Part shown: positions 1 to 64,000 of the stretch, piece by piece
How the letters are laid out: the number at the start of each line of letters is the position of its first letter
Numbering within the stretch: position 1 is the first letter of the stretch
NCBI RefSeq assembly: GCF_900106075.1
Contig: NZ_LT629794.1
Location: 434,001-498,000 of the forward strand
From: Polaribacter sp. Hel1_33_78
GTDB lineage: Bacteria; Bacteroidota; Bacteroidia; Flavobacteriales; Flavobacteriaceae
Direction: 5' to 3'
DNA length: 64,000 nt
Translations under genes and position numbers: made by a program
The notes under the pieces: model-generated
Databases searched by the model: none
What the model was told of the DNA's origin: nothing
What the model saw: the letters and a program-made list of their open reading frames with translations, nothing else

Positions 1-765
1 TAAAGCTTCATTTACATATTTAAAGGTTGATAGTAATTCTGGTTTACCATTAACAATAGCAACATCATGCTCAAAATGAGCAGACGGTTTGTTGTCTAAA
101 GTTGTAATTGTCCATCCGTCAGAATGCTGCCTTATTTTATGAGTTCCCAAATTTGTCATGGGTTCAATGGCAACAACCATTCCCTCGGCAAATTTCTTTC
201 CTCTTCCTCTTTTTCCGTAATTTGGCATTTCTGGATCTTCATGCATTTCGCGCCCCAAACCATGACCTACGAGTTCTCGAACAACACCATAACCATGCTT
301 TTCAGTAAAATTTTGAATAGCAAAACCCACATCACCAACTCTATTACCAGCCTTAAATTCTCTGATGCCAACGTACAAACTTTCTTTAGTAACGTCTAGT
401 AATTTTTTGATTTCATCGTCAATTTCACCAATAGCAAAAGTGTAGGCGTGGTCTCCATAAAAGCCATTTTTTAAAGCGCCACAATCTATAGAAATAATAT
501 CACCTTCTTGTAAAGGATTTTTATTCGGTATTCCATGCACAACTTGTGAGTTAGGACTCATACAAAGTGTATTTGGGAAATCGTATAAGCCTAAAAAACC
601 AGGAATCGCTCCTTGTTCTCGAATAAAATCTTCAGCAAGTTTGTCTAAAAATAAAGTAGAAACACCCGGTTTTACCTCTTTTGCAAGCATCCCTAATGTT
701 TTGGAAACTACTAAGGCACTTTCGCGCATAATTTCTATTTCTTCTATGGTTTTAATTTTAATCAT
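1..765 (-). CDS. map: Type I methionine aminopeptidase, 3' end cut by window edge
   Basis: Removes the N-terminal methionine from nascent cytosolic proteins. Translating 765 to 1 gives 255 residues with no stop; the family is usually slightly longer, so the C-terminus lies outside the window. All five metal ligands of the family are visible: D94 and D105 (in SIDCG and FYGDH), H168 (GHGLG), E201 (IEPMT) and E232 (FEHDV), plus the substrate histidine in VVHGIP near residue 77. The start ATG at 763-765 lies about 18 bases downstream of a TAACTTTG -7 element, so the gene has its own promoter although the next gene upstream is co-oriented. Identification is very secure. Confidence 0.96.
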   Translation of the reverse strand, partial: MIKIKTIEEIEIMRESALVVSKTLGMLAKEVKPGVSTLFLDKLAEDFIREQGAIPGFLGLYDFPNTLCMSPNSQVVHGIPNKNPLQEGDIISIDCGALKNGFYGDHAYTFAIGEIDDEIKKLLDVTKESLYVGIREFKAGNRVGDVGFAIQNFTEKHGYGVVRELVGHGLGREMHEDPEMPNYGKRGRGKKFAEGMVVAIEPMTNLGTHKIRQHSDGWTITTLDNKPSAHFEHDVAIVNGKPELLSTFKYVNEAL

Positions 766-782
766 TTTAAAAAATTGAACCG

Positions 783-790
783 CAAAGTTA
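783..790 (-). promoter_or_regulatory. Bacteroidota -7 promoter element for map
   Basis: The minus strand reads TAACTTTG, a perfect match to the Bacteroidota -7 consensus TAnnTTTG, 18 bases before the map start codon. This implies a short leader of roughly a dozen bases. I see no clear -33 TTTG element. Confidence 0.55.
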
Positions 791-827
791 CTATATTTAT
801 TAGGATTTATTATTTAATAAAGTATCA

Positions 828-1448
828 CTACTTGCTTTTATCGTAAGAGTGTTTATAAGGTTGCCCTGAAACAATCTTTAAAATATCTTTTTCTATAGTT
901 TCCCTCGGATACTCTACATAACGTCCAACTTCTTTACCTTCTTTATAAAAAATAAAAGTTGGTACTCTTATAATATTAAATCCTTCTTGAAGATTATTTG
1001 GTGTTTTTTTACTTCTATTTACAGTGATTAATTCAAAATTATTTTCATCAAAATCAGTTTGCTCTAAAATTTTATAAAAACGAGGAGTTTCTCTTTTGCT
1101 ATCTCCACACCAAGTTCCCATAAAACCTTTTATTGTATAACCTTTTAAGGCATTTGTTAATTCGTTAATGGTTTTTTCATCCGGTGTGTACTCAAAGAAT
1201 CTGCTGTTAAACCATTCTTTAAAAGAGGCATCTTGAAATGATTCTTTATTTGCAATGCCAATTAGATAACCATTTTTATCTTTTTTTGCTGTTATTTCTC
1301 TGGCAATTTTTTGAATCGGTTCTTTCTTTTCAACTAATTTTTTTTCTACTTTCTTACTTTCTTTGGATTGCGTTTCTATTATTTTTTTATTTGAACTACA
1401 GGCAAAAATAAAGGTGGTCAAGAAAATAAGTATACTATTTTTTATCAT
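828..1448 (-). CDS. Thioredoxin-like lipoprotein with a CGDS active site
   Basis: A 206-residue protein with a lipoprotein signal (FIFAC, lipid-accepting C17) and a charged Lys/Glu-rich linker to about residue 50. A thioredoxin-fold domain follows, with GTWCGDS around C114 where a CxxC pair would normally sit. The second cysteine is serine (S117), so it cannot form an intramolecular disulfide like classical thioredoxin and is more likely a monothiol or binding protein. A cis-proline region (RVPTFIFYKEG) is present. Its ATG overlaps the gpmI stop by one base (ATGATAA arrangement), which suggests translational coupling. It is expected on the periplasmic face of a membrane. The exact function is unknown. 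Confidence 0.8.
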   Translation of the reverse strand: MIKNSILIFLTTFIFACSSNKKIIETQSKESKKVEKKLVEKKEPIQKIAREITAKKDKNGYLIGIANKESFQDASFKEWFNSRFFEYTPDEKTINELTNALKGYTIKGFMGTWCGDSKRETPRFYKILEQTDFDENNFELITVNRSKKTPNNLQEGFNIIRVPTFIFYKEGKEVGRYVEYPRETIEKDILKIVSGQPYKHSYDKSK

Positions 1449-2965
1449 TATAAGAGTGATTTTTGAGTCATTTCTTTTGGTTGTTCAACACCCATTAATT
1501 CTAAAATTGTTGGAGCTATATCACCCAAGATACCGCTTTTTATTGATTTGATTTCTTCATCAATTAAAATAAAAGGAACAGGATTTGTGGTGTGTGCAGT
1601 ATGTGGTGAACCGTCAGGATTCATCATGGTTTCACAGTTACCATGATCGGCAATTAATAAAATTGAATAGCCATTTGCTAAGCCTGTTTCTATGACTGCT
1701 TTTGCACATTCATCTACAGCTTCACAAGCTTTAATTGCTGCTTCCATAATTCCGGTATGGCCAACCATATCTCCATTTGCAAAGTTTAAACAAACAAAAT
1801 CTGCTTCACCTTTTTCTAAATCTTTACAAAGTGCATCTTTCAATTCATAGGCAGACATTTCTGGTTTTAAATCATACGTGGCAACTTTTGGAGAGTTTCT
1901 TAAAATTCGAGATTCACCTTCAAAGGGTGCTTCTTGACCTCCAGAAAAGAAGAAAGTCACATGCGGATATTTTTCTGTTTCTGCAATTCTTATTTGTTTT
2001 TTGCCTGCCACAGATAAAACTTCACCTAACGTGTTTTTAATATTATCAGTATTATAAATAACATTAATTCCTTTAAAAGAGGCATCATATAAAGTCATTG
2101 TCGTGTAATACAAATTTAACTTCCTCATTCCAAATTCAGGAAAATCATTTTGAGATAAAGCATTTGTTAATTCTCTCCCTCTATCGGTTCTATAGTTGAA
2201 GAAAATAATGGCATCACCTTCTTTTATTTGTACTTTTGGAGATCCATCTTCATTGGTAAGAATAATCGGTTTATGAAATTCATCGGTTAAACCTTTTTCA
2301 TAATTTTTGTTGATTGTCCCTAAAATATCTCTAGTTTTTAGACCGATAGCATTTACAATTCCATCATAGGCCGTTTTAACACGGTCCCATCTATTATCTC
2401 TATCCATTGCATAATAACGTCCAGTAACAGTTGCTAATTCGCCTGTACTTTCTTTCATGTATTCTTGCACTTCGTTGATGAAATAGGTGCCAGATTTTGG
2501 ATCACAATCTCTACCATCTGTAAATGCATGCAAAAATATATTCTCAACTTCATTTTCTTTTGCAACGTCTAAAATTCCTTTTAAATGGTCAATGTGTGCG
2601 TGGATTCCTCCATTAGAAACTAATCCTAATAAATGAACATTTTTATTATTTTCTTTGGCATATTTAAAAGTATCAATTAATACTTTTTCTTGCCCTAATG
2701 TCTTTTCTTTTACAGCTTTGTTTATTCTAGCTAAATTTTGATATACAATTCTTCCAGCACCAAGGTTCATGTGTCCAACTTCAGAATTCCCCATTTGCCC
2801 TTCAGGTAAACCAACATGTTCTCCATCGGTTCTTAATTCAGCATTAGGGTACTTATTATATAAACCGTTTATAAAAGGTGTTTTAGCATTGTAAATAGCG
2901 GATACTTTTGGGTCTTGCGTAATACCCCATCCATCCAAAATCATTAGTATAACTTTCTTGTTCAT
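1448..2965 (-). CDS. gpmI: 2,3-bisphosphoglycerate-independent phosphoglycerate mutase
   Basis: Interconverts 3- and 2-phosphoglycerate in glycolysis and gluconeogenesis, using two manganese ions and a phosphoserine intermediate. The 505-residue length is normal for the family. Visible signatures are the N-terminal metal motif LDGWG (D11), the phosphoserine site GQMGNSEVGH (S61), HIDHL and HAFTDGRD, and the late metal-binding motifs ADHGNCE and PHTAHT. The downstream thioredoxin-like lipoprotein gene overlaps its stop codon by one base, so both are probably transcribed together. The 292-base region upstream is shared with the divergent hydroxylase gene; I found no perfect promoter match there on either strand. 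Confidence 0.97.
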   Translation of the reverse strand: MNKKVILMILDGWGITQDPKVSAIYNAKTPFINGLYNKYPNAELRTDGEHVGLPEGQMGNSEVGHMNLGAGRIVYQNLARINKAVKEKTLGQEKVLIDTFKYAKENNKNVHLLGLVSNGGIHAHIDHLKGILDVAKENEVENIFLHAFTDGRDCDPKSGTYFINEVQEYMKESTGELATVTGRYYAMDRDNRWDRVKTAYDGIVNAIGLKTRDILGTINKNYEKGLTDEFHKPIILTNEDGSPKVQIKEGDAIIFFNYRTDRGRELTNALSQNDFPEFGMRKLNLYYTTMTLYDASFKGINVIYNTDNIKNTLGEVLSVAGKKQIRIAETEKYPHVTFFFSGGQEAPFEGESRILRNSPKVATYDLKPEMSAYELKDALCKDLEKGEADFVCLNFANGDMVGHTGIMEAAIKACEAVDECAKAVIETGLANGYSILLIADHGNCETMMNPDGSPHTAHTTNPVPFILIDEEIKSIKSGILGDIAPTILELMGVEQPKEMTQKSLL

Positions 2966-3257
2966 TGTCTTAATTTAAACAGTAAAAATAAGAAAGATTT
3001 TAATGGTTTTATGAAATTTTCACGAAACCGATAACTTAAATTATTAGAATAATTGAATTCGTAAATCTGCCATCATTTTTTCTCTGTTTCTATTTATTCC
3101 CCTTTTGAAGTTTTTATTTATATTTTTAATATTTCAAAATTTATTTTAGTGTTTTCAATATTGATTTATAACTTCTTATCTTACTTTTAACAAGAAAAAA
3201 GGAGTGCGCTTATTACAAAATTCGTAATTTTACGGGGTAAATTTTATGAAATTTTGA

Positions 3258-5003
3258 ATGAAAGCACATTTTGAAATGAACGAAGTAACTAAAAAGTTAC
3301 CTAAACACTTGCATAAGTTTGTGGTTAAACAACCTTATGATGAATATACTGCTCAAAATCAGTCTGTTTGGAGATATGTTATGAGGATGAATATTGCTTA
3401 TCTCAGTAAAGTTGCTCATAAATCTTATTTAACAGGACTTGAAAAAACGGGAATTTCTATTGAAAATATTCCTCGTATGGAGGGAATGAATAGAATTTTA
3501 AAAGGAATTGGTTGGTCGGCAGTCTCTGTAGATGGTTTTATTCCTCCAAATGCTTTTATGGAGTTTCAAGCATATAATGTTTTAGTTATTGCTTCAGATA
3601 TGCGAACAATTAATCATATTGAATATACGCCTGCACCAGATATTATTCATGAAGCAGCAGGTCATGCACCTATCATTTCAAATCCAGAATATTCAGAATA
3701 TTTAAGACGTTTTGGAGAAATTGGAAGTAAAGCAATCTCATCCTCTAAAGATTATGAAATGTATGAAGCTATTCGGCTTTTGTCCATTTTAAAAGAAGAT
3801 CCAAATTCACTGCAAAATGAAATTGATGATGCTCAAGAAAAAGTTGAGTGGTTGCAAAATAATATGGGTGAATTGTCAGAAATGGCACAAATTAGAAATT
3901 TACATTGGTGGACTGTAGAATATGGTTTAATAGGTACTTTAGAAAATCCCAAGATTTATGGTGCAGGATTATTGTCTTCTATTGGAGAGAGTGATTGGTG
4001 TATGAATAAGGAGGTTAAAAAACTTTCTTATTCAATTGAAGCAGCAAACCTCAATTTTGATATTACAAAACCGCAACCTCAATTATTTGTAACCCCAGAT
4101 TTTGCCTATTTAAGTTTAGTTTTAAATGAATTCGCCAATACAATGGCTTTAAGAACTGGAGGTTTAAAAGGTATTCAAAAGTTGATGCATTCAAAAAATT
4201 TAGGAACAATAGAATTAACAACTGGAATTCAAATTTCTGGAGTTTTTACAAAAGTAATTAAACATAAAAACAACAAAGTTGCCTATTTTCAAACAACAGG
4301 GGAAACCGCATTGGCCAATAGAGATAAAGAATTAATTGGTCATGGAATTACAAGCCATCCAGGAGGTTTTGGAAGTCCGGTTGGCAAATTAAAAGGAATT
4401 AATTTACCAATTGAAAATATGAGCCCTAGAGATTTAAAGGCTTACGGAATCTATGAGGGTGAAGTGATGACTTTAGAGTTTGAAAGTGGAGTTATTGTGA
4501 AAGGAAAAGCAATAACTGGAACAAGAGATTTAAGAGGTCGAATTTTAATCATCTCTTTAGATGAATGCACAGTAACTTATAAAGGTGAAATTCTATTTCA
4601 ACCAGAATGGGGAATTTACGATATGGCAATAGGAAAAGAAGTTATTTCTGCTTATGCTGGTGCTGCTGACGTAGATTCATTTAAAGATAGTAGTAGGGTT
4701 TCTGAGGTTAAAACTCATAAAATTAATTACACAGAATCTGAAAAAGAATTATATTCTTTATACGACCAAGTAAAAAAAATGCGCGAAACAGGTTCTGCGT
4801 CAGAAGAAAAAATAACAGAAATATTTAATCAGTTAAAAACAAATTTTTCTCAAGATTGGTTATTGAATATAGAAATCTATGAACTAGCTTTGCAAAACAA
4901 TTACAAATTAAAATCTTTAATCTTAGAAAGATTAGAGGAGTTAAAATGTAACAAAAGCTACACAAAACTAATTGAAAATGGATTAGTTTTGTGTAAAAAT
5001 TAA
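3258..5003 (+). CDS. Aromatic amino acid hydroxylase with a long C-terminal extension
   Basis: A 581-residue member of the pterin-dependent, non-haem-iron aromatic amino acid hydroxylases (phenylalanine-4-hydroxylase type). The iron ligands are present: H131 and H136 in HEAAGH, and E221 in the WWTVEYG motif. The catalytic domain covers roughly residues 20-330. The remaining 250 residues are not part of the classical bacterial enzyme (about 260-300 residues in total) and end in a helical tail; this long form is known among Bacteroidota. I infer phenylalanine as substrate from the family, not from the sequence. ATG 3258 was chosen; M7 is a possible alternative. The rhodanese gene starts 9 bases after its stop. 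A strong inverted repeat lies inside its last codons. Confidence 0.9.
   Translation: MKAHFEMNEVTKKLPKHLHKFVVKQPYDEYTAQNQSVWRYVMRMNIAYLSKVAHKSYLTGLEKTGISIENIPRMEGMNRILKGIGWSAVSVDGFIPPNAFMEFQAYNVLVIASDMRTINHIEYTPAPDIIHEAAGHAPIISNPEYSEYLRRFGEIGSKAISSSKDYEMYEAIRLLSILKEDPNSLQNEIDDAQEKVEWLQNNMGELSEMAQIRNLHWWTVEYGLIGTLENPKIYGAGLLSSIGESDWCMNKEVKKLSYSIEAANLNFDITKPQPQLFVTPDFAYLSLVLNEFANTMALRTGGLKGIQKLMHSKNLGTIELTTGIQISGVFTKVIKHKNNKVAYFQTTGETALANRDKELIGHGITSHPGGFGSPVGKLKGINLPIENMSPRDLKAYGIYEGEVMTLEFESGVIVKGKAITGTRDLRGRILIISLDECTVTYKGEILFQPEWGIYDMAIGKEVISAYAGAADVDSFKDSSRVSEVKTHKINYTESEKELYSLYDQVKKMRETGSASEEKITEIFNQLKTNFSQDWLLNIEIYELALQNNYKLKSLILERLEELKCNKSYTKLIENGLVLCKN
4959..4995 (+). repeat. Perfect 14-bp inverted repeat in the last codons of the hydroxylase gene
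   Basis: TACACAAAACTAAT (4959-4972) and ATTAGTTTTGTGTA (4982-4995) are exact reverse complements separated by 9 bases. It lies wholly inside the hydroxylase reading frame, just before the stop codon and 18 bases upstream of the rhodanese ATG. It is followed by A-rich rather than T-rich DNA, so it is not a typical intrinsic terminator in the plus direction. An mRNA-stabilising or translation-modulating hairpin is possible. Confidence 0.7.
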
Positions 5004-5012
5004 TAATAGAGC

Positions 5013-5318
5013 ATGGGTTTATTTAACTTATTTAAAAGAAAAAACATGGGTCAAGAAATTAAAGAATATTTAGAAAAAGGAGCAGTCGTTTTAGACGTAA
5101 GAACAAAAGCAGAATGGGATGAAGGGCATGTAGAAGGTTCAAAACATATTGTTTTAACAATAATTCCTTTGGAAATTGAGCAAATAAAATCTTGGAATAA
5201 ACCTGTGATTGCTGTTTGTAGAAGTGGTGCTAGAAGTGGTCAAGCAGCTCAGTTTTTAGCACAGAACGGAATTGATGTTATTAATGGAGGCCCTTGGCAA
5301 AATGTTGCTAACATTTAG
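5013..5318 (+). CDS. Small single-domain rhodanese-like protein
   Basis: A 101-residue protein consisting of one rhodanese domain, the PspE/GlpE size class that moves sulfane sulfur. It shows the family motifs VLDVRTKAEWDEGHVEG near residues 25-41 and the active-site loop CRSGARS, whose cysteine carries the persulfide. No signal peptide is evident; the N-terminus (MGLFNLFKRKN) is short and basic. A second ATG (MGQEI, residue 12) could be the true start. It lies 9 bases behind the hydroxylase gene and is probably its operon partner, although a functional link is not obvious. Confidence 0.88.
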   Translation: MGLFNLFKRKNMGQEIKEYLEKGAVVLDVRTKAEWDEGHVEGSKHIVLTIIPLEIEQIKSWNKPVIAVCRSGARSGQAAQFLAQNGIDVINGGPWQNVANI

Positions 5319-5477
5319 AACGATAAAAATCTAAAGTATTAAAATACAATAACTAAATTTTCTAAAAGCTGGTATACAGAAATATCATTTAGTCAGAAAA
5401 AATCGTTGTGTAGCCTTGGAGATAAAATACTTTTTAGGACAAGGCAGATGAATTTGTAGAGATTTTTAAAACTAGAA

Positions 5478-8400
5478 TTATTCTTTTATTATGAAAGTAC
5501 TAGTATTATTAATTTTTAAAAGATAAACACCAGAAGTTAAAGATGCTGGTAGTTTTATTCGAGTTTCTTTTTTATGATCATTAAAGATTTTTTGAAAAGA
5601 AGATATTTCTCTTCCAGTGATATCGAATAGTTTAAAAGTATCTTCAAAATTAGTATTAGTTACATATAATCCTCTGTTTTTTACTGGATTTGGGAATACG
5701 CTGTTTACAACCGAATATTTAGAAGTATGAGCCGTTTTTCCTTCAAAATAAGCTACTGCGAAATTAAATGCATCTATGCCTAATTTTTGACCAATTTTTC
5801 TACCTGGAATATCATCAGCAGGAGGATGAATACCACCCCAAATCCTAGATAAACTGCATTGATCTGAAGCGTCTCTATAAGTAGCCCATTGCAAAGTAAC
5901 ATCTTGAGAAGGTCCCTCTTCAAAAACTAAAAACTCATTTTTCTTAGCAATAAATTCACCGAGACCACCAGGAAAATATTCATCACCAGTGATTAATGTT
6001 AAAACTTCTGCAGCTGCTCGTGAAAATGTTGAATGCCCCGATACGAAACCAGCAAATGGTGGAGTCACAAATGAAGGACGTTGATAAGGCCACCAGTTTT
6101 CCGCTAATATCCAACCAACACCAGCTTGATCTGTTTCTACATTTTGAATATTATCATGTCCTTTCCATGTATATACTTTTATTTTTCCTAAATGCTGCGA
6201 GCTATTGCCAACCAGTGGATCATTTTCTTTTACGATCTCTATATAATTGTCTATTAATTTAATTCCTTCTGGATGAAAGTTTGGCGCTGCAGGATCTGAA
6301 CTTTGTCCTTTGTCGGTCATATATCGAATTGCAGAAATTGGACGAATGTAATCGTACCAGCCTTTTATACTCCAAGCAGAAATTGCAGCATCGTGCATCG
6401 CTCCGCCAAGTATAAAATAAGATTTTACATCCCATTCAAGAGCCTCAAGTACTTCTCCATCACCTTCAAATTTTTTGGTTGTTAAAGGATTGTCATTTAC
6501 ATAATTAAGAATCGAGAACCAATGCCCTGGTGGTGTTTCAGAATCTGGACCATCTGCCCAAAACTCTGCTAGCACTCTGGTATAATCTCCTCTTGGAACA
6601 AGTTGCGTTTCATAACTTGCATTTGTTTTTGGGTTTATTGGCCTACCTTCACTCATATCTCCACCTTCAAACAGTTTGTAAAAATCTGAGTAATTTCGAA
6701 AGTCATCTGGAAAAGATGTACTAGAAATATTACCAATAGATTTTGGAGAGATATCCCAAATAACACCATCATTAGCATCTAGGTGAGACCCCCAAATGGA
6801 TACTAAAGAAAATCCCCATTTATAGGCATCACTTGATGAAGCATTATTCACTGCATGAATATATGGAGGGTCTGAAGGATCATTATAAACTAAAAAATTA
6901 TTATTATCTCTTTGATATGTTACAACATCATCATTTTTAAGCGCAAAAGGAGAAACATTGCCCCATTCTGGGTTTAAAAATTGAGTAGCACCGCCATCTA
7001 TGAGGTTACCGCTTTGGTCTATAAAAGAACTAAGACTTAGAGGTTGCCACCTATTCGGATCTTGAATTGAACTATTTCCTGAGAAAATTGGTAATAAAGG
7101 ATCATTGAAGGGCGTATAATATGCATTATCATAATTTGTTTGTTCTCTCGAACCATCAATTTTGCCATATTTAATAATTTCATCAGCAATATAATTTCCA
7201 AGTGCAGCAGCATTTCCAGAGGTATAATCTAATGAAGTATAATTTATATCAAATCCTAATTGATTCATAATTAAGTCGAATCTTATTTTTGAGGAATCGA
7301 ATCCAGGAGAGTTTTTAAAACGTTGGCTAAGCAAACGATATGCAGCATAGCTTATTGTTTTTTTTATTGATATTTCAATACTTTCTTTTGGTACAAATTC
7401 CAAAAGTTCACTACTGAAGTTATGCACATCATTACCAATTAAATAAGGCTTTGCCATTTCATTATATATTGCCCATGTATCATACAAGGCAACACTAATA
7501 TGAAAAAGATTTCTAGCATGCACGGTGGGTCTGGCGAAATCATTTCTAATAGCTTGTAAAAGCACTTCATTCCAAATTCTAGCAATAGATTTGTCTACTG
7601 ATATCGCATTAATATTTAATTGGACTTCTAAATTTACGGGAGCACTTGCACAATTTGAAGTAACTTCTTTAACCGAAATGATGCCTTTTTCTTCAACTCC
7701 CCATTTCACTTTAACGGCATTAGTTCCTTGTCCTTCAATAATTTCTCCACCAATTATCGACCATGCTGAAGTTGAATTCGTCGGCAAAGGATAGGTGTAA
7801 ATTTCTTCTTTTAAAAACCCTGAATTTGTATTTCCAGTAATTTCTGCTATTTGTAAGTATTCGCATGAACCATCATCTATGTAAGCTCTAGGGTTGTACG
7901 TGCATGAGTTAGGGTCTGTACACCCAGAAACCTTAATACTGGGCTCAATATCTAAAACCTTATATCCGTTGCCTTCTGTAGCTTTAATAGTCGTGTTCGT
8001 ATTTATATTTTGATAGGTTTCTATTAATCCTGATGGCCAATGAATAGATAATTCTAAAACCTCAGAATCATTATTTAATCCAAAATGAACAGGTGCTAAA
8101 CTTTGATTTAAAAACCCAACACCATTGTAATATCTTTTTATAGTTCTATTCGAAGTAGTTAAGGTTAAGGCTGCACCAATGGCATCTCTATTTGAATTTG
8201 TACCTTGTAATTTAACTTTAAACCATTTTAGATTATTAGTTTCGTTAAAATCGAGCGTTTTGTTTTCATAAAAATAAGAAGATCTATCACTGTTTGTAAC
8301 AAAAAGATCTAAATCACCATCGTTGTCAAAATCAAAAGGTTGCGCACTAACACTTGTTGTTAAATCTTTTAAATTTATATCTTCCGAGATTTCAACAAAA

Positions 8401-9503
8401 GTTTCCTGACCTTCGTTTAATAAGTTTTTATAATACGCATTAAATTCTTCATCTGTAAAGGCAAAATCGTATCCATTTACTACAAATAAATCTTCGTCAC
8501 CATCCAGATCGAAATCTGCAAGTTTAGCATCCCAAGACCATCCGACATCTTTTACATTTTTTTCTGATGCGACATCTGTAAAAGTATTATCTCCATTACT
8601 TTTAAGTAAAAAGTTTTCATTAATATTAGTTACGTATAAATCAAAATGGCCATCCCCATTATAATCTCCAATTGCAATACCCATGTCATTGCCATTATTT
8701 TGAACTTTATAAGTAGTGGCGTCATCAATTAGATTATTAGAGTTTTGATTTATAAGTAGCGGATTGGAGTTAAATAAATCATTGGTAATATACAAATCCA
8801 TCAAGCCATCTTTGTTAAAATCAAACGGAAAAGCTTGGTAATAATATGCATTACCAGTTACTTGTATTTTATTCGAAACGTCAACAAAAGTTCCATCTTT
8901 ATTGTTTTCATAAAGTTGCGCACTCTCGCAGTCCCCCCATGTAGTTATATAAAGATCTAAATAACTGTCATTATTGTAGTCAAACCAAGTAGCACTTGGG
9001 GTAATGCAGTTATTAAACCCTTGAATTCCCGCACTGTCGGTTACATCCTCAAATGTACCATCTCTTTTGTTTAAGTATAGTTGAATTTTTAATGAATATG
9101 TTAATATGATATCGGGAAAACCGTCGTTATTAAAATCGCCCCAAGAAGCACCATATTTAAATCCATCTAATGCACTGTTGTCTAAAGTAACTTCTTCCGA
9201 TGTTAATATGCCTAAAAGTCCGGATTCTTTGGTAACATCTTCAAAGGTTCCATCGTTGTTATTTCTGAATAGTTTACTGTGTGTTTTTTCAATTCCTGCT
9301 TTATCAATACTTTTTGCTACTACAAAAATGTCTAAATCGTTATCATTATCATAATCGGCAACAGATGCCCCATTATTTTCTTCAAGGATTCCTAATCCTG
9401 CTACTTTTTCAATACGATTAAAGGTTTGTGCTGAGATAAGATTATTGAAAAGAAGAGAAAAAAATAAACAAATGAAAGAGTGGGATAAAACTTTTCTAGA
9501 CAT
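5478..9503 (-). CDS. Secreted FG-GAP/ASPIC-UnbV protein fused to a vanadium-haloperoxidase-type domain, T9SS sorted
   Basis: A 1341-residue exported protein. Order: signal peptide (1-25), FG-GAP/VCBS propeller repeats rich in D-N-D-x-D calcium-type motifs (about 30-430), an ASPIC/UnbV domain (about 440-510), a short GCTDPNSCTYNP motif, and then a vanadium haloperoxidase/PAP2-type domain. That last domain has all three superfamily signatures: KGWYDYIRP (K1047, R1054), VSGH (H1157) and SRIWGGIHPPAD (R1220, H1226, D1230). A T9SS type A sorting domain occupies about 1262-1341. The five vanadate/phosphate-binding residues are intact, so an oxidising haloperoxidase or a phosphatase is plausible; sequence alone does not choose between them. 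It is expected to be cell-surface or secreted. The gene stands alone between the rhodanese and GSCFA genes. Confidence 0.88.
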   Translation of the reverse strand: MSRKVLSHSFICLFFSLLFNNLISAQTFNRIEKVAGLGILEENNGASVADYDNDNDLDIFVVAKSIDKAGIEKTHSKLFRNNNDGTFEDVTKESGLLGILTSEEVTLDNSALDGFKYGASWGDFNNDGFPDIILTYSLKIQLYLNKRDGTFEDVTDSAGIQGFNNCITPSATWFDYNNDSYLDLYITTWGDCESAQLYENNKDGTFVDVSNKIQVTGNAYYYQAFPFDFNKDGLMDLYITNDLFNSNPLLINQNSNNLIDDATTYKVQNNGNDMGIAIGDYNGDGHFDLYVTNINENFLLKSNGDNTFTDVASEKNVKDVGWSWDAKLADFDLDGDEDLFVVNGYDFAFTDEEFNAYYKNLLNEGQETFVEISEDINLKDLTTSVSAQPFDFDNDGDLDLFVTNSDRSSYFYENKTLDFNETNNLKWFKVKLQGTNSNRDAIGAALTLTTSNRTIKRYYNGVGFLNQSLAPVHFGLNNDSEVLELSIHWPSGLIETYQNINTNTTIKATEGNGYKVLDIEPSIKVSGCTDPNSCTYNPRAYIDDGSCEYLQIAEITGNTNSGFLKEEIYTYPLPTNSTSAWSIIGGEIIEGQGTNAVKVKWGVEEKGIISVKEVTSNCASAPVNLEVQLNINAISVDKSIARIWNEVLLQAIRNDFARPTVHARNLFHISVALYDTWAIYNEMAKPYLIGNDVHNFSSELLEFVPKESIEISIKKTISYAAYRLLSQRFKNSPGFDSSKIRFDLIMNQLGFDINYTSLDYTSGNAAALGNYIADEIIKYGKIDGSREQTNYDNAYYTPFNDPLLPIFSGNSSIQDPNRWQPLSLSSFIDQSGNLIDGGATQFLNPEWGNVSPFALKNDDVVTYQRDNNNFLVYNDPSDPPYIHAVNNASSSDAYKWGFSLVSIWGSHLDANDGVIWDISPKSIGNISSTSFPDDFRNYSDFYKLFEGGDMSEGRPINPKTNASYETQLVPRGDYTRVLAEFWADGPDSETPPGHWFSILNYVNDNPLTTKKFEGDGEVLEALEWDVKSYFILGGAMHDAAISAWSIKGWYDYIRPISAIRYMTDKGQSSDPAAPNFHPEGIKLIDNYIEIVKENDPLVGNSSQHLGKIKVYTWKGHDNIQNVETDQAGVGWILAENWWPYQRPSFVTPPFAGFVSGHSTFSRAAAEVLTLITGDEYFPGGLGEFIAKKNEFLVFEEGPSQDVTLQWATYRDASDQCSLSRIWGGIHPPADDIPGRKIGQKLGIDAFNFAVAYFEGKTAHTSKYSVVNSVFPNPVKNRGLYVTNTNFEDTFKLFDITGREISSFQKIFNDHKKETRIKLPASLTSGVYLLKINNTSTFIIKE

Positions 9504-9535
9504 TTTATTTTTTTGTGTAAAGATACTAATTTGGA

Positions 9536-10483
9536 CTAAAATTTTATAAATGGAAACTGAGATTTTATTTTTTCTTTTCTCTTCACTATTTTTTCTAAAA
9601 AATGTTGATGTTGTTCGGATTTTTCATGAAAAGGTCTATGTAAGATTCCTTTTTGAATGGCTTCAATTTCTTTCATGGTTGGCAAGGATTCTTCAGAAAA
9701 CCGAGTATCTACAAATTTCTCCCAAATGTAATTTATAGCTGTTTTATTTGGATGAATCATGTCTTCTGTATAAAAACGATAATCACGTAATTCGTCCATC
9801 ATAATTTCATAAGAAGGAAAATAAGAGACATTCGTATCCACAAGTATAGTATGAATTGCTGAAATTAAATTTGATTTACTTTGGGTGTTTTCTACAAAGC
9901 CATCTTTTAAATGTCTTATTGGAGAAACGGTAAAAGTGATATGTATATTTTTATTTATAGATTTTAAAAGTACTAATATCGTTGACAAAATTTTGGTAAT
10001 TTGATCAACAGTTAATAATTCTTTCAAAAATTTTTTCTGTGGAATTTTATGACAATTGGCAACAATAGTGTCTGTTTCTATAAATCTGTAAACCCAAGAG
10101 GTTCCTAAAGTAATAATAATATGAGAGGCTTCTTTTAACTTTTTATTAGTAACTGAGATTGCAGCATTTATTTTTTTTAAAAGTGATTTGTCGTTTTCAG
10201 AACTTAAACTAGAATGCACATCAAAAGAATGCCAAACTTCATTTTGGAGAAAAACATCTTCACTGGAATATACTTTTTGATTGACTGCATTTGTAATTAA
10301 GGTCTCTATTGCTTTTGGATGAAAAAGTATGCCAAATGGATTTTGAATTGATTGAAATTTAAAGTGGCTTAATTTGTTTCCAATATTTTCTGAAAAGCAA
10401 GAGCCTAGCAAAAAAATATTAGAATCATAATTTATTAGATTTTTAGTTTCTTTTTTTAGCGGAATTTGAGTTTGGAGCTTCAT
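9536..10483 (-). CDS. GSCFA domain protein
   Basis: A 315-residue protein that opens with the motif naming the GSCFA family (LLGSCFSENIG, residues about 26-36), followed by NPFGILFHP. The family is distantly related to SGNH hydrolases: the GSCFS serine would be the nucleophile, and a late D-x-x-H pair appears as EDMIHPN near residue 242. No signal peptide is visible, so it is probably cytoplasmic. Substrates of the family are uncertain. It is co-oriented with, and 32 bases upstream of, the haloperoxidase fusion gene. Confidence 0.87.
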   Translation of the reverse strand: MKLQTQIPLKKETKNLINYDSNIFLLGSCFSENIGNKLSHFKFQSIQNPFGILFHPKAIETLITNAVNQKVYSSEDVFLQNEVWHSFDVHSSLSSENDKSLLKKINAAISVTNKKLKEASHIIITLGTSWVYRFIETDTIVANCHKIPQKKFLKELLTVDQITKILSTILVLLKSINKNIHITFTVSPIRHLKDGFVENTQSKSNLISAIHTILVDTNVSYFPSYEIMMDELRDYRFYTEDMIHPNKTAINYIWEKFVDTRFSEESLPTMKEIEAIQKGILHRPFHEKSEQHQHFLEKIVKRKEKIKSQFPFIKF

Positions 10484-10519
10484 GAGTGCATATTAACTGG
10501 AGCGAAATTAGCTTAAAAA

Positions 10520-12097
10520 TTAATACTTCAATAATTTTTTTGTTTTAGAAAATCCTTTTGATTGATAATGCACAAAGTAATTGCCTTTCGCTAAGTTTTT
10601 TATATCTATACTTAAGGTGTGTTTAATAGCAGTATATTTTTTATTTGTAATTTCTTTTACAACGGCACCAGTTGTATTGTACAAAGTAAATTTTACTTGT
10701 TCGTTATTTCCAATAAATTCGATGTTTATGAAATCCATTGTTGGATTTGGAAATAGGTTAATTTTAAGTTTTTCTAATGAAAAATTTTCTGAAGAGAGTG
10801 CTGCTGAGCATCCTTGTTTAAAAATGGGTAAAGAATCAAATTCGTCAAACAAGATTGTATTAGACTCAGCTTTTGTTGCTCCTAGCCAATCTGTTAAAAT
10901 AGTACTGTAAATATTTCTAAAATCGAATTGCATTTGCACGCCTTCTTTTTCATCAACTTGTGCATCAATCTCCGGAGCATCCCCTAAAATTTGATTTTTA
11001 ACACAAGTTCCAAAAACGAAAAGTGGCGCAGCTGTTCCATGATCTGTCCCAAAGCCCGCATTCGAACGAATTCTTCTTCCGAATTCAGAATAGGTCATTC
11101 CAATTACTTTTTCATCAATATTTAGCAATTCTAAATCATCCTGAAAAGCAAACATGGCTTCAGATAATTCTTGTAATAGAGCTGCATGTTTTCCAGTTGT
11201 CGTCTCACCCTCTACGACTTGATTATCGTGATTGTCAAAACCCCCAATTTGAACTACAAATACTTTCGTTTTTAATCCGCCCGAAATTAATTTTGCAACA
11301 TGTTTTAGTTTTTCTGCTAAATCAGAACTGGTGTATTTATCTGACAAGTTATTACCAGAATTAGATGCATTTATAATGATATCAGCATATGCGTTTGTTT
11401 GGCTAACCGTTTCATTAACAAAAGATAGTGCATCTCCATAACAATTATTTGGAATCTCACCAGCATTCGAGACTAGAGCTGTTCCTGGGTTGTCAGGGTC
11501 ATTTAGTGCCATAGAAAAATTAGCACTTGGTCCTTGGCAAGTTTCTGAAACTATTTTACCGATAGTAATTGCAAAGGGGTGTGGATTTTCTGGAGATGGA
11601 TAATTTTCTGGGAATGTTGCATGATTTTCGTTAAAAAAACGACCAATCCAACCAGAAGAAATTGTTACTTCTGAACTTGATGCAGAGTTCCAAATATCTG
11701 TAGATCGAAAATGGGATCTGTTTTGATTTGGGTAGCCGACATTTTGAATCAGAGACAGTTTTTCTTGCTCCCAAACTTTTTGAATACCTGCCATTGATGG
11801 ATGAAAACGCGTTACATCATCAACCGTTAATAATTCATTTTCTGGAATGATAATATTAGAACGTACACTTTGTAAATTACTGTATTGATTTAAGTTGAAA
11901 ACTGTGTTTAGGCCATCATTTCCGCCTTGTAGTTGGATTAAAACTAAAATATTATCATTGTCTGTAGTAAAGCTATATTCTTTAGGTTTTTCATTGGCAA
12001 ATATTGGGAAACCACTTAATACAATTGGTAAAGAAGCAGAAGCAATTGAGCTTAATTTAATGAAATCTCTTCTATTTAATTTTTGTTTCTTTCGCAT
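10520..12097 (-). CDS. DUF1501 protein with Tat signal and T9SS sorting domain
   Basis: A 525-residue exported protein of the DUF1501 family, which belongs to the alkaline-phosphatase/sulfatase-like superfamily. The N-terminus carries a twin-arginine signal (RRDFIKLSS followed by a hydrophobic stretch ending near FANEK). Family segments include LIQLQGGNDGLNT, QNRSHFRSTDIWNS, VQIGGFDNHDNQ and YSEFGRRIRSN with GTDHGTAAP. The last 80 residues (from about 445) form a T9SS type A sorting domain. It begins one base after the DUF1800 stop codon; the DUF1800-DUF1501 pair recurs in many bacteria, so the two products probably work together. The substrate is unknown. Confidence 0.88.
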   Translation of the reverse strand: MRKKQKLNRRDFIKLSSIASASLPIVLSGFPIFANEKPKEYSFTTDNDNILVLIQLQGGNDGLNTVFNLNQYSNLQSVRSNIIIPENELLTVDDVTRFHPSMAGIQKVWEQEKLSLIQNVGYPNQNRSHFRSTDIWNSASSSEVTISSGWIGRFFNENHATFPENYPSPENPHPFAITIGKIVSETCQGPSANFSMALNDPDNPGTALVSNAGEIPNNCYGDALSFVNETVSQTNAYADIIINASNSGNNLSDKYTSSDLAEKLKHVAKLISGGLKTKVFVVQIGGFDNHDNQVVEGETTTGKHAALLQELSEAMFAFQDDLELLNIDEKVIGMTYSEFGRRIRSNAGFGTDHGTAAPLFVFGTCVKNQILGDAPEIDAQVDEKEGVQMQFDFRNIYSTILTDWLGATKAESNTILFDEFDSLPIFKQGCSAALSSENFSLEKLKINLFPNPTMDFINIEFIGNNEQVKFTLYNTTGAVVKEITNKKYTAIKHTLSIDIKNLAKGNYFVHYQSKGFSKTKKLLKY

Positions 12098-12098
12098 C

Positions 12099-13709
12099 TT
12101 ACATTATTTGAAATTCAGACATTTGCACCATTGTTCCAATTAAACTTCTAAGCTTGTTTTCAATAGAATTTTTTAGAGCAGTATCCGAAGGATTCGCAAT
12201 AAACTCGGAATATTCTACAGTCCATTCAAAGTCAGGTAAACCCGGAATTAATATATCTTTTAAGCTATCAATTTGATTTTGAGAAATTTCATAATTAAAT
12301 AATTGGTTCGCTAATGATGTAATTAAAACAATAGGGTTTTCAGCATTTGTTATGTTTTCAGCTAACAATAAAACCGGCACTAAGGGCGGTACTGAATACT
12401 TTTTTTTATCAATTAATAAGTCACCTCCCGTAACTAAAATTTTACAGTAGTCCAATCTTTTTGGTAGTAGATAATTGTTTACCCAAGTTTTATAAAAGAG
12501 CGGTTTTTGATAATAAGCTTTCCATCCTGCAACATCTGGATGGTTAAATACAGACTGACCCAAATCCGTGCAAGCTAAGTACATAATATAAGCAAAATCG
12601 TACTCTTCTTTAATAGAAGTTACTGGCGCGCTAAGCAAAAGTGACTTAGTTGCAGAAAGTATGAGGTCTACTGGACTTTTAATCATGCAGAAAACAGTTT
12701 CGAAAAAATGTTCTGATGAAAATAATTTTTTAAGTGCAGGAACAATTTCGTAATTATTATCTCTAGTTATTTCAGCTAGAGGTTCTATAATATTCGTTTC
12801 AATTTCTGCAGTAATATCTGAGTTGATAAACCAAATATATAATTGTCTAACAATAAATTTTGAACATTCATCTTCTTGAAAAATTCGATCAATTAAGTCT
12901 TTATATTCATTTTCTCCATTTTCAGAAAGAACATGATTATTAAACCTAGGAGATAATGTTTTGGAATCTTTAGAGTGTTTAAAATTAGAAAAATAAGATT
13001 CTAAGGCTTCCTCATGAGTTAGCCCTCTAACTCGCCAACCAGTTAATACTTTTGCCATTTGTAATACATCATCTTCTGTATAGTTTGTGTAATCTCCAAT
13101 GCCAACAACATCTCCTTTTCCAATTGTAAAAAGTTCTAAAAGTTCTCTAGAATAATTTTCGTTTGGAGCCATGTCTGTATTTTGAGAACCACTTAAATAA
13201 CGCAACATATTAGGGTCTGTAGTAATCTGTTTTGTCAATTCTTTAAAATTTCCTAAAGAATGAGTTCTCAACAAATTCATATAATAATATTCTAAATGTG
13301 GATTAAAGGAAACAGAAACAAAGTGATTATGCCAAAATAAAGTTAGTTTCTCTGATATTGACATTCCAGCATTTTGCATCTGCAAATAAGACCAAGAATA
13401 CAAAGAACGACCTCTTCTATTAATAACCTTATTTCGTAAAGTTTTGTCTTCTATTACAGGAATAGCTTTTCCATTTACCCAAGTTTCTCCATATTTTGCA
13501 TCAGGATCTAATAAATCATCTTCTGTTAGATATTTTAATGGAGGGTCTGTTAAAGAAGGCGAACTGAAAAGTTTCTCAAGAGTCTCTGTTAAACCTAAAT
13601 TTAAAGCTTCAGAAACCATTGATTCTGTTACTCCAAAGGAAGTTCTTTTTAATAAGTGTCTTGCTTCTTTTGCTGTAAAATTTCCAGAAAAAGTATTCAA
13701 ATATGGCAT
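12099..13709 (-). CDS. DUF1800 family protein
   Basis: A 536-residue member of the DUF1800 family. Diagnostic segments are the opening FTAKEARHLLKRTSFG, KLTLFWHNHFV (residues about 118-128) and NENYSRELLELFTIG (about 183-197), followed by DVLQMAKVLTGWRV. The gene lies directly upstream of the DUF1501 gene with one intervening base, a strongly conserved pairing. I see no N-terminal signal peptide, although its partner carries both Tat and T9SS signals. Biochemical activity is not established for the family. A good -7 promoter element lies about 40 bases upstream of the ATG. Confidence 0.88.
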   Translation of the reverse strand: MPYLNTFSGNFTAKEARHLLKRTSFGVTESMVSEALNLGLTETLEKLFSSPSLTDPPLKYLTEDDLLDPDAKYGETWVNGKAIPVIEDKTLRNKVINRRGRSLYSWSYLQMQNAGMSISEKLTLFWHNHFVSVSFNPHLEYYYMNLLRTHSLGNFKELTKQITTDPNMLRYLSGSQNTDMAPNENYSRELLELFTIGKGDVVGIGDYTNYTEDDVLQMAKVLTGWRVRGLTHEEALESYFSNFKHSKDSKTLSPRFNNHVLSENGENEYKDLIDRIFQEDECSKFIVRQLYIWFINSDITAEIETNIIEPLAEITRDNNYEIVPALKKLFSSEHFFETVFCMIKSPVDLILSATKSLLLSAPVTSIKEEYDFAYIMYLACTDLGQSVFNHPDVAGWKAYYQKPLFYKTWVNNYLLPKRLDYCKILVTGGDLLIDKKKYSVPPLVPVLLLAENITNAENPIVLITSLANQLFNYEISQNQIDSLKDILIPGLPDFEWTVEYSEFIANPSDTALKNSIENKLRSLIGTMVQMSEFQIM

Positions 13710-13749
13710 AGTCCAGTATAAATTGGAGGTAAACTAGTCGCAGTTATTT

Positions 13750-13757
13750 CAAATTTA
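13750..13757 (-). promoter_or_regulatory. -7 promoter element for the DUF1800-DUF1501 operon
   Basis: The minus strand reads TAAATTTG, a perfect TAnnTTTG match, 41 bases upstream of the DUF1800 start codon. A -33 element is not clear. The 121-base gap between this operon and alaS holds nothing else that I recognise. Confidence 0.5.
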
Positions 13758-13830
13758 GTGTTTTTTATTTGAAACAGTTAACAGTTAAAATATTTTATAC
13801 TAAGACTTTATGTTTTTTAAAAGGTTTAAT

Positions 13831-16449
13831 TTAAACCAAATAATCTTTTGCTCTTTCTAAAGCTTTAGAAATTCCACCAGGATTTTTACCACCTGCAGTT
13901 GCAAAGAAATTTTGACCGCCACCACCGCCATGAATTAATTTACCCAATTCTCTTACAACTGTTCCTGCATTATATCCGCGTTCGTTTGCTAATTCTTTAG
14001 AAATGTAGCACGTTAGCATCGCTTTGTCTTTTTTCTCTGAAGTTGCAAAGAGCAAGAATAAATTTTTATATTCTTTTCCAATAGCAAATGCTAAGTTTTT
14101 AATACCATTTTGATCTAAATCTACTTTTGTAGCTAAGAATTGAACGCCATTAATTTCTTGCAATTGATTTTTAATTTCGCCCGTTAAATTTTGAGCTTTA
14201 TCTTTTAGTAATTGTTCAATTTGTTTTTGCAAAGAAGTATTTTCTTCCTGTAATTTCTTTACTGCTTTCACAGGTTCTTTTGTGTTATTTAACAAGTCTT
14301 TAATTTCAAATAAAGCTCTGTTATTTTCGAAATAAAAATCTTTTACGGCATCATTGGTAATCGCTTCAATTCTTCTAATTCCTGCGGCAACTGCCCCTTC
14401 AGATTTTATTTTGAAATGCCAAATATCACCTGTGTTTTTTACGTGAGTTCCACCACAGAGTTCTATCGATTTTCCGAATTTTATAGTCCGAACGGTGTCT
14501 CCATATTTTTCACCAAACAAGGCCATTGCTCCCTCCTCAATTGCTTGTTGCATTGGAATGTTTCTTTTTTCTTCTAAAGGAAGTTTACCTGCAATTCTTC
14601 TATTTACAAAATTCTCAACTTCTCTTAATTCATCAACGGACATTTTAGAAAAATGAGAAAAGTCGAAACGTAAATGTTTTGAGTGAACAGCCGAGCCTTT
14701 TTGTTCTACATGTTTTCCTAAAACTTCTCTTAATGCTTGATGTAATAAATGAGTAGCTGTGTGATTGCATTCCGTTACGTAACGTTGTTTTGCATCTACA
14801 ACCGCTTTAAAAGTCTCGTTAATGTGCTTTGGAAGGTTTTTAGTAAAATGAATAATAACATTGTTTTCTTTCTTGGTGTCTAAAATGTAAACAACATCGC
14901 CATGGGCCGTTTCTAAATATCCTTTATCACCAACTTGACCGCCACCTTCTGGATAAAAAGGAGTTAAATTAAAAACTAATTGATACATTTCACCATCTTT
15001 TTTAGAGGTAACTTTTCTGTGTCTCGTAATTTTCACATTCGTTTCTAATGCATCGTAACCAATAAATTCTTCAACAGCGTCATCATTCAAAATAGTCCAA
15101 TCATCTGTAGACATTTCGCTAGCAGCTCTAGATCTATTTTTTTGTTTTTGAAGTTCAATTTCAAATCCTTTTTCATCTAAAGTATATCCTTTTTCAGATA
15201 AAATTAAAGCAGTTAAATCGATAGGAAAGCCATAAGTATCATACAATTCAAAAGCTTTATCGCCAGGAATTTCTTTCGTTTCTGCTGAAGATACAATACC
15301 GTCTAATAAAATTAAACCTTGATCTAAAGCCCTTAAAAAAGAGGTCTCTTCTTCTTTAATTACATTTTCAATCAATTGTTTTTGAGCTTTTAATTCAGGG
15401 AAAGCAGCTCCCATTTTCTCACTTAAAACAGCAACTAATTTGTAAATAAAAGGTTCTTTTTTATTGAGGAAGGTAAAACCATACCTTACAGCTCTTCTTA
15501 AAATTCTACGTATTACGTAACCTGATCCTGTATTACTTGGTAACTGACCATCAGCAATTGAAAAAGCAACAGCTCTTACATGATCAGAAATTACACGAGT
15601 TGCAATATCTTGTTTTTCATTAGTACCATATTTTGTATCCGTAATGGTTTCTATTTCTTTAATTATGGGTGTAAAAACATCCGTATCATAGTTAGATTGA
15701 ACCCCTTGTAAAACCATACAAAGACGCTCGAAGCCCATGCCTGTATCTATATGTTTGTTTGGTAAATTCTCTAAATCGCCTGAAGCTCTGCGATTGTATT
15801 GCATAAAAACTAAATTCCAAATTTCTACAACATGAGGATGGTCTTCATTGATTAAAGTTCTACCATCAACTTTTGCTTTTTCTTCTGCGGAACGTATATC
15901 AACATGAATTTCAGAACATGGTCCACACGGTCCTTGTTCACCCATTTCCCAAAAATTATCTTTTTTGTTTCCCTTTAAAATCCGGTCTTCAGAAATATGT
16001 TGTTTCCATAAATCATATGCTTCTGTATCCATATTAAGATTATCAGCATCATTACTTCCTTCAAAAACAGTTACATATAAAATGTCTTTATCTATTTTGT
16101 AGACTTCAGTCAGTAACTCCCAAGCCCAAGAAATTGCTTCCTTCTTAAAATAATCTCCAAAAGACCAATTTCCTAACATTTCAAATAATGTATGGTGGTA
16201 GGTATCATAGCCAACTTCCTCTAAATCGTTATGTTTTCCTGAAACACGTAAACATTTTTGAGAGTCAGTAATTCTATTCTTTTTTGGTTTTCCATTTCCC
16301 AAAAAATATTCTTTAAAAGGCGCCATTCCAGAATTCACAAACATTAATGTTGGATCATCTTTAGTAACCATGGGAGCAGAAGGAACTACCAAATGCGATT
16401 TTTCTTGAAAAAAATTTAAAAAAGTGGAACGAATATCTTGAGATTTCAT
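13831..16449 (-). CDS. alaS: Alanine-tRNA ligase
   Basis: Charges tRNA-Ala with alanine and edits mischarged seryl- and glycyl-tRNA-Ala. At 872 residues it is a full-length class II enzyme. The N-terminal synthetase domain has [13 protein letters not shown] and TLMFVNSGM near residues 14-40 and [13 protein letters not shown] (113-125). The editing domain carries the zinc motif HTATHLLHQ and the later CGGTHV. The C-terminal DHHA1-type region shows the glycine-rich GGGGGGQ segment close to residue 850. There are no frameshifts or unusual residues. It is divergently transcribed from the M23 peptidase gene. Confidence 0.98.
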
Positions 16450-16534
16450 AAAAAAGGAGCTTCCAACTTTGTTGGGTTATGTTAATTTATTTTTAAAAAT
16501 AACCACCTAAAAAAAGCAGTTGTAAAACATTTTG

Positions 16535-16542
16535 TAAATTTG
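16535..16542 (+). promoter_or_regulatory. -7 promoter element for the M23 peptidase/merR genes
   Basis: TAAATTTG is an exact TAnnTTTG match on the plus strand, 69 bases upstream of the M23 peptidase ATG. No convincing -33 element is seen at the expected distance. Confidence 0.45.
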
Positions 16543-16611
16543 TTTGTTGTTATAAAGAGGTTTCTATAGTTAAAAACCATTTATAACGACAAAAATAGTA
16601 CATTTAGCAAT

Positions 16612-17574
16612 ATGGCAAAAGTAAAATATTATTATGATGAGGATACGCTTTCTTACAGAAAAATTACTGTAGATAAGAGTAGCTATTATAGAAGAATACT
16701 TTTTATATTTTTAGGTGTCAACCTAATTGCTTTTTTTGGTTTTATTGGCTTTAGTCAAATTATTATGTCTCCATCAGAAAGAATTCAAAAAAGAGAGTTT
16801 GAAAATTTAAAATTACACTACGAATTGTTGGGTAAGAGAATGGGTGAAAACGCTCTAATTTTATCACAATTGCAGGAAAGAGATAATAATATTTATAGAA
16901 GTTATTTTGAAGCAAACCCGATTTCTGAAGAACAGCGTAAAGCTGGTTTTGGTGGTATAAATAGATATAAAAATTTAGAGGGTTTTGATAATTCTAATTT
17001 GATTAAAAAACTTACAAAAGAAGTAGATGTTTTGTCTAAGCAAATGGTGGTACAATCTAAATCTTTAGATGAAATTGTTTCTTTAGCAAAAGAAAAAGAA
17101 GACATGTTAGCCTCTATTCCTGCGATATTACCAATTGAAAAAGGCGATTTTTATGTAGCTTCTGGCTATAAAATGAGAATGCATCCTATTTTAAAAATTA
17201 AGAAGTTTCACAAAGGAATGGATTTTACCGCAGCAACAGGAACTCCAATTTATGCTTCCGGAAATGGAAAAGTAAGCAGAGCTCAAAGAAGCAGCACTTT
17301 TGGTAAGGTTGTTTACATAGAGCATGGATATGGTTACAAAACTATTTATGCACACATGAGTAAAATGAAGGTAAAAAGAGGGCAAGAAGTAAAAAGAGGG
17401 GATTTAATTGGTTTTGTTGGTAATACTGGTTTGTCTGTTTCTCCGCATTTGCATTATGAAGTTCATAAAAATGGTAGACCTTTAAATCCTATAAATTTTT
17501 ATTACGGAAATTTAACGTTGGATGAATTCGCAGCCCTACAAAAAACGTCAGAGGAAAGTCAATCTTTAGATTAA
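16612..17574 (+). CDS. M23 family (LytM-type) metallopeptidase, membrane anchored
   Basis: A 320-residue cell-wall endopeptidase or its activator. A single transmembrane segment lies at about residues 29-51, followed by a coiled-coil stretch (about 55-170). The M23 domain is complete: H191 (RMHP), H200 and D204 (FHKGMD), and H279/H281 (HLHYE), so the zinc site appears intact and the enzyme catalytic. The topology places the peptidase domain in the periplasm. The merR gene starts 2 bases after its stop, indicating one transcript. The order alaS, M23 and merR is common in Flavobacteriaceae (established knowledge from memory). Confidence 0.93.
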   Translation: MAKVKYYYDEDTLSYRKITVDKSSYYRRILFIFLGVNLIAFFGFIGFSQIIMSPSERIQKREFENLKLHYELLGKRMGENALILSQLQERDNNIYRSYFEANPISEEQRKAGFGGINRYKNLEGFDNSNLIKKLTKEVDVLSKQMVVQSKSLDEIVSLAKEKEDMLASIPAILPIEKGDFYVASGYKMRMHPILKIKKFHKGMDFTAATGTPIYASGNGKVSRAQRSSTFGKVVYIEHGYGYKTIYAHMSKMKVKRGQEVKRGDLIGFVGNTGLSVSPHLHYEVHKNGRPLNPINFYYGNLTLDEFAALQKTSEESQSLD

Positions 17575-17576
17575 TT

Positions 17577-17906
17577 ATGCACGTAAATTTACCTGAAAAA
17601 AGATATTACAAAATAGGGGAAGTTGCCAAGGCTTTTCAAGTAAACACCTCCTTAGTTCGTTTTTGGGAAAAGGAATTTGATATTATCAAGCCCAAGAAAA
17701 ATGCAAAAGGCAACAGGCTTTTTACGCAAGAAGACATTAAAAATTTTAAATTAATCTTCAACTTAGTCAAAGAGAGAGGTTTTACATTAGATGGGGCTAA
17801 ACAAAAGCTCAAGAAAAATCCAGAAGGTATTTTTAATAATCACGAAATTATTACCAGACTAGAAACCGTAAAAGCAGAACTTCAAAAAATTAAAAATCAA
17901 CTTTAA
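17577..17906 (+). CDS. MerR family transcriptional regulator
   Basis: A 109-residue protein consisting of a MerR-type winged-helix domain (YYKIGEVAKAFQVNTSLVRFW, residues about 9-30, then NRLFTQEDI) and a short helical tail. It lacks the cysteine-rich metal-binding region of the classical MerR metal sensors, so the signal is unknown. It begins 2 bases after the M23 peptidase gene and is probably co-transcribed with it. The promoters it controls cannot be deduced. Confidence 0.9.
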   Translation: MHVNLPEKRYYKIGEVAKAFQVNTSLVRFWEKEFDIIKPKKNAKGNRLFTQEDIKNFKLIFNLVKERGFTLDGAKQKLKKNPEGIFNNHEIITRLETVKAELQKIKNQL

Positions 17907-18003
17907 AGATTAAAAAATCACTTTCTTTAGAAGTGGAAACACTTTATGATTCCTATTGATTGAATTTTTAATTTATAAAGTGTATCTAGTTTTCGGAATT
18001 TAC

Positions 18004-18034
18004 TATGCATGCATAATAATTTTTATTATATTTG
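18004..18034 (+). promoter_or_regulatory. Promoter of the acyl-CoA operon with an adjoining 12-bp palindrome
   Basis: TATATTTG at 18027-18034 is a perfect Bacteroidota -7 element, 66 bases before the first gene of the operon. Just upstream, TATGCATGCATA at 18004-18015 is a perfect 12-bp palindrome lying between the -7 element and the expected -33 position. That is a good place for a repressor operator. No candidate regulator gene is inside the operon; merR ends about 100 bases upstream. Confidence 0.5.
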
Positions 18035-18099
18035 GAGATGTGAAAGCTGATACACCAGAATAGATTAGCAATTAAAAACAACTATAAAATATCAATATT

Positions 18100-19914
18100 A
18101 TGCCAAAAAAGTATGTAGACCTCGAAACACTTAAATACATACTTTATGATATTCACAAATTAGAAGATTTATTATCAAGAGAAAGATTTCAAGAACATGA
18201 TTTGGAATCTTTAGATTTATTTATTGATTCTGTAAAGGAATTTTCTGATAGAGAGTTGTTCCCCTATTTCAAAGAAATGGATGAAACTCCTGCATATCAT
18301 AAAGATGGAACCGTAATTGTTCATAAACAGGTTCAAAAGGTAATGCATCAATCTGGAGAAATGGGCATTATCGCCGCTTCTTTTGATTACAAAGACGGTG
18401 GTTTACAAATTCCGTTTACAGCATTGCAAGCAGCAGTATATGTGATGGATGCTGCTAATAATCATCTACCAGGGTATCCTAGTTTAACGCAAGGAGCAGC
18501 GGAATTAATTGTAGAGTTTGGTAACGAAATTTTAAAAGAGACGTATGTGCCGAATATGCTTGCTGGAATTTGGGGAGGAACCATGTGTTTAACGGAGCCG
18601 CAAGCAGGAAGTTCTTTATCGGATATCGTTACAAAAGCGACACCAACAAAAGAAGGTTATTACAAAATTTCTGGGCAAAAAATATTTATCTCTGGTGGAG
18701 ATCATCAATTTGCAGAAAATATTGTGCATTTAGTATTGGCAAGAATTGAAGGCGCTCCAAAAGGAACAAAAGGAATTTCTCTTTTTGTCGTTCCTAAAAA
18801 CAGATTAAAAGAAGATGGAACTTTAGAGTATAATGATGTAATGACGGTTGCCGATTTTCAAAAAATGGGACAGCGTGGATATTGCACAACACACCTAGGT
18901 TTTGGAGATTCCGATGATTGTAGAGGTTGGCTTGTGGGTGAAGAACACAAAGGTTTAGCACAAATGTTTTTAATGATGAATGGTGCAAGAATAGCCGTGG
19001 GTAGAGGTGCTGCAGCAATTTCAATGGCTGCTTACAGGGCTTCTTTACAATACGCAAACGAAAGACCTCAAGGAAGAAAACTAACGAGCACAGGAAAGAA
19101 AAACCCTTCCGAAAAACAGAGTTTAATTATAGAGCATCCAGATGTTAGAAGGATGTTATTATTGCAAAAATCGATTGTAGAAGGTTCTTTAAGTTTGGTG
19201 TTTTTGGCATCAAAATATCATGATATTGTAATAACAGCAACTTCCAAAGAAGAAAAAGAAAAATATCATTTGTTGTTAGAAATGATCATTCCTATTGTAA
19301 AAACATATCCATCAGAGGCGGGTGCTGAATCTGTAGATAATGGATTGCAAGTTCTAGGAGGTTACGGTTTTTGTGCAGATTTTAGCTTACAACAATATTA
19401 TAGAGATATTAGAATTTCTTCATTATATGAGGGAACAACAGGAATTCAATCGCAAGATTTATTAGGTAGAAAAGTACCTATGCAAAATGGTAAAGCTTTA
19501 GAATTATTGGTTAGTGAAATTACGAAAACAATTTTAGCGGCATCGAAAGATGATGAGTTAAAACAATATGCTACTATTTTAGGCGATAAATTAAAACAGT
19601 CACAAAAAGTATTAAGTCATTTAATGCCTTTTGCCATGAAAGGAAATTATGAACGCTATTTGGCAGACGCTAATCTCTTTATGGAATATATGAGTATTGT
19701 AGTTTTAGGCTGGTTATGGCTAGAAATGGCGGTAGACGCTAAAAAAGAATTAACAAATACGAATAGAAAATATTCAGAAATTTTTTATGAAAGTAAAATT
19801 CATACGATGAAATTTTACTTTAAATATGAAGTGCCAAAAACAAATTCATTAGTAGAATCGTTAATGAATGATGAGACTCTAACAATTAAAAAAGATAAAG
19901 AACACATTATATAA
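18100..19914 (+). CDS. Acyl-CoA dehydrogenase, long form
   Basis: A flavoenzyme that introduces a 2,3-double bond into acyl-CoA. The 604-residue length matches the long ACAD group with an extra C-terminal domain (AcylCoA_dh_C type). Visible features are the flavin/substrate motif MCLTEPQAGSS (162-172), KIFISGGDH (194-202), and YEGTTGIQSQDLLGRK with the likely catalytic base E444. It is the first gene of a five-gene operon; its stop overlaps the next gene's ATG by one base. The context points to catabolism of an acyl-CoA made by the operon's other enzymes. Chain-length preference cannot be read from the sequence. Confidence 0.92.
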   Translation: MPKKYVDLETLKYILYDIHKLEDLLSRERFQEHDLESLDLFIDSVKEFSDRELFPYFKEMDETPAYHKDGTVIVHKQVQKVMHQSGEMGIIAASFDYKDGGLQIPFTALQAAVYVMDAANNHLPGYPSLTQGAAELIVEFGNEILKETYVPNMLAGIWGGTMCLTEPQAGSSLSDIVTKATPTKEGYYKISGQKIFISGGDHQFAENIVHLVLARIEGAPKGTKGISLFVVPKNRLKEDGTLEYNDVMTVADFQKMGQRGYCTTHLGFGDSDDCRGWLVGEEHKGLAQMFLMMNGARIAVGRGAAAISMAAYRASLQYANERPQGRKLTSTGKKNPSEKQSLIIEHPDVRRMLLLQKSIVEGSLSLVFLASKYHDIVITATSKEEKEKYHLLLEMIIPIVKTYPSEAGAESVDNGLQVLGGYGFCADFSLQQYYRDIRISSLYEGTTGIQSQDLLGRKVPMQNGKALELLVSEITKTILAASKDDELKQYATILGDKLKQSQKVLSHLMPFAMKGNYERYLADANLFMEYMSIVVLGWLWLEMAVDAKKELTNTNRKYSEIFYESKIHTMKFYFKYEVPKTNSLVESLMNDETLTIKKDKEHII

Positions 19915-20690
19915 TGGCACATATTTCAGAACAATTTAATTTAGAAAATAAGGTTGCAATTGTAACAGGTTCAAGTAAAGGAATCGGAAAAGCTATTGCA
20001 AAAGGTTTAGCACAAAATGGAGCACAAGTTGTAATTTCTAGTAGAAATCAAGAAACTTGTGATGAAGTTGTACAAGAGTTTATAGCAGAGGGTTTAAAAG
20101 CAGTTGGAATTGCTTGTCACATAGGAAAAGAAGCACAACGCAAAAATTTGATTGATAAAACAATGGAAATTTTTGGACGAATTGATGTATTGGTTAATAA
20201 TGCTGCCATCAATCCAGTTTATGGGGCAATTGAAGATGTTGACCCAACTATTTTTGATAAAATAATGGATATAAATGTCAAAGCACCTTGGTCTTTATCT
20301 AATTTGGTACTGCCACATTTTCAAACAAATAAAAAAGGAAGTATTATAAACATAGCTTCAGTGGAAGCATTAACGCCTGGATTTGGTTTAGGTATTTATA
20401 GTACAAGCAAAGCAGCTATTTTAATGTTGACAAAAAATCAAGCAAAAGAATGGGGAAGACATGGTGTAAAAGCCAATGCAATTTGCCCTGGCTTAATTAA
20501 AACAAAATTTAGTGCTGCTTTATGGCAAAACGAAAAAATGTTAAATAAGCTAGAAAAAACAATTCCTTCAGGAAGGATGGGAATGCCAGAAGAAATGGTT
20601 GGTTTAGCCTGTTTACTAGCTTCGGATGCAGGAAATTATATGACTGGCGGCGTTTATACTGCTGATGGAGGCTATATGATTGCAGGTTGA
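19914..20690 (+). CDS. SDR family oxidoreductase (first of two)
   Basis: A 258-residue classical short-chain dehydrogenase/reductase. It has the Rossmann motif TGSSKGIGKA (residues about 18-27), NNAAIN, and a catalytic YSTSKAA (Y and K four residues apart), with INIASVEA supplying the serine. The absence of an acidic residue right after the second beta strand (SSRNQE) hints at NADP preference, but this is weak. The ATG overlaps the preceding ACAD stop (ATAATGG), consistent with coupling. It may oxidise or reduce a hydroxyacyl-CoA in this pathway. Confidence 0.9.
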   Translation: MAHISEQFNLENKVAIVTGSSKGIGKAIAKGLAQNGAQVVISSRNQETCDEVVQEFIAEGLKAVGIACHIGKEAQRKNLIDKTMEIFGRIDVLVNNAAINPVYGAIEDVDPTIFDKIMDINVKAPWSLSNLVLPHFQTNKKGSIINIASVEALTPGFGLGIYSTSKAAILMLTKNQAKEWGRHGVKANAICPGLIKTKFSAALWQNEKMLNKLEKTIPSGRMGMPEEMVGLACLLASDAGNYMTGGVYTADGGYMIAG

Positions 20691-20704
20691 TATAAAAATA
20701 TTTC

Positions 20705-20773
20705 CTCGATATTAGTCGAGAAGTTATCTACTATATAATTTAAAAAAGGTCTTGTTTGCGCTTGACCAAACAA
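20705..20773 (+). repeat. Two small hairpins between the SDR and second ACAD genes
   Basis: CTCGA (20705-20709) pairs with TCGAG (20716-20720) across a 6-base loop. Further on, TTGTTTG (20752-20758) pairs with CAAACAA (20767-20773) across 8 bases, ending 13 bases before the second ACAD ATG. They could attenuate or process the operon transcript. Neither is followed by a T tract, so termination is unlikely. Confidence 0.4.
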
Positions 20774-20786
20774 ATGAACTTTACCA

Positions 20787-22004
20787 ATGAACTTTGAATA
20801 TTCAGAAAAATCAAAAGAATTACAGCATAAATTATCTGCTTTCATAGAAGAGTATATCGTTCCTGTAGAGCAAGAATATATTGCATATCAAAGTGATCCT
20901 AATAACCTTTGGAAGCGCTGGCCTAAAACAGAAGAACTCAAACAAAAAGCGAAAGATATCGGATTATGGAATCTCTTTTTACCGAAAGATTATGGAAACT
21001 TAAGTCCAGGATTAACAAATCTAGAATATGCTTCTTTGGCAGAAATTATGGGGAAAAAAATCTGGATTTCAGAAATTTTTAACTGTTCTGCGCCAGACAC
21101 AGGTAACATGGAAGTATTAGCAAAATATGGAAATGATACTCAAAAAGAACAATGGTTAACACCTTTAATGAAGGGTGATATACGTTCTGCTTTTTTAATG
21201 ACAGAGCCTCAAGTAGCGTCTTCAGACGCAACAAATATTGAAACCTCCATTATTTTAGAAGGTGATGAATATGTAATCAACGGCAGAAAATGGTGGTCTT
21301 CAGGTGCTATGGATCCTCATTGTAAAGTTGCCATTGTTATGGGTAAAACAGATGCTTCAAAACCGAGACATCAGCAACAAAGTATGGTATTAGTTCCTAT
21401 GAATACGAAAGGGTTAAAAATTGTAAGACCACTTTCAGTTTTAGGCTATTTAGATTCGCCAGAAGGGCATGCCGAGATTATTTTAGAAAATGTCAGAGTA
21501 CCAAAAGAAAATTTAATTTTAGGTGAAGGAAGAGGTTTTGAAATTGCTCAAGGAAGATTAGGTCCTGGTCGAATTCATCATTGTATGCGTTTAGTAGGGA
21601 TGGCTCAATATGCCTTAGAGCTTATGTCTAAAAGAACTTTAGAAAGAGAAACGTTCGGGAAAAAATTTTATGAGTACAGTAGTATTCGGCATGAAATAGC
21701 AAAATCGCAATGTGAAATAGAGCAAGCGCGTTTACTTACACTTTCAGCTGCTGATAAAATGGATAAATTAGGAAACAAGGAAGCAAAAGATATCATAGCA
21801 ATGATTAAAATTGTCGCTCCAAATATGGCGCAAAAAGTAATAGATAGAGCGATGCAAATTTTAGGAGGAAAAGGCGTTGGACCAGACACCTATTTACCAC
21901 ATTATTTTGCGATTTCAAGAATGTTACGTTTAGCAGACGGTCCAGACGAAGTGCATATGTATCAGCTAGGTAAAAGTTGTATTAAAAAATACGGAAGTAA
22001 ATAA
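20787..22004 (+). CDS. Acyl-CoA dehydrogenase of the ACAD10/ACAD11 type
   Basis: A 405-residue flavoprotein. [15 protein letters not shown] (about 136-150) is the substrate/flavin motif, and [17 protein letters not shown] near the C-terminus is the segment typical of the ACAD10/11 branch. In mammalian ACAD10/11 and the bacterial LvaC protein, enzymes of this branch remove a phosphate from a 4-phosphoacyl-CoA rather than simply oxidising the chain (established for those proteins). The next gene encodes the matching kinase, with a one-base overlap, exactly as expected for such a pair. Assigning the 4-hydroxyacid role here is an inference from that pairing. Confidence 0.88.
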
Positions 22005-23062
22005 TGGGGATTCAAAAAGTAAGAAAAGGAGAAGAATTAAATGAAGTTTTATTGAAGAAGTACCTTCAAGAAAATGGATTAATTAACTCTGTGGTAAGTG
22101 AATTATCCATACAACAATTCACACACGGATATTCTAACCTAACCTATTTGCTTGAGATTGAAAATAAAGAATTTGTATTAAGAAAACCACCAATTGGAGC
22201 GATTAAAAGAGGACATGATATGCGCCGCGAATTCAAGGTGCAAAGTGCTTTGTATAAAGCGTTTTCTAAAGTTCCAAAGATGTATGGGTTTTCTGATGAT
22301 GAAGCTATCTTAGGCAGTGATTTTTACATAATGGAAAAAGTAGAAGGAGTCATCTTAAATTACAAAGAAGCACAAAACAGAAATATTCCAGAGGCAGACT
22401 ATAAAACCATCGCAAATTCTTGGTTAGATACGCTAGTAGAATTGCATAATGTAGATTATAAGAATGTTGGTTTAGGCGATTTAGGTAAGCCAGAAGGCTA
22501 TGTAGAAAGACAAGTTTCTAATTGGGGAAAACAGTATTTAAAAGCAAAGACAGACGATTTTCCAGAGGCAGAAATAATCATGAAATGGATGAAATTACAT
22601 CAACCAACTGCATATGACCATTGCTTAATACACAATGATTTTAAGTATGATAATGTAGTTTTTAAAGATGATTCTTGGCAGGAAATTTCGGCAGTTTTAG
22701 ATTGGGAAATGGCCACTTTAGGAGATCCATTAATGGATTTGGGAACATCTCTAGGATATTGGACAGTGGCATCTGATCATGATTTTATAAAACAAGGAAT
22801 TCCCTCTCCAACTGTTTTTGTAGGAAATCCTATCAGAAGTGAGATTGCAAAAATGTATGCCAAAAAATCAGGGAGAAATATAGATAATTTGATTTTTTAC
22901 TATGTTTTTGGATTGTTCAAAATAGCTGTAATTGCACAGCAAATATATTTTAGATATTCTAAAGGATGGACAACAGACCCGCGTTTTTCGAAGTTAAATA
23001 AAGCTGCAGAATTATGCTGTAAGCTTGCTTTAAAGGCAATTAAAACAAAATCAGTTGATTAA
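22004..23062 (+). CDS. APH-type phosphotransferase (ACAD10/11 N-domain / LvaA-like kinase)
   Basis: A 352-residue aminoglycoside-phosphotransferase-fold kinase. The catalytic loop is HNDFKYDNVVF (near residue 206) and the metal-binding loop is VLDWEMATLGDP, a combination typical of the kinases fused to or paired with ACAD10/11. An N-terminal nucleotide-binding region (YLLEIENKEFVLRKPP) is also visible. Such kinases phosphorylate the 4-hydroxyl group of 4-hydroxyacyl-CoA (LvaA of Pseudomonas; the ACAD10/11 N-domain). Resistance to aminoglycosides is not implied. It overlaps the ACAD stop codon by one base. Confidence 0.88.
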   Translation: MGIQKVRKGEELNEVLLKKYLQENGLINSVVSELSIQQFTHGYSNLTYLLEIENKEFVLRKPPIGAIKRGHDMRREFKVQSALYKAFSKVPKMYGFSDDEAILGSDFYIMEKVEGVILNYKEAQNRNIPEADYKTIANSWLDTLVELHNVDYKNVGLGDLGKPEGYVERQVSNWGKQYLKAKTDDFPEAEIIMKWMKLHQPTAYDHCLIHNDFKYDNVVFKDDSWQEISAVLDWEMATLGDPLMDLGTSLGYWTVASDHDFIKQGIPSPTVFVGNPIRSEIAKMYAKKSGRNIDNLIFYYVFGLFKIAVIAQQIYFRYSKGWTTDPRFSKLNKAAELCCKLALKAIKTKSVD

Positions 23063-23156
23063 TTATACCACAATCATCTTAATTTAAATATTGAATATCC
23101 AGAAGAATCGAGGTCAATAGCATTATCAAATTCACGTTTAATTTTTTGTAAATAAT

Positions 23157-23909
23157 ATGGAAGTAAAAAATAAAATAGTAATCATTACAGGGGCAGGTTC
23201 AGGAATAGGAAAAGCAACAGCAATTCATTTTGCAAAATATGGTGCAATCGTAGTAGTTTCTGATATTGATTTAGAAAGTGCAAAAAAAGTTGCGGAAGAA
23301 ATTGTAACAAATGGAGGCACATCTCGTCCTATAAAAGCAAATGTCGCAAAGTTTGAAGAAGTCGAAAATTTAATAAATAAAACTGTTGAAGAATTTGGGC
23401 GATTGGATGTAATTGTAAATAACGCTGGTATTGGACCAAATTTATTAAGAACACATGAATCCTCTTTAAAAGATTGGGATAGGGTGATTGCTGTAAATCA
23501 AACAGGTGTTTTTTATTGTATGAAGTTGGCATTGGTGCAATTTTTAAAACAAGGAGCAGGTAATATTGTAAATATTGCTTCTTTAGCAGGTTTAAAGGCA
23601 TCTCCGAATAATATAAGTTATAGCGCGAGTAAATTTGCAGTAGTAGGAATGACAAAATCTGCTGCGATGGAGTATGCGACTAAAAATATTAGAGTGAATG
23701 CAGTGTGTCCTGGGTATACAGAATCTGCCTTATTAGACCAACTAATAGCAGCAAAACCTGAAATGGATGCAATTTTGAGAAGTGTAATCCCTATGAAACG
23801 CTATGGGAAAGCAGAAGAAATTGCTGAAGCTGCAGTTTGGTTAGCATCAGATAATACAAAATTTATGACAGGACAAACGATTACTTTAGACGGAGGAACA
23901 TCCCTTTAA
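23157..23909 (+). CDS. SDR family oxidoreductase (second of two)
   Basis: A 250-residue classical SDR with TGAGSGIGKATA (residues about 11-22), NNAGIG, and the catalytic triad in NIASLAG and YSASKFAV. An aspartate pair after the second beta strand (VSDIDLES) favours NAD over NADP (inference). It follows the kinase gene by 94 bases in the same direction and ends the acyl-CoA operon. A role in oxidising a hydroxyacyl intermediate is plausible, but the substrate cannot be read from sequence. Confidence 0.88.
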   Translation: MEVKNKIVIITGAGSGIGKATAIHFAKYGAIVVVSDIDLESAKKVAEEIVTNGGTSRPIKANVAKFEEVENLINKTVEEFGRLDVIVNNAGIGPNLLRTHESSLKDWDRVIAVNQTGVFYCMKLALVQFLKQGAGNIVNIASLAGLKASPNNISYSASKFAVVGMTKSAAMEYATKNIRVNAVCPGYTESALLDQLIAAKPEMDAILRSVIPMKRYGKAEEIAEAAVWLASDNTKFMTGQTITLDGGTSL

Positions 23910-23935
23910 GTACTAAAGATTATTGACTAAATTTG
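23905..23935 (+). promoter_or_regulatory. Promoter of the lemA-TPM operon
   Basis: TAAATTTG at 23928-23935 is an exact -7 match. TTTA at 23905-23908 lies 19 bases upstream and matches three of four bases of the -33 element TTTG at the expected spacing. It sits between the second SDR stop and lemA, 42 bases before the lemA ATG, so lemA is likely expressed independently of the acyl-CoA operon. Confidence 0.6.
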
Positions 23936-23977
23936 TAAAAAATAGAACATCAACATAAAAATTAAAATTTAGAAATT

Positions 23978-24589
23978 ATGAAAAAATGGTTAATTCCAGT
24001 AATTGTTATCGCTGTCATTGTTTTTGGGGTATACAATTGGGCTAAAGGATTCAATAACAAAGCTGTTGTTTTTCAGGAAGATGCAAAAACAACTTGGTCT
24101 AATGTAGAAAGTGCTTATCAGCGAAGAAATGATTTAATAGGAAATTTAGTAAAAACAGTTCAAGGAGCAGCAGATTTTGAAAAAGAGACATTAACACAAG
24201 TTATTGAAGCTCGTTCCAAAGCAACATCAACAACTATTAATGCAAACAATTTAACCCCTGAAAAGATGGCTCAATTTCAACAAGCTCAGGCAGGATTAAG
24301 TGGCGCTTTATCAAAATTATTATTGGTTGTAGAGCGGTATCCTGATTTAAAAGCGAATTCGAATTTTTTAGAATTACAAAGTCAATTAGAAGGTACAGAA
24401 AACAGAATTAATGTAGCTAGAGATCGTTTTAATGCTGGCGTAAATAACTATAATAAACATATTAAAATATTTCCTAATTCTTTGTTAGCAGGTATGTTTA
24501 ATTTTGATGAAATGGATAGATATCAAGCCAATGCAGGTTCAGAAAATGCTCCAAATGTAAACTTCGATTTTAAGAATAAAAAAGAATAA
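23978..24589 (+). CDS. LemA family protein
   Basis: A 203-residue membrane protein of the LemA family. One N-terminal transmembrane helix (residues about 3-21) is followed by a helical cytoplasmic or periplasmic domain with the conserved TWSNVESAYQRRNDLIGNLV segment and the late NSLLAGMFNF motif. The role of LemA is not well defined. In Bacteroidota it is typically followed by two TPM-domain genes, as here. The next ATG is 2 bases after its stop codon. Confidence 0.93.
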   Translation: MKKWLIPVIVIAVIVFGVYNWAKGFNNKAVVFQEDAKTTWSNVESAYQRRNDLIGNLVKTVQGAADFEKETLTQVIEARSKATSTTINANNLTPEKMAQFQQAQAGLSGALSKLLLVVERYPDLKANSNFLELQSQLEGTENRINVARDRFNAGVNNYNKHIKIFPNSLLAGMFNFDEMDRYQANAGSENAPNVNFDFKNKKE

Positions 24590-24591
24590 AA

Positions 24592-25029
24592 ATGTCTAAA
24601 GTAGAAGCATTTCTTACTCATGAAGAAGAACAAGAAATTATTTCTGCTATCAGAATTGCAGAGAAAAATACTTCTGGTGAAATACGTGTTCACATTGAAG
24701 CTTCATCAGAAAAAGAGCATTATGAACGTTCATTAGAAGTATTTCATCTGTTAAAAATGGACAACACAAAAGATGCCAATGCAGTCTTAATTTATGTGGC
24801 TGTAAATGATAAAAAGTTTGTGATTTATGGTGATAAAGGTATTGATAAAGTTGTGCCAAAAGAGTTTTGGAATTCTACCAAAGATGTAATGCAAAATCAT
24901 TTTAAAAATGGTGATTTTAAACATGGAATTGTGGATGGAGTTTTAAAAGCAGGAGAAGAATTACAAGAACACTTCCCATGGAAAGCTGACGATGAAAATG
25001 AACTTTCTAATGATATTTCTAAAGGATGA
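24592..25029 (+). CDS. TPM domain protein, short soluble form
   Basis: A 145-residue protein that is nearly all TPM domain (FLTHEEEQEIISAIRIAE, then TSGEIRVHIE and KKFVIYGDKGIDK). It lacks a signal peptide or membrane segment, unlike its neighbour, and so is probably cytoplasmic. TPM domains have been linked to phosphatase activity in plants and to photosystem or membrane-protein maintenance; the bacterial role is unclear. Its stop overlaps the start of the next TPM gene by four bases (ATGA), showing translational coupling. Confidence 0.9.
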   Translation: MSKVEAFLTHEEEQEIISAIRIAEKNTSGEIRVHIEASSEKEHYERSLEVFHLLKMDNTKDANAVLIYVAVNDKKFVIYGDKGIDKVVPKEFWNSTKDVMQNHFKNGDFKHGIVDGVLKAGEELQEHFPWKADDENELSNDISKG

Positions 25030-25841
25030 AAAATTTAGCTATAGGTTGTCAGTTGTCAGTTATTGCTAGGAGAATATTCACCTTTATAATCTTTACGTGT
25101 GCTCTAAACCTTTTTTCCCAAGGATTTGAAATTCCTGAAAAGCCAGAGTTTCAAACGAGTGTTTATGATTATATAAATTTATTATCAACTTCACAGAAAT
25201 CTAATCTTGAGAGTAAGCTTGTTCGCTATTCGGATAGTACTTCTACCCAAATAGTAATTGCTATAGTTTCATCTACGGAAGGAGAAAATATTAATTATTT
25301 AACCGCAAATTGGGGAGAAAAATGGGGGATTGGAGATGCACAAAAAGATAATGGAATTTTAGTTCTATTGGCAAAAGAGGATAGAAAAATTGCAATCCAA
25401 AATGGAAAAGGAGTTGAATATTTGATGACTGATTTTCAGAGCAAAAGAATTATTGAAAGAATAATTATACCTGAGTTTAAGAAAGAAGATTATTATAGGG
25501 GTTTGGATAAAGGGGCGGACTATATTTTTAAGACTTTAAATGGAGAATTTAAAGGAACAAGAAAGCAAGAGTCTGAGTTTGATCCAGGGATTATTATTTT
25601 TGTCATCATTGTTATTGTTATTTTAATTTTACTTTCTAGAGGAAATAAAAATAATGGAAAAGGAGGAAAACGTTTTAGAAGAGGTTCTCTTGCAGATATT
25701 ATTTTTGATACAATTATTTTAAGTAACGCTGGTAGAGGAGGCGGTTTTGGAGGTTCCTCAGGTGGAGGTTCATCGGGCGGTTTTGGCGGCGGTTTTGGCG
25801 GTGGAAGCTTTGGTGGTGGCGGTGCTTCAGGCGGTTGGTAA
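25026..25841 (+). CDS. TPM domain membrane protein with glycine-rich tail
   Basis: A 271-residue exported membrane protein of the YgcG/TPM type. It has a signal peptide (about residues 12-32, ending LNLFSQ), a TPM domain (about 40-175) and a transmembrane helix (IIIFVIIVIVILILL). The C-terminus is Gly/Ser-rich with GGFGGGFGGG-type runs, typical of the family. Its first codons contain a short TGTCAGT duplication (around 25045-25060), which slightly lengthens the N-terminus. It is coupled to the upstream short TPM gene and to lemA, and the three products probably form one membrane-associated module. Confidence 0.9.
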   Translation: MKNLAIGCQLSVIARRIFTFIIFTCALNLFSQGFEIPEKPEFQTSVYDYINLLSTSQKSNLESKLVRYSDSTSTQIVIAIVSSTEGENINYLTANWGEKWGIGDAQKDNGILVLLAKEDRKIAIQNGKGVEYLMTDFQSKRIIERIIIPEFKKEDYYRGLDKGADYIFKTLNGEFKGTRKQESEFDPGIIIFVIIVIVILILLSRGNKNNGKGGKRFRRGSLADIIFDTIILSNAGRGGGFGGSSGGGSSGGFGGGFGGGSFGGGGASGGW

Positions 25842-25900
25842 AGAATTTAATTTAAAATATAACAAGCCAAAAGCAAATTCATGTTTATAGATTCCCTTTT

Positions 25901-26749
25901 ATGTTAAAAAAAATCTTTTCTTTTTTTACTTTTCTATTCTTAATTAGTTGTCAAAATTTTGGGCAATTAAGTTTTTTAGCAGATTTGCCCAAGAATCTAA
26001 AAGAAGTTTCTGGAAATGAAACGATAAGGAATTCAAATCTTATTTGGATGCTTAATGATGGGGGGAATGAGTCAAAAATTTATGCCGTTTCTGAGGAAGG
26101 TAAAATAAAAAGAGAAGTTTATATAAAAAATAAAAATCATGATTGGGAAGATTTAACTTCAGATGAAAAAGGAAATATTTACATTGGTGATTTTGGTAAT
26201 AACCTAAGTAAAAGAAAGAATTTAACAATTCTAAAAATTGAAGAAAAGTATTTAAAAAAGAAGAATACTGAAGCTATAAGAATAGAATTTACATATGAAA
26301 ATCAGCATAAATTTCCACCAAAAAAGAAAGGTTTGTATTTTGATGCAGAAGCCTTTTTTTACTTCAAAGGTTACATGTATATTTTCACAAAAAGTAGAGT
26401 ACATAATAAATATGGAAAAACCTTTTTGTATAAGCTTCCTGCAAAAAAAGGAAAACATATTGCTAAATTAATTGGTGAATTTGAAAATTGTAACGATTTA
26501 GAATGTTGGATTACTTCAGCGGATATTTCTGCTGATGGGAAAAAAGTGGCATTATTGTCACAAAAAAATATTCTTATTTTTTCTGACTATAAAGAGGATA
26601 ATTTTTTATCAGGTAATGTGAAGAAAATTGAATTAGAACACAGAACTCAAAAAGAGGGTCTATGTTTTAAAGATAACTATACATTATTAATCACTGATGA
26701 AAAAGCACATGGAGTAGGGGGTAATTTATACGAATTGAAAGTTAATTAA
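25901..26749 (+). CDS. Predicted lipoprotein of beta-propeller type, function unknown
   Basis: A 282-residue protein with a lipoprotein signal (FLISC, C17). I do not recognise a named domain. Repeated stretches such as DEKGNIYIGDFGNN, SADGKKVALLSQ and NYTLLITDEKAHG resemble blades of a beta-propeller of the NHL or SdiA-regulated kind. It is convergent with the DUF423 gene: the two stop codons overlap in the shared TTAA at 26746-26749, so there is no room for a terminator between them. Catalytic residues cannot be proposed. Confidence 0.75.
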   Translation: MLKKIFSFFTFLFLISCQNFGQLSFLADLPKNLKEVSGNETIRNSNLIWMLNDGGNESKIYAVSEEGKIKREVYIKNKNHDWEDLTSDEKGNIYIGDFGNNLSKRKNLTILKIEEKYLKKKNTEAIRIEFTYENQHKFPPKKKGLYFDAEAFFYFKGYMYIFTKSRVHNKYGKTFLYKLPAKKGKHIAKLIGEFENCNDLECWITSADISADGKKVALLSQKNILIFSDYKEDNFLSGNVKKIELEHRTQKEGLCFKDNYTLLITDEKAHGVGGNLYELKVN

Positions 26750-27123
26750 ACTACAAATTTATAAAGCATAAGTAGCCAACCTAACACAAGAAACAAACCT
26801 CCTAAAGGTGTAATTGGTCCTAAGAATTTTACTTTTTTATTTTTTGCAGATGAAATTACCAATCCATAAATAGAGAAAGAAAACAGTATAATGCCAATGA
26901 TAAATGCAGTAATTATATAGCTATCAATGTTCTTCTTTGTATCTAAATTAAAACCTAAAACAAGTAATACAATGGCATGATACATTTGGTATTTTACACC
27001 CGTTTCGAAACTTTGTAATTTATCTAGCGTTAGTTTTTTCTTTAATAAATGTGCGCCAAAAGCGCCAAAAATTACAGCCGTAAATCCAAATAAAGAACCA
27101 AAAATTAATGCTATCTGTGCCAT
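26746..27123 (-). CDS. DUF423 membrane protein
   Basis: A 125-residue protein with four predicted transmembrane helices and the DUF423 signature FGAFGAHLLKKKL (residues about 21-33), followed by GVKYQMYHAIVLLVLG. The family is widespread in the inner membrane and has no established function. It lies 8 bases downstream of the large phosphoesterase gene in the same direction only if that gene reads through; in fact its own ATG is just 5' of the phosphoesterase stop, so it follows a separate start. It is convergent with the upstream-coded lipoprotein gene. Confidence 0.9.
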   Translation of the reverse strand: MAQIALIFGSLFGFTAVIFGAFGAHLLKKKLTLDKLQSFETGVKYQMYHAIVLLVLGFNLDTKKNIDSYIITAFIIGIILFSFSIYGLVISSAKNKKVKFLGPITPLGGLFLVLGWLLMLYKFVV

Positions 27124-27131
27124 ATGAAATT

Positions 27132-30100
27132 TTAAAATGCAAATCCGAATGTAAGTGCGATTCTTAGTCCATCATTACTATTAAAAGCGGAAATATTCCC
27201 AGACATCATGTTTGCAGCGTTAAAGAATACTCCTCCTCCTAGGGAAGTATTAAATTTCGTGCTTTTAACTAGGTCGTCTTGTTGCCCCCAAACAGTTCCA
27301 TAATCAAATCCACCAAATATACCAATGTTTAAAGGTAATAAACTCGTTTTAAATCGCCTTAAATTTAAACGAATATCAGAATTGTGATAAAATGAATTTT
27401 TGCCTGTAAAACGCTGATTTCTATATCCTCTTAAGCCATCATTACCGCCAATGTTTGCTGCTTGATAAAATTCATAAGAATCACCAAAGGTAAAATGACT
27501 TTTCAATTTTGTTGCGAACACTAATTGCCCGCTAGAAATTAATTTGTAATCAAAAGAAATTGAAGGAATAAGGTATCCAAAATTGTTGTTATTATTTAAG
27601 TTTGATGTATATCCAGCTACTAATTCAGTTTTCATACCCATTGTTGGAAAAGCAATATTATCTAAATTCTCATAACGATAACTTGCTTCGGTATTTATAA
27701 ACTCTTGCTTTTCGAAAATATCATTATTTGCAGTAAAATCAGTATTTATAAACCGGTTAATTGTATTGTCTATTTTAATTTGTTGATATTTAACACCAAG
27801 TTTAATTTTTGCATCTAAATCGCCCTTCCAATGAATAAAAGTACCCGTAAAGAATTTACTAATTTTCACTCGGTTATAATCTTCTTCTTTTAAATCATTG
27901 GCTTCAAGATTAATAGAGTTGTTGCCTAACCCAAAATAATTAATGGAGTAATTAGGACTGGTAAAAGTAGCATTTATACCAAGGTTCCAGTGGCTAAATA
28001 CGTTTGCAATTTCAGAAGAGTAATTAAGCTCAAAACCATTTGTCGCAAAATAGTAAGCACCTGAAATTAAGTGTTGCGAAGTAAAAGGATTTCTTTCAAA
28101 ACCATAAGCTGTATAAATGTTTGCAAATCCAATTTTTACGCCATCATCAGGATTAAAACCAACTGTTGGTGTAAATACGTTTTGGCTATTCTTTAACTTT
28201 TTATAATCGTACACATTTATATTATAATCATCCGTTAATTTCTTTTTTCCATTTTTAGTTTGAAAGCTGTTTTTCTTCGATTTATAATCATACATAATTA
28301 CATTTTTTCCATTTAAGATTTTGTATGTATCATTATTTTGGCCGCCTATAATTCTTACTTTAATAGGGTCTTTTTCTTCACCTTTTACTATGAAATTATC
28401 TTCGCCGTCTAAACCATAAATCCAAATTTCTTTCGTTTCAGATGTATTATAAATTCGCTGATGAAACATCCTATGTTTAGCACCTTTTTTTATGGTGTAG
28501 ACTGTAATTTTTGTTTTTCCATTTTCCAATCTCTCAATATCAAACCAATCATTTTTTTGAGTACCTCTAATAATTTGAAATTTGTTTATATGTTTAAAAT
28601 AAGAGTCAGAAATTTTCTGTAAATTACTTCTTCTCCCTTGTAATTTTCTTTTTATTTCTAATATAGTTTCATCCTTAACTTCTTCAGGAAAATTAGTAAA
28701 AGCATCCTCTATAACAGCATCTGAGATATTATTTTGAATTAATTTCACTTGGTTATTCCAAATATTTTTATCGGATTTTGAAATTAAAACCATGTCTAAA
28801 GGATAAGGTTCTAAATTAAACCATTTAGGGCTTTTTAATTCATCTGAATAAGACTGCATTAAACGCAATGCAGGCACTATTTTAGTCACTGTATTTAACA
28901 AAGCACCATCACCAAAAATAGAAAATGCTTGATCTCTATCTCTAGGAATCGGTCTATAAATAGTTTTCTTTTTTTCTTTAAATACGGCCCATCTCCATTG
29001 ATCTTCATGTCTATCCCAATCTCCAATTAACATGTCAAATAAGCGGGCTTTTATATAGGCTTCTTCATCTAAAATATGAGTATCGTTTTTGTTTATTTTT
29101 TTTAATAAATCATCTGTACTAATTACTTTGTTCGCAAAACCAAAACTAGCTTTGTCTCCATGACCAGAAGCAGCACGTTCTTCAATCATGTACAATTCAT
29201 CACCAAATTCATCATTAAAATGTCCTAAACTATTTTGTTTTGGTATGTAATATAAAACAGGATTTGTGTGATAAACACCTACTGCGTCAGACAGTTTTCC
29301 GATGGTAAAGGGTGCATAAGGATGTGAGCCTGTAAAAACATCAGATAATAAATTTTCAGTGGCGGTGCCATCAAATTGTCCCTCAATATATTGATCTTTA
29401 AAAGCGACAGCTTGCAAATATTGTACAGCATTCTTTCGTAAGGCACGCATCACATATTCGCGTCCTTTTTTGTCCTTTAATCTTAATGATTTAGATTGAT
29501 GTCCTCCACCTTTTCTAACAGGTTTTAACCCGCCAAAAAGCGTATCTAAATTTACTGTTGGGGCTTTTACTTCTGTCCCAAAATATTTTCGATAACGTTC
29601 ACCCCATAAAAAACGATATGTTTTGCTCTTTGTGATTTCTTCTTTAGTATAAATAGAGGCTTTTTTTTCTGTAATTCTATTTTTTGGAAACGTTGTAAAA
29701 GTCTTTTTTTCATTGGCTGAGAGTACTTGAGTTTTATACACAATTTTACTGTCATTTATAGCATAAAAACTTACTTCTGATGCCCCATTCTTATAAATGT
29801 CTAACTTTGCAAAACCTTGAGCCGCATATGTAAATTTTGCTCCTTTAGACAATTTTGTAGCCATTGTTTTTGAGCCAGAACCACTTACAATTTGAGGAAT
29901 ATTATCTTGGACTATGTATTGTAAATTGTGGTCATGACCAGAAACAAAAATGGTTTTGTCATTTTCTTGAGAAAGTGTTACGATACGTTTTTTAAGTGCA
30001 TTGTATTTTTTATTTTGGATGTCTGCATTTGAAATCCCAGAGGTTTCTCGAATTAAATTTTTGATAGTTCCTAAAATTGGTAAAGGACTCATATGGCTTG

Positions 30101-30812
30101 AAAAAGAGTGTTTGCCTCCATGAGAACCATTTGTAAACATCGGATGATGCATTGCTACAATGGTTGTTTTACCCCTTGCTTTTTTTATTAAACCTTCAAA
30201 TTCATCAAAAAATTTTGTTCTAGTTTTAATTTCACATTTATCATTTATTGTTGGATGATTGTCCCAGTTTGTTAAATACCAATGTGTATCGATAATAATT
30301 AAAACTATATCTTTAGAAATTTCAACTTTTGCTAAAGGACATCCATTTTGAGGAAAAAAAGAATTTTTACCCAATACATTTTCAACTAATTTTTCTTCTC
30401 GTTTTAAACCTTTTAAACCATTATACCAATCATGGTTTCCTGGAATAAAAATTGATTTTCCTTTAAATTTTTCAGCAACTTCAGTCTGCGCTGTAATTCT
30501 TCTTTGCGCTAAAGGATATTTTTTAGAACTTTTCTTCGGAATTCCACTTTCATACACATTGTCTCCTAAAAAAAGAAGTGTTGACTTTTTAGGGGCTCCT
30601 TTAATTTTTTCTTTTAAATAACGTAAAGCAGGAGCGTCTTTAGTTAAAGTTGAATTGCCAGCATCACCAATTAAGTAAAACGAGTGGATCAATTTAGAAC
30701 TATCTTTTTTATATTCTAGGTTTTGGTTTTCTGCAACCTGCATTTTCATTGATGCACAGGCAGAAATCATTAGAACTATTATAAGAAAGAATAAATTTTT
30801 GATTAGTTTCAT
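27132..30812 (-). CDS. Lipoprotein fusing a metallophosphoesterase, a kinase-like core and an Omp85-type barrel
   Basis: A 1226-residue protein with a lipobox (ISAC, C19). The N-terminal third is a calcineurin-type phosphoesterase with the metal motifs LIGDAGN (D50), LGDNVYESG (D84), PGNHDWYNG (126-128), MHHP and GHDHN. Residues about 430-700 contain FDMLIGDWDRHEDQW (D600-R601-H602) and PRDRDQAF (D625, D627). These resemble the catalytic and metal loops of atypical kinases such as Fam20C, HipA and CotH, and a Gly-rich segment GGGHQSKSLRLKD lies near 435. The last 350 residues are a beta-barrel with the Omp85-like motif GGNDGLRGYR and a terminal phenylalanine. Phosphoesterase and barrel are clear; the kinase-like reading is my inference. 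Outer membrane location is likely. Confidence 0.85.
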   Translation of the reverse strand: MKLIKNLFFLIIVLMISACASMKMQVAENQNLEYKKDSSKLIHSFYLIGDAGNSTLTKDAPALRYLKEKIKGAPKKSTLLFLGDNVYESGIPKKSSKKYPLAQRRITAQTEVAEKFKGKSIFIPGNHDWYNGLKGLKREEKLVENVLGKNSFFPQNGCPLAKVEISKDIVLIIIDTHWYLTNWDNHPTINDKCEIKTRTKFFDEFEGLIKKARGKTTIVAMHHPMFTNGSHGGKHSFSSHMSPLPILGTIKNLIRETSGISNADIQNKKYNALKKRIVTLSQENDKTIFVSGHDHNLQYIVQDNIPQIVSGSGSKTMATKLSKGAKFTYAAQGFAKLDIYKNGASEVSFYAINDSKIVYKTQVLSANEKKTFTTFPKNRITEKKASIYTKEEITKSKTYRFLWGERYRKYFGTEVKAPTVNLDTLFGGLKPVRKGGGHQSKSLRLKDKKGREYVMRALRKNAVQYLQAVAFKDQYIEGQFDGTATENLLSDVFTGSHPYAPFTIGKLSDAVGVYHTNPVLYYIPKQNSLGHFNDEFGDELYMIEERAASGHGDKASFGFANKVISTDDLLKKINKNDTHILDEEAYIKARLFDMLIGDWDRHEDQWRWAVFKEKKKTIYRPIPRDRDQAFSIFGDGALLNTVTKIVPALRLMQSYSDELKSPKWFNLEPYPLDMVLISKSDKNIWNNQVKLIQNNISDAVIEDAFTNFPEEVKDETILEIKRKLQGRRSNLQKISDSYFKHINKFQIIRGTQKNDWFDIERLENGKTKITVYTIKKGAKHRMFHQRIYNTSETKEIWIYGLDGEDNFIVKGEEKDPIKVRIIGGQNNDTYKILNGKNVIMYDYKSKKNSFQTKNGKKKLTDDYNINVYDYKKLKNSQNVFTPTVGFNPDDGVKIGFANIYTAYGFERNPFTSQHLISGAYYFATNGFELNYSSEIANVFSHWNLGINATFTSPNYSINYFGLGNNSINLEANDLKEEDYNRVKISKFFTGTFIHWKGDLDAKIKLGVKYQQIKIDNTINRFINTDFTANNDIFEKQEFINTEASYRYENLDNIAFPTMGMKTELVAGYTSNLNNNNNFGYLIPSISFDYKLISSGQLVFATKLKSHFTFGDSYEFYQAANIGGNDGLRGYRNQRFTGKNSFYHNSDIRLNLRRFKTSLLPLNIGIFGGFDYGTVWGQQDDLVKSTKFNTSLGGGVFFNAANMMSGNISAFNSNDGLRIALTFGFAF

Positions 30813-30822
30813 AGGCGCGAAA

Positions 30823-31425
30823 TTAACTATTTAAAATTGATTTTTTAAAGAGCTGCAAGTCTTCTTTTGTATCTATATCAAAGAAGTTTGTGGTTGATTT
30901 TGGACAAAGAACTTCACTTTTCCTTTTATTGATAAAAATTTTAGCTCCTTGATCTCCTTTTATCAATAGTAAATCGTTAAAATATTTCTCTGGAATAATA
31001 GCAGGAACACCCAGTTTTACTCCATAATTTGATGCAATAATTAGGTTTTTATTTTCTTGAAATAAATTCAGCATAGCTTCTAAATACCAGAGTTTAATTG
31101 CAGGTTGATCCGCCAACAAAATAAAAACACCATCGAAATTTAATTGTTGTTTTCTAAAATATTGAATTCCAGAAATGATGCTTGAACTCAAGCCATCTTC
31201 AAAGTTGTTGTTTTCAATAAGCTCAATATTTTCTATCGTGATACCTTGTTTTATTTGATCAGAATTGGCGCCTAAAACACAGAAAGTAGCAGTAGGAGAA
31301 ATCCTTTTTGCTTTCTCTAAAGTAATGTCTAAAAGCGTTTTGTTATTGATTTTTTCTAACTGTTTTATGCTGTGCATTCTTGATGATTTTCCAGCAGCTA
31401 ATATTAAAACAGCAATATTTTTCAT
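30823..31425 (-). CDS. MobA-like nucleotidyltransferase
   Basis: A 200-residue NTP transferase of the MobA/MocA type. The signature LAAGKSSRMHSIKQL (residues about 9-23) binds the nucleotide and metal, and LLADQPAI (about 104-111) holds the second acidic site. Relatives attach CMP or GMP to molybdopterin. Pairing with xdhC (3 bases upstream) supports a role in making cytosine-type molybdenum cofactor for an oxidoreductase. No molybdenum hydroxylase gene is inside the window, so the client enzyme must be elsewhere. Confidence 0.87.
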   Translation of the reverse strand: MKNIAVLILAAGKSSRMHSIKQLEKINNKTLLDITLEKAKRISPTATFCVLGANSDQIKQGITIENIELIENNNFEDGLSSSIISGIQYFRKQQLNFDGVFILLADQPAIKLWYLEAMLNLFQENKNLIIASNYGVKLGVPAIIPEKYFNDLLLIKGDQGAKIFINKRKSEVLCPKSTTNFFDIDTKEDLQLFKKSILNS

Positions 31426-31428
31426 CCG

Positions 31429-32448
31429 TTAACTATGAATTTTCCCATTTAATTCTCTTAATGAAAACGGTTCTTTTTTTCTAATGACAGAGAGTATTTC
31501 TGCAACAATAGAAAGTGCAATTTCTTCTGGAGTTTGGGCACCAATATGCAAACCAGCGGGTGTGTAAATAGTTTCCAAAAACTCATCACAAATATCAGGT
31601 ACAAACTCAAAAAGTTCATTAAATAAACGTTCTCTTCTTTTTGGTGCCCCTAAAATTCCAATATATTTTGGTAAATATTTAGAAAGTTTTACAGCATATT
31701 TTAAATCTTGCACATAACTATGATTCATAATTACAATAGCAGTATTTTCTTCAATGTTAGAAAACTCTATAGTTTCAGGAGTATTACCAATTAAGGTATT
31801 CGCACCAGGAAAATCTTTGATTTGTTTACTGTCTTTTATTGAGGTGATTACGTCAATTTGCCATCCTAAATTGGAAGCAATTTTACATAGTTTTACAGCA
31901 TCATGCTCACCTCCAATAATTATTAATTTAAAGTTTGGTTGTAAGGTTTGAGTGAAAATGTTAATATTCTTTTTAGTTTTAAAATCAAAAGTATCTGAAA
32001 ACACAAATTGCTCGTTATTTTTAAAAGTTATTAGAGAGCCAAAATTACCAAAAGCTTCATCTTTTTTTGAAAAATAACTTTCTATTTTTAAGGATTCTCT
32101 ATTTGCAGATGCATCAGAAAAAGTGTTTATAAAAGCATTAGAAATAAAGAAGGGTTCAAGTAAAACATATAAAATGCCTTCGCAACCTAATTTATATCGA
32201 CCATCGTAGGTAATTATTTTTGATTGATTATTTAAAAAAACACTGCTCGCTCTGTGAATAATTTCTTTTTCTACACAGCCACCACTTACAGCTCCTACAG
32301 TATTTAAATCCTCAGAAATGAGCATTCTAACTCCTGGTTTTCGATAAGAAGAACCCTTTAAATAAACAACAGTAGCCAAGACATTTTTCAATCCCTTTTG
32401 CTGATTGGCTAATGCTTGATTAATAATTTCTTTAAGTTCGTGAATCAT
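31429..32448 (-). CDS. XdhC/CoxI family protein
   Basis: A 339-residue protein with the two XdhC regions. The N-terminal part contains VVYLKGSSYRKPGVRMLI and GAVSGGCVEKEI (about 28-84). The C-terminal Rossmann-like part contains LIIIGGEHDAVKLCKIA (about 184-200) and YIGILGAPKRRERLF, ending with AGLHIGAQTPEEIALSIVAEI. Family members bind molybdenum cofactor, protect it, and help its sulfuration and insertion into xanthine-dehydrogenase-type enzymes. It is followed by the MobA-like gene after 3 bases, a common cofactor-maturation pair. Confidence 0.92.
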   Translation of the reverse strand: MIHELKEIINQALANQQKGLKNVLATVVYLKGSSYRKPGVRMLISEDLNTVGAVSGGCVEKEIIHRASSVFLNNQSKIITYDGRYKLGCEGILYVLLEPFFISNAFINTFSDASANRESLKIESYFSKKDEAFGNFGSLITFKNNEQFVFSDTFDFKTKKNINIFTQTLQPNFKLIIIGGEHDAVKLCKIASNLGWQIDVITSIKDSKQIKDFPGANTLIGNTPETIEFSNIEENTAIVIMNHSYVQDLKYAVKLSKYLPKYIGILGAPKRRERLFNELFEFVPDICDEFLETIYTPAGLHIGAQTPEEIALSIVAEILSVIRKKEPFSLRELNGKIHS

Positions 32449-32494
32449 TTAGAATAATGAAAATTGAGCTTTAAATATAGAACTTTTAAAGTTA

Positions 32495-32764
32495 TTATGT
32501 ATAGCTTATCTCGCAAGTTTCACATTTGTAAGTATCTTCATTGATACTAATTCCACTTACATTTTTTTCTACTATTTTATTGATGAAATTGTTGTAAGTC
32601 TGATCATAGCCCACCAATTTATTTCCTTTGTTTAATGTATAAAACTCACCTTCCCATTCTTGTTTTCCCCAACAATTTGGACAAATTCCAACAGGTGCTT
32701 TTTCTGATGTATTTCCTTCAGCTTTAGAAGTGAAATAATTTTTAATGTTTTGTAGTATGCTCAT
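32495..32764 (-). CDS. Small zinc-ribbon-like protein
   Basis: An 89-residue protein of unknown function. Two CxxC pairs (ICPNCWG near residue 28-33 and YKCETCEI near residue 80-85) are placed to bind one zinc ion as a ribbon, with a central hydrophilic segment. It is likely cytoplasmic. It begins 11 bases after the divergent msrA stop and is the last gene of the selO operon. Similar short proteins occur in Flavobacteriaceae (from memory), but no activity is known to me. Confidence 0.7.
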   Translation of the reverse strand: MSILQNIKNYFTSKAEGNTSEKAPVGICPNCWGKQEWEGEFYTLNKGNKLVGYDQTYNNFINKIVEKNVSGISINEDTYKCETCEISYT

Positions 32765-32775
32765 AATTGTCGGAT

Positions 32776-33297
32776 TTATGATATAGTCGGATTAATATGA
32801 TTTACTTTACGCTGATCAATGTTTTTTGAAAATTTTTGCATTATTAACTTCAATTTTGGATGTATATGTGTTTTACAAAATGGTTTTTCAGGATTAGATT
32901 CATAATAATTTTGAAACTCTTCTGATGAGGGTTTGAAATTTTTAAATTCTAATACTTTAGTAATAATTTTATTTTCAAAATTTGATTGTAATACTTTAAT
33001 TATATGTGCACTTTCTTCTTTTTGATGATTAGAAAAGTAATAAACTGCAGAGCGATATTTATTTCTCATAGAATGATTACTCGTGCTTTTATGGGTCAAT
33101 AAATGAATTTCTATCAATGTTTTTAAATCAATTTTTCGATCATCAAATTGAACAATAACAGCTTCTGAAAAAGTGTTATTTTCATTTATTGAAGCAACCC
33201 AACCTTGGTTTACTTGTGATACTCCTTTTAAAGATTGAAAAACAGCTTCTGTGCACCAATGACAACCACCTCCAAAACCTATTTTGGTTAATTCCAT
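32776..33297 (-). CDS. Divergent MsrA-like protein
   Basis: A 173-residue relative of peptide methionine-S-sulfoxide reductase A. The start at ATG 33295-33297 (MELTKIGFGGGC) is preferred because the only in-frame upstream start is a TTG inside the previous gene. The active-site motif is GGCHWCTEAVF: C12 is conserved, but the usual phenylalanine of GCFW is histidine (H13). The strongly conserved loop before YRS, present as GADRGTQYRS in the second MsrA in this window, is shortened to SMRNKYRS, so the Asp-x-Gly-x-Gln residues are missing. It overlaps the aldo/keto reductase gene by 10 bases. A changed substrate or weak activity is likely. Confidence 0.82.
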   Translation of the reverse strand: MELTKIGFGGGCHWCTEAVFQSLKGVSQVNQGWVASINENNTFSEAVIVQFDDRKIDLKTLIEIHLLTHKSTSNHSMRNKYRSAVYYFSNHQKEESAHIIKVLQSNFENKIITKVLEFKNFKPSSEEFQNYYESNPEKPFCKTHIHPKLKLIMQKFSKNIDQRKVNHINPTIS

Positions 33298-34232
33298 TGT
33301 AATTTCTTTCTTTCTGCCCAATAAAATTTTGAGCTTACTTTTAAAGAATCTAACAGTTTAATTTCGTCAGGAGAAAGAGAAAAAGAAGTTAATTTTAAAT
33401 TTTCTTTTAGTTGCCCAATATCACTGGCTCCGCTTAAAACAATACTTTCGGGAATTGTTTGTGTGCAATATTTTAAAGAAATTGCATCTATACCAACGGT
33501 GTGTTTTTTTGATAAACTTTCTAAAACAGCATACATTTGATCATAATGCTTATAGTGCTGGTTTCTAAAAACTCGACCATTTGCTAATGCTTCTTTGATA
33601 ACAATCGATTTATTTTGATGTATTAAATCCTTAAAGATTTCGCTTAAACTTTGATCTAAAAAATTATACGTCACTTGAAACATGTCAAATAATTGTTCTC
33701 CGTTAACCAAAACATCTAATGCTTTTTTAATGATTTCAACTTGATTTGTTCCTGTGGTTGTTAAACCTATTTTTAGATTATCTTCTTTCTTTAAAAAAGC
33801 CAGTTGTTTTAAAACTTCTTTATTTTCTAATACTCCTGTGTCTAAAGTTGCAGAATGAATTTGATATACTTTTAAGTAGGGAAGTAGTTGTTTAGAGAAA
33901 TTCCATTGTTCATTTAATTTAGAGAAACTGTGTTCTTTTACTTCGTGTATAGTTGCGTTTACATCGAAATTTGCGGTGTAGGTATATCCCCATTTTGTGG
34001 CAATTTCAATAGAGTCGTCGTTTTTAGTTTGCAACCATTCTAAAACTAATTCTTCTGCTAAACCATAGCCTGGAGCTGTGTCAAAATATCGCACACCTAG
34101 TTTATAGGCTTCTTCCAAAACTGAAAAACTATGTTTTCTGAAAGCTTCCAAATCAGAATTATTACTGTTCCCCGCACGAACATTAATATATTGTGGCCTT
34201 CCTAAAGCGGCTGTTCCTAATCCTAATTTCAT
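33288..34232 (-). CDS. Aldo/keto reductase
   Basis: A 314-residue NADPH-type oxidoreductase with the full catalytic tetrad: D51 and Y56 (FDTAPGYG), K80 (ATKWG) and H126 (YQIHSA). I start it at ATG 34230-34232 (MKLGLGTAALG): the alternative ATG at 34320-34322 would add 30 residues unlike the family and would lie inside selO. With this start it lies 13 bases after selO and overlaps the divergent msrA by 10 bases. The substrate is unknown; neighbours suggest a role in dealing with oxidised or electrophilic compounds. Confidence 0.9.
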   Translation of the reverse strand: MKLGLGTAALGRPQYINVRAGNSNNSDLEAFRKHSFSVLEEAYKLGVRYFDTAPGYGLAEELVLEWLQTKNDDSIEIATKWGYTYTANFDVNATIHEVKEHSFSKLNEQWNFSKQLLPYLKVYQIHSATLDTGVLENKEVLKQLAFLKKEDNLKIGLTTTGTNQVEIIKKALDVLVNGEQLFDMFQVTYNFLDQSLSEIFKDLIHQNKSIVIKEALANGRVFRNQHYKHYDQMYAVLESLSKKHTVGIDAISLKYCTQTIPESIVLSGASDIGQLKENLKLTSFSLSPDEIKLLDSLKVSSKFYWAERKKLQWN

Positions 34233-34245
34233 ATGTAATTTTTTT

Positions 34246-35805
34246 TTAAGAACTGCAAGATAACATTGAACAGCCCACTTTATTTCTTGCCCATTCAGGT
34301 CTTTTTGCAAACCATTTTTCATTTGCTGGTTGCTCAGAATAAGGGCTTTTTAATAGTTGATATAATACATCAATTAAAGAATAATCACCCTCATCTGCTT
34401 TGTCAATTGCTAATTGAGACATATAATTGCGCAAAACATATTTAGGGTTTACAGCATCCATTTTTTCTTTTCTTTGCGCATGAGAAAGTGATTCTAGTTG
34501 CAATCTACTATTGTAATTTTTAAACCATAAATTCCATTGATTTTTTACATCACCAGAAATATTATCTAAATCATAAAACGCTTTTTTAATCAATTCAAAA
34601 GCTGTTTTTTCATTAGAAAAATTACTTAAACTTCTAAAGAAAATGGTCATGTCTGTTTCAACTAATTGCAAATTATCTTCTAAAGTTTGAATCAAGTTTA
34701 AATCATTTTCATGATCAAAAAATAATCCTAATTTAGATTTCATCATTTGAAAAGATTTCTCTTGAAAGTCAACTTTATATTGATCTAGAATTTCTTCTAA
34801 AGGCGCTACATCTTCAATAATTGGATACAAAGCATTTGCGAGTTGATACAAATTCCATAAACCAATATTAGGCTGATTTCCATACCTGTATCGTTTATGT
34901 TGGTTATCTGTGGTGTTTGGTGTCCAACCATAATCAAAGTCCTCTAGCCAACCATAAGGCCCAAAATCTATGGTTAAACCTAAAATAGACATATTATCTG
35001 TATTCATTACGCCATGTACAAAACCAACTCTTTGCCAATGAATGATCATGTCTAAAGTGCGCACGGAAACTTCTTTGAAGAATTGGATATAACTTTCTTT
35101 AGATGGAGCTCCTAAATGCGAAAAATGATGTTTGATGGTATAATTAACTAGTGAAGTTAAGTTTTTAATATCTTTTCTGGCTGCAAAAATTTCATAACTT
35201 CCAAAGCGTAAAAAACTTGGCGAAATTCTGGAAACAATTGCCCCTTTTTCATAGGCAGGATTTCCATCATATAAAATATCGCGCAAAACATGATCACCAG
35301 ACAAACATAAGGACAAGGCGCGGGTTGTTGGCACCCCCAAATGAAACATCGCTTCACTACATAAATATTCTCTAACCGATGAGCGTAACACAGCTAAACC
35401 ATCTGCGGTTCTTGAGTATGGTGTTTCGCCTGCACCTTTTAATTGTACTTTCCAGTTTTTGTTATGGTGTTCAACTTCAAATAAATTTATGGCTCTACCA
35501 TCACCCAATTGTCCTGCCCAATTGCCAAATTGATGACCTCCATAACACATGGCGTAAGGTTTTGTCTTTGGATAAATAGTATTTCCAGTAAAAAGATTTT
35601 TAAAGATATCTGAATTTGTTTCTTGTTCAGAAATACCCAATTCAGTCGCCATTTGTTGAGAAACATGAATAACTTGTGGTGCTTCCGTTTTTTTTGGATT
35701 AACATATGAAAAAACGGCTTCAGTAACTTGTCTTCTAGAGTTTTTTAAAACGGTATCTGAGGGATTTTCTTGGGTGAAGGTATCTGTTATATGTAGTTTC
35801 ATCAT
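34246..35805 (-). CDS. selO: Protein adenylyltransferase SelO (YdiU/UPF0061)
   Basis: A 519-residue pseudokinase-fold enzyme that transfers AMP from ATP to protein hydroxyl groups. In Escherichia coli SelO, known targets include glutaredoxin (established). Visible features are GQLGDGRA (about 98-105), VQLKGAGETPYSR with K123, HGVMNTDN with D270, and the IDFGP loop with D280; the 10-residue spacing is normal. The tail ends in LSCSS, with cysteine where the eukaryotic protein has selenocysteine. Two ATGs lie in tandem at 35800-35805. The remains of a glutaredoxin-like gene overlap the start codon, which fits the known substrate class. It heads an operon with an aldo/keto reductase, a divergent msrA and a zinc-ribbon gene. 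Confidence 0.94.
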   Translation of the reverse strand: MMKLHITDTFTQENPSDTVLKNSRRQVTEAVFSYVNPKKTEAPQVIHVSQQMATELGISEQETNSDIFKNLFTGNTIYPKTKPYAMCYGGHQFGNWAGQLGDGRAINLFEVEHHNKNWKVQLKGAGETPYSRTADGLAVLRSSVREYLCSEAMFHLGVPTTRALSLCLSGDHVLRDILYDGNPAYEKGAIVSRISPSFLRFGSYEIFAARKDIKNLTSLVNYTIKHHFSHLGAPSKESYIQFFKEVSVRTLDMIIHWQRVGFVHGVMNTDNMSILGLTIDFGPYGWLEDFDYGWTPNTTDNQHKRYRYGNQPNIGLWNLYQLANALYPIIEDVAPLEEILDQYKVDFQEKSFQMMKSKLGLFFDHENDLNLIQTLEDNLQLVETDMTIFFRSLSNFSNEKTAFELIKKAFYDLDNISGDVKNQWNLWFKNYNSRLQLESLSHAQRKEKMDAVNPKYVLRNYMSQLAIDKADEGDYSLIDVLYQLLKSPYSEQPANEKWFAKRPEWARNKVGCSMLSCSS

Positions 35806-35930
35806 AATTTTTTAATCCATTTTTGAAGGTCTTTATCCGAAGGAGTTCTTAGCTTTTTAGTGATAAACGTAATTATTGGTGCGCTCATCTTTCTATGCAC
35901 GTACAAGTTACGTATTTCTTCTGCATTTTA
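35802..35930 (-). pseudogene. 3' remnant of a glutaredoxin-like gene overlapping selO
   Basis: Reading the minus strand from 35927 to 35802 gives about 41 codons ending KDLQKWIKKL-stop, clearly homologous to the end of the intact 79-residue gene at 43642-43881 (KDLQKWIDKLL). EEIRNLYVHRK aligns with IELRNLYKNRK in frame. The DNA shares a 21-base identical stretch around 35814-35834. An in-frame TAA at 35928-35930 cuts the frame, and the cysteine-containing N-terminal half is not recognisable upstream. Its TGA overlaps the selO ATG (ATGA), so it was once probably the first gene of the selO operon. Confidence 0.8.
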
Positions 35931-36213
35931 ATGGTTATTTGATGATTACAATAGATGACAATTCTAGTGTTACATTCAAAAAAAATGTAAAGATCTGATA
36001 GGTAAGATACGTGCTTTAAAAGATAGCGGTTTCTAAATAATGAAAGATTAATACGTGCTTGAAAATAAACAAAGATTTGCACTTATATAAGCAGCTGTAA
36101 TGGAATAAAGTACACAACAATCAGCACTATTCGTACTAGTGCCGATAGAAAAAATTTAAATTGATAAATAGTAGATATGATTTTACTTCAAAACTTACTA
36201 AGGTCAATAATAG
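35931..36213. other. Intergenic region between the selO operon and the GH26-like gene
   Basis: About 280 bases without a supported gene. A minus-strand frame reaching 36082 runs through it but has no homology I recognise and continues into the glutaredoxin remnant in the wrong frame. A small hairpin, GCACTA (36124-36129) with TAGTGC (36137-36142), lies in the middle without a T tract. The promoter for selO should be here, but no exact TAnnTTTG match is visible. Confidence 0.5.
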
Positions 36214-37389
36214 TTACTCCATTCCTGGTTGCTTGATATTTGATGGCCACTTTTTTAGAGCATTTTTGATTGCAGTAGTCACTTCAGGATCATCTTTTAT
36301 AGCCCAATTTAAATCTTTATTATAAGTAAGAGTTTTATCACTTGCATAATGAAAAAATAAAATTGTGTTTACAAAAGGATATTTAGTGTTAAAATTTTCA
36401 AAAGCATCTCCAAACCATTTCGCTCTACTTCCACCTATTTTTAAGCTACCAAATTCTGCAATCATTATTGGTTTGTAAAAAGAAGCTAATTGGTCATAAT
36501 ATTTACCAAAAGTCTCTTCAAAAGTCCACCAGTCACTAAAGTTTGCACTGGTTCCATAATTCAAAGCTCCTGTTGCAATAATATCTACATAGTCATTTCC
36601 TGGGTAATATTCCGGAAACTTCCCTTTAGCTATATGTGGACTCCAAACCCATATAATATCTGTCGCTCCAACGGAATCAAATACATCTTTTACATGTTTA
36701 AATGCAGCAACAAACTCTGAAGGATCATTATTCATTGCCCCCCATTTATATCGATATGAGTCATTCATTTCATGTCCTACTCTCAAATAAATAGGATGAC
36801 CTACTTTTGCTGCATCTGTTGCCCATTCTTTTATATAAACATCATAATCACCATTCGCAACAGAAGACAGTCCATGATTGTCTCTTTGCTCCATATCTTT
36901 AATTTTTGGAAAATTTTCTTTTGAAAATGTTGTCAACCAAGGTTCCCAAGTAATCATTGGTACAGACCCAATCCTAATAATTGCATCAACTTCATTTTTA
37001 GGAAATTTATGTTCTTTACTTTCTCCCCAAGCTCTGTAAATTTGAATAATAGGAAATGTTATTGCTAACGAGTCTTCTAAATTGATAATATTTTCATAAG
37101 ATTTTCCATTATTATCATCTGCGGCTCCAAAAAGAATACTTTTGCTTTTTAGAAGGGCGAACTTATTGTTTCTTTGATCATTAAACCATTCTAATTTTTT
37201 TCCTCTATTTTTTTCTCTTTTTTCTAATATATTATCTTGCTCAAAGTTTTTAACCATATTGCTTAAGTTTTCTAGAAATCCTCCTATTGGGCCTTTAGAG
37301 CTTTTACTTACAGATGCTAAACCGTAAATTATAAAATAACCTAGCACTACGGCCAGCAATACATTAAAAATTCTTTTAAATGATGTCAT
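36214..37389 (-). CDS. Membrane-anchored GH26-like glycoside hydrolase
   Basis: A 391-residue protein with an N-terminal transmembrane or signal-anchor segment (VLLAVVLGYFIIYGLAS, about 10-26) and a TIM-barrel domain of the GH26/beta-mannanase-like clan. The probable acid/base is E207 in RVGHEMND and the probable nucleophile is E312 in IMIAEFGS; both lie at strand ends as expected, and WVWSPH is also typical. It is encoded 269 bases downstream of a processive glycosyltransferase and a YaiO-type barrel protein, so it probably trims or releases the polysaccharide they make. The exact linkage cut cannot be deduced. Confidence 0.85.
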   Translation of the reverse strand: MTSFKRIFNVLLAVVLGYFIIYGLASVSKSSKGPIGGFLENLSNMVKNFEQDNILEKREKNRGKKLEWFNDQRNNKFALLKSKSILFGAADDNNGKSYENIINLEDSLAITFPIIQIYRAWGESKEHKFPKNEVDAIIRIGSVPMITWEPWLTTFSKENFPKIKDMEQRDNHGLSSVANGDYDVYIKEWATDAAKVGHPIYLRVGHEMNDSYRYKWGAMNNDPSEFVAAFKHVKDVFDSVGATDIIWVWSPHIAKGKFPEYYPGNDYVDIIATGALNYGTSANFSDWWTFEETFGKYYDQLASFYKPIMIAEFGSLKIGGSRAKWFGDAFENFNTKYPFVNTILFFHYASDKTLTYNKDLNWAIKDDPEVTTAIKNALKKWPSNIKQPGME

Positions 37390-37658
37390 ATTTTTTTTTG
37401 ATGTTGATCGATTGTAAAGCCTTATTCAATGCTAATTCTGGCCTCGAAACCTTTATTTTTTTATTGTTATCTATAAATTGTCAAAACACATTATTCTAGA
37501 GGGAATTGCTCCTTAAATAATATTAGTTTTTGTATTCATAGATGTGTTTTTCAATCTCCTTAATTATTTTATATTTGGTGCTACTTTTACTATATTTTTT
37601 ATATTCTTACTATGCGAATCGGCTTTTTTCTACTAAAAAAAATTTGCGTATATTTTTG
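37390..37658. other. AT-rich spacer between the GT2 and GH26-like genes
   Basis: 269 bases, very AT-rich, no gene recognised. I see no good hairpin with a T tract on the minus strand and no exact -7 promoter element, so it is unclear whether the GH26-like gene is read through from the glycosyltransferase gene or has its own promoter. Confidence 0.4.
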
Positions 37659-39266
37659 TTATTTGACCTTAAATTTTTTATCTGCTGTTATTACTACTCG
37701 GCTCCAAGCATTTTCTGCTTTGAGATATAAAGATTTATAGGCAGCTACTATACCTCCTAAAAATTGGATAAAAGCAATCATTGCAAATCCTATCATCCCC
37801 CAAGTTTTTTCGGCAGAAAGAATCAATTCACTTGTATTAAGCATATATCTTCTTTCAATATAAACTCCTACTAGGACAAATATAAATACAATACAGTATA
37901 AAATTAGTGGTTTTACAAAAGGACTCATAAAACCTTTTACGGCTACTTTTGCTGTTGGGATATAAGGAACTTTTTTGTTAATGATGGCTAAACAAAAAGC
38001 ATACGTATATACAGGCCAACAAGAATACTTTAAAACCATACCTCTCCAATGAATCCCCTTTTCTGTTTTCTTATCGCACAAAAAACTTTGAGCGTGGGCA
38101 TATATCAATATTGCAACTAATACAATAGGGGCTCCTAGTTGAATAAATTCAGTAAAATCCATACTAGCAGGACTTATTTTTGTTGTAAAAAATAACAAAG
38201 GAACAAAAATAAAGAAGGCAGTCATTGGTCCAACTAAATAGTAGGTCCCTATGGATAAATACGATAATTTTTGCCAAAAAGTTAATGTTTTTGAGGCTTT
38301 TAGCATTTCATCAAACAGCATTTCAAAAACCCCTCTTGCCCATTTTAATTGTTGCTTACAAAATGAAGTAAAGTCTTCAGGAACTAAACCACGACTTACA
38401 ATTACAGGATTGTATATCGATTTCCATCCTTTTGAATGAATTCTAATTGATGTATTTAAATCTTCTGATAAACCCTTAGCATGCCCCCCAATACTTTCTA
38501 ATGCGTCTCTTCTAAAAGTGCAATTTGCACCAATGGCTACAGCGCCACCATAACCAAACAGACCCATTTGTGTAGGTCCATAAAAGACATAGGTTTGTTC
38601 TGCTGCTGCTTGCGCAGTAAAAGAACGAAACATATTGTAATAACCTTGACTTACTTGAACAAAGCCTACTTTTTCATCTTGAAAAAATCCTAGTGTTTGA
38701 TCTAAAAAATTAGGAAAGACAATATGATCTGGGTCTAGAACTAAAATAAAATCTTCTTTTGTTATTTTTAAAGCTTCATTAATTTTACCTGCTTTAGCTC
38801 CTGGTATATTTGGTAAATCTAACCATACCACCCCATATTTTTCTGCTAGCTCTTTAAAGGCTACATCTCCTGTGTCATCTAGTAAATAAGATGTGTGAGG
38901 GTAGTTTAAGTTTTTTAGGGCTTTAAAAGTATTTTCGAACATCGATAAAGGCTCTCCAGGAGAAGAGGTTGTAAAAACAGCAACACTTAAGTTTTTTTCT
39001 GGAACAGGTACTTCTTTTGGTTTTTGAATGCGTAAATAATTAATCCAGATTAGAGCTATCCTAATATTTCCGTAGCCAAAAAATAAACTTAAAATAATAA
39101 ATAAAAAAAAATTATCAATATGTTCTGCTCTAAACCACCATTCCATTAATTTAAACATGCTTATTAATCCCGCAAGTGTTAATCCTAAGAAGATAGCTTT
39201 GTCTAAGCTAGTTACTCTTTTAGCCTCCTTAAATTTCCATAAATCGTTCCGTAATTTTGAATTCAT
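37659..39266 (-). CDS. Processive family 2 glycosyltransferase (cellulose-synthase-like)
   Basis: A 535-residue inner-membrane synthase. Two transmembrane helices come first (about 27-90). The cytoplasmic GT2 domain shows LLDDTGD, the UDP-sugar/metal motif LDPDH, the acceptor motif LSEDLNT and QQLKWARG (Q305-W309), a variant of Q(Q/R)xRW with lysine for arginine. About five C-terminal helices follow. This layout matches BcsA/PgaC-type enzymes that polymerise and extrude a polysaccharide. There is no PilZ domain, so cyclic-di-GMP control through this protein is not expected. Its start overlaps the stop of the YaiO-type gene at base 39266. Confidence 0.92.
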   Translation of the reverse strand: MNSKLRNDLWKFKEAKRVTSLDKAIFLGLTLAGLISMFKLMEWWFRAEHIDNFFLFIILSLFFGYGNIRIALIWINYLRIQKPKEVPVPEKNLSVAVFTTSSPGEPLSMFENTFKALKNLNYPHTSYLLDDTGDVAFKELAEKYGVVWLDLPNIPGAKAGKINEALKITKEDFILVLDPDHIVFPNFLDQTLGFFQDEKVGFVQVSQGYYNMFRSFTAQAAAEQTYVFYGPTQMGLFGYGGAVAIGANCTFRRDALESIGGHAKGLSEDLNTSIRIHSKGWKSIYNPVIVSRGLVPEDFTSFCKQQLKWARGVFEMLFDEMLKASKTLTFWQKLSYLSIGTYYLVGPMTAFFIFVPLLFFTTKISPASMDFTEFIQLGAPIVLVAILIYAHAQSFLCDKKTEKGIHWRGMVLKYSCWPVYTYAFCLAIINKKVPYIPTAKVAVKGFMSPFVKPLILYCIVFIFVLVGVYIERRYMLNTSELILSAEKTWGMIGFAMIAFIQFLGGIVAAYKSLYLKAENAWSRVVITADKKFKVK

Positions 39267-40798
39267 TAAATATTAAAATTTAATCCTAGGTTAATATTTT
39301 CTCTTGTGTAGAAAAATGTTTCTTGGTTTATATATGTGATTTTTGCTCCGAAACCATTTGATAAATTGTAACTAATACTTCCTGTATATTCTACAGGAGT
39401 AAAAGTCTCATCATAGAAACCATCAACTTCAATATTATTTATAGAGTAAGGATTTCTTATGGTAGCATTAAAACCATAATTCACTTTTGCTTCAACTAAT
39501 AATTTTTTTGTTGGTTTATAATTTACGATGAATAAGCCAGAGTGAATTTGTTGTTTCTTTGGTGTAAAGTAAGGGTCATAAGCACCTACACCTTCATTGT
39601 CATAAAAAAATAAAACATCTTTTGCATCTGTATAGCTGTAACTATACCCCAATTGAAAATTAAATTTTCTAATACTTATAGGTTGCGTTAAAACCCAAGT
39701 TCCAATTGACTGTATTTCATTGTCTTTTAATTTTCTTTCATTATCCTCTTCAAAAAATTGTTGATTGTATCCGGCATAAAATAGTAACCATTTATTTTTG
39801 TAATCTATTTCTCCAAAAACATTTTGAGACGTTAAGTTAAAAGCAGTGCTTGCTATTGTACCTAGCTCATGTTTTTTAGAAAATCCTAGATTTAATGATA
39901 GGTTTTGGATTAATTTTTTACTAAAATTAAGACCACCAACCCAATCTGCTTTTCCGGAAAGATTTTTATAAACCCCTCCAGTCAGATTTGCTATAAGTTT
40001 TAATCTGTTAAATTGAAATTTATTGCTGGCTTTAACAATGATCGCTAATTCTTTTTGAGGTGAAAAATGATAGCTAGATATTTCTAATTTAGGATTTAAA
40101 AATCTAGATTTATATTGTTCTAGATTTATATGTTGAGCAAAAAAGTTTAAAGGTTGCGAGTCCGATTGGTATTCAAAATTGGTTTTTAGATAAACCGCAG
40201 ATAATTCGTTTATTTGCTGTACTAAACTATTCGTAATTTTTGAATTGGGATAGATTTCTTGAATTCTATCAATTTTCTTTCGTGCATTGTTTAAATTACC
40301 TTTCCAAAAGCTAATGTTAGCTTGCATTAATAATAATTCAGCATTTTTAGATTCAGAGTCCATAAATTTAGATAAAATAGATGCTACTTTATCAATTTTC
40401 CCCATATCATAAAGAAACCTAGCATAATCTATTTGAAGGTTTTTATTATCAGGAGAAATAGAAATTGCTTTTATGTATTTAGCTTCTGCCTGTTTTTTAT
40501 CGCCATTCATAGAAAGGGCATAGCCGTAAATCCAATTTACTCTTAAATTGTTAGAAAAATTACTGTAGTGCTGTGATAAAAAAAAGGTTGCTTTGTTATA
40601 TTCTTTTCTTGTAATTAAGTCGTTTGTTGTTTTCATCAAATCATCTTCGTTCATATCAGTGTACAAAGATTGTTTTTTTGTTTGGGATGATAGAGGTTTG
40701 TCTTGAGAGAAAACGGTAACATTAACAAGAAACAAAAAACATATACAAATTTTTGTTAAACACAAGAGAAAAGTTTTTGATATCATTAATCTCATCAT
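39266..40798 (-). CDS. TPR protein with YaiO-type outer membrane barrel
   Basis: About 510 residues from ATG 40796-40798 (a second ATG follows directly). Upstream in-frame codons reach only a TTG at 40882 that lies inside a good promoter element, so they are excluded. A hydrophobic signal peptide (ISKTFLLCLTKICICFLFLVN) precedes TPR-like helical repeats (roughly residues 60-210: SMNGDKKQAEAKYIKAISISPDN, FLYDMGKID). The second half is rich in aromatic, alternating beta strands and ends in an LNLGLNFNI strand, a YaiO-type barrel. It probably carries a polysaccharide made by the coupled glycosyltransferase across the periplasm and outer membrane, as PgaA or BcsC do. Confidence 0.85.
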   Translation of the reverse strand: MMRLMISKTFLLCLTKICICFLFLVNVTVFSQDKPLSSQTKKQSLYTDMNEDDLMKTTNDLITRKEYNKATFFLSQHYSNFSNNLRVNWIYGYALSMNGDKKQAEAKYIKAISISPDNKNLQIDYARFLYDMGKIDKVASILSKFMDSESKNAELLLMQANISFWKGNLNNARKKIDRIQEIYPNSKITNSLVQQINELSAVYLKTNFEYQSDSQPLNFFAQHINLEQYKSRFLNPKLEISSYHFSPQKELAIIVKASNKFQFNRLKLIANLTGGVYKNLSGKADWVGGLNFSKKLIQNLSLNLGFSKKHELGTIASTAFNLTSQNVFGEIDYKNKWLLFYAGYNQQFFEEDNERKLKDNEIQSIGTWVLTQPISIRKFNFQLGYSYSYTDAKDVLFFYDNEGVGAYDPYFTPKKQQIHSGLFIVNYKPTKKLLVEAKVNYGFNATIRNPYSINNIEVDGFYDETFTPVEYTGSISYNLSNGFGAKITYINQETFFYTRENINLGLNFNI

Positions 40799-40879
40799 TT
40801 TTAATTTTTTTTTTAAAGTTTTTTGCAATTTATTTAAATGATGACATAGTTTAACAACCACATTTTTTTTAAATAACTG

Positions 40880-40887
40880 CAAATATA
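40880..40887 (-). promoter_or_regulatory. -7 promoter element of the exopolysaccharide operon
   Basis: The minus strand reads TATATTTG, a perfect TAnnTTTG match, 81 bases upstream of the YaiO-type gene's ATG. It implies a leader of about 75 bases. A TTG sits 23 bases upstream as a possible weak -33 element. Confidence 0.55.
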
Positions 40888-41426
40888 TTATTTTTTTTAC
40901 AATAGTAATTCAATTTGAGAAGAGTTTTTGATTCCTTTAAACATTGTAAACCTTTTGTTTAACTAAAATTATATTACTTTTCAGAAACTCTAAATAATGC
41001 TATTTTTCACATTTTAAATATCTTAATGAATAGAATTGTATTTTTACATTTATTAGTTATTTTTTAATTTAATATTATAATTTTATCTTATCGAGTATAT
41101 TTTTTTAATTGAGAAATGTTTACAAAATTTAGAAAATAAACTTCCTCTTCGTTATTTGTAAAAACACATAAGGTTGTTACTCATTCATCTCTTATACAAT
41201 TTTAATGATATTCTATTTTAAATCTTAGGGATATATCAATAGCTGTTTTTTATCACTATATAAATATGATTGCTAAATAATGAAGACTTAGAGGAAGCGA
41301 AAAAGTAAATATTAAAAAAGGACTAATTATAATAGCATTTTATGAAACAAGTATAGATTAACTTTTTATCATATTCATTTTTTTTATTTGATACTTTTAA
41401 AATAAATCCTTCAAAATTAAGATTAA
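40888..41426. other. Long AT-rich intergenic region upstream of the exopolysaccharide operon
   Basis: About 540 bases of very AT-rich DNA without a supported reading frame. It separates the YaiO-type operon from the BspA-type gene, both on the minus strand, and so must hold the operon's upstream control sequences. I recognised no palindrome, riboswitch or relic in it. Confidence 0.5.
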
Positions 41427-41469
41427 TAAAAAAGGTGGTGTAAAAATAATTTTTATACCACCTTTTTTA
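41427..41469 (-). terminator. Intrinsic terminator of the BspA-type gene
   Basis: A long stem (AAAAAAGGTGGT...ACCACCTTTTTT, with the arms extended by a TAAAAAT/ATTTTTA pair) flanked by an A tract on one side and a T tract on the other. It lies 40 bases after the BspA-type stop codon and can act in both directions. Confidence 0.85.
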
Positions 41470-41505
41470 AATTATTATTTTGTTCAATACTTAACTAAGT
41501 ATATG

Positions 41506-43440
41506 TTATAATCCAGTTATTGTGCCAAAATCTTGCCAAACATCAGCAGCCTTATAAGTTGAAGTTGAATTAGAAGGCACTTTTAAAGTTACATCATTCA
41601 AAGAAATAAAATCAAAAACATTCGCATCTATGTCTAAAGGCGTTACCAAATTTATAGATACATTTTTCAGTCCATTGCAATTATAAAAAGCTTCACTTTC
41701 AATACTGGTTATACTGTTAGGGATAATAACATCCGTTAAACTTGTACACTGATAAAAAGTTCGTGGTAAAATCTTTGTGACTGTGTTTGGAACTTCAAAA
41801 CTTGTAAGACTGTAACAATTACCAAAAGCAAATTGACCTATTTCTGTTAAATTATCGGGAAAAACAATTGTAGTTAAGCTAGTACAATTATAAAACCCTT
41901 GCTCAGGTATAGCCGTTACACCATCCGGAATCGTTATTTCTTTGAGGCTTGCACAACCAGCAAAAGCATTTTTTTTAATGCTTGTTACACCGCTAGGAAT
42001 ATTAATTTCAGTTAAACTAGCACAGTCATAAAAAATACCCGCCTCTAATGTTGTTAAGTTACTTGGTAAATCAAAATTCATTAAATCATCACACTTTCCA
42101 AAAGCATTCTCTCCAATACTTGTTATGCTGTTAGGTAAACTAATATTTTCTAAAGTAAGACATTCATAAAAAACACCATTTCCTAGTCTAGTAAGATTGC
42201 TTGGTATGTTAACATCTTTTAGACTTTCACATTTGTAAAACAAATTGTCTGGCAATATTGTTAAATTATTTGGAATTTCTGCTTTCCTTAAATTAATGCA
42301 TAAACCAAAGGCAGCTGAACCAATAGAAGTTACAGTTTCTGGTATAATAATTTCTTCTAAAACGGAGCATGCATAAAAAGCATTTGAACTTATTGTGGTT
42401 ATATTACTTGGTATCGTATAGCTCTCTAGATTATTACAAGCGTAAAAAGTAGATTCTGGAATTATTGTAAAAGCAGTTGGAAAAGTTACATTGGTTAAAC
42501 CGTTGCAGTAACCAAAGACTGCAGCGCCCATATTTTCATTAACCACACTATCTGGTATTGTAACATTATTTAAGCTGTTGCAGTTGTAAAAAGTAGAATT
42601 GCCTATGCTGGTTATGGAAGATGGTATGGTAATATCTGATAAACTTGCACATCCAAAAAACAGATTATCTGCTAAATGAGCAGTTCCGGTTGGAATGTTT
42701 ATGTTAGTCAAACTTTTACATTCACCAAAAGCATTCTCTCCCATAATTGATACAGTATCTGCAATAGTAATATCTGTTATTAAAGAAGAATCGTAAAAAG
42801 CAAGGTTTCCAATGCTTGTATAGCTTTCTGGAATATTAACACTTGTTATATCATAACAATATGCGAAACCCTCCTCTGCTATGCTAGTTACTGCGAAAGT
42901 TATACCGTCATTTTCTACGGTTTCAGGAAGGTTTAATGCGCCAGAAGGCCCTTTCAATGTAGCTTTTTTAATGGATACCTCTTGGTTATTTGCACCAGTT
43001 ACTGTAAATACATAAACACCATCAGTAAATCCGGGATTAATTGTATCCTGAACAGTCACAGTCACAGTCGCTGTAGAGCTATTTCCATTACTATCTGTTA
43101 TCGAATATTCGAAAGTATCATCACCAATAAATTTAGATGGCGAAGTGTAATCTATAGAATCATCTGTAGGGTCATTAAACGTTCCTCCATCGTTTACTAC
43201 TAAAGTGCCGCCGCTAGCGGAGGTCTCAGAGGGTAGAGAGATTGGCTCTGAATTTGGACCATCGAGTCCAAAGTCATCGTTAATTAAAACAGTTATATTA
43301 GTAAGCAAGTCTGAAGCTGCAAAACCAACGTCGTCAACAGCTGTGGGAGCGTAATTATATTCTTTTGATGTTGGGTCTCCGCAGGATGTAAAAACTAAAG
43401 AAAGAACAATGAGGGGATAAAATAATTTTTTCATTTTCAT
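41506..43440 (-). CDS. BspA-type leucine-rich-repeat surface lipoprotein
   Basis: About 644 residues from ATG 43438-43440 (ATG 43432-43434 is also possible). A TTG further upstream overlaps the promoter and is rejected. A lipoprotein signal (VFTSC) is followed by one Ig-like Big_9/cadherin-like module (roughly 35-130). Then come about 19 tandem LRR_5 repeats of 23 residues (NLTxIGxxAFxxCxSLxxIxIP pattern, about 190-625). There is no T9SS sorting domain, so it is probably displayed through its lipid anchor. BspA-like proteins mediate binding to host or matrix proteins; the ligand here is unknown. The Ig-like module is of the same family as those of the giant adhesin at 53.7-60.2 kb. Confidence 0.9.
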   Translation of the reverse strand: MKMKKLFYPLIVLSLVFTSCGDPTSKEYNYAPTAVDDVGFAASDLLTNITVLINDDFGLDGPNSEPISLPSETSASGGTLVVNDGGTFNDPTDDSIDYTSPSKFIGDDTFEYSITDSNGNSSTATVTVTVQDTINPGFTDGVYVFTVTGANNQEVSIKKATLKGPSGALNLPETVENDGITFAVTSIAEEGFAYCYDITSVNIPESYTSIGNLAFYDSSLITDITIADTVSIMGENAFGECKSLTNINIPTGTAHLADNLFFGCASLSDITIPSSITSIGNSTFYNCNSLNNVTIPDSVVNENMGAAVFGYCNGLTNVTFPTAFTIIPESTFYACNNLESYTIPSNITTISSNAFYACSVLEEIIIPETVTSIGSAAFGLCINLRKAEIPNNLTILPDNLFYKCESLKDVNIPSNLTRLGNGVFYECLTLENISLPNSITSIGENAFGKCDDLMNFDLPSNLTTLEAGIFYDCASLTEINIPSGVTSIKKNAFAGCASLKEITIPDGVTAIPEQGFYNCTSLTTIVFPDNLTEIGQFAFGNCYSLTSFEVPNTVTKILPRTFYQCTSLTDVIIPNSITSIESEAFYNCNGLKNVSINLVTPLDIDANVFDFISLNDVTLKVPSNSTSTYKAADVWQDFGTITGL

Positions 43441-43455
43441 TTTTTTTAATAGCGT

Positions 43456-43463
43456 CAAATATA
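43456..43463 (-). promoter_or_regulatory. -7 promoter element of the BspA-type gene
   Basis: The minus strand reads TATATTTG, an exact TAnnTTTG match, 15 bases before the chosen ATG. It leaves a leader of only about 10 bases and overlaps the competing TTG start, which supports the ATG. Confidence 0.6.
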
Positions 43464-43641
43464 CTTAAAAATATTTATAAGTTATTTTTTTAAAATTAAT
43501 TATTTCTCCGAAAAGACAAATAAACGTTAGCTATTTGTTTCTTTCGCCTATTTAGTTTTAGGTGAAAGTTTGATAAAATTATTATTGAAGTAAAGTATTT
43601 AAAAACAAAATTTTTTTGTTTTTATTTAGTTAAATTTTCTC

Positions 43642-43881
43642 TTATAATAATTTGTCAATCCATTTTTGAAGGTCTTTTTCAGTAGGGTTTCTAAGCTTCT
43701 TGTCATGAACAGTAATTGTTGGGAAATTCAATTTTCTATTTTTATATAAATTACGTAATTCTATTTCATTTTCTTTATTATTTTCTACATCTAAAAATGC
43801 GTAATTTAAATTACGCATCTCCAAAATTTTTTTATAATACTTCGTTTTATGGCAGCTTTCTTTTCCGAAAAGTTTTATCAT
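43642..43881 (-). CDS. Monothiol glutaredoxin-like protein
   Basis: A 79-residue glutaredoxin-fold protein. The active-site position reads GKESCHKTKYY with a single cysteine (C10), so it is monothiol. The cis-proline motif is NFPTITV (about 52-58), followed by KLRNPTEKDLQKWID. It is the last of an msrB-msrA-grx-like set read from the minus strand, 42 bases after msrA. A role in recycling the methionine sulfoxide reductases or in de-glutathionylation is likely but not proven. A broken paralogue lies at 35802-35930 in front of selO. Confidence 0.82.
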   Translation of the reverse strand: MIKLFGKESCHKTKYYKKILEMRNLNYAFLDVENNKENEIELRNLYKNRKLNFPTITVHDKKLRNPTEKDLQKWIDKLL

Positions 43882-43923
43882 CTTATTTTAAAATAGATCC
43901 CTGTTTCTAAAGGAAAGTATGAG

Positions 43924-44460
43924 TTATTTCAATTTATTAGCATGTAGCTTTCTTAATTTTGCTAATTTTGGTTCAATTACATAACTACAACATCCTTGTT
44001 TTGTGTTTTCTCTATAATAATTCTGGTGTTCCTGTTCGGCTTCGTAAAAAGTAGGTAAAGGACTTAGTTCTGTTGTAATTGTATCGTTATAATAATTTTG
44101 TATTTGTTCCAATACTTCCTTCGCAATTTTTTGCTGCGTTTCATTGTGATAATAAATTACCGAACGATATTGAGTGCCTCTATCTGCACCTTGCCTATTT
44201 AAGGTGGTTGGATCGTGAGTAGTCATAAAAATGACTAAAATATCTTCATATGAAATAACACTTTGATCAAAAGTAATTCGAACTACTTCAGCAAAGCCTG
44301 ACAAGCCAGAGCATATTTCGCGATATGTTGGTCTTCCAGGAGCATTGCCACCAGCATAGCCAGAAACAACTTTTTCTACGCCTTTTACTTCTTGAAATAC
44401 AGCTTCTGTACACCAAAAACAGCCACCACCTAGAGTGGCAATTTGTAAACTTTTACTCAT
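43924..44460 (-). CDS. msrA: Peptide-methionine (S)-S-oxide reductase
   Basis: A 178-residue enzyme that reduces the S-epimer of methionine sulfoxide in proteins. The canonical active site GGGCFWCTEAVF carries the catalytic C14, with F15 and W16 forming the methyl pocket. The second conserved segment NRQGADRGTQYRS is complete, as is AEVVRITFD. It lies 95 bases downstream of msrB and upstream of a monothiol glutaredoxin-like gene, forming a repair set for both sulfoxide epimers. No signal peptide is present, so it works in the cytoplasm. Confidence 0.97.
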   Translation of the reverse strand: MSKSLQIATLGGGCFWCTEAVFQEVKGVEKVVSGYAGGNAPGRPTYREICSGLSGFAEVVRITFDQSVISYEDILVIFMTTHDPTTLNRQGADRGTQYRSVIYYHNETQQKIAKEVLEQIQNYYNDTITTELSPLPTFYEAEQEHQNYYRENTKQGCCSYVIEPKLAKLRKLHANKLK

Positions 44461-44555
44461 TTTTTATTTTTATTATTACCAATAAGCAACACATCAAGGA
44501 ATCTTTATTGCATCAAATAGATTGTTTCGGTTTGCTGGCAATGATGCTTTTTTAA

Positions 44556-45002
44556 TTATTTTTTATCTAAAATCATAGATTCAGAATTAATACAATAACG
44601 CAATCCACTGGGTGCTGGTCCGTCTGGGAAAATGTGACCTAAATGCGCGTCACAAGTATTACAGAGTACTTCAACTCTAATCATACCAAAAGAAATATCT
44701 TTATAATATTTTATGGCATTTTCTTTAATTGGCTGCGTAAAACTTGGCCAACCAGAACTAGAATCAAACTTAATTGTAGAATCAAATAATGGAGCATTAC
44801 AACAAATACAATTATATTGCCCTTCATCATAAATACTGCATAAATCGCCAGTATATGGTCTCTCCGTTCCTTTTTTTCTAGTAATTCTAAACTGTTCTGG
44901 AGTTAATAGATACTCCCATTCTTTTTCAGTTTTTTCAACTCTTTTATCTGGAGTTGGATTTCCTTTTGTTGTGAAGCTCATCACTTCTTTCCATGTTAGC
45001 AT
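44556..45002 (-). CDS. msrB: Peptide-methionine (R)-S-oxide reductase
   Basis: A 148-residue enzyme that reduces the R-epimer of methionine sulfoxide. It has the two zinc CxxC pairs (C65/C68 and C114/C117), the catalytic C137 in GLRYCINSES, a likely resolving cysteine at C55, and the SSGWPSF and HLGHIFPDGP motifs of the family. No signal peptide is visible. It probably shares a transcript with the downstream msrA and the glutaredoxin-like gene. The 183-base divergent region to the HD/PycTM-like gene holds that gene's promoter; none was recognised for msrB. Confidence 0.97.
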   Translation of the reverse strand: MLTWKEVMSFTTKGNPTPDKRVEKTEKEWEYLLTPEQFRITRKKGTERPYTGDLCSIYDEGQYNCICCNAPLFDSTIKFDSSSGWPSFTQPIKENAIKYYKDISFGMIRVEVLCNTCDAHLGHIFPDGPAPSGLRYCINSESMILDKK

Positions 45003-45157
45003 AAAATATTTTTTTCTTTATTTATTTAAAGCATTATTTCGAGGAGATAGTCTAAAAATAAACCATAAACTTACAAAATAATATGAGTGAATTTTCGTTA
45101 AACCAATGTATAAATTTACAACAATATAGCAAGGAAGAAAAACAAGTTTTAAATCCT

Positions 45158-45165
45158 TATTTTTG
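45158..45165 (+). promoter_or_regulatory. -7 promoter element of the HD/PycTM-like gene
   Basis: TATTTTTG is an exact TAnnTTTG match, 20 bases upstream of the ATG, so the leader is about 15 bases. No clear -33 element was found. Confidence 0.45.
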
Positions 45166-45185
45166 TTGTTAAATATTTTTTTAAA

Positions 45186-46382
45186 ATGGCAACATTATTA
45201 ATTGATGCAGAGAAATACGTTAGTAATTTATTAAATAATAAGTTAGCAACAAACTATGTTTATCACAATTTGGTGCATACACAAGGGGTGGTAAAAAGTA
45301 TTGAAAAATTTATTGAAAAATTAGCAATACCTGAAATTGATGCTGAAAATTTACAAGTTGCTGCTTGGTTTCATGATACAGGTTTTATAAAAGGAGCTGA
45401 AAACCATGAAGAAGAAAGTGTGAAAATTCTGACTTTATTTTTAACGAAAAAGAATGTTGAGGTAAAAAGAATTGAGACAATTTCTAATCTAATTTTGGCA
45501 ACTAAAATAGGGCATGAGGCAACCAATGATTTAGAAAAAATAATTACAGATGCAGATTGTGCGCATTTAGGAAATAAAAGTTTTGAAGATAAAACAGCGT
45601 TGCTGAGAAAAGAATGGGAAGCTACAGAAAATAAAAAATATTCTGATGCTGAATGGGGTGCTGTCAATATTGATTTTTTAACCAAAGTACATAAGTATCG
45701 TACAGATTATGCTTTAAAAAATTGGAGCAAAGGAAAAGAAAAAAATTTAGCAAAATTGTTGAAAAATAAAAATAAGTTAACAGAAGATTTAAAGAAATAT
45801 GAGCAAAAGAAAGAAGCATTAGATATCAAAAAAAATAAAAGCGATGTTCCAGAAAGAGGTGTGGAAACAATGTTTAGAGTGGCTTTAAAAAATCATATGA
45901 CGTTAAGTAATATTGCAGATACAAAAGCTAATATTTTACTTTCTGTAAACGCAATTATTGTTTCTTTAGCATTGTCTAATTTATTACCGAAATTAGATAA
46001 CCCTTCGAATGATTATTTGATCATACCAACACTTATATTTATCATTTTTACAGTGGCATCTATTATTTTGTCAATTTTGGCAACAAGACCAAATGTTACT
46101 CAGGGTAAGTTTACAAAAGAAGATGTGGCTAATAAAAAGGTAAACTTATTATTTTTTGGTAATTTTCATAAAATGAAGTTGCCTGATTTTGAATGGGGTA
46201 TAACTGAAATGATGCAAGATCGAGATTATTTATATGGTTCCTTAACTAAAGATTTGTATTTTCTTGGTCTGGTTTTAGATAGAAAATATAAAATATTAAG
46301 ACTCACTTACACTGTTTTTATGATTGGGATTATTGTTAGCGTTGGATCTTTTGCAATTTCTTTTTATTTGCAAGGGAGATAG
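45186..46382 (+). CDS. HD-domain phosphohydrolase fused to a PycTM-like membrane domain
   Basis: A 398-residue protein. The N-terminal HD domain carries H31 (NLVHT), H63-D64 (WFHDTG), H74 and D122 (DADCAH), a complete metal-binding set, so phosphohydrolase activity on a nucleotide or phosphate ester is plausible. A charged linker (about 180-230) leads to a C-terminal part with ADTKANILLSVNAII and three to four transmembrane helices. This part matches the PycTM/DUF5706 class known as effectors of Pycsar antiphage signalling. No cyclase gene lies beside it, so a complete Pycsar system is not shown; in Flavobacteriaceae this HD-fused form also occurs as a stand-alone gene (from memory). Confidence 0.85.
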   Translation: MATLLIDAEKYVSNLLNNKLATNYVYHNLVHTQGVVKSIEKFIEKLAIPEIDAENLQVAAWFHDTGFIKGAENHEEESVKILTLFLTKKNVEVKRIETISNLILATKIGHEATNDLEKIITDADCAHLGNKSFEDKTALLRKEWEATENKKYSDAEWGAVNIDFLTKVHKYRTDYALKNWSKGKEKNLAKLLKNKNKLTEDLKKYEQKKEALDIKKNKSDVPERGVETMFRVALKNHMTLSNIADTKANILLSVNAIIVSLALSNLLPKLDNPSNDYLIIPTLIFIIFTVASIILSILATRPNVTQGKFTKEDVANKKVNLLFFGNFHKMKLPDFEWGITEMMQDRDYLYGSLTKDLYFLGLVLDRKYKILRLTYTVFMIGIIVSVGSFAISFYLQGR

Positions 46383-46398
46383 CTTTTTTTTAGGCTTC

Positions 46399-48786
46399 TT
46401 AAGCTTTAATTTCTTTAATTAAATCATTAAAAGGGATAGTGCTTTTTGCATCAAAATCTTTTTGATAAATTACTTCAACTCTTAGCGCTTTTAAACCAGA
46501 AACACCCTGTAAATCTTCTAGTTCTAGAAACTCAATTTTACCTAATTGATTTTTAGATTGTAAAAAATTAATGTATTTAATGTATTCCAAAGCATCTTTA
46601 TCTTGAGAATAAACAATGGCGAGTTTACCAGGCGTTGTTAAGCGTTCAGAAGTTCCTTTTAAATTAGCCTTATCAATTCTTTTCTTAATAATCTCATATC
46701 TAATGTTGTATGCGCCATCAACATCAAATTGTTTTTCATCCATTCTGAATTTTATAGCCATAGGGTTGCTGTGCACCAAGATAAGCGATGCCACTCTTAG
46801 TTCTTGCTCCATGTTTTCTATTTCATGGTAGGCTATATTTTCCATTTCACACATGGTTTGTAATTGCCATAAGCGTAAATTATATAAATAGATAAGATCA
46901 AAAGTATCTTCTTTTGTAATCGACTGACCGATATACATATTTAACTCTACCCCATCGGTTTTATATCTTTCAAAATAATGTGGATACATTTTTTGGGCTT
47001 CTTTTTGTTTGTTGTCTATATATCTAGAAAGTTTGTCATTTAATTGATTTACACTTTTTTCGTATTCTTTCCTTTTTTCGTAAACAACACCTAATCCGAC
47101 ATCTAGACTATTTAAATAGATGTTAACTTTGTTTTTAAGTTCTTCGTTAATTTCTTTAATATGATTAAAAATGGGATAAATTTCACGCTTTAAGAAATCT
47201 AAAATATTTATTTCATCACCAGCATTTAGTCCCTTTTTTATATCATTTAAAAAGGTAGAAACCCTAAATTTTAATTCGTTGTAAATAGGTAAAGATTCTT
47301 TTTCACAAGCATATATTAAAACATTTATTGCCAACGTTAGTTGAGTCGTTAAATCTTCTTGAATGGCATTGTTTCTAGCGTCTGAAGAGCCTTTAATATC
47401 GCTTTGGCCAAATAAAGGATATACATCTTCAAAAATAATTTCATCTAATTTAGCAATTGTGTTTGACTGCGACTCCACATAATACTTTTCTGCCGCTTCA
47501 TAAAAACGCCATTTTACAGCACTATGAATTGATGTGTAATTTTCTTGTATAGTTGCCTCTAAAATATTTTGATGTTCTTCTGAAGTTCTTTTTACGGCCG
47601 CGGCAAAAACCGGGATAATATCTTTTAATTTATTTATGTTTACAGAGTTTAAATCGTAAGCATTAGAGGATCCAATTTCTAAAAGTGCTAAACTTCCGCT
47701 TCCAAATGCATTAAAGGGTATTAAAATTATACATTTTAAACCTAACTTAGATAAATTCTGATAAAATTGATTTTTGCCTACTTTTAGCCCATACTCCTCT
47801 AAATCCGAAATAATAAAAGTTTCATGTTTTACAAAAACTTTTTCAAGTACTCCATTACAAAAATAAGATTTTTCGCAATCAATTTTTTCAATACCATTAA
47901 GTGCTAAACTATTCGAAATTTGTAATATTTTTTCACATATTTTAGATTTAGAATTATTGAAAACAGAGTATCCTAAACGCAAATCTTTAAGGCTATAAAA
48001 ATCTTTTAAATTGTTTTCAATGTTATTGATTAAGTTTTCGTCATCTTTTAATAAATTCGCTTTAATTGATGAAATCATTTCCTCTGCAGTAACATCAAAT
48101 AAATGTATGATTCCAAAACCTTTAAAAATATAACTATTAGGTGGAAATTTCTCTTTCCAAAGAGCTATATTGTCAAAATTATTAAGCAATTCCTTAAAAT
48201 CTTTTTCTGTTATTTTTGGGGCATTATCTGTAGGAATAACTTCAGAAAAATCTCCATTAAAGGCAGCTCTATAATATTTTACAGTACCTGTTGTTTTGTC
48301 AGGAATATCAAAATGGAAAGGTCTTTTGGTATCTATATTATAATTATATACATAGCCTAAAATAAAAGTACATGCCATCATGTACATGCTATCTTCTTCA
48401 AAATTTCGAACTGCCAATTCAAAATCATCACCAGCATTCAATAAAATATCTTCAAAACGTGTGGTAAATTTAAAAGAGGTAAATGAAAAAGGAACGGTAG
48501 CAGCTTTAATTTCATTTTTTAGCAATGATTCAGGAAATAGAGGGTCTAATAAAATATTTATTTGTGACTCATATTTTTTTAATAAAGAAGGGTCAGAAAA
48601 TCCAGTAAGAAGTTCAGGGTATTTCTTGAGTTCTTTCGTTAAATCTGTTGCTGCCTTGTGAAAGGGATGTGTATGATAAGCAGGATGTGCAAACTTTTCA
48701 AAAACATCAAAAACTTTTCTAAACGAGATGTTTAGTTGTATAGGCAACTCTACTTCCGAAAAGATACTTGATTCTGAGATTTTCAT
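46399..48786 (-). CDS. Large GAF-domain protein of unknown function
   Basis: A 795-residue protein without a signal peptide. A GAF-like sensory region is suggested at about residues 290-400 (FVKHETFIISDLEEYGLKVG, CIILIPFNAFGSGSLALLEIG). The N-terminal 280 residues and the long C-terminal helical region (about 430-790) do not resemble a domain I can name. Similar proteins are annotated as GAF-containing in Flavobacteriaceae (from memory). It is convergent with the HD/PycTM-like gene, only 16 bases apart, without a clear terminator. A role in sensing or in binding a small ligand is an inference. Confidence 0.68.
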   Translation of the reverse strand: MKISESSIFSEVELPIQLNISFRKVFDVFEKFAHPAYHTHPFHKAATDLTKELKKYPELLTGFSDPSLLKKYESQINILLDPLFPESLLKNEIKAATVPFSFTSFKFTTRFEDILLNAGDDFELAVRNFEEDSMYMMACTFILGYVYNYNIDTKRPFHFDIPDKTTGTVKYYRAAFNGDFSEVIPTDNAPKITEKDFKELLNNFDNIALWKEKFPPNSYIFKGFGIIHLFDVTAEEMISSIKANLLKDDENLINNIENNLKDFYSLKDLRLGYSVFNNSKSKICEKILQISNSLALNGIEKIDCEKSYFCNGVLEKVFVKHETFIISDLEEYGLKVGKNQFYQNLSKLGLKCIILIPFNAFGSGSLALLEIGSSNAYDLNSVNINKLKDIIPVFAAAVKRTSEEHQNILEATIQENYTSIHSAVKWRFYEAAEKYYVESQSNTIAKLDEIIFEDVYPLFGQSDIKGSSDARNNAIQEDLTTQLTLAINVLIYACEKESLPIYNELKFRVSTFLNDIKKGLNAGDEINILDFLKREIYPIFNHIKEINEELKNKVNIYLNSLDVGLGVVYEKRKEYEKSVNQLNDKLSRYIDNKQKEAQKMYPHYFERYKTDGVELNMYIGQSITKEDTFDLIYLYNLRLWQLQTMCEMENIAYHEIENMEQELRVASLILVHSNPMAIKFRMDEKQFDVDGAYNIRYEIIKKRIDKANLKGTSERLTTPGKLAIVYSQDKDALEYIKYINFLQSKNQLGKIEFLELEDLQGVSGLKALRVEVIYQKDFDAKSTIPFNDLIKEIKA

Positions 48787-48998
48787 ATTAAATTAATTTA
48801 TTTAAATATAATGCTTTAATATTCATAAACTAAATTCCTGATTAGCTTAAAATAATCAAGAAAACGGCAAAAAAATTGGAGTTATTTCATTGTTTTTTGA
48901 CGTTATAGTCATAGCTAACTGTTTAATTGTAAATATATAAAAATTAGGAAACGGACTTTATTTAATTCTAAAAATAAATTTTCAGTACTTAATAAGTG

Positions 48999-50309
48999 CT
49001 ATTTTTGCCTAAAGTAGATGGTAATGGGCACTCCAGAAAAATCATAGATCTCTCTTAACTTATTCTCTAAAAAACGTTTGTATGGATCTCTAACATATTG
49101 CGGTAAGTTACAGAAAAATGCAAACTGAGGTGTTTTAGTTGGCAATTGCATACAATATTTAATTTTTACAAACTTTCCTTTTGTTGCAGGCGGTGGGTAG
49201 CTTTTAACAATGTCTAGCATTACATCATTTAGTTTGCTAGTTGCTATTTTCTTTTTTCTTTTTTCAAAAACTTCTACCGCAGTTTCTATTGCTTTAAATA
49301 AACGCTGTTTTGTTAATGCAGAAATAAATACAATAGGTACATCTGTAAAAGGCTCAATCTGTTTTCTAACCATGGCTTCAAAATCACGCATGGTATTGGT
49401 TTCTTTTTCAATTAAATCCCATTTATTTATTAAGATAATTACGCCCTTTCTATTTTTTTCTGCCAACCAAAAAATGTTTTGATCTTGACCTTCAAAACCA
49501 CGAGTGGCATCGACAACTAAAATAATAACATCAGAATATTCAATAGAACGAACAGCTCGCATTACAGAATAAAACTCTAAATCTTCTTTTACACGAGATT
49601 TTTTACGGATTCCGGCAGTATCAACTAAATTAAAATCAAAACCAAATCTATTATATTTTGTATCTATAGAATCTCTTGTAGTTCCTGCAATATTGGTAAC
49701 AATATTTCTTTCTTCACCAATTAAAGCATTAATGAAAGATGATTTACCAGCATTAGGTCTTCCTACAACTGCAAATCTTGGTAATTCTTCTTTTTCTAAA
49801 TCTATGGCTTCTGGTTCTGGCATTTTCTCTGCTAAAGCATCCAATAAATCACCAGTTCCGCTTCCATTAATAGAGGCTATTGTAAAATAGTCTCCCAAAC
49901 CTAGATTGTAAAATTCTACAGCATCTGGCTCGCGCAATGCATTATCAACTTTATTAACTACCGTAAATATTGGCTTTTTTACCTTACGTAAAAGTTTGGC
50001 AACCTCAGCGTCCATGGGTGTAATACCATCTTCCACATTCACCACAAAAACAATTAAATCTGCTTCCTCAATAGCAAGGTTTACTTGCTTTCTAATTTCT
50101 TCTTCAAAAATATCATCAGAGCCAATGGCATAACCACCAGTATCAATTACAGAAAACTCTTTTCCATTCCAATCAGATTTCCCATAATGTCGGTCTCTTG
50201 TTACTCCGCTAACGGAGTCAACAATTGCTTCTCTACGCTGAACTAATCTGTTAAAAAGTGTTGACTTTCCTACATTTGGTCTTCCTACAATGGCAACAAT
50301 GCTATTCAT
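48999..50309 (-). CDS. der: Ribosome biogenesis GTPase Der
   Basis: An essential GTPase for 50S subunit assembly. The 436 residues from ATG 50307-50309 contain two GTPase domains: [13 protein letters not shown] and NKVD in the first, and [13 protein letters not shown] and NKWD in the second. A C-terminal KH-like domain follows (FKARGVP-type end seen as [12 protein letters not shown]). An in-frame TTG 10 codons upstream lies inside a TATCTTTG promoter element and is rejected. Der and Era usually lie close together in Flavobacteriaceae; here an adhesion block separates them. Confidence 0.97.
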
Positions 50310-50328
50310 TTTGAGTGATAATTTTTTG

Positions 50329-50336
50329 CAAAGATA
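50329..50336 (-). promoter_or_regulatory. -7 promoter element of der
   Basis: The minus strand reads TATCTTTG, an exact TAnnTTTG match, 19 bases upstream of the chosen der ATG. It supports the ATG at 50309 over the TTG at 50339. Confidence 0.55.
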
Positions 50337-50391
50337 CAATTTACTCTATGATAAATAATTGTAAATTTAGAGAGTTATAAAAAGGACCTTT

Positions 50392-50916
50392 ATGAAGGAT
50401 AAATCGAATATTTTAGTTGAAAAAAGAAACAGTGAGGTCTTTTTAAGGCCAAGGTTTACAATTGATTTAGACAAAAGCACTGGTCAAATACTTGAAAATT
50501 TTTCAAAGGAATTAAAAAAGGAGGACTGTCAATTTTTAGGAAATATTTTTGATGGACACGTTTTTATAAGTGTTTCTAAAAAAGAGGAACATTTTTGGTC
50601 TCCGCAACTACATTTAGAAATTTTAGAAAAAACAGCACAAAAATCTGTTTTAAAAGGATTGTTTGGACCTAAGCCTCAAGTCTGGACGCTTTTTATGTTT
50701 GTGCACTTTGTTACAGGTATTTCTTTTCTAGGTTTTGTGGTCATGCTCTTTGCAAAAATATCTTTAAATGAACCTGTCTTTTTTCCAGTTATCATGATGG
50801 TTTTTTTATCACTAATATGGCTTGTTTTGTATCTCTTGGGTAAAATAGGAAAAGATACCGGTAAAAAGCAAATGAGCGATCTGCATGATTTTATGATAAA
50901 AGTAATTGGAGATTAA
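50392..50916 (+). CDS. Hypothetical two-helix membrane protein
   Basis: A 174-residue protein of unknown function. The N-terminal 100 residues are soluble and hydrophilic (FLRPRFTIDLDKSTGQILENF, then GHVFISVSKKEEHFWSPQLHLEI). Two transmembrane helices follow (about 104-125 and 131-153), and a short tail ends LHDFMIKVIGD. It has no signal peptide, so the soluble part is probably cytoplasmic. It stands between der and the adhesion block, reading away from der. Similar short proteins appear beside der or era in relatives (from memory), but no activity is known. Confidence 0.72.
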   Translation: MKDKSNILVEKRNSEVFLRPRFTIDLDKSTGQILENFSKELKKEDCQFLGNIFDGHVFISVSKKEEHFWSPQLHLEILEKTAQKSVLKGLFGPKPQVWTLFMFVHFVTGISFLGFVVMLFAKISLNEPVFFPVIMMVFLSLIWLVLYLLGKIGKDTGKKQMSDLHDFMIKVIGD

Positions 50917-51171
50917 AAAAAATTTATGTGAGATTTTACTGAAGATTGTGATAGTATCATATATCAAAATTTTTTTTTCTAGATAAAATTTTTTTTCATC
51001 TAAAAGTCAGGTTTTTAGATGCTTTAAAATATAATTTTAAAAAATTCATCTTTGAAATATTTTAATTAGTCTTTTATTTTTCTTAATATTGGAGAAATAA
51101 ATATCTTAAAATCAGCTTTGTAAGCTTATCATTTTTTAATTTATTTTTTTTTAATAAAAAAAAATTTGTTT

Positions 51172-51642
51172 ATGAAAGCTACTCTCCTTGCAGTAATTTG
51201 CAGTTTAATGTCATGTTTATTCTATGGTCAAGAAGTTATTCCTGTATCAGGCGGTAATGCAATGGGGGCCGGATCTGTAAGTTATACAGTGGGTCAGTTA
51301 ATGGTAGTTAAAAATACTGCGAACAATGGTTCAGTGGCACAAGGTATACAGCAGAGTATAGAGTTGTTTACGCTAGTAAATCCAACATTAAAAACCCTTA
51401 CCCTAAAAGCGGTTATGTTTCCTAATCCTACAAAAGACAAGATTATATTATCACTTACAGACAATACTTTAACAGCATTGTCTTATAAAATATATGATGT
51501 TGGTGGTAGAGTAGTTAAAAAAGGAAAAGTAAATCAAGAAAACACCTCCATTGCTATGAAATATGTAGCTTCTGGAGTGTATATCTTAAAAGTTGCTCAA
51601 AATAACAAACAATTAAAAGTCTTTAAAATAATAAAAAATTAA
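51172..51642 (+). CDS. Small secreted T9SS type A sorting-domain protein
   Basis: A 156-residue exported protein. ATG 51172 is chosen over a TTG two codons upstream. A signal peptide (MKATLLAVICSLMSCLFYGQ) leads to the motif IPVSGGNAMGAGSVSYTVGQLM, which recurs in small Flavobacteriaceae surface proteins. A T9SS sorting domain from about residue 80 (MFPNPTKDKIILS ... GVYILKV) follows. The product is little more than a secretion tag plus a short beta segment. It is followed after 2 bases by the DUF1566-like gene, and both lie upstream of a LuxR-type regulator and the giant adhesin. Confidence 0.85.
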   Translation: MKATLLAVICSLMSCLFYGQEVIPVSGGNAMGAGSVSYTVGQLMVVKNTANNGSVAQGIQQSIELFTLVNPTLKTLTLKAVMFPNPTKDKIILSLTDNTLTALSYKIYDVGGRVVKKGKVNQENTSIAMKYVASGVYILKVAQNNKQLKVFKIIKN

Positions 51643-51644
51643 GC

Positions 51645-52565
51645 ATGAAAAAGATATTTATAATTTTAGCGTTGGTGATAACCACTGTTTCTTTAGCGCA
51701 AACTCCAGAGAAAATGAGTTATCAAGCCATAGTAAGAGATGCTGATGGTAATTTGTTAAGTAATACATCGGTTGGAATGCAAATAAGCATTTTGCAAAGT
51801 ACAGCTGAGGGTTTGGCAGTATATGTAGAAACACATTCGCCAACGACCAATATAAATGGACTAATTACAATAAAGATAGGAAGTGGTTCTAAAGCTACTG
51901 GTATTTTTTCTGAAATAGATTGGAGTTCAGATACGTATTTTATAAAAACAGAAACAGATCTTTTAGGAGGAAGCAGTTATACAATTTCAGGAACCAGTCA
52001 ATTATTAAGTGTTCCATATGCATTACATGCAAAAAAGGCGGATAATGTTCCCAGTTATAAAATAGGGGATTTTGCACATGGAGGTATTGTTTTTTGGGTA
52101 GATGAAACAGGGCAGCATGGTTTGGTTTGTGCGAACGAAAATCAAAGCAATGAAACAAAATGGTTTGCGGGTACATTTGGCAATACACAGGCAAAAGGAA
52201 ATGGTATTTATGCTGGTAAGACAAATACTAGCATTATAATTTCCTCTCATGTAATTATTGGTGATGATAATGACATGTATGCAGCAAGATTATGCAATGA
52301 ATTAGAAGTGATAGCAAACAATGTTTCATATGGCGATTGGTATTTGCCAAGTATTTTCGAGTTAAAATTAATTAACCTTAATATCGTAACCATCAACACT
52401 GCAATAGCAGCAATTGGAGGAGATTCCTTTTTAGGGGATAGTTTTTATTGGAGTTCTGTAGAAGAAACAGAAAGCAATGCAGGGATCGTTAATATTAATA
52501 ATGGTCAAAGTTCTGCTGTGTTAAAAGGGAGTTTAAATTCTGTACGTGCCATCAGATCATTTTAA
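51645..52565 (+). CDS. Secreted protein with a DUF1566/Lcl-like C-terminal domain
   Basis: A 306-residue exported protein with a signal peptide (IFIILALVITTVSLAQ). The N-terminal part, PEKMSYQAIVRDADGNLLSN to SVPYALHAKKA (about 20-128), is a beta-sandwich-like module common in Bacteroidota surface proteins. The C-terminal part, HGGIVFWVDETGQHGLV ... GDWYLPSIFELKLIN ... YWSSVEE, matches the DUF1566/Lcl type of lectin-like fold found in collagen- or sugar-binding adhesins. It lacks a sorting domain of its own. It lies between the small T9SS protein gene and the regulator gene in one orientation, probably as one operon. Confidence 0.8.
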   Translation: MKKIFIILALVITTVSLAQTPEKMSYQAIVRDADGNLLSNTSVGMQISILQSTAEGLAVYVETHSPTTNINGLITIKIGSGSKATGIFSEIDWSSDTYFIKTETDLLGGSSYTISGTSQLLSVPYALHAKKADNVPSYKIGDFAHGGIVFWVDETGQHGLVCANENQSNETKWFAGTFGNTQAKGNGIYAGKTNTSIIISSHVIIGDDNDMYAARLCNELEVIANNVSYGDWYLPSIFELKLINLNIVTINTAIAAIGGDSFLGDSFYWSSVEETESNAGIVNINNGQSSAVLKGSLNSVRAIRSF

Positions 52566-52601
52566 AAAGAACACTAATCGTAAAACTATTTCTCAATATA
52601 A

Positions 52602-53162
52602 ATGACTGAAATTAAAACAGTTTTAATAGACTCTGATCAACCATCTTTAATTAGGCTTCAAGAGCTGTTAGCAAAATTTAATGGTATAGAAATTCTAGGG
52701 ACTTTTGAAAACTCAAATGAAGGCCTAGACTTTATACTAGAAAACGAACCTGATATAGTCTTTATTCAAATAGAAATGCCAAATCTGTCTGGGTTAGATG
52801 TGGCAGACGAAATTAGTAAGCGAGAAACAGATATAAAAATAATATTGGTTTCAAATCATTCTCATTATGCTATCAAAGCATTAAGGATATCTGTTTTTGA
52901 CTATTTAGTTGAACCGATTGATATAGATGAATTAAAAATTAGTTTGCATCGATTTAAAACTAAGTACAAGATAAATTTAAACAGTAGAGAGCTGCAAATT
53001 ATTAGAGAAATGTCTAATGGACTAAGCAGTCAAAATATTGGTGAAAAATTATTTATTAGCCGGCATACAGTAGATACTTACAGAAGAATCATTTTAGAAA
53101 AATCTGCTTGCCAGAATACCGCACAGTTAATTAAGTTTGCTTTAAAAAGTGGTTTAATTTAA
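52602..53162 (+). CDS. LuxR-type regulator with an unphosphorylatable receiver domain
   Basis: A 186-residue protein with an N-terminal response-regulator receiver domain (about 5-120) and a C-terminal LuxR-type helix-turn-helix (REMSNGLSSQNIGEKLFISRHTVDTYRRII, about 136-165). The phospho-acceptor aspartate is replaced by glutamine: the segment is DIVFIQIEMPN (Q56), where relatives have LDIEMP. The switch lysine is also lost (YLVEPID, E104). Acidic residues near the start (D10, D12) and S84 remain. The receiver should therefore not be phosphorylated normally. Its position between two adhesin-type genes suggests that it controls them. It lies 36 bases after the DUF1566-like gene. Confidence 0.88.
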   Translation: MTEIKTVLIDSDQPSLIRLQELLAKFNGIEILGTFENSNEGLDFILENEPDIVFIQIEMPNLSGLDVADEISKRETDIKIILVSNHSHYAIKALRISVFDYLVEPIDIDELKISLHRFKTKYKINLNSRELQIIREMSNGLSSQNIGEKLFISRHTVDTYRRIILEKSACQNTAQLIKFALKSGLI

Positions 53163-53423
53163 CTTTTATATCCTTGAAGGGTGCTTTTTGCGTTCAAGCA
53201 CTTCTTGATGAGGTTTAACTTCACGATGCTATTTGTTCTTATCTGCAATGCCTTTCATTAAATAAAGAAATGACCAGTTTTTTCACCAACAAGTGTTTGC
53301 TTGATAATGAACTAACCATAACACTAATATTTTTCCTAGTAATCAAATGCTTTTACCAAACTTTTTGATAGTATTTTAACAGAACCCGAAAACAACTTAC
53401 AGTTTTGGCAACGATTTTAAAGT

Positions 53424-53477
53424 TTAACCAAAACGTTTTAACCGATTTTTATCACTTTTCCACTTTTCATCTACTTT
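53424..53477 (-). pseudogene. Relic of the 3' end of an era gene
   Basis: On the minus strand the bases from 53477 down to 53424 translate as KVDEKWKSDKNRLKRFG-stop, matching VKVNKNWRSDKNQLKRFG at the end of intact Era (60257-61141). By hand count 47 of 55 aligned bases are identical, beginning with the 17 bases at 53425-53441, which match 60270-60286 exactly. The frame can be followed weakly further upstream (LFII). The remnant lies in the same orientation as era and forms a direct repeat with its end, with the adhesin gene in between. Confidence 0.85.
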
Positions 53478-53511
53478 TAAGATGATGAATAGTGCTATTT
53501 TATCGATGAAT

Positions 53512-53549
53512 TACTCATTAATGGGGGTAAAGTGTCTCATTAATGAGTA
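53512..53549. promoter_or_regulatory. Inverted repeat with a 12-bp palindrome, candidate operator
   Basis: TACTCATTAATG (53512-53523) and its exact reverse complement CATTAATGAGTA (53538-53549) are separated by 14 bases. The right arm contains CTCATTAATGAG (53536-53547), itself a perfect palindrome. The two CTCATTAATG copies are 22 bases apart, about two helical turns. The position, 120-160 bases before the adhesin start and directly after the LuxR-type regulator gene, suits a regulator binding site. Confidence 0.55.
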
Positions 53550-53583
53550 GTGGTTTTGTCTTTATTTATTAGATATTTGTCGT

Positions 53584-53610
53584 TCTCTAGGGATTAATCC
53601 CTTTTAGAGA
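53584..53610. promoter_or_regulatory. Nested palindrome upstream of the giant adhesin
   Basis: TCTCTA (53584-53589) pairs with TAGAGA (53605-53610), and between them GGGATTAATCCC (53590-53601) is a perfect palindrome. It lies about 60 bases before the adhesin ATG and could be a hairpin in the leader or a second operator. No T tract follows, so it is not an obvious terminator. Confidence 0.45.
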
Positions 53611-53671
53611 GCTTTAAAAAATAAAATTTATTTTAAAAAAAAGCGCAAATAGATATTAAAATTACCAAACT

Positions 53672-56600
53672 ATGATTAAAAAAATAACCTTTTTAAGTGT
53701 TCTTTGTTTTTTTACGATTACCGCAACATTCAGTAATAATGACGTAGAAAAAGCAAATTCTTCAAACACAGAAAACAACCCAAATTTTACATTAGATGCA
53801 AACGGTGTTACTTGTAATTGTGATAACGCTGCCAATCTTGAGACAGGTGATTTAACCATTAATGGAGTTACAAAAACGTTTACCAAAAGAACAGAGGCTC
53901 AATTACGAGCTTTAATTGCTGCAGACCAGAATGACCCAGAAATAGGTTTAACCTGTACTAGTGGTATTACAGATATGAGTGATTTATTTAATAATAAAAT
54001 TACTTTTAATGAAGATATCAGTTCTTGGGATGTGTCTAGTGTAACTAATATGAAATTTATGTTCTTTGGAGCAAATTTCTTTAACCAACCTATTGAAGAT
54101 TGGGATGTATCTAAAGTAACTAATATGTGGGGCATGTTCTATGAATCATTAGAATTTAACCAACCGATTGGAAATTGGGACCTTTCTAGTGTAACTAGTA
54201 TGTATTCCATGTTCTATAGGGCAGCAGCATTTAACCAACCAATTGGAAATTGGGATGTTTCTAAAGTAACTAATATGGATAGTGTGTTCTACAGGGCAAG
54301 TAACTTTAACCAACCGATTGGAAATTGGGACGTTTCTAGTGTAACTACCATGTATCTTATGTTCACAGAGGCAGCAGCATTTAACCAAGATATTGGAAAT
54401 TGGGATGTGTCTAAAGTAACTGTTATGGCTTATATGTTCCTAGATGCAGCAGCATTTAACCAAGACTTAACAGGTTGGTGTGTTACAAACGTAGTCAATA
54501 CTTTTAGTTTTGCAACTAACGCTACCAATTTCGTTTCAACTAACCACCCTGTTTGGGGTACTTGTCCTAACACCACCCCAACAGACATAACATTAAGCGC
54601 AAGTGCAATAGATGAAAATGCAGCTACAGCAACTACCGTAGGGGCCTTTAGCACAACAGATGCAGACAGTGCAGATACACATACCTACAGCTTAGTTGCA
54701 GGTACAGGAGATACCAATAATGCAAGCTTTACAATTGATGGGGCAGACCTTAAAACCAATGCGGCTATAGATTATGAAATCAACCCAACTTTAAGCATAC
54801 GTGTACAAACCAATGACGGTACAGATACTTTTGAAAAAGTAATCACCATAACCGTTAATGATTTAGATGAAATAGCACCAGTAATCGCTTTAAATACACC
54901 AACGATACAAACAATAGAAGTAGGTACAGCTTACAGTGAATTAGGAGCAACAGCAACAGATAATGTAGATGCTGCCAATACTTTAACAGTAGTGCCAACA
55001 GTAAATAATGAGAATACAGCAGTTGTTGGTAGTTTTACTGTAGATTACAATGTTTCAGATGCAGCAGGAAATGCAGCAACAGAGGTAACAAGAACGGTAA
55101 ATGTAGTAGATACAACTGCGCCAACCGTTGTAACCAAAGACATTACAGTTCAATTAGATGCAAATGGAAATGCGAGTATTACGGCAGGTGATATTGACAA
55201 TGGGTCTTCAGACAACTCAGGCAATGTTACTCTCTCCCTTGGATCCTCTAGTTTACAAGCTGGTTTCAATAATACAGCCTTAGATAGCGGTTTTGAATTA
55301 GTGAATGGTGCCGATTGGGTTTCAGGTATTTCAGGTTCCGGTAATTTAAATGGAGCGTTTGTTGCGAAGAAGACCTCATCGGGTAGAAATTATTTAAGAA
55401 CGGTCGCATCCGATTTTATCAATTCTGATTTTGAAGTCATCTTCACTTATGATGATAGCAATGTTGCATACGGTGGCGACATTTTAACCTTCCTAGGCAT
55501 AGGAGACCCTTCTGTTACTGAAGGAATCTTTTCTGAACCTGACATGGGTATTTTTTTAAGAGATCATTCCAACCAAAACGGTTCAGCCGATCATATAACG
55601 AGTAGACTTTCCGGTGTCAACTCGCTTACTTCAAACTCTTATATTCCTGAAGGAAAAAAAAGAGTCAAGATGGTTAAATCTGGTAATCAGATTACTTTCT
55701 TCATAGATTCAGGAAATGCAGGTACTTTTCCAACCAATGGGCAAGGTTTTGATTTGACTAGTGCTGGTTCTAATTTCTTAAATGATACAAATTCATACAT
55801 CTTCTTTGGAAGTGGTTCAACAAATGTGCAACTGGATGAGATTTCTATTACATCTACAAGTCAACCAGGTGTATATGATTGTGCTAGTTTAGGGCAAAAT
55901 GCTGTTAATTTGGTCGTTACCGATGTTAATGGCAATACTGCAACTGCAGCGGCTACTGTAACGGTAGAAGATAACATAGCTCCAACCATTGCATTATCAG
56001 GAGATGCTAGTGTAACACACGAGGCTTTAACGGCATACACAGACTTAGGTGCTACTACTGCAGACAACTGTTCTGCAACACTTACAGTTACTGATGATAT
56101 AAATGTAAATACTTTAGGTATTTACACTGTAACTTATACTGCAACAGACTCAAGTGGTAACGTAACTACAGCCACTAGAACTGTAAATGTTGTAGATACC
56201 ACAAAGCCAGTAATTACCTTAATAGGAGATAACCCACAAATAGTAACTCTTAATACTGCATATGAAGAATTAGGAGCAACAGCTGCAGATAATTATAATG
56301 GAGATATAACAACAAGTATTGGAATAAATACTTTAGCGATAGATTTAGCAACTGTCAATTGTTATCCTGTAACCTATAATGTTTCAGATGCATCAGGAAA
56401 TAATGCAGTACAATTAACAAGAATCGTATTTGTTTTAGAATATGGTAAACCATTAGCTAAAAGTGATACTAAAACAGTAGCTCAGGATAGTAAAGACAAT
56501 CTTTTTACAATTATTGGAAATGATAGTTTTGGATTAGATGGAGCGCATGCAGACCACCCAATCGCACTCTCAGGAACGTATACAGATAATGGAGGAAAGT

Positions 56601-59600
56601 TAGATTTAGTTGGAGATGAAGTAAAATATACACCACGAGCAGGCTTTTTTGGAGTTGATAAATTTAGTTATACCATTACAGATGAAAACGGAGATGCATC
56701 AACAGCAGAAGTAACAATTACGGTAACTGAAGGTTCGGTAGCTAACAATCTTACAGCAGTAGCTGATGAAAAAACAGTTATAAGAGGTGGTACAACAACT
56801 ATAGTTGTGCTATCAAATGATCTTTTAGGAACAGCAACAGCAGCAGATTTAGATGCGATAACAATTAGTAATAATATAAATGGCGCAGTAATTACAGTAA
56901 ATTCTGACAATTCAATAGAATATGAATCAGTATCAACTTTTTCAGGATCAGAAGATACTTTTGAGTACACGATTAAAGAGACTGGCACTGATAATTTATC
57001 AACAGCTATAGTAAGAGTAATTATAGAAGATTCTGTGGTTACAGACAGTGTATTGTCAGCAAAAAATGATGAAGTAAGCGTAGCACAAAATAGTACAGAT
57101 AATGAAATAGCTGTTTTATTAGACAACGGATTTGACATAGATAGCTTTGGATTAGATGGAGCAATAGATAATGGCTTAACATTTTTAGATGGAACGCTAA
57201 CCGGCCTAAGTGAACAAGGAACAATAATTGTAGACACTAAAGGCACAACCACTCCATTAGATGATGTAATTGTTTACACACCAAATACAGGTTTTGTAGG
57301 AGTAGATCATTTTTATTATATGATTACAGATACAACAGGAGCTTCTTCCATAGCACAAGTAGCAATCACGGTAACAGAAATAGATGCACCAACAGCGGCA
57401 GATGATGCTATAGAGATATTAGAAGGTAGTGTTGCAGCAGTAACTATTGATGTATTAGATAATGACAGTTTTGGATCGAATGGAGCAGCTTTATCAAATT
57501 CACTTGAAATAATTCCTACTACTACGACAGCAGTAGTAGTAAATGGAACTTCAATAGAATATACACCTACAGGAACTCAAACAGGAACTGATACTTTTAC
57601 ATATCGTATTAAAGATGCTGATGGTGAGACATCAGACGCAACAGTAACAGTAACATTCACTTCGGTAATTGCAAGTGACGCGCCAAAAGCACAGGATGAC
57701 GCAGTTATATTTGCACAAGACAGTTCAGAGAATATTATCAATATTTTAGATGATAATGGATCTGGAGCAGATAATTACGGATCAGGTGCTGAACATCCAA
57801 GCCATCCAATATCACTTGTAGCATTTTATTCAGAAGAGGGAGGGGCGTTAGAATTAGACGGAACAACTGTAAAATATACACCAAGAACAGGTTATTTTGG
57901 AGAAGATACTTTTGATTATTTGATTACAGACGAAAATGGAGTTTCTGACAGAGCTACTGTAACAATTACGGTAACTGAAGGTTCGGTAGCTAACAATCTT
58001 ACAGCAGTAGCTGATGAAAAAACAGTTATAAGAGGTGGTACAACAACTATAGCTGTGCTATCAAATGATCTTTTAGGAACAGCAACAGCAGCAGATTTAG
58101 ATGCGATAACAATTAGTAATAATATAAATGGCGCAGTAATTACAGTAAATTCTGACAATTCAATAGAATATGAATCAGTATCAACTTTTTCAGGATCAGA
58201 AGATACTTTTGAGTACACGATTAAAGAGACTGGCACCGATAATTTATCAACAGCTATAGTAAGAGTAATTATAGAAGATTCTGCGGTTACAGACAGTGTA
58301 TTGTCAGCAAAACGTGATGAAGTAAGCGTAGCACAAAATAGTACAGATAATGAAATAGCTGTTTTATTAGACAACGGATTTGACATAGATAGCTTTGGAT
58401 TAGATGGAGCAATAGATAATGGCTTAACATTTTTAGATGGAACGCTAACCGGCCTAAGTGAACAAGGAACAATCATTGTAGATACTAATTCTTCAGATAG
58501 TCCATTAGATGATGTAATTGTTTACACACCAAATACAGGTTTTGTAGGAGTAGATCATTTTTATTATATGATTACAGATACAACAGGAGCTTCTTCCATA
58601 GCACAAGTAGCAATCACGGTAACAGAAATAGATACGCCAACAGCGGCAAATGATACTATAGAGATATTAGAAGGTAGTTCTGCAGCAGTAACTATTGATG
58701 TATTAGATAATGACAGTTTTGGATCGAATGGAGCAGCTTTATCAGATTCACTTGAAATAATTTCTTCTGGTACGGGAACAGCAGTAGTAGTAGATGGAAC
58801 TTCAATAGAATATACACCTACTGGAAATGAAACAGGAACTGATACTTTTACATATCGTATTAAAGATACTGTTGGTAAGACATCAGACGCAACAGTAACA
58901 GTAACATTCACTACGGTAATTGCAAGTGACGCGCCAAAAGCACAGGATGACGCAGTTATATTTGCACAAGATAGTTCAGAGAATATTATCAATATTTTAG
59001 ATGATAATGGATCTGGAGCAGATAATTACGGATCAGGTGCTGCACATCCAAGCCATCCAATATCACTTGTAGCATTTTATTCAGAAAAGGGAGGGTCGTT
59101 AGAATTAGACGGAACAACTGTAAAATATACACCAAGAACAGGTTATGTTGGAGAAGATACTTTTGATTATTTGATTACAGACGAAAATGGAGTTTCTGAC
59201 AGAGCTACTGTAACAATTACGGTAACTGGTTCAGTAGCAAATGGTCTTACAGCAGTAGCTGATGAAGTAGCAGCTGTAGAAGGTGTTACAAGAACTATAA
59301 ATGTATTAGTAAATGATGTTTTCGAAACAGGAACTTTAGAAGCGGTAGTGATTAGTAATGAATCTGGTGAAGTAACCATCACTGTAAATTCTGATAATAC
59401 TTTAGAATATACATATACAGTTGCACCAGGAGCAACTTTTACAGGAACAACAGATACTTTTAACTACACTATTAAGGAGGCCGGTACTACTAATGAATCA
59501 ACAGCTACCGTAACGGTAACGATTCAAGCAGCAGATGCAGTAAATGGCGTACCAGAAGCAAAAGGGGATACATTTTCAGTAGTTCAAGGAATAATGAGTT

Positions 59601-60178
59601 CATTAGCTGTATTAGCTGATAATGGATCAGGAGTAGATAATTTTGGTTCAGATGGAGAAAATACAACAAACCCATTAAGGCTTTTTAATGGAACAACAGA
59701 AGGTAAAAGTGTTAAACAAATAGAAAGAGAAGCTCAGGGAAGCAGTGCATTTAACAATCTTGTAGTTAATTCAGGTAAGATTGAGTACACACCGGTAGCA
59801 GCTTTTATAGGAGAAGATAGTTTTTATTATAAGATTGTAGATGCAAGTGGAGACGAATCAATAGCACAAGTAACCATTAATGTTACTTCTTCAAAGTCTT
59901 CAGGGATTGTAACTACTGACGCAGTAATCAAAGACCTTCAAGTATATCCTAATCCGTCAAAAGGTGCTTTTAAAGTATTAGTTTATAGTGAAAAGGCAGA
60001 ACAAGCTTCTGTACTATTATTTGATGTTACTGGTAAAGTGGTGTATAACAAGAAACAATTACTTTCTGCAGGGAACAATACAATGAACTTACATGTAAAT
60101 GTGCAAACAGGTATTTTGTTTTTAAAGGTGTATACAGATAACACCAACTTTGGAACTAAAAAGATTTTATTTGAATAG
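53672..60178 (+). CDS. Giant multidomain T9SS surface adhesin
   Basis: A 2168-residue exported protein. Order: signal peptide (1-22); seven 25-residue DUF285/BspA-type repeats (about 97-270, FNQPIGNWDVSxVTxMxxMF); a cadherin-like domain (300-403); a DUF5011-type Ig domain (403-485); and an HYR-type Ig domain interrupted by a LamG/concanavalin-like insert (about 518-730). Then come two more DUF5011-type domains (769-920), eleven Big_9/cadherin-like modules (about 925-2080), and a T9SS type A sorting domain (about 2086-2168). Two 1.25-kb stretches, each coding for four modules, are near-identical tandem copies. It should form a long surface fibre for attachment or gliding. No catalytic site is seen. 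It is flanked by era sequences on both sides. Confidence 0.93.
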   Translation: MIKKITFLSVLCFFTITATFSNNDVEKANSSNTENNPNFTLDANGVTCNCDNAANLETGDLTINGVTKTFTKRTEAQLRALIAADQNDPEIGLTCTSGITDMSDLFNNKITFNEDISSWDVSSVTNMKFMFFGANFFNQPIEDWDVSKVTNMWGMFYESLEFNQPIGNWDLSSVTSMYSMFYRAAAFNQPIGNWDVSKVTNMDSVFYRASNFNQPIGNWDVSSVTTMYLMFTEAAAFNQDIGNWDVSKVTVMAYMFLDAAAFNQDLTGWCVTNVVNTFSFATNATNFVSTNHPVWGTCPNTTPTDITLSASAIDENAATATTVGAFSTTDADSADTHTYSLVAGTGDTNNASFTIDGADLKTNAAIDYEINPTLSIRVQTNDGTDTFEKVITITVNDLDEIAPVIALNTPTIQTIEVGTAYSELGATATDNVDAANTLTVVPTVNNENTAVVGSFTVDYNVSDAAGNAATEVTRTVNVVDTTAPTVVTKDITVQLDANGNASITAGDIDNGSSDNSGNVTLSLGSSSLQAGFNNTALDSGFELVNGADWVSGISGSGNLNGAFVAKKTSSGRNYLRTVASDFINSDFEVIFTYDDSNVAYGGDILTFLGIGDPSVTEGIFSEPDMGIFLRDHSNQNGSADHITSRLSGVNSLTSNSYIPEGKKRVKMVKSGNQITFFIDSGNAGTFPTNGQGFDLTSAGSNFLNDTNSYIFFGSGSTNVQLDEISITSTSQPGVYDCASLGQNAVNLVVTDVNGNTATAAATVTVEDNIAPTIALSGDASVTHEALTAYTDLGATTADNCSATLTVTDDINVNTLGIYTVTYTATDSSGNVTTATRTVNVVDTTKPVITLIGDNPQIVTLNTAYEELGATAADNYNGDITTSIGINTLAIDLATVNCYPVTYNVSDASGNNAVQLTRIVFVLEYGKPLAKSDTKTVAQDSKDNLFTIIGNDSFGLDGAHADHPIALSGTYTDNGGKLDLVGDEVKYTPRAGFFGVDKFSYTITDENGDASTAEVTITVTEGSVANNLTAVADEKTVIRGGTTTIVVLSNDLLGTATAADLDAITISNNINGAVITVNSDNSIEYESVSTFSGSEDTFEYTIKETGTDNLSTAIVRVIIEDSVVTDSVLSAKNDEVSVAQNSTDNEIAVLLDNGFDIDSFGLDGAIDNGLTFLDGTLTGLSEQGTIIVDTKGTTTPLDDVIVYTPNTGFVGVDHFYYMITDTTGASSIAQVAITVTEIDAPTAADDAIEILEGSVAAVTIDVLDNDSFGSNGAALSNSLEIIPTTTTAVVVNGTSIEYTPTGTQTGTDTFTYRIKDADGETSDATVTVTFTSVIASDAPKAQDDAVIFAQDSSENIINILDDNGSGADNYGSGAEHPSHPISLVAFYSEEGGALELDGTTVKYTPRTGYFGEDTFDYLITDENGVSDRATVTITVTEGSVANNLTAVADEKTVIRGGTTTIAVLSNDLLGTATAADLDAITISNNINGAVITVNSDNSIEYESVSTFSGSEDTFEYTIKETGTDNLSTAIVRVIIEDSAVTDSVLSAKRDEVSVAQNSTDNEIAVLLDNGFDIDSFGLDGAIDNGLTFLDGTLTGLSEQGTIIVDTNSSDSPLDDVIVYTPNTGFVGVDHFYYMITDTTGASSIAQVAITVTEIDTPTAANDTIEILEGSSAAVTIDVLDNDSFGSNGAALSDSLEIISSGTGTAVVVDGTSIEYTPTGNETGTDTFTYRIKDTVGKTSDATVTVTFTTVIASDAPKAQDDAVIFAQDSSENIINILDDNGSGADNYGSGAAHPSHPISLVAFYSEKGGSLELDGTTVKYTPRTGYVGEDTFDYLITDENGVSDRATVTITVTGSVANGLTAVADEVAAVEGVTRTINVLVNDVFETGTLEAVVISNESGEVTITVNSDNTLEYTYTVAPGATFTGTTDTFNYTIKEAGTTNESTATVTVTIQAADAVNGVPEAKGDTFSVVQGIMSSLAVLADNGSGVDNFGSDGENTTNPLRLFNGTTEGKSVKQIEREAQGSSAFNNLVVNSGKIEYTPVAAFIGEDSFYYKIVDASGDESIAQVTINVTSSKSSGIVTTDAVIKDLQVYPNPSKGAFKVLVYSEKAEQASVLLFDVTGKVVYNKKQLLSAGNNTMNLHVNVQTGILFLKVYTDNTNFGTKKILFE
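54004..54480 (+). repeat. DUF285 75-bp repeats inside the adhesin gene
   Basis: About seven imperfect 75-base units encode WDVS(S/K)VTNM-MF--A--FNQPIGN. The DNA units are similar but not identical, which suggests old duplication with selection on the protein. They are coding repeats, not a CRISPR array, because no constant repeat and unique spacer alternate. Confidence 0.85.
56711..59210 (+). repeat. Near-identical tandem duplication of 1.25 kb within the adhesin gene
   Basis: Unit 1 starts at 56711 and unit 2 at 57959 (1248 bases, 416 codons). The same boundary recurs at 59210 (1251 bases, 417 codons), where a more diverged third partial copy starts. Each unit encodes four Ig-like modules beginning SVANNLTAVADEKTV. 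The first half of each unit differs by only a few bases, while the second half carries several substitutions and one inserted codon. Confidence 0.92.
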
Positions 60179-60197
60179 GTTAATAATAGTTGTAAAT

Positions 60198-60232
60198 AAA
60201 AAAAAGAGGAACTGAAAAGTTCCTCTTTTTTT
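60198..60232. terminator. Bidirectional terminator between the adhesin gene and era
   Basis: AAAAAAGAGGAACT pairs with AGTTCCTCTTTTTT around a short GAAA loop, with an A tract before and a T tract after. It lies 20 bases after the adhesin stop and 25 bases after the era stop, which are convergent, and serves both. Confidence 0.92.
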
Positions 60233-60256
60233 GTGATGGTATTTTAAAAGAAATAA

Positions 60257-61141
60257 TTAACTCTGATTATAACCAAAACGTTTTAATTGATTTTTATCGC
60301 TTCTCCAGTTTTTATTGACTTTTACATATAATTCGATAAACACTTTCTTTTCGAAAAATTTTTCTAAATCTTTTCTAGCTTCTGCACCTACACGCTTAAT
60401 CGCAGACCCTTTATGGCCGATTATAATTCCTTTTTGGGTTTCACGTTCAACCATAATTACAGAACGAATACGCACAATATGTTCTTCTTCAGTAAACTCT
60501 TCTGTCTCTACTTCTACAGAATACGGAATTTCTTTCTTATAGTGAATTAATATTTTTTCCCTAATTTTTTCATTGACAAAAAAACGTTCTGGTTTGTCCG
60601 TTAATTGGTCTTTTGGATAGTATGGAGGCCCTTCTGGAAGCAGCTCTTTTATTTTGTCAAAAACAGCAGTGATATTAAATTTCTCTAAGGCAGAAATCAC
60701 AAAGACGGAAGCGTTTGGTACTTTTTCTGTCCAATACTTCACTTTTTCTTCTACTTCATCTTGTGTAGATTTATCTATTTTATTTAATAACAAAATTACA
60801 GGAATTTCACTATGAATGATTCTTTTAAAGAAAGCTTCGTTTTTTAACTCCTTTTCGCCAACCTCTACCATGTAAATTAAAACATCGGCATCATCTAATG
60901 CCGATTTTACGAAATCCATCATTGAAGACTGTAACTCATAAGCGGGTTGTATAATTCCTGGAGTATCAGAAAACACAATTTGATAGTCTTCTTCGTTTAC
61001 AATTCCTAAAATACGATGTCTAGTCGTTTGCGCTTTTGGTGTGATAATAGATAATTTTTCACCCACCAAGGCATTCATCAATGTTGATTTACCTACGTTC
61101 GGATTTCCTATAATATTTACAAAACCAGCTTTATGTGTCAT
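60257..61141 (-). CDS. era: GTPase Era
   Basis: A 294-residue GTPase that binds 16S rRNA during 30S maturation. It has GNPNVGKST (P-loop, near residue 12), DTPG and NKID motifs, and a C-terminal KH domain with GHKGSAIKRVGAEARKDLE. The ATG lies only 4 bases behind a TATCTTTG promoter element, so the mRNA may be leaderless. A diverged copy of its last 20 codons lies at 53424-53477 beyond the adhesin gene; the intact gene ends FGYNQS while the relic ends FG-stop. This suggests that the 3' end was renewed by an insertion. Confidence 0.97.
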   Translation of the reverse strand: MTHKAGFVNIIGNPNVGKSTLMNALVGEKLSIITPKAQTTRHRILGIVNEEDYQIVFSDTPGIIQPAYELQSSMMDFVKSALDDADVLIYMVEVGEKELKNEAFFKRIIHSEIPVILLLNKIDKSTQDEVEEKVKYWTEKVPNASVFVISALEKFNITAVFDKIKELLPEGPPYYPKDQLTDKPERFFVNEKIREKILIHYKKEIPYSVEVETEEFTEEEHIVRIRSVIMVERETQKGIIIGHKGSAIKRVGAEARKDLEKFFEKKVFIELYVKVNKNWRSDKNQLKRFGYNQS

Positions 61142-61145
61142 GAGG

Positions 61146-61153
61146 CAAAGATA
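61146..61153 (-). promoter_or_regulatory. -7 promoter element of era
   Basis: The minus strand reads TATCTTTG, an exact TAnnTTTG match. It ends 4 bases before the era start codon, which would place the transcription start at or next to the ATG. Confidence 0.5.
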
Positions 61154-61208
61154 ATTAGTTTTTATAGGTGATTAGGGTTTAGGGTATTAAAAAATAATTA
61201 AAATAAAG

Positions 61209-61241
61209 TTTGGTTATGAATGTAATTGTATTGTATATTTG
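61209..61241 (+). promoter_or_regulatory. Promoter of tRNA-fMet
   Basis: TTTG at 61209-61212 and TATATTTG at 61234-61241 are exact matches to the Bacteroidota -33 and -7 elements, 21 bases apart. The tRNA starts 10 bases downstream. Confidence 0.75.
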
Positions 61242-61251
61242 CAATCCAAAT

Positions 61252-61324
<73 letters not shown>

Positions 61325-61330
61325 CAAAGA

Positions 61331-61360
61331 AAACCTCTTGAGAAATCAAGAGGTTTTTTT
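61331..61360 (+). terminator. Terminator of tRNA-fMet
   Basis: AAACCTCTTGA pairs with TCAAGAGGTTT around an AGAAA loop, followed by a run of T. It begins 6 bases after the tRNA. Confidence 0.92.
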
Positions 61361-61562
61361 GTGCTTTAAAAAGTGAAACGGTTTTCAACTTTTAGGGAAG
61401 TACAAAAAATACCCGAAAGCGTTGTGCGATTTTTATTTTCTTTGCCCCAGTGCGGAACAACGCGCAGAAACAAATCCAATTCTCACTGCTAGAGATGACA
61501 AGGTTCTCATTAAAATGTAAGCCTATTTTTATGTTTTATGTAAAACAAATTAAAATTTAAAA
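61361..61562. other. Intergenic region with a small inverted repeat
   Basis: About 200 bases without a gene. A pair GCGTTGT (61419-61425) and ACAACGC (61457-61463) forms a 7-bp inverted repeat in a locally GC-richer patch. Its role is unknown. Confidence 0.4.
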
Positions 61563-62477
61563 CTATACTAAAATCGTTGTTCCTTTAGATGTTTTATTGT
61601 TCTGCGCATCAAAATAAAAATCAATCCTACCTAAATTTATACCATAAGCTCCAACTTGATTTACCAACATGTTTTTACCAGCTATGTTTTTTACAATGGT
61701 TGGTTTTGGTAAAAATGTATGCGTGTGTCCGCCAATAATTAAGTCAATATTTTTAGTGATTTTTGCTAAATTTAAATCAGAAACCTTATTTGGATTGTTT
61801 TTGTAATAATATCCTAAATGCGATAAGCAGATAATTAAATCACATTTTTCTTCATCTTTTAACTTACTTGTAATATCCTGAGTTATTTCTATAGGATTTA
61901 AGTATACAGTTTCTTTATACATTTTTTTATTTACTAATCCTTCTAATTCAATACCTAAACCAAATATGCCAATTTTAATATCATCTTTGATGATGATTTT
62001 ATAAGGTTTGATATGGGTATCTAAAATCGTATTTTTAAAATTGTAGTTGGCGGAAACAAAATCGAACTTTGCATTTGGTAATTGCTTAAATAAGCCCTCT
62101 ATAGAGTTGTCGAAATCGTGATTACCAATTGTTGCTACATCATATTTTAATATACTCATCAGCTTAAATTCAAGTTCGCCTTCAAAATAGTTGAAATAAG
62201 GTGTTCCTTGAAAAATATCACCAGCATCTAATAATAGCGTATTCTGATTTTCTTTCCGAATTTGTTCAATCAAAGTGGCCCTTCTAGCAATTCCTCCTCT
62301 GTTCGCATTTCTGCGATGATTTGCTTTAAAAGGCTCTATATGACTGTGAGTGTCATTGGTATGTAAAATAGTGATATGACGTTTTTGCTTGTCAGTAAAA
62401 GATGGTAATGTTAATCCGCCAACCATGGCAAGTGCTGATGCTCCTCCTAATTGTTTTATAAAATTTCTTCTTTCCAT
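61563..62477 (-). CDS. 5'-nucleotidase/metallophosphoesterase catalytic domain, Tat-exported
   Basis: A 304-residue protein with a twin-arginine-type start (RRNFIKQLGGASALAMVGG) and only the N-terminal metallophosphatase half of a 5'-nucleotidase. The metal motifs are complete: LHTNDTHSH, DAGDIFQGTPY, GNHDFDN, SHLGY and GGHTHT. The substrate-binding C-terminal domain that normally follows is encoded by the separate gene 62477-63226, with a one-base overlap. The pair thus probably forms one functional periplasmic nucleotidase/UDP-sugar hydrolase from two chains. Confidence 0.92.
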   Translation of the reverse strand: MERRNFIKQLGGASALAMVGGLTLPSFTDKQKRHITILHTNDTHSHIEPFKANHRRNANRGGIARRATLIEQIRKENQNTLLLDAGDIFQGTPYFNYFEGELEFKLMSILKYDVATIGNHDFDNSIEGLFKQLPNAKFDFVSANYNFKNTILDTHIKPYKIIIKDDIKIGIFGLGIELEGLVNKKMYKETVYLNPIEITQDITSKLKDEEKCDLIICLSHLGYYYKNNPNKVSDLNLAKITKNIDLIIGGHTHTFLPKPTIVKNIAGKNMLVNQVGAYGINLGRIDFYFDAQNNKTSKGTTILV

Positions 62478-63226
62478 TACTTGATTGTTACACGTTTGTC
62501 TATAGTGGTTTTTAAAGTATCTACCTTTTCCAAATAAGAGATAATAGCATCCCTTACTTTATAGTCTAATTTTGTCAGCTTTTTTGGATTTTTAAAGAAA
62601 TTCATTTTATCACCTCCGCTTTGTAAAAAATCGGATGTTAGTACATTATAGGTTTTGTTATTGTCGAATTCTTTGTCATTAATTTTTAAAGCATAATTAT
62701 TTTCCTTAATAATGATTAGTGCTATATTTTTTGATAAAGGATGTGCTTCTTTATTTTTAATAAAATAATTGACTAATTCTGCTACTTTATCACCTGTAAT
62801 ATTTACAACAACTAATTCATTTTCAAAAGGCATTAGTTTAAAAGCATGTTCCTTTGTTACTTTTCCAGCAGGTATTATGGCTCGTAATCCCCCATAATTA
62901 AACATAGCAAAATCAATAGAAGCTTTTGTCTTCTCTTTAAACATAGGATTTGCCATTTTAAAACACATATCTGCCATTAAATTTCCCAAAGTACTTTGCA
63001 TCTCAATACTTATTTTTGTAAGATCTTTTGGTGTATAACTCAACACCTTTTCCATTTCGTTTATCAATTTTTCTTTATATGGAGCTATAATACTATCTAT
63101 TTTTACAGAAGATTGTATGGTACTATCGATAGCAATTGTTTTTGCAGTTATTTTTGTGAGGTCTCTATTTGTTTTTTTGCAAGAAGCAAATAAAAGAAAT
63201 AAGTAAATTAAATGTAAAGCTCTCAT
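62477..63226 (-). CDS. 5'-nucleotidase C-terminal-domain lipoprotein
   Basis: A 249-residue lipoprotein (LLFASC, about C16) that has only the 5'-nucleotidase C-terminal domain, with STLGNLMADMCFKMAN, DFAMFNYGGLRAII and YNVLTSDFLQSGGDKM. The latter two correspond to the nucleoside-binding part. It lies directly upstream of the catalytic-domain gene, whose ATG overlaps its stop by one base. The order is reversed compared with the usual single chain (C-domain gene first). Membrane anchoring through this subunit may hold the complex in the periplasm. Confidence 0.9.
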   Translation of the reverse strand: MRALHLIYLFLLFASCKKTNRDLTKITAKTIAIDSTIQSSVKIDSIIAPYKEKLINEMEKVLSYTPKDLTKISIEMQSTLGNLMADMCFKMANPMFKEKTKASIDFAMFNYGGLRAIIPAGKVTKEHAFKLMPFENELVVVNITGDKVAELVNYFIKNKEAHPLSKNIALIIIKENNYALKINDKEFDNNKTYNVLTSDFLQSGGDKMNFFKNPKKLTKLDYKVRDAIISYLEKVDTLKTTIDKRVTIK

Positions 63227-63268
63227 TTAAGTGATATTTTTTGGGTATTTTAAAAACATAAAATTAGT

Positions 63269-63504
63269 TTATTTTATTAATATTCCATTAGATTTAGTGA
63301 GAATGTAATTGAAATGTTCTACATCATCTTGGTTTAGTTTTAGAATGCCAGTTACAGATATAATATCATCTGTGTTAAAAATTAATGAAGTATTTTCAAG
63401 TAAAGTTCAATTGCTGTTTCTGGACCACCTATTCCGCAAAAATAACAAGATGACATTGGTCCTTTAGATAATATATAAATTTTCCCCTCAGGATCTAAAT
63501 TTAA
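63269..63504 (-). pseudogene. Degraded DUF3299-like gene
   Basis: From 63504 down, LNLDPEGKIYILSKGPMSS and CYFCGIGGPETAIEL are readable. A frame change near 63400-63405 then continues as LENTSLIFNTDDIISVTG to the stop at 63269-63271. DUF3299-like proteins with the FCGxGGPE motif are often encoded beside an FtsX-type transporter in Flavobacteriaceae (from memory). The gene lacks its N-terminal part, which was lost in a deletion that joined it to the permease remnant. Confidence 0.78.
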
Positions 63505-64000
63505 AAAATGCAATAGCTAGTCCTTCATAAATTACCATTTTCATCAATTGAAAATTACTGGCTCCATAGGTTCTTAAAATTGCCAAATCAAAAGCACGTT
63601 CTTTTACCATTTTGTACATACTTATAAAAATAATAATACAAGAAATTACAAGAATTATATAGGCTATCCAAGCAATAGTTTGAAAGCCAATACTTGTATA
63701 TTCATATAGTTTATGTAACTCGTATTTAGGTAATGCAGCTTGTAGGTTGTTATGCTCATTAATTTTCCTAAGAAACGTTAAAAGTGCTCTAGGACTTTTA
63801 AGATTTATTAATAATGATGTTATTTAACTTTCTTCTTGATGCGCTTTTTGATGATCTTCTGTATGACTTTCATCTTCATCTTTACCTTCATGATTGTGTA
63901 GTTTCCAAAAACTCTCCAAATTAGCAATTATTAAACGATCAATTACTTTTTGTGTAGGTTTTAAAATACCTACTACAGTAAATTTATCAGAATGTACATC
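63488..64000 (-). pseudogene. Disrupted FtsX-type ABC transporter permease, cut by window edge
   Basis: The minus strand from 64000 reads VHSDKFTVVGILKPTQKVIDRL and a His/Glu-rich loop. An in-frame TAA at 63824-63826 follows, and then the same frame continues as ITSLLINLKSPRALLTFL and YIILVISCIIIFISMYKM up to EGLAIAFF. After that the sequence jumps to the DUF3299-like remnant and the frame ends at 63488. The homology on both sides of the stop codon shows a nonsense mutation, not two genes. The C-terminal transmembrane helices are missing. The 5' part lies outside the window. Confidence 0.83.

Follow-up and report, generated by a model that had tools for sequence, protein, structure and literature searches.

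The window, a stretch of 64,000 nucleotides from the genome of Polaribacter sp. Hel1_33_78, contains a cassette that codes, in this order, for a T9SS protein, a protein named P306, the LuxR-type regulator RR186 and a predicted adhesin, and that is followed by era on the opposite strand. The following features were recognised at this locus (L and G numbers denote the loci and genomes compared):

50392..50916, plus strand: P174, a conserved protein lacking Pfam matches (matched by tblastn in 82 of 131 era loci)
51166..51642, plus strand: T9SS-sorted protein of 158 aa, first gene of the cassette (Por_Secre_tail)
51645..52565, plus strand: P306 (Lcl_C match below the curated cut-off)
52602..53162, plus strand: RR186, response regulator with a LuxR-type (GerE) DNA-binding domain (domain match)
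53163..53423, plus strand: P1, probable decayed promoter segment, box now TTGATGAGG (RR-anchored alignment)
53425..53479, minus strand: relic of the era 3' end, 17 codons plus stop (repeat search, translation, blastn)
53473..53479, no strand: ACTTTTA of the novel joint, with further copies at 53162-53168 (on the RR186 stop side) and 60318-60324 (in era)
53480..53671, plus strand: P2, intact promoter segment (0 of 500 shuffles against the post-RR segments of each of L052, L094 and L065)
53672..60178, plus strand: predicted adhesin A of 2168 aa, with a DUF285 head, a Big_9/cadherin-like stalk and a T9SS tail
60199..60236, plus strand: terminator-like hairpin and T run, 60236 being the right limit of identity with adhesin B
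60237..60256, no strand: terminator-to-era intergenic, seen also at locus B (left of its era relic) and at locus C (right of its terminator)
60257..61141, minus strand: intact era, 294 aa (ORF)

The stop of P174 overlaps or abuts the era stop in several relatives without insertion, and P174 ends at the era stop in L040, L055 and L090. The 158-aa T9SS protein occupies the same place in L052, L094, L065 and L190-L193. Matches to RR186 with E <= 1e-30 occur in 12 of the 166 genomes of the genus, its own included. The relic lies between RR186 and the start of the adhesin, and the edge of the insertion is further left, with the start of the cassette at about 51166. In the 6.8 kb between the repeats the adhesin is indeed the sole gene, as the initial annotation had stated, but it is the fourth gene of a larger cassette.

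The two arms of the direct repeat, 53425-53479 and 60270-60324, agree at 47 of 55 bases, an exact run of 17 bases included. The relic is in frame with the C-terminus of Era; its minus-strand translation is KVDEKWKSDKNRLKRFG followed by a stop, compared with KVNKNWRSDKNQLKRFG in the intact protein. The claim that a diverged era 3' end lies upstream of the adhesin in the same orientation as era is therefore confirmed. The relic peptide scored 72 (BLOSUM62) against Era, with a next-best match of 38 in 131 other oriented era loci, and no second era-end match comparable to the relic was found in these 131 loci, among which some genomes are present twice, some contigs end early and some carry masked N. 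Searching the same loci with the relic by blastn gave 62 matches, of which the best 12 were all at era ends (best E = 2.8e-13). These results support the view that the 55 bp are a displaced era end, marking a recombination event that involved the 3' end of era. No era-end match besides era itself was found in L190-L200, L092, L094, L052 and L065, L193 and L092 containing masked N. A genus-wide DNA search with relic and box covered 166 genomes with about four candidates scored per genome, so that relics elsewhere may be missed; among the matches listed, only the strain's own genome had more than one over the era-end part. A second relic of the same kind is present in this genome outside the window, at L189 from position 7515.

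The promoter segment P2 starts directly after the relic and carries the paired box ACTCATTAATG...CATTAATGAGT at 53513-53548 (C1:487513-487548), with the box word CTCATTAATGAG. In relatives this segment comes after RR186, and a decayed version, P1, seems to follow RR186 here as well, as judged from alignment; the junction of era end and promoter is accordingly read as a novel joint. In RR-anchored alignment against mononucleotide shuffles, the first 80 nt of P1 were significant against three of the 11 genomes only (0 of 150 shuffles for G485, G467 and G040; 9-139 of 150 for the other eight). Unanchored, 16, 116 and 260 of 500 shuffles were counted for L094, L052 and L065, respectively, L094 being matched weakly. 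The exact 12-mer box occurs about 40 nt after the RR186 stop in five of the 12 genomes with RR186 (G467, G485, G491, G009, G040). As the box is found somewhere in 51 of 166 genomes, and a reversed control also in many, its link with RR186 rests on position; RR186 may control the adhesin.

A second predicted adhesin (B) is located about 106 kb away from the first, between comM and an SLC13 gene and away from era, and it bears the same joint, the era 3' end being directly joined to the post-RR promoter at both A and B. Positions 53420-53577 align through the joint to L189 7510-7666 (72.5%, E 1.2e-14), and L189 7484-7565 aligns to 60238-60321. The order at B (intergenic, era end, promoter, adhesin, terminator) reads as a one-period circular permutation of A: the BLAST alignment starts at the equivalent of 60238 and stops at that of 60236, one period to within a few nucleotides. 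This order rests partly on a flank match of about 31 nt of AT-rich DNA, in which the left flank of B, anchored against the terminator-to-era intergenic, was equalled by 4 of 1000 shuffles for A and 1 of 1000 for C, and unanchored by 57 of 2000. The segment after the relic at B gave 0 of 500 shuffles against L094, 1 of 500 against L065 and 124 of 500, that is no match, against L052. The stops of comM and SLC13 abut in G005, an empty site for B, and among 30 comM loci only that of the strain itself has an adhesin beside it. For the flanks of unit B that the empty site lacks (197 and 251 nt), no clear match was found. Adhesins A and B share 674 identical 3' bases, yet are only about 72% identical around the joint.

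The third paralogue (C, at 2.15 Mb) retains at its right end the terminator-to-era intergenic and the last bases of era. The three paralogues of this one genome have unlike N-terminal parts and a common 3' end; the C-terminal sorting domain PF18962 is above cut-off in all of them, and their domains suggest that A, B and C are adhesins. Locus C was also considered as a tRNA-bounded element and rejected, as no stretch of more than 10 nt of the adjoining tRNA recurs in the 40 kb beyond. The 17-bp run TAACCAAAACGTTTTAA is shared without mismatch by relic A, relic B and era, and its edge is both the start of relic A and the stop of the era tail at C. The start of relic A and the end of the copy at C thus nearly coincide in era position, and a site-specific crossover would give the same.

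Adhesins preceded by the same cassette genes are located between RR186 and era in another five genomes of the genus, G009, Polaribacter sp. MSW5 (G485), G015, G491 and P. glomeratus (G467); in each the cassette is placed between der and era. The relic was not found at these era-side adhesins, two G467 loci having about 3.3-3.5 kb of masked N each. The cassette at era therefore looks older than the relic. In P. glomeratus the interval from RR186 to era contains two consecutive adhesins, separated by a regulator-like and a P306-like gene, which indicates that the era locus is able to hold two. The initial annotation had proposed that the adhesin was inserted at era and supplied a replacement end. 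The comparison of related genomes at der-era speaks against this, as adhesins occur there and the relic was not found, and so do the joint of relic and promoter and the second copy of that joint far from era.

The era-end repeat is probably the scar of a duplication of the adhesin unit together with a scrap of era, and not of an insertion at era, because a second adhesin carries the same scrap at a distant place where era is absent. The ancestral order on the plus strand would have been RR186, promoter, adhesin, terminator, short intergenic and era 3' end. A short-homology event between ACTTTTA at the RR186 stop and ACTTTTA 55 bp inside era would have joined the era 3' end to the promoter, the product being either a tandem duplication or a one-unit circle. 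The joint-bearing unit, opened between the terminator and the era end, would then have given rise to locus B, the simplest route being the insertion of a circle; one unit probably moved in this form. At the era locus the joint would have been kept and the left adhesin copy deleted, leaving the decayed P1 and the relic. Afterwards, heads may have been exchanged and 3' ends homogenised by gene conversion.

ACTTTTA is present at all three places that the duplication requires, and directly after the RR186 stop it occurs in the strain's own P1 and not in the 11 relatives compared. It occurs nine times in 53001-60400, and such 7-bp microhomology is not rare: at least 7 bases are shared with the era stretch by 394 of 20000 random and 1044 of 63985 window 15-mers. 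The left flank of relic A lacks the terminator-to-era intergenic (anchored score 0), so that the model has to include a deletion with its end at the 17-bp core; gene conversion has to be added as well, to account for the identical 3' ends of A and B beside their divergent joints. Two adjacent copies of the unit are not present at era. Putative remnants of the first copy are the relic and P1 only, adhesin copy 1 being absent, and 53163-53423 gave no blastn match beyond itself in the loci compared.

The same duplication may have proceeded without a circle, a two-unit tandem array at era providing a linear piece, from intergenic to terminator, that was copied to comM. This would give the same order at B, and the two serial adhesins of P. 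glomeratus agree with it; however, two breaks would have had to fall independently at one and the same phase of the repeat (the 60236/60238 equivalents), whereas a single break suffices for a circle, and this route is considered unlikely. Recombination of a relative's DNA, with adhesin and 3' part of era, into era would make the relic the recipient's own former era end. The eight differing bases of the relic agree with such an origin, as do the four other loci that tie with the strain's own era at 47 of 55 and L065, the best, at 48. For relic B, too, the strain's own era comes close to the best (47, a value shared with three other loci, against 49 for the best of 132 compared), so that no donor stands out. 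Such a transfer explains neither the joint nor the further copy of it at a distance from era, nor ACTTTTA after the RR186 stop in this strain alone among those compared, and appears improbable. It is equally doubtful that the unit is an integrase-free mobile cassette addressed by homology, whose excision between relic and era would yield a circle able to integrate at era in related cells by homologous recombination. Because it carries a piece of a near-universal gene, such a circle could enter any related era; if this were true, the circle would place a new adhesin head under the LuxR-type regulator of the recipient.

Some integrative elements restore the 3' end of a host gene, and as with these a displaced conserved-gene 3' end in direct orientation is present at the far side of the insert. 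Unlike them, the era and comM loci have no integrase nearby, B has no att sequence and the era-side adhesin is seemingly older than the relic. The absence of an integrase, noted in the initial annotation, was borne out: tyrosine- and serine-recombinase matches number zero in the window, and of the five PF00589 and three PF00239 matches in the genome none lies within 690 kb and 360 kb, respectively, of loci A or B. Beyond C, at a distance of 6.0 kb, one of the PF00589 matches is located (C1:2162034), which makes the duplication slightly less likely and an integrase slightly more; for C alone, an integrase may have been involved. Searches for the origin of the era end returned five weak phage matches only (E = 1, 22-27% of the query), no plasmid matches and two viral_contigs matches, both in unrelated sequence, and a phage or plasmid origin was rejected. 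An insertion hotspot at era, or this adhesin unit, was not found among the literature titles and beginnings of abstracts surveyed. Entry of an integrase-borne element that supplied a new era end and later lost its integrase, with TAACCAAAACGTTTTAA as att core, would fit the exact 17-bp run, the two ends at its edge and the recombinase beyond C, but is very improbable given the distance of any other such match from A and B, the opening of B outside the core (C ends at the core edge), the missing tRNA repeat at C, the lack of a convincing era-end match in phage, plasmid or viral collections and the era-side adhesins at which no relic was found.

T9SS-secreted modular adhesins of Flavobacteriaceae are SprB-like in role. 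Those described here resemble them in having a Por_Secre_tail and a repeated Ig/cadherin-like stalk, and differ in that a single genome has three paralogues, which share their 3' end but not their N-terminal parts.

Duplications through circular intermediates have been outlined for human segmental duplications, with cattle translocations cited there, and in mammals permuted block order has been taken as an argument for circle-mediated gene relocation (PMC7450558). As in the cases outlined there, the derived copy has a reversed block order (A-B to B-A) at a distant site, with joints of at most short homology. Those cases concern large mammalian segments with 1-2 bp of microhomology, whereas a bacterial unit of about 7 kb and a 7-bp homology are involved here, and the adhesin joint, unlike theirs as outlined, is also retained at the source locus. 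Bacterial tandem duplication and amplification, e.g., RecA- and IS-dependent, as summarised in PMC9946442, likewise gives a novel joint in direct orientation and can be resolved by loss of one copy. Compared with the duplications summarised there, the adhesin unit has no recognised IS or long repeat at its ends, one unit was relocated and a diverged scar was left.

A displaced end of a conserved gene is by itself no evidence for an integrase-borne island. The locus may be a small bacterial case of circle-mediated relocation, in which source and target have both retained the joint, and as the marine bacterium can be cultured, it could be put to experimental test. It also suggests a way in which a single genome could acquire multiple surface proteins that share the end of the stalk and differ in their heads, the same promoter box preceding two of them.

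The genome of Polaribacter sp. Hel1_33_78 is a single contig of 3.23 Mb, in which the window corresponds to G000:C1:434001-498000. Judged by Era identity, the closest named relatives belong to Polaribacter (93% to both P. filamentus and a Polaribacter MAG); two further genomes of the genus reach 94%, and Tenacibaculum shows 80-87% among the matches listed. The direct repeat described in the initial annotation is real. Positions 53425-53479 and 60270-60324 agree in 47 of 55 bases, 17 of them consecutive, and the relic translates as KVDEKWKSDKNRLKRFG followed by a stop, against KVNKNWRSDKNQLKRFG in intact Era. Among 131 further oriented era loci (51 + 80 from two overlapping sets, with some contigs ending early) no second era-end match scored above 38, compared with 72 for the relic.

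50392-50916: P174, a conserved 174-aa gene near era without a Pfam match, present in 82 of 131 era loci
53425-53479, minus strand: relic, a diverged copy of the era 3' end
53672-60178, plus strand: adhesin A
60257-61141, minus strand: intact era
C1:381714-386627: adhesin B, 1637 aa, between genes taken to be an SLC13 transporter and comM
C1:2150079-2156027: adhesin C, 1982 aa, after a tRNA

Many relatives have der about 600 bp past the era stop, and the gap is filled by convergent P174, whose stop sits at that of era. In the window, a four-gene cassette is interposed, consisting of a T9SS-sorted 158-aa protein, P306, RR186 (Response_reg + GerE) and the adhesin. RR186 homologues (E <= 1e-30) were detected in 12 of 166 genomes of the genus and, in a sample of the family, in 3 of 397, our own included in both counts. 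The cassette is located between der and era in six of the twelve: our own, G009, G485 (Polaribacter sp. MSW5), G015, G491 and G467 (P. glomeratus), the era position in the last being drawn from a separate genus-wide DNA search plus locus L092. Two extra ORFs, which we take to resemble transposases, separate the adhesin from era in G491. RR186 is distant from era in G458, G023 and G041; in G031 the cassette adjoins der and era was not found, and in G530 and G040 the assembly is too broken up for the cassette to be placed relative to era. At none of the other five era-side loci, two of which carry masked stretches, was a relic found; an adhesin can thus lie next to era without the relic event.

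In relatives, a palindromic box, CTCATTAATGAG, occurs about 40 nt past the RR186 stop; in some, a second site follows about 22 nt beyond, and then a TAnnTTTG-like element, presumably a promoter motif. The box precedes adhesin promoters, sometimes paired (window 53513-53548), is present in the post-RR segments of G485, G491, G009, G467 and G040, and is a candidate RR186 site. In P. glomeratus G467 (L193 reversed, 12214 and 12528-14024), two serial adhesins lie between RR186 and era, and a second paired box precedes a 498-aa gene. The post-RR186 segment occurs twice in the window. The probable decayed copy (53163-53423), directly after RR186, was matched in anchored alignments by 0/150 shuffles against G485, G467 and G040, and by 9-139/150 against the other eight genomes. 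The intact copy (53480-53671), directly after the relic, gave 0/500 against each of L052, L094 and L065, relatives' era loci with the cassette; the relic is thus joined to the sequence expected after RR186. The word ACTTTTA is present at three places where a short-homology event would have left it, namely 53162 (RR186 stop), 53473 (joint) and 60318 (corresponding place in era). It occurs nine times within 53001-60400, and such a match alone is not rare (394/20000 random 15-mers).

Two further adhesins of this genome, B and C, share the 3' end of A, and the final 674 bases of B are identical to those of A. A second era relic, its translation broken by a frameshift and a stop, begins upstream of B at 7515 of L189 (the B locus), where a paired box is also present (7602-7637). 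The A-B alignment continues across the joint (53420-53577 to L189 7510-7666), with about 72% identity around it. Of the earlier proposal, the displaced end of era is retained; insertion at era is not, given this same joint at B and the other era-side adhesins without a relic. The post-relic segment of B was matched by 0/500 shuffles against L094, 1/500 against L065 and 124/500, i.e., no match, against L052. Terminator-era intergenic sequence extends left of the B relic (anchored, 4/1000 shuffles against A and 1/1000 against C; unanchored, 57/2000). By BLAST ends, unit B starts at the equivalent of 60238 and stops at that of 60236, one era-locus period, permuted. It is flanked by 197 nt (L189 7287-7483) and 251 nt (L189 12687-12937), for which a sequence search gave no clear match; both are absent from the empty site of G005, where the comM and SLC13 stops abut. 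Only our own genome among 30 comM loci has an adhesin beside comM; 2 of the 29 others show SLC13 within the 1.5 kb covered. comM was split or partly found in 8 of 52 matched genus genomes (58 searched; G002, G011, G018, G021, G022, G031, G035 and G041). In this genus comM may itself be a target of insertions; unfinished contigs may account for some of these cases.

The N-terminal parts of the adhesins (A 1-310, B 1-275, C 1-450) did not match pairwise (best E 0.85), A carrying DUF285, B a GH16 match and C other matches; C has a LamG domain at 870-1016. A and B each carry one long internal tandem duplication of stalk modules, 1270 nt in A (96.6%; window 56711-59228) and 963 nt in B (98.8%; L189 9785-12019).

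The simplest history to account for these facts would be that the promoter-adhesin-terminator-era 3' end unit was duplicated via the ACTTTTA joint, that one unit moved to comM through a circle, and that the left adhesin was lost from the era locus. Later gene conversion between A and B would explain identical 3' ends beside a more divergent joint. A block order turned from A-B to B-A, as in unit B, is argued in PMC7450558 to be the signature of such duplications in human. The nearest rival is linear transfer to comM out of a tandem array.

Integrase-driven, site-specific insertion at era would fit the start of relic A, and the end of the era tail of C, at the 17-bp core, the exact run common to relic and era; the 3' homology of C passes through the intergenic into the last era bases and stops where this core begins, with no era relic upstream of C. 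It would also fit a 387-aa tyrosine recombinase 6.0 kb past C (L252 1361-2524 = C1:2161461-2162624), next to presumed polymerase-like genes and a gene for a presumed methylase/nuclease-like protein of 900 aa. However, there is no integrase at A or B, no att site at B and no related element at era. The genome has five PF00589 and three PF00239 matches, none near the era or comM loci (nearest PF00589 about 690 kb off). Over the next 40 kb, the tRNA of C has no repeat exceeding 10 nt, and a tRNA-bounded element is therefore not apparent at C. A foreign donor era as source of the relic is not favoured, since our own era already ties for second place as a match to both relics among 132 compared.

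Duplication of the adhesin unit with relocation through a circle would belong to an already known class of events, here well preserved and in an unusual setting, and its circle step is testable.
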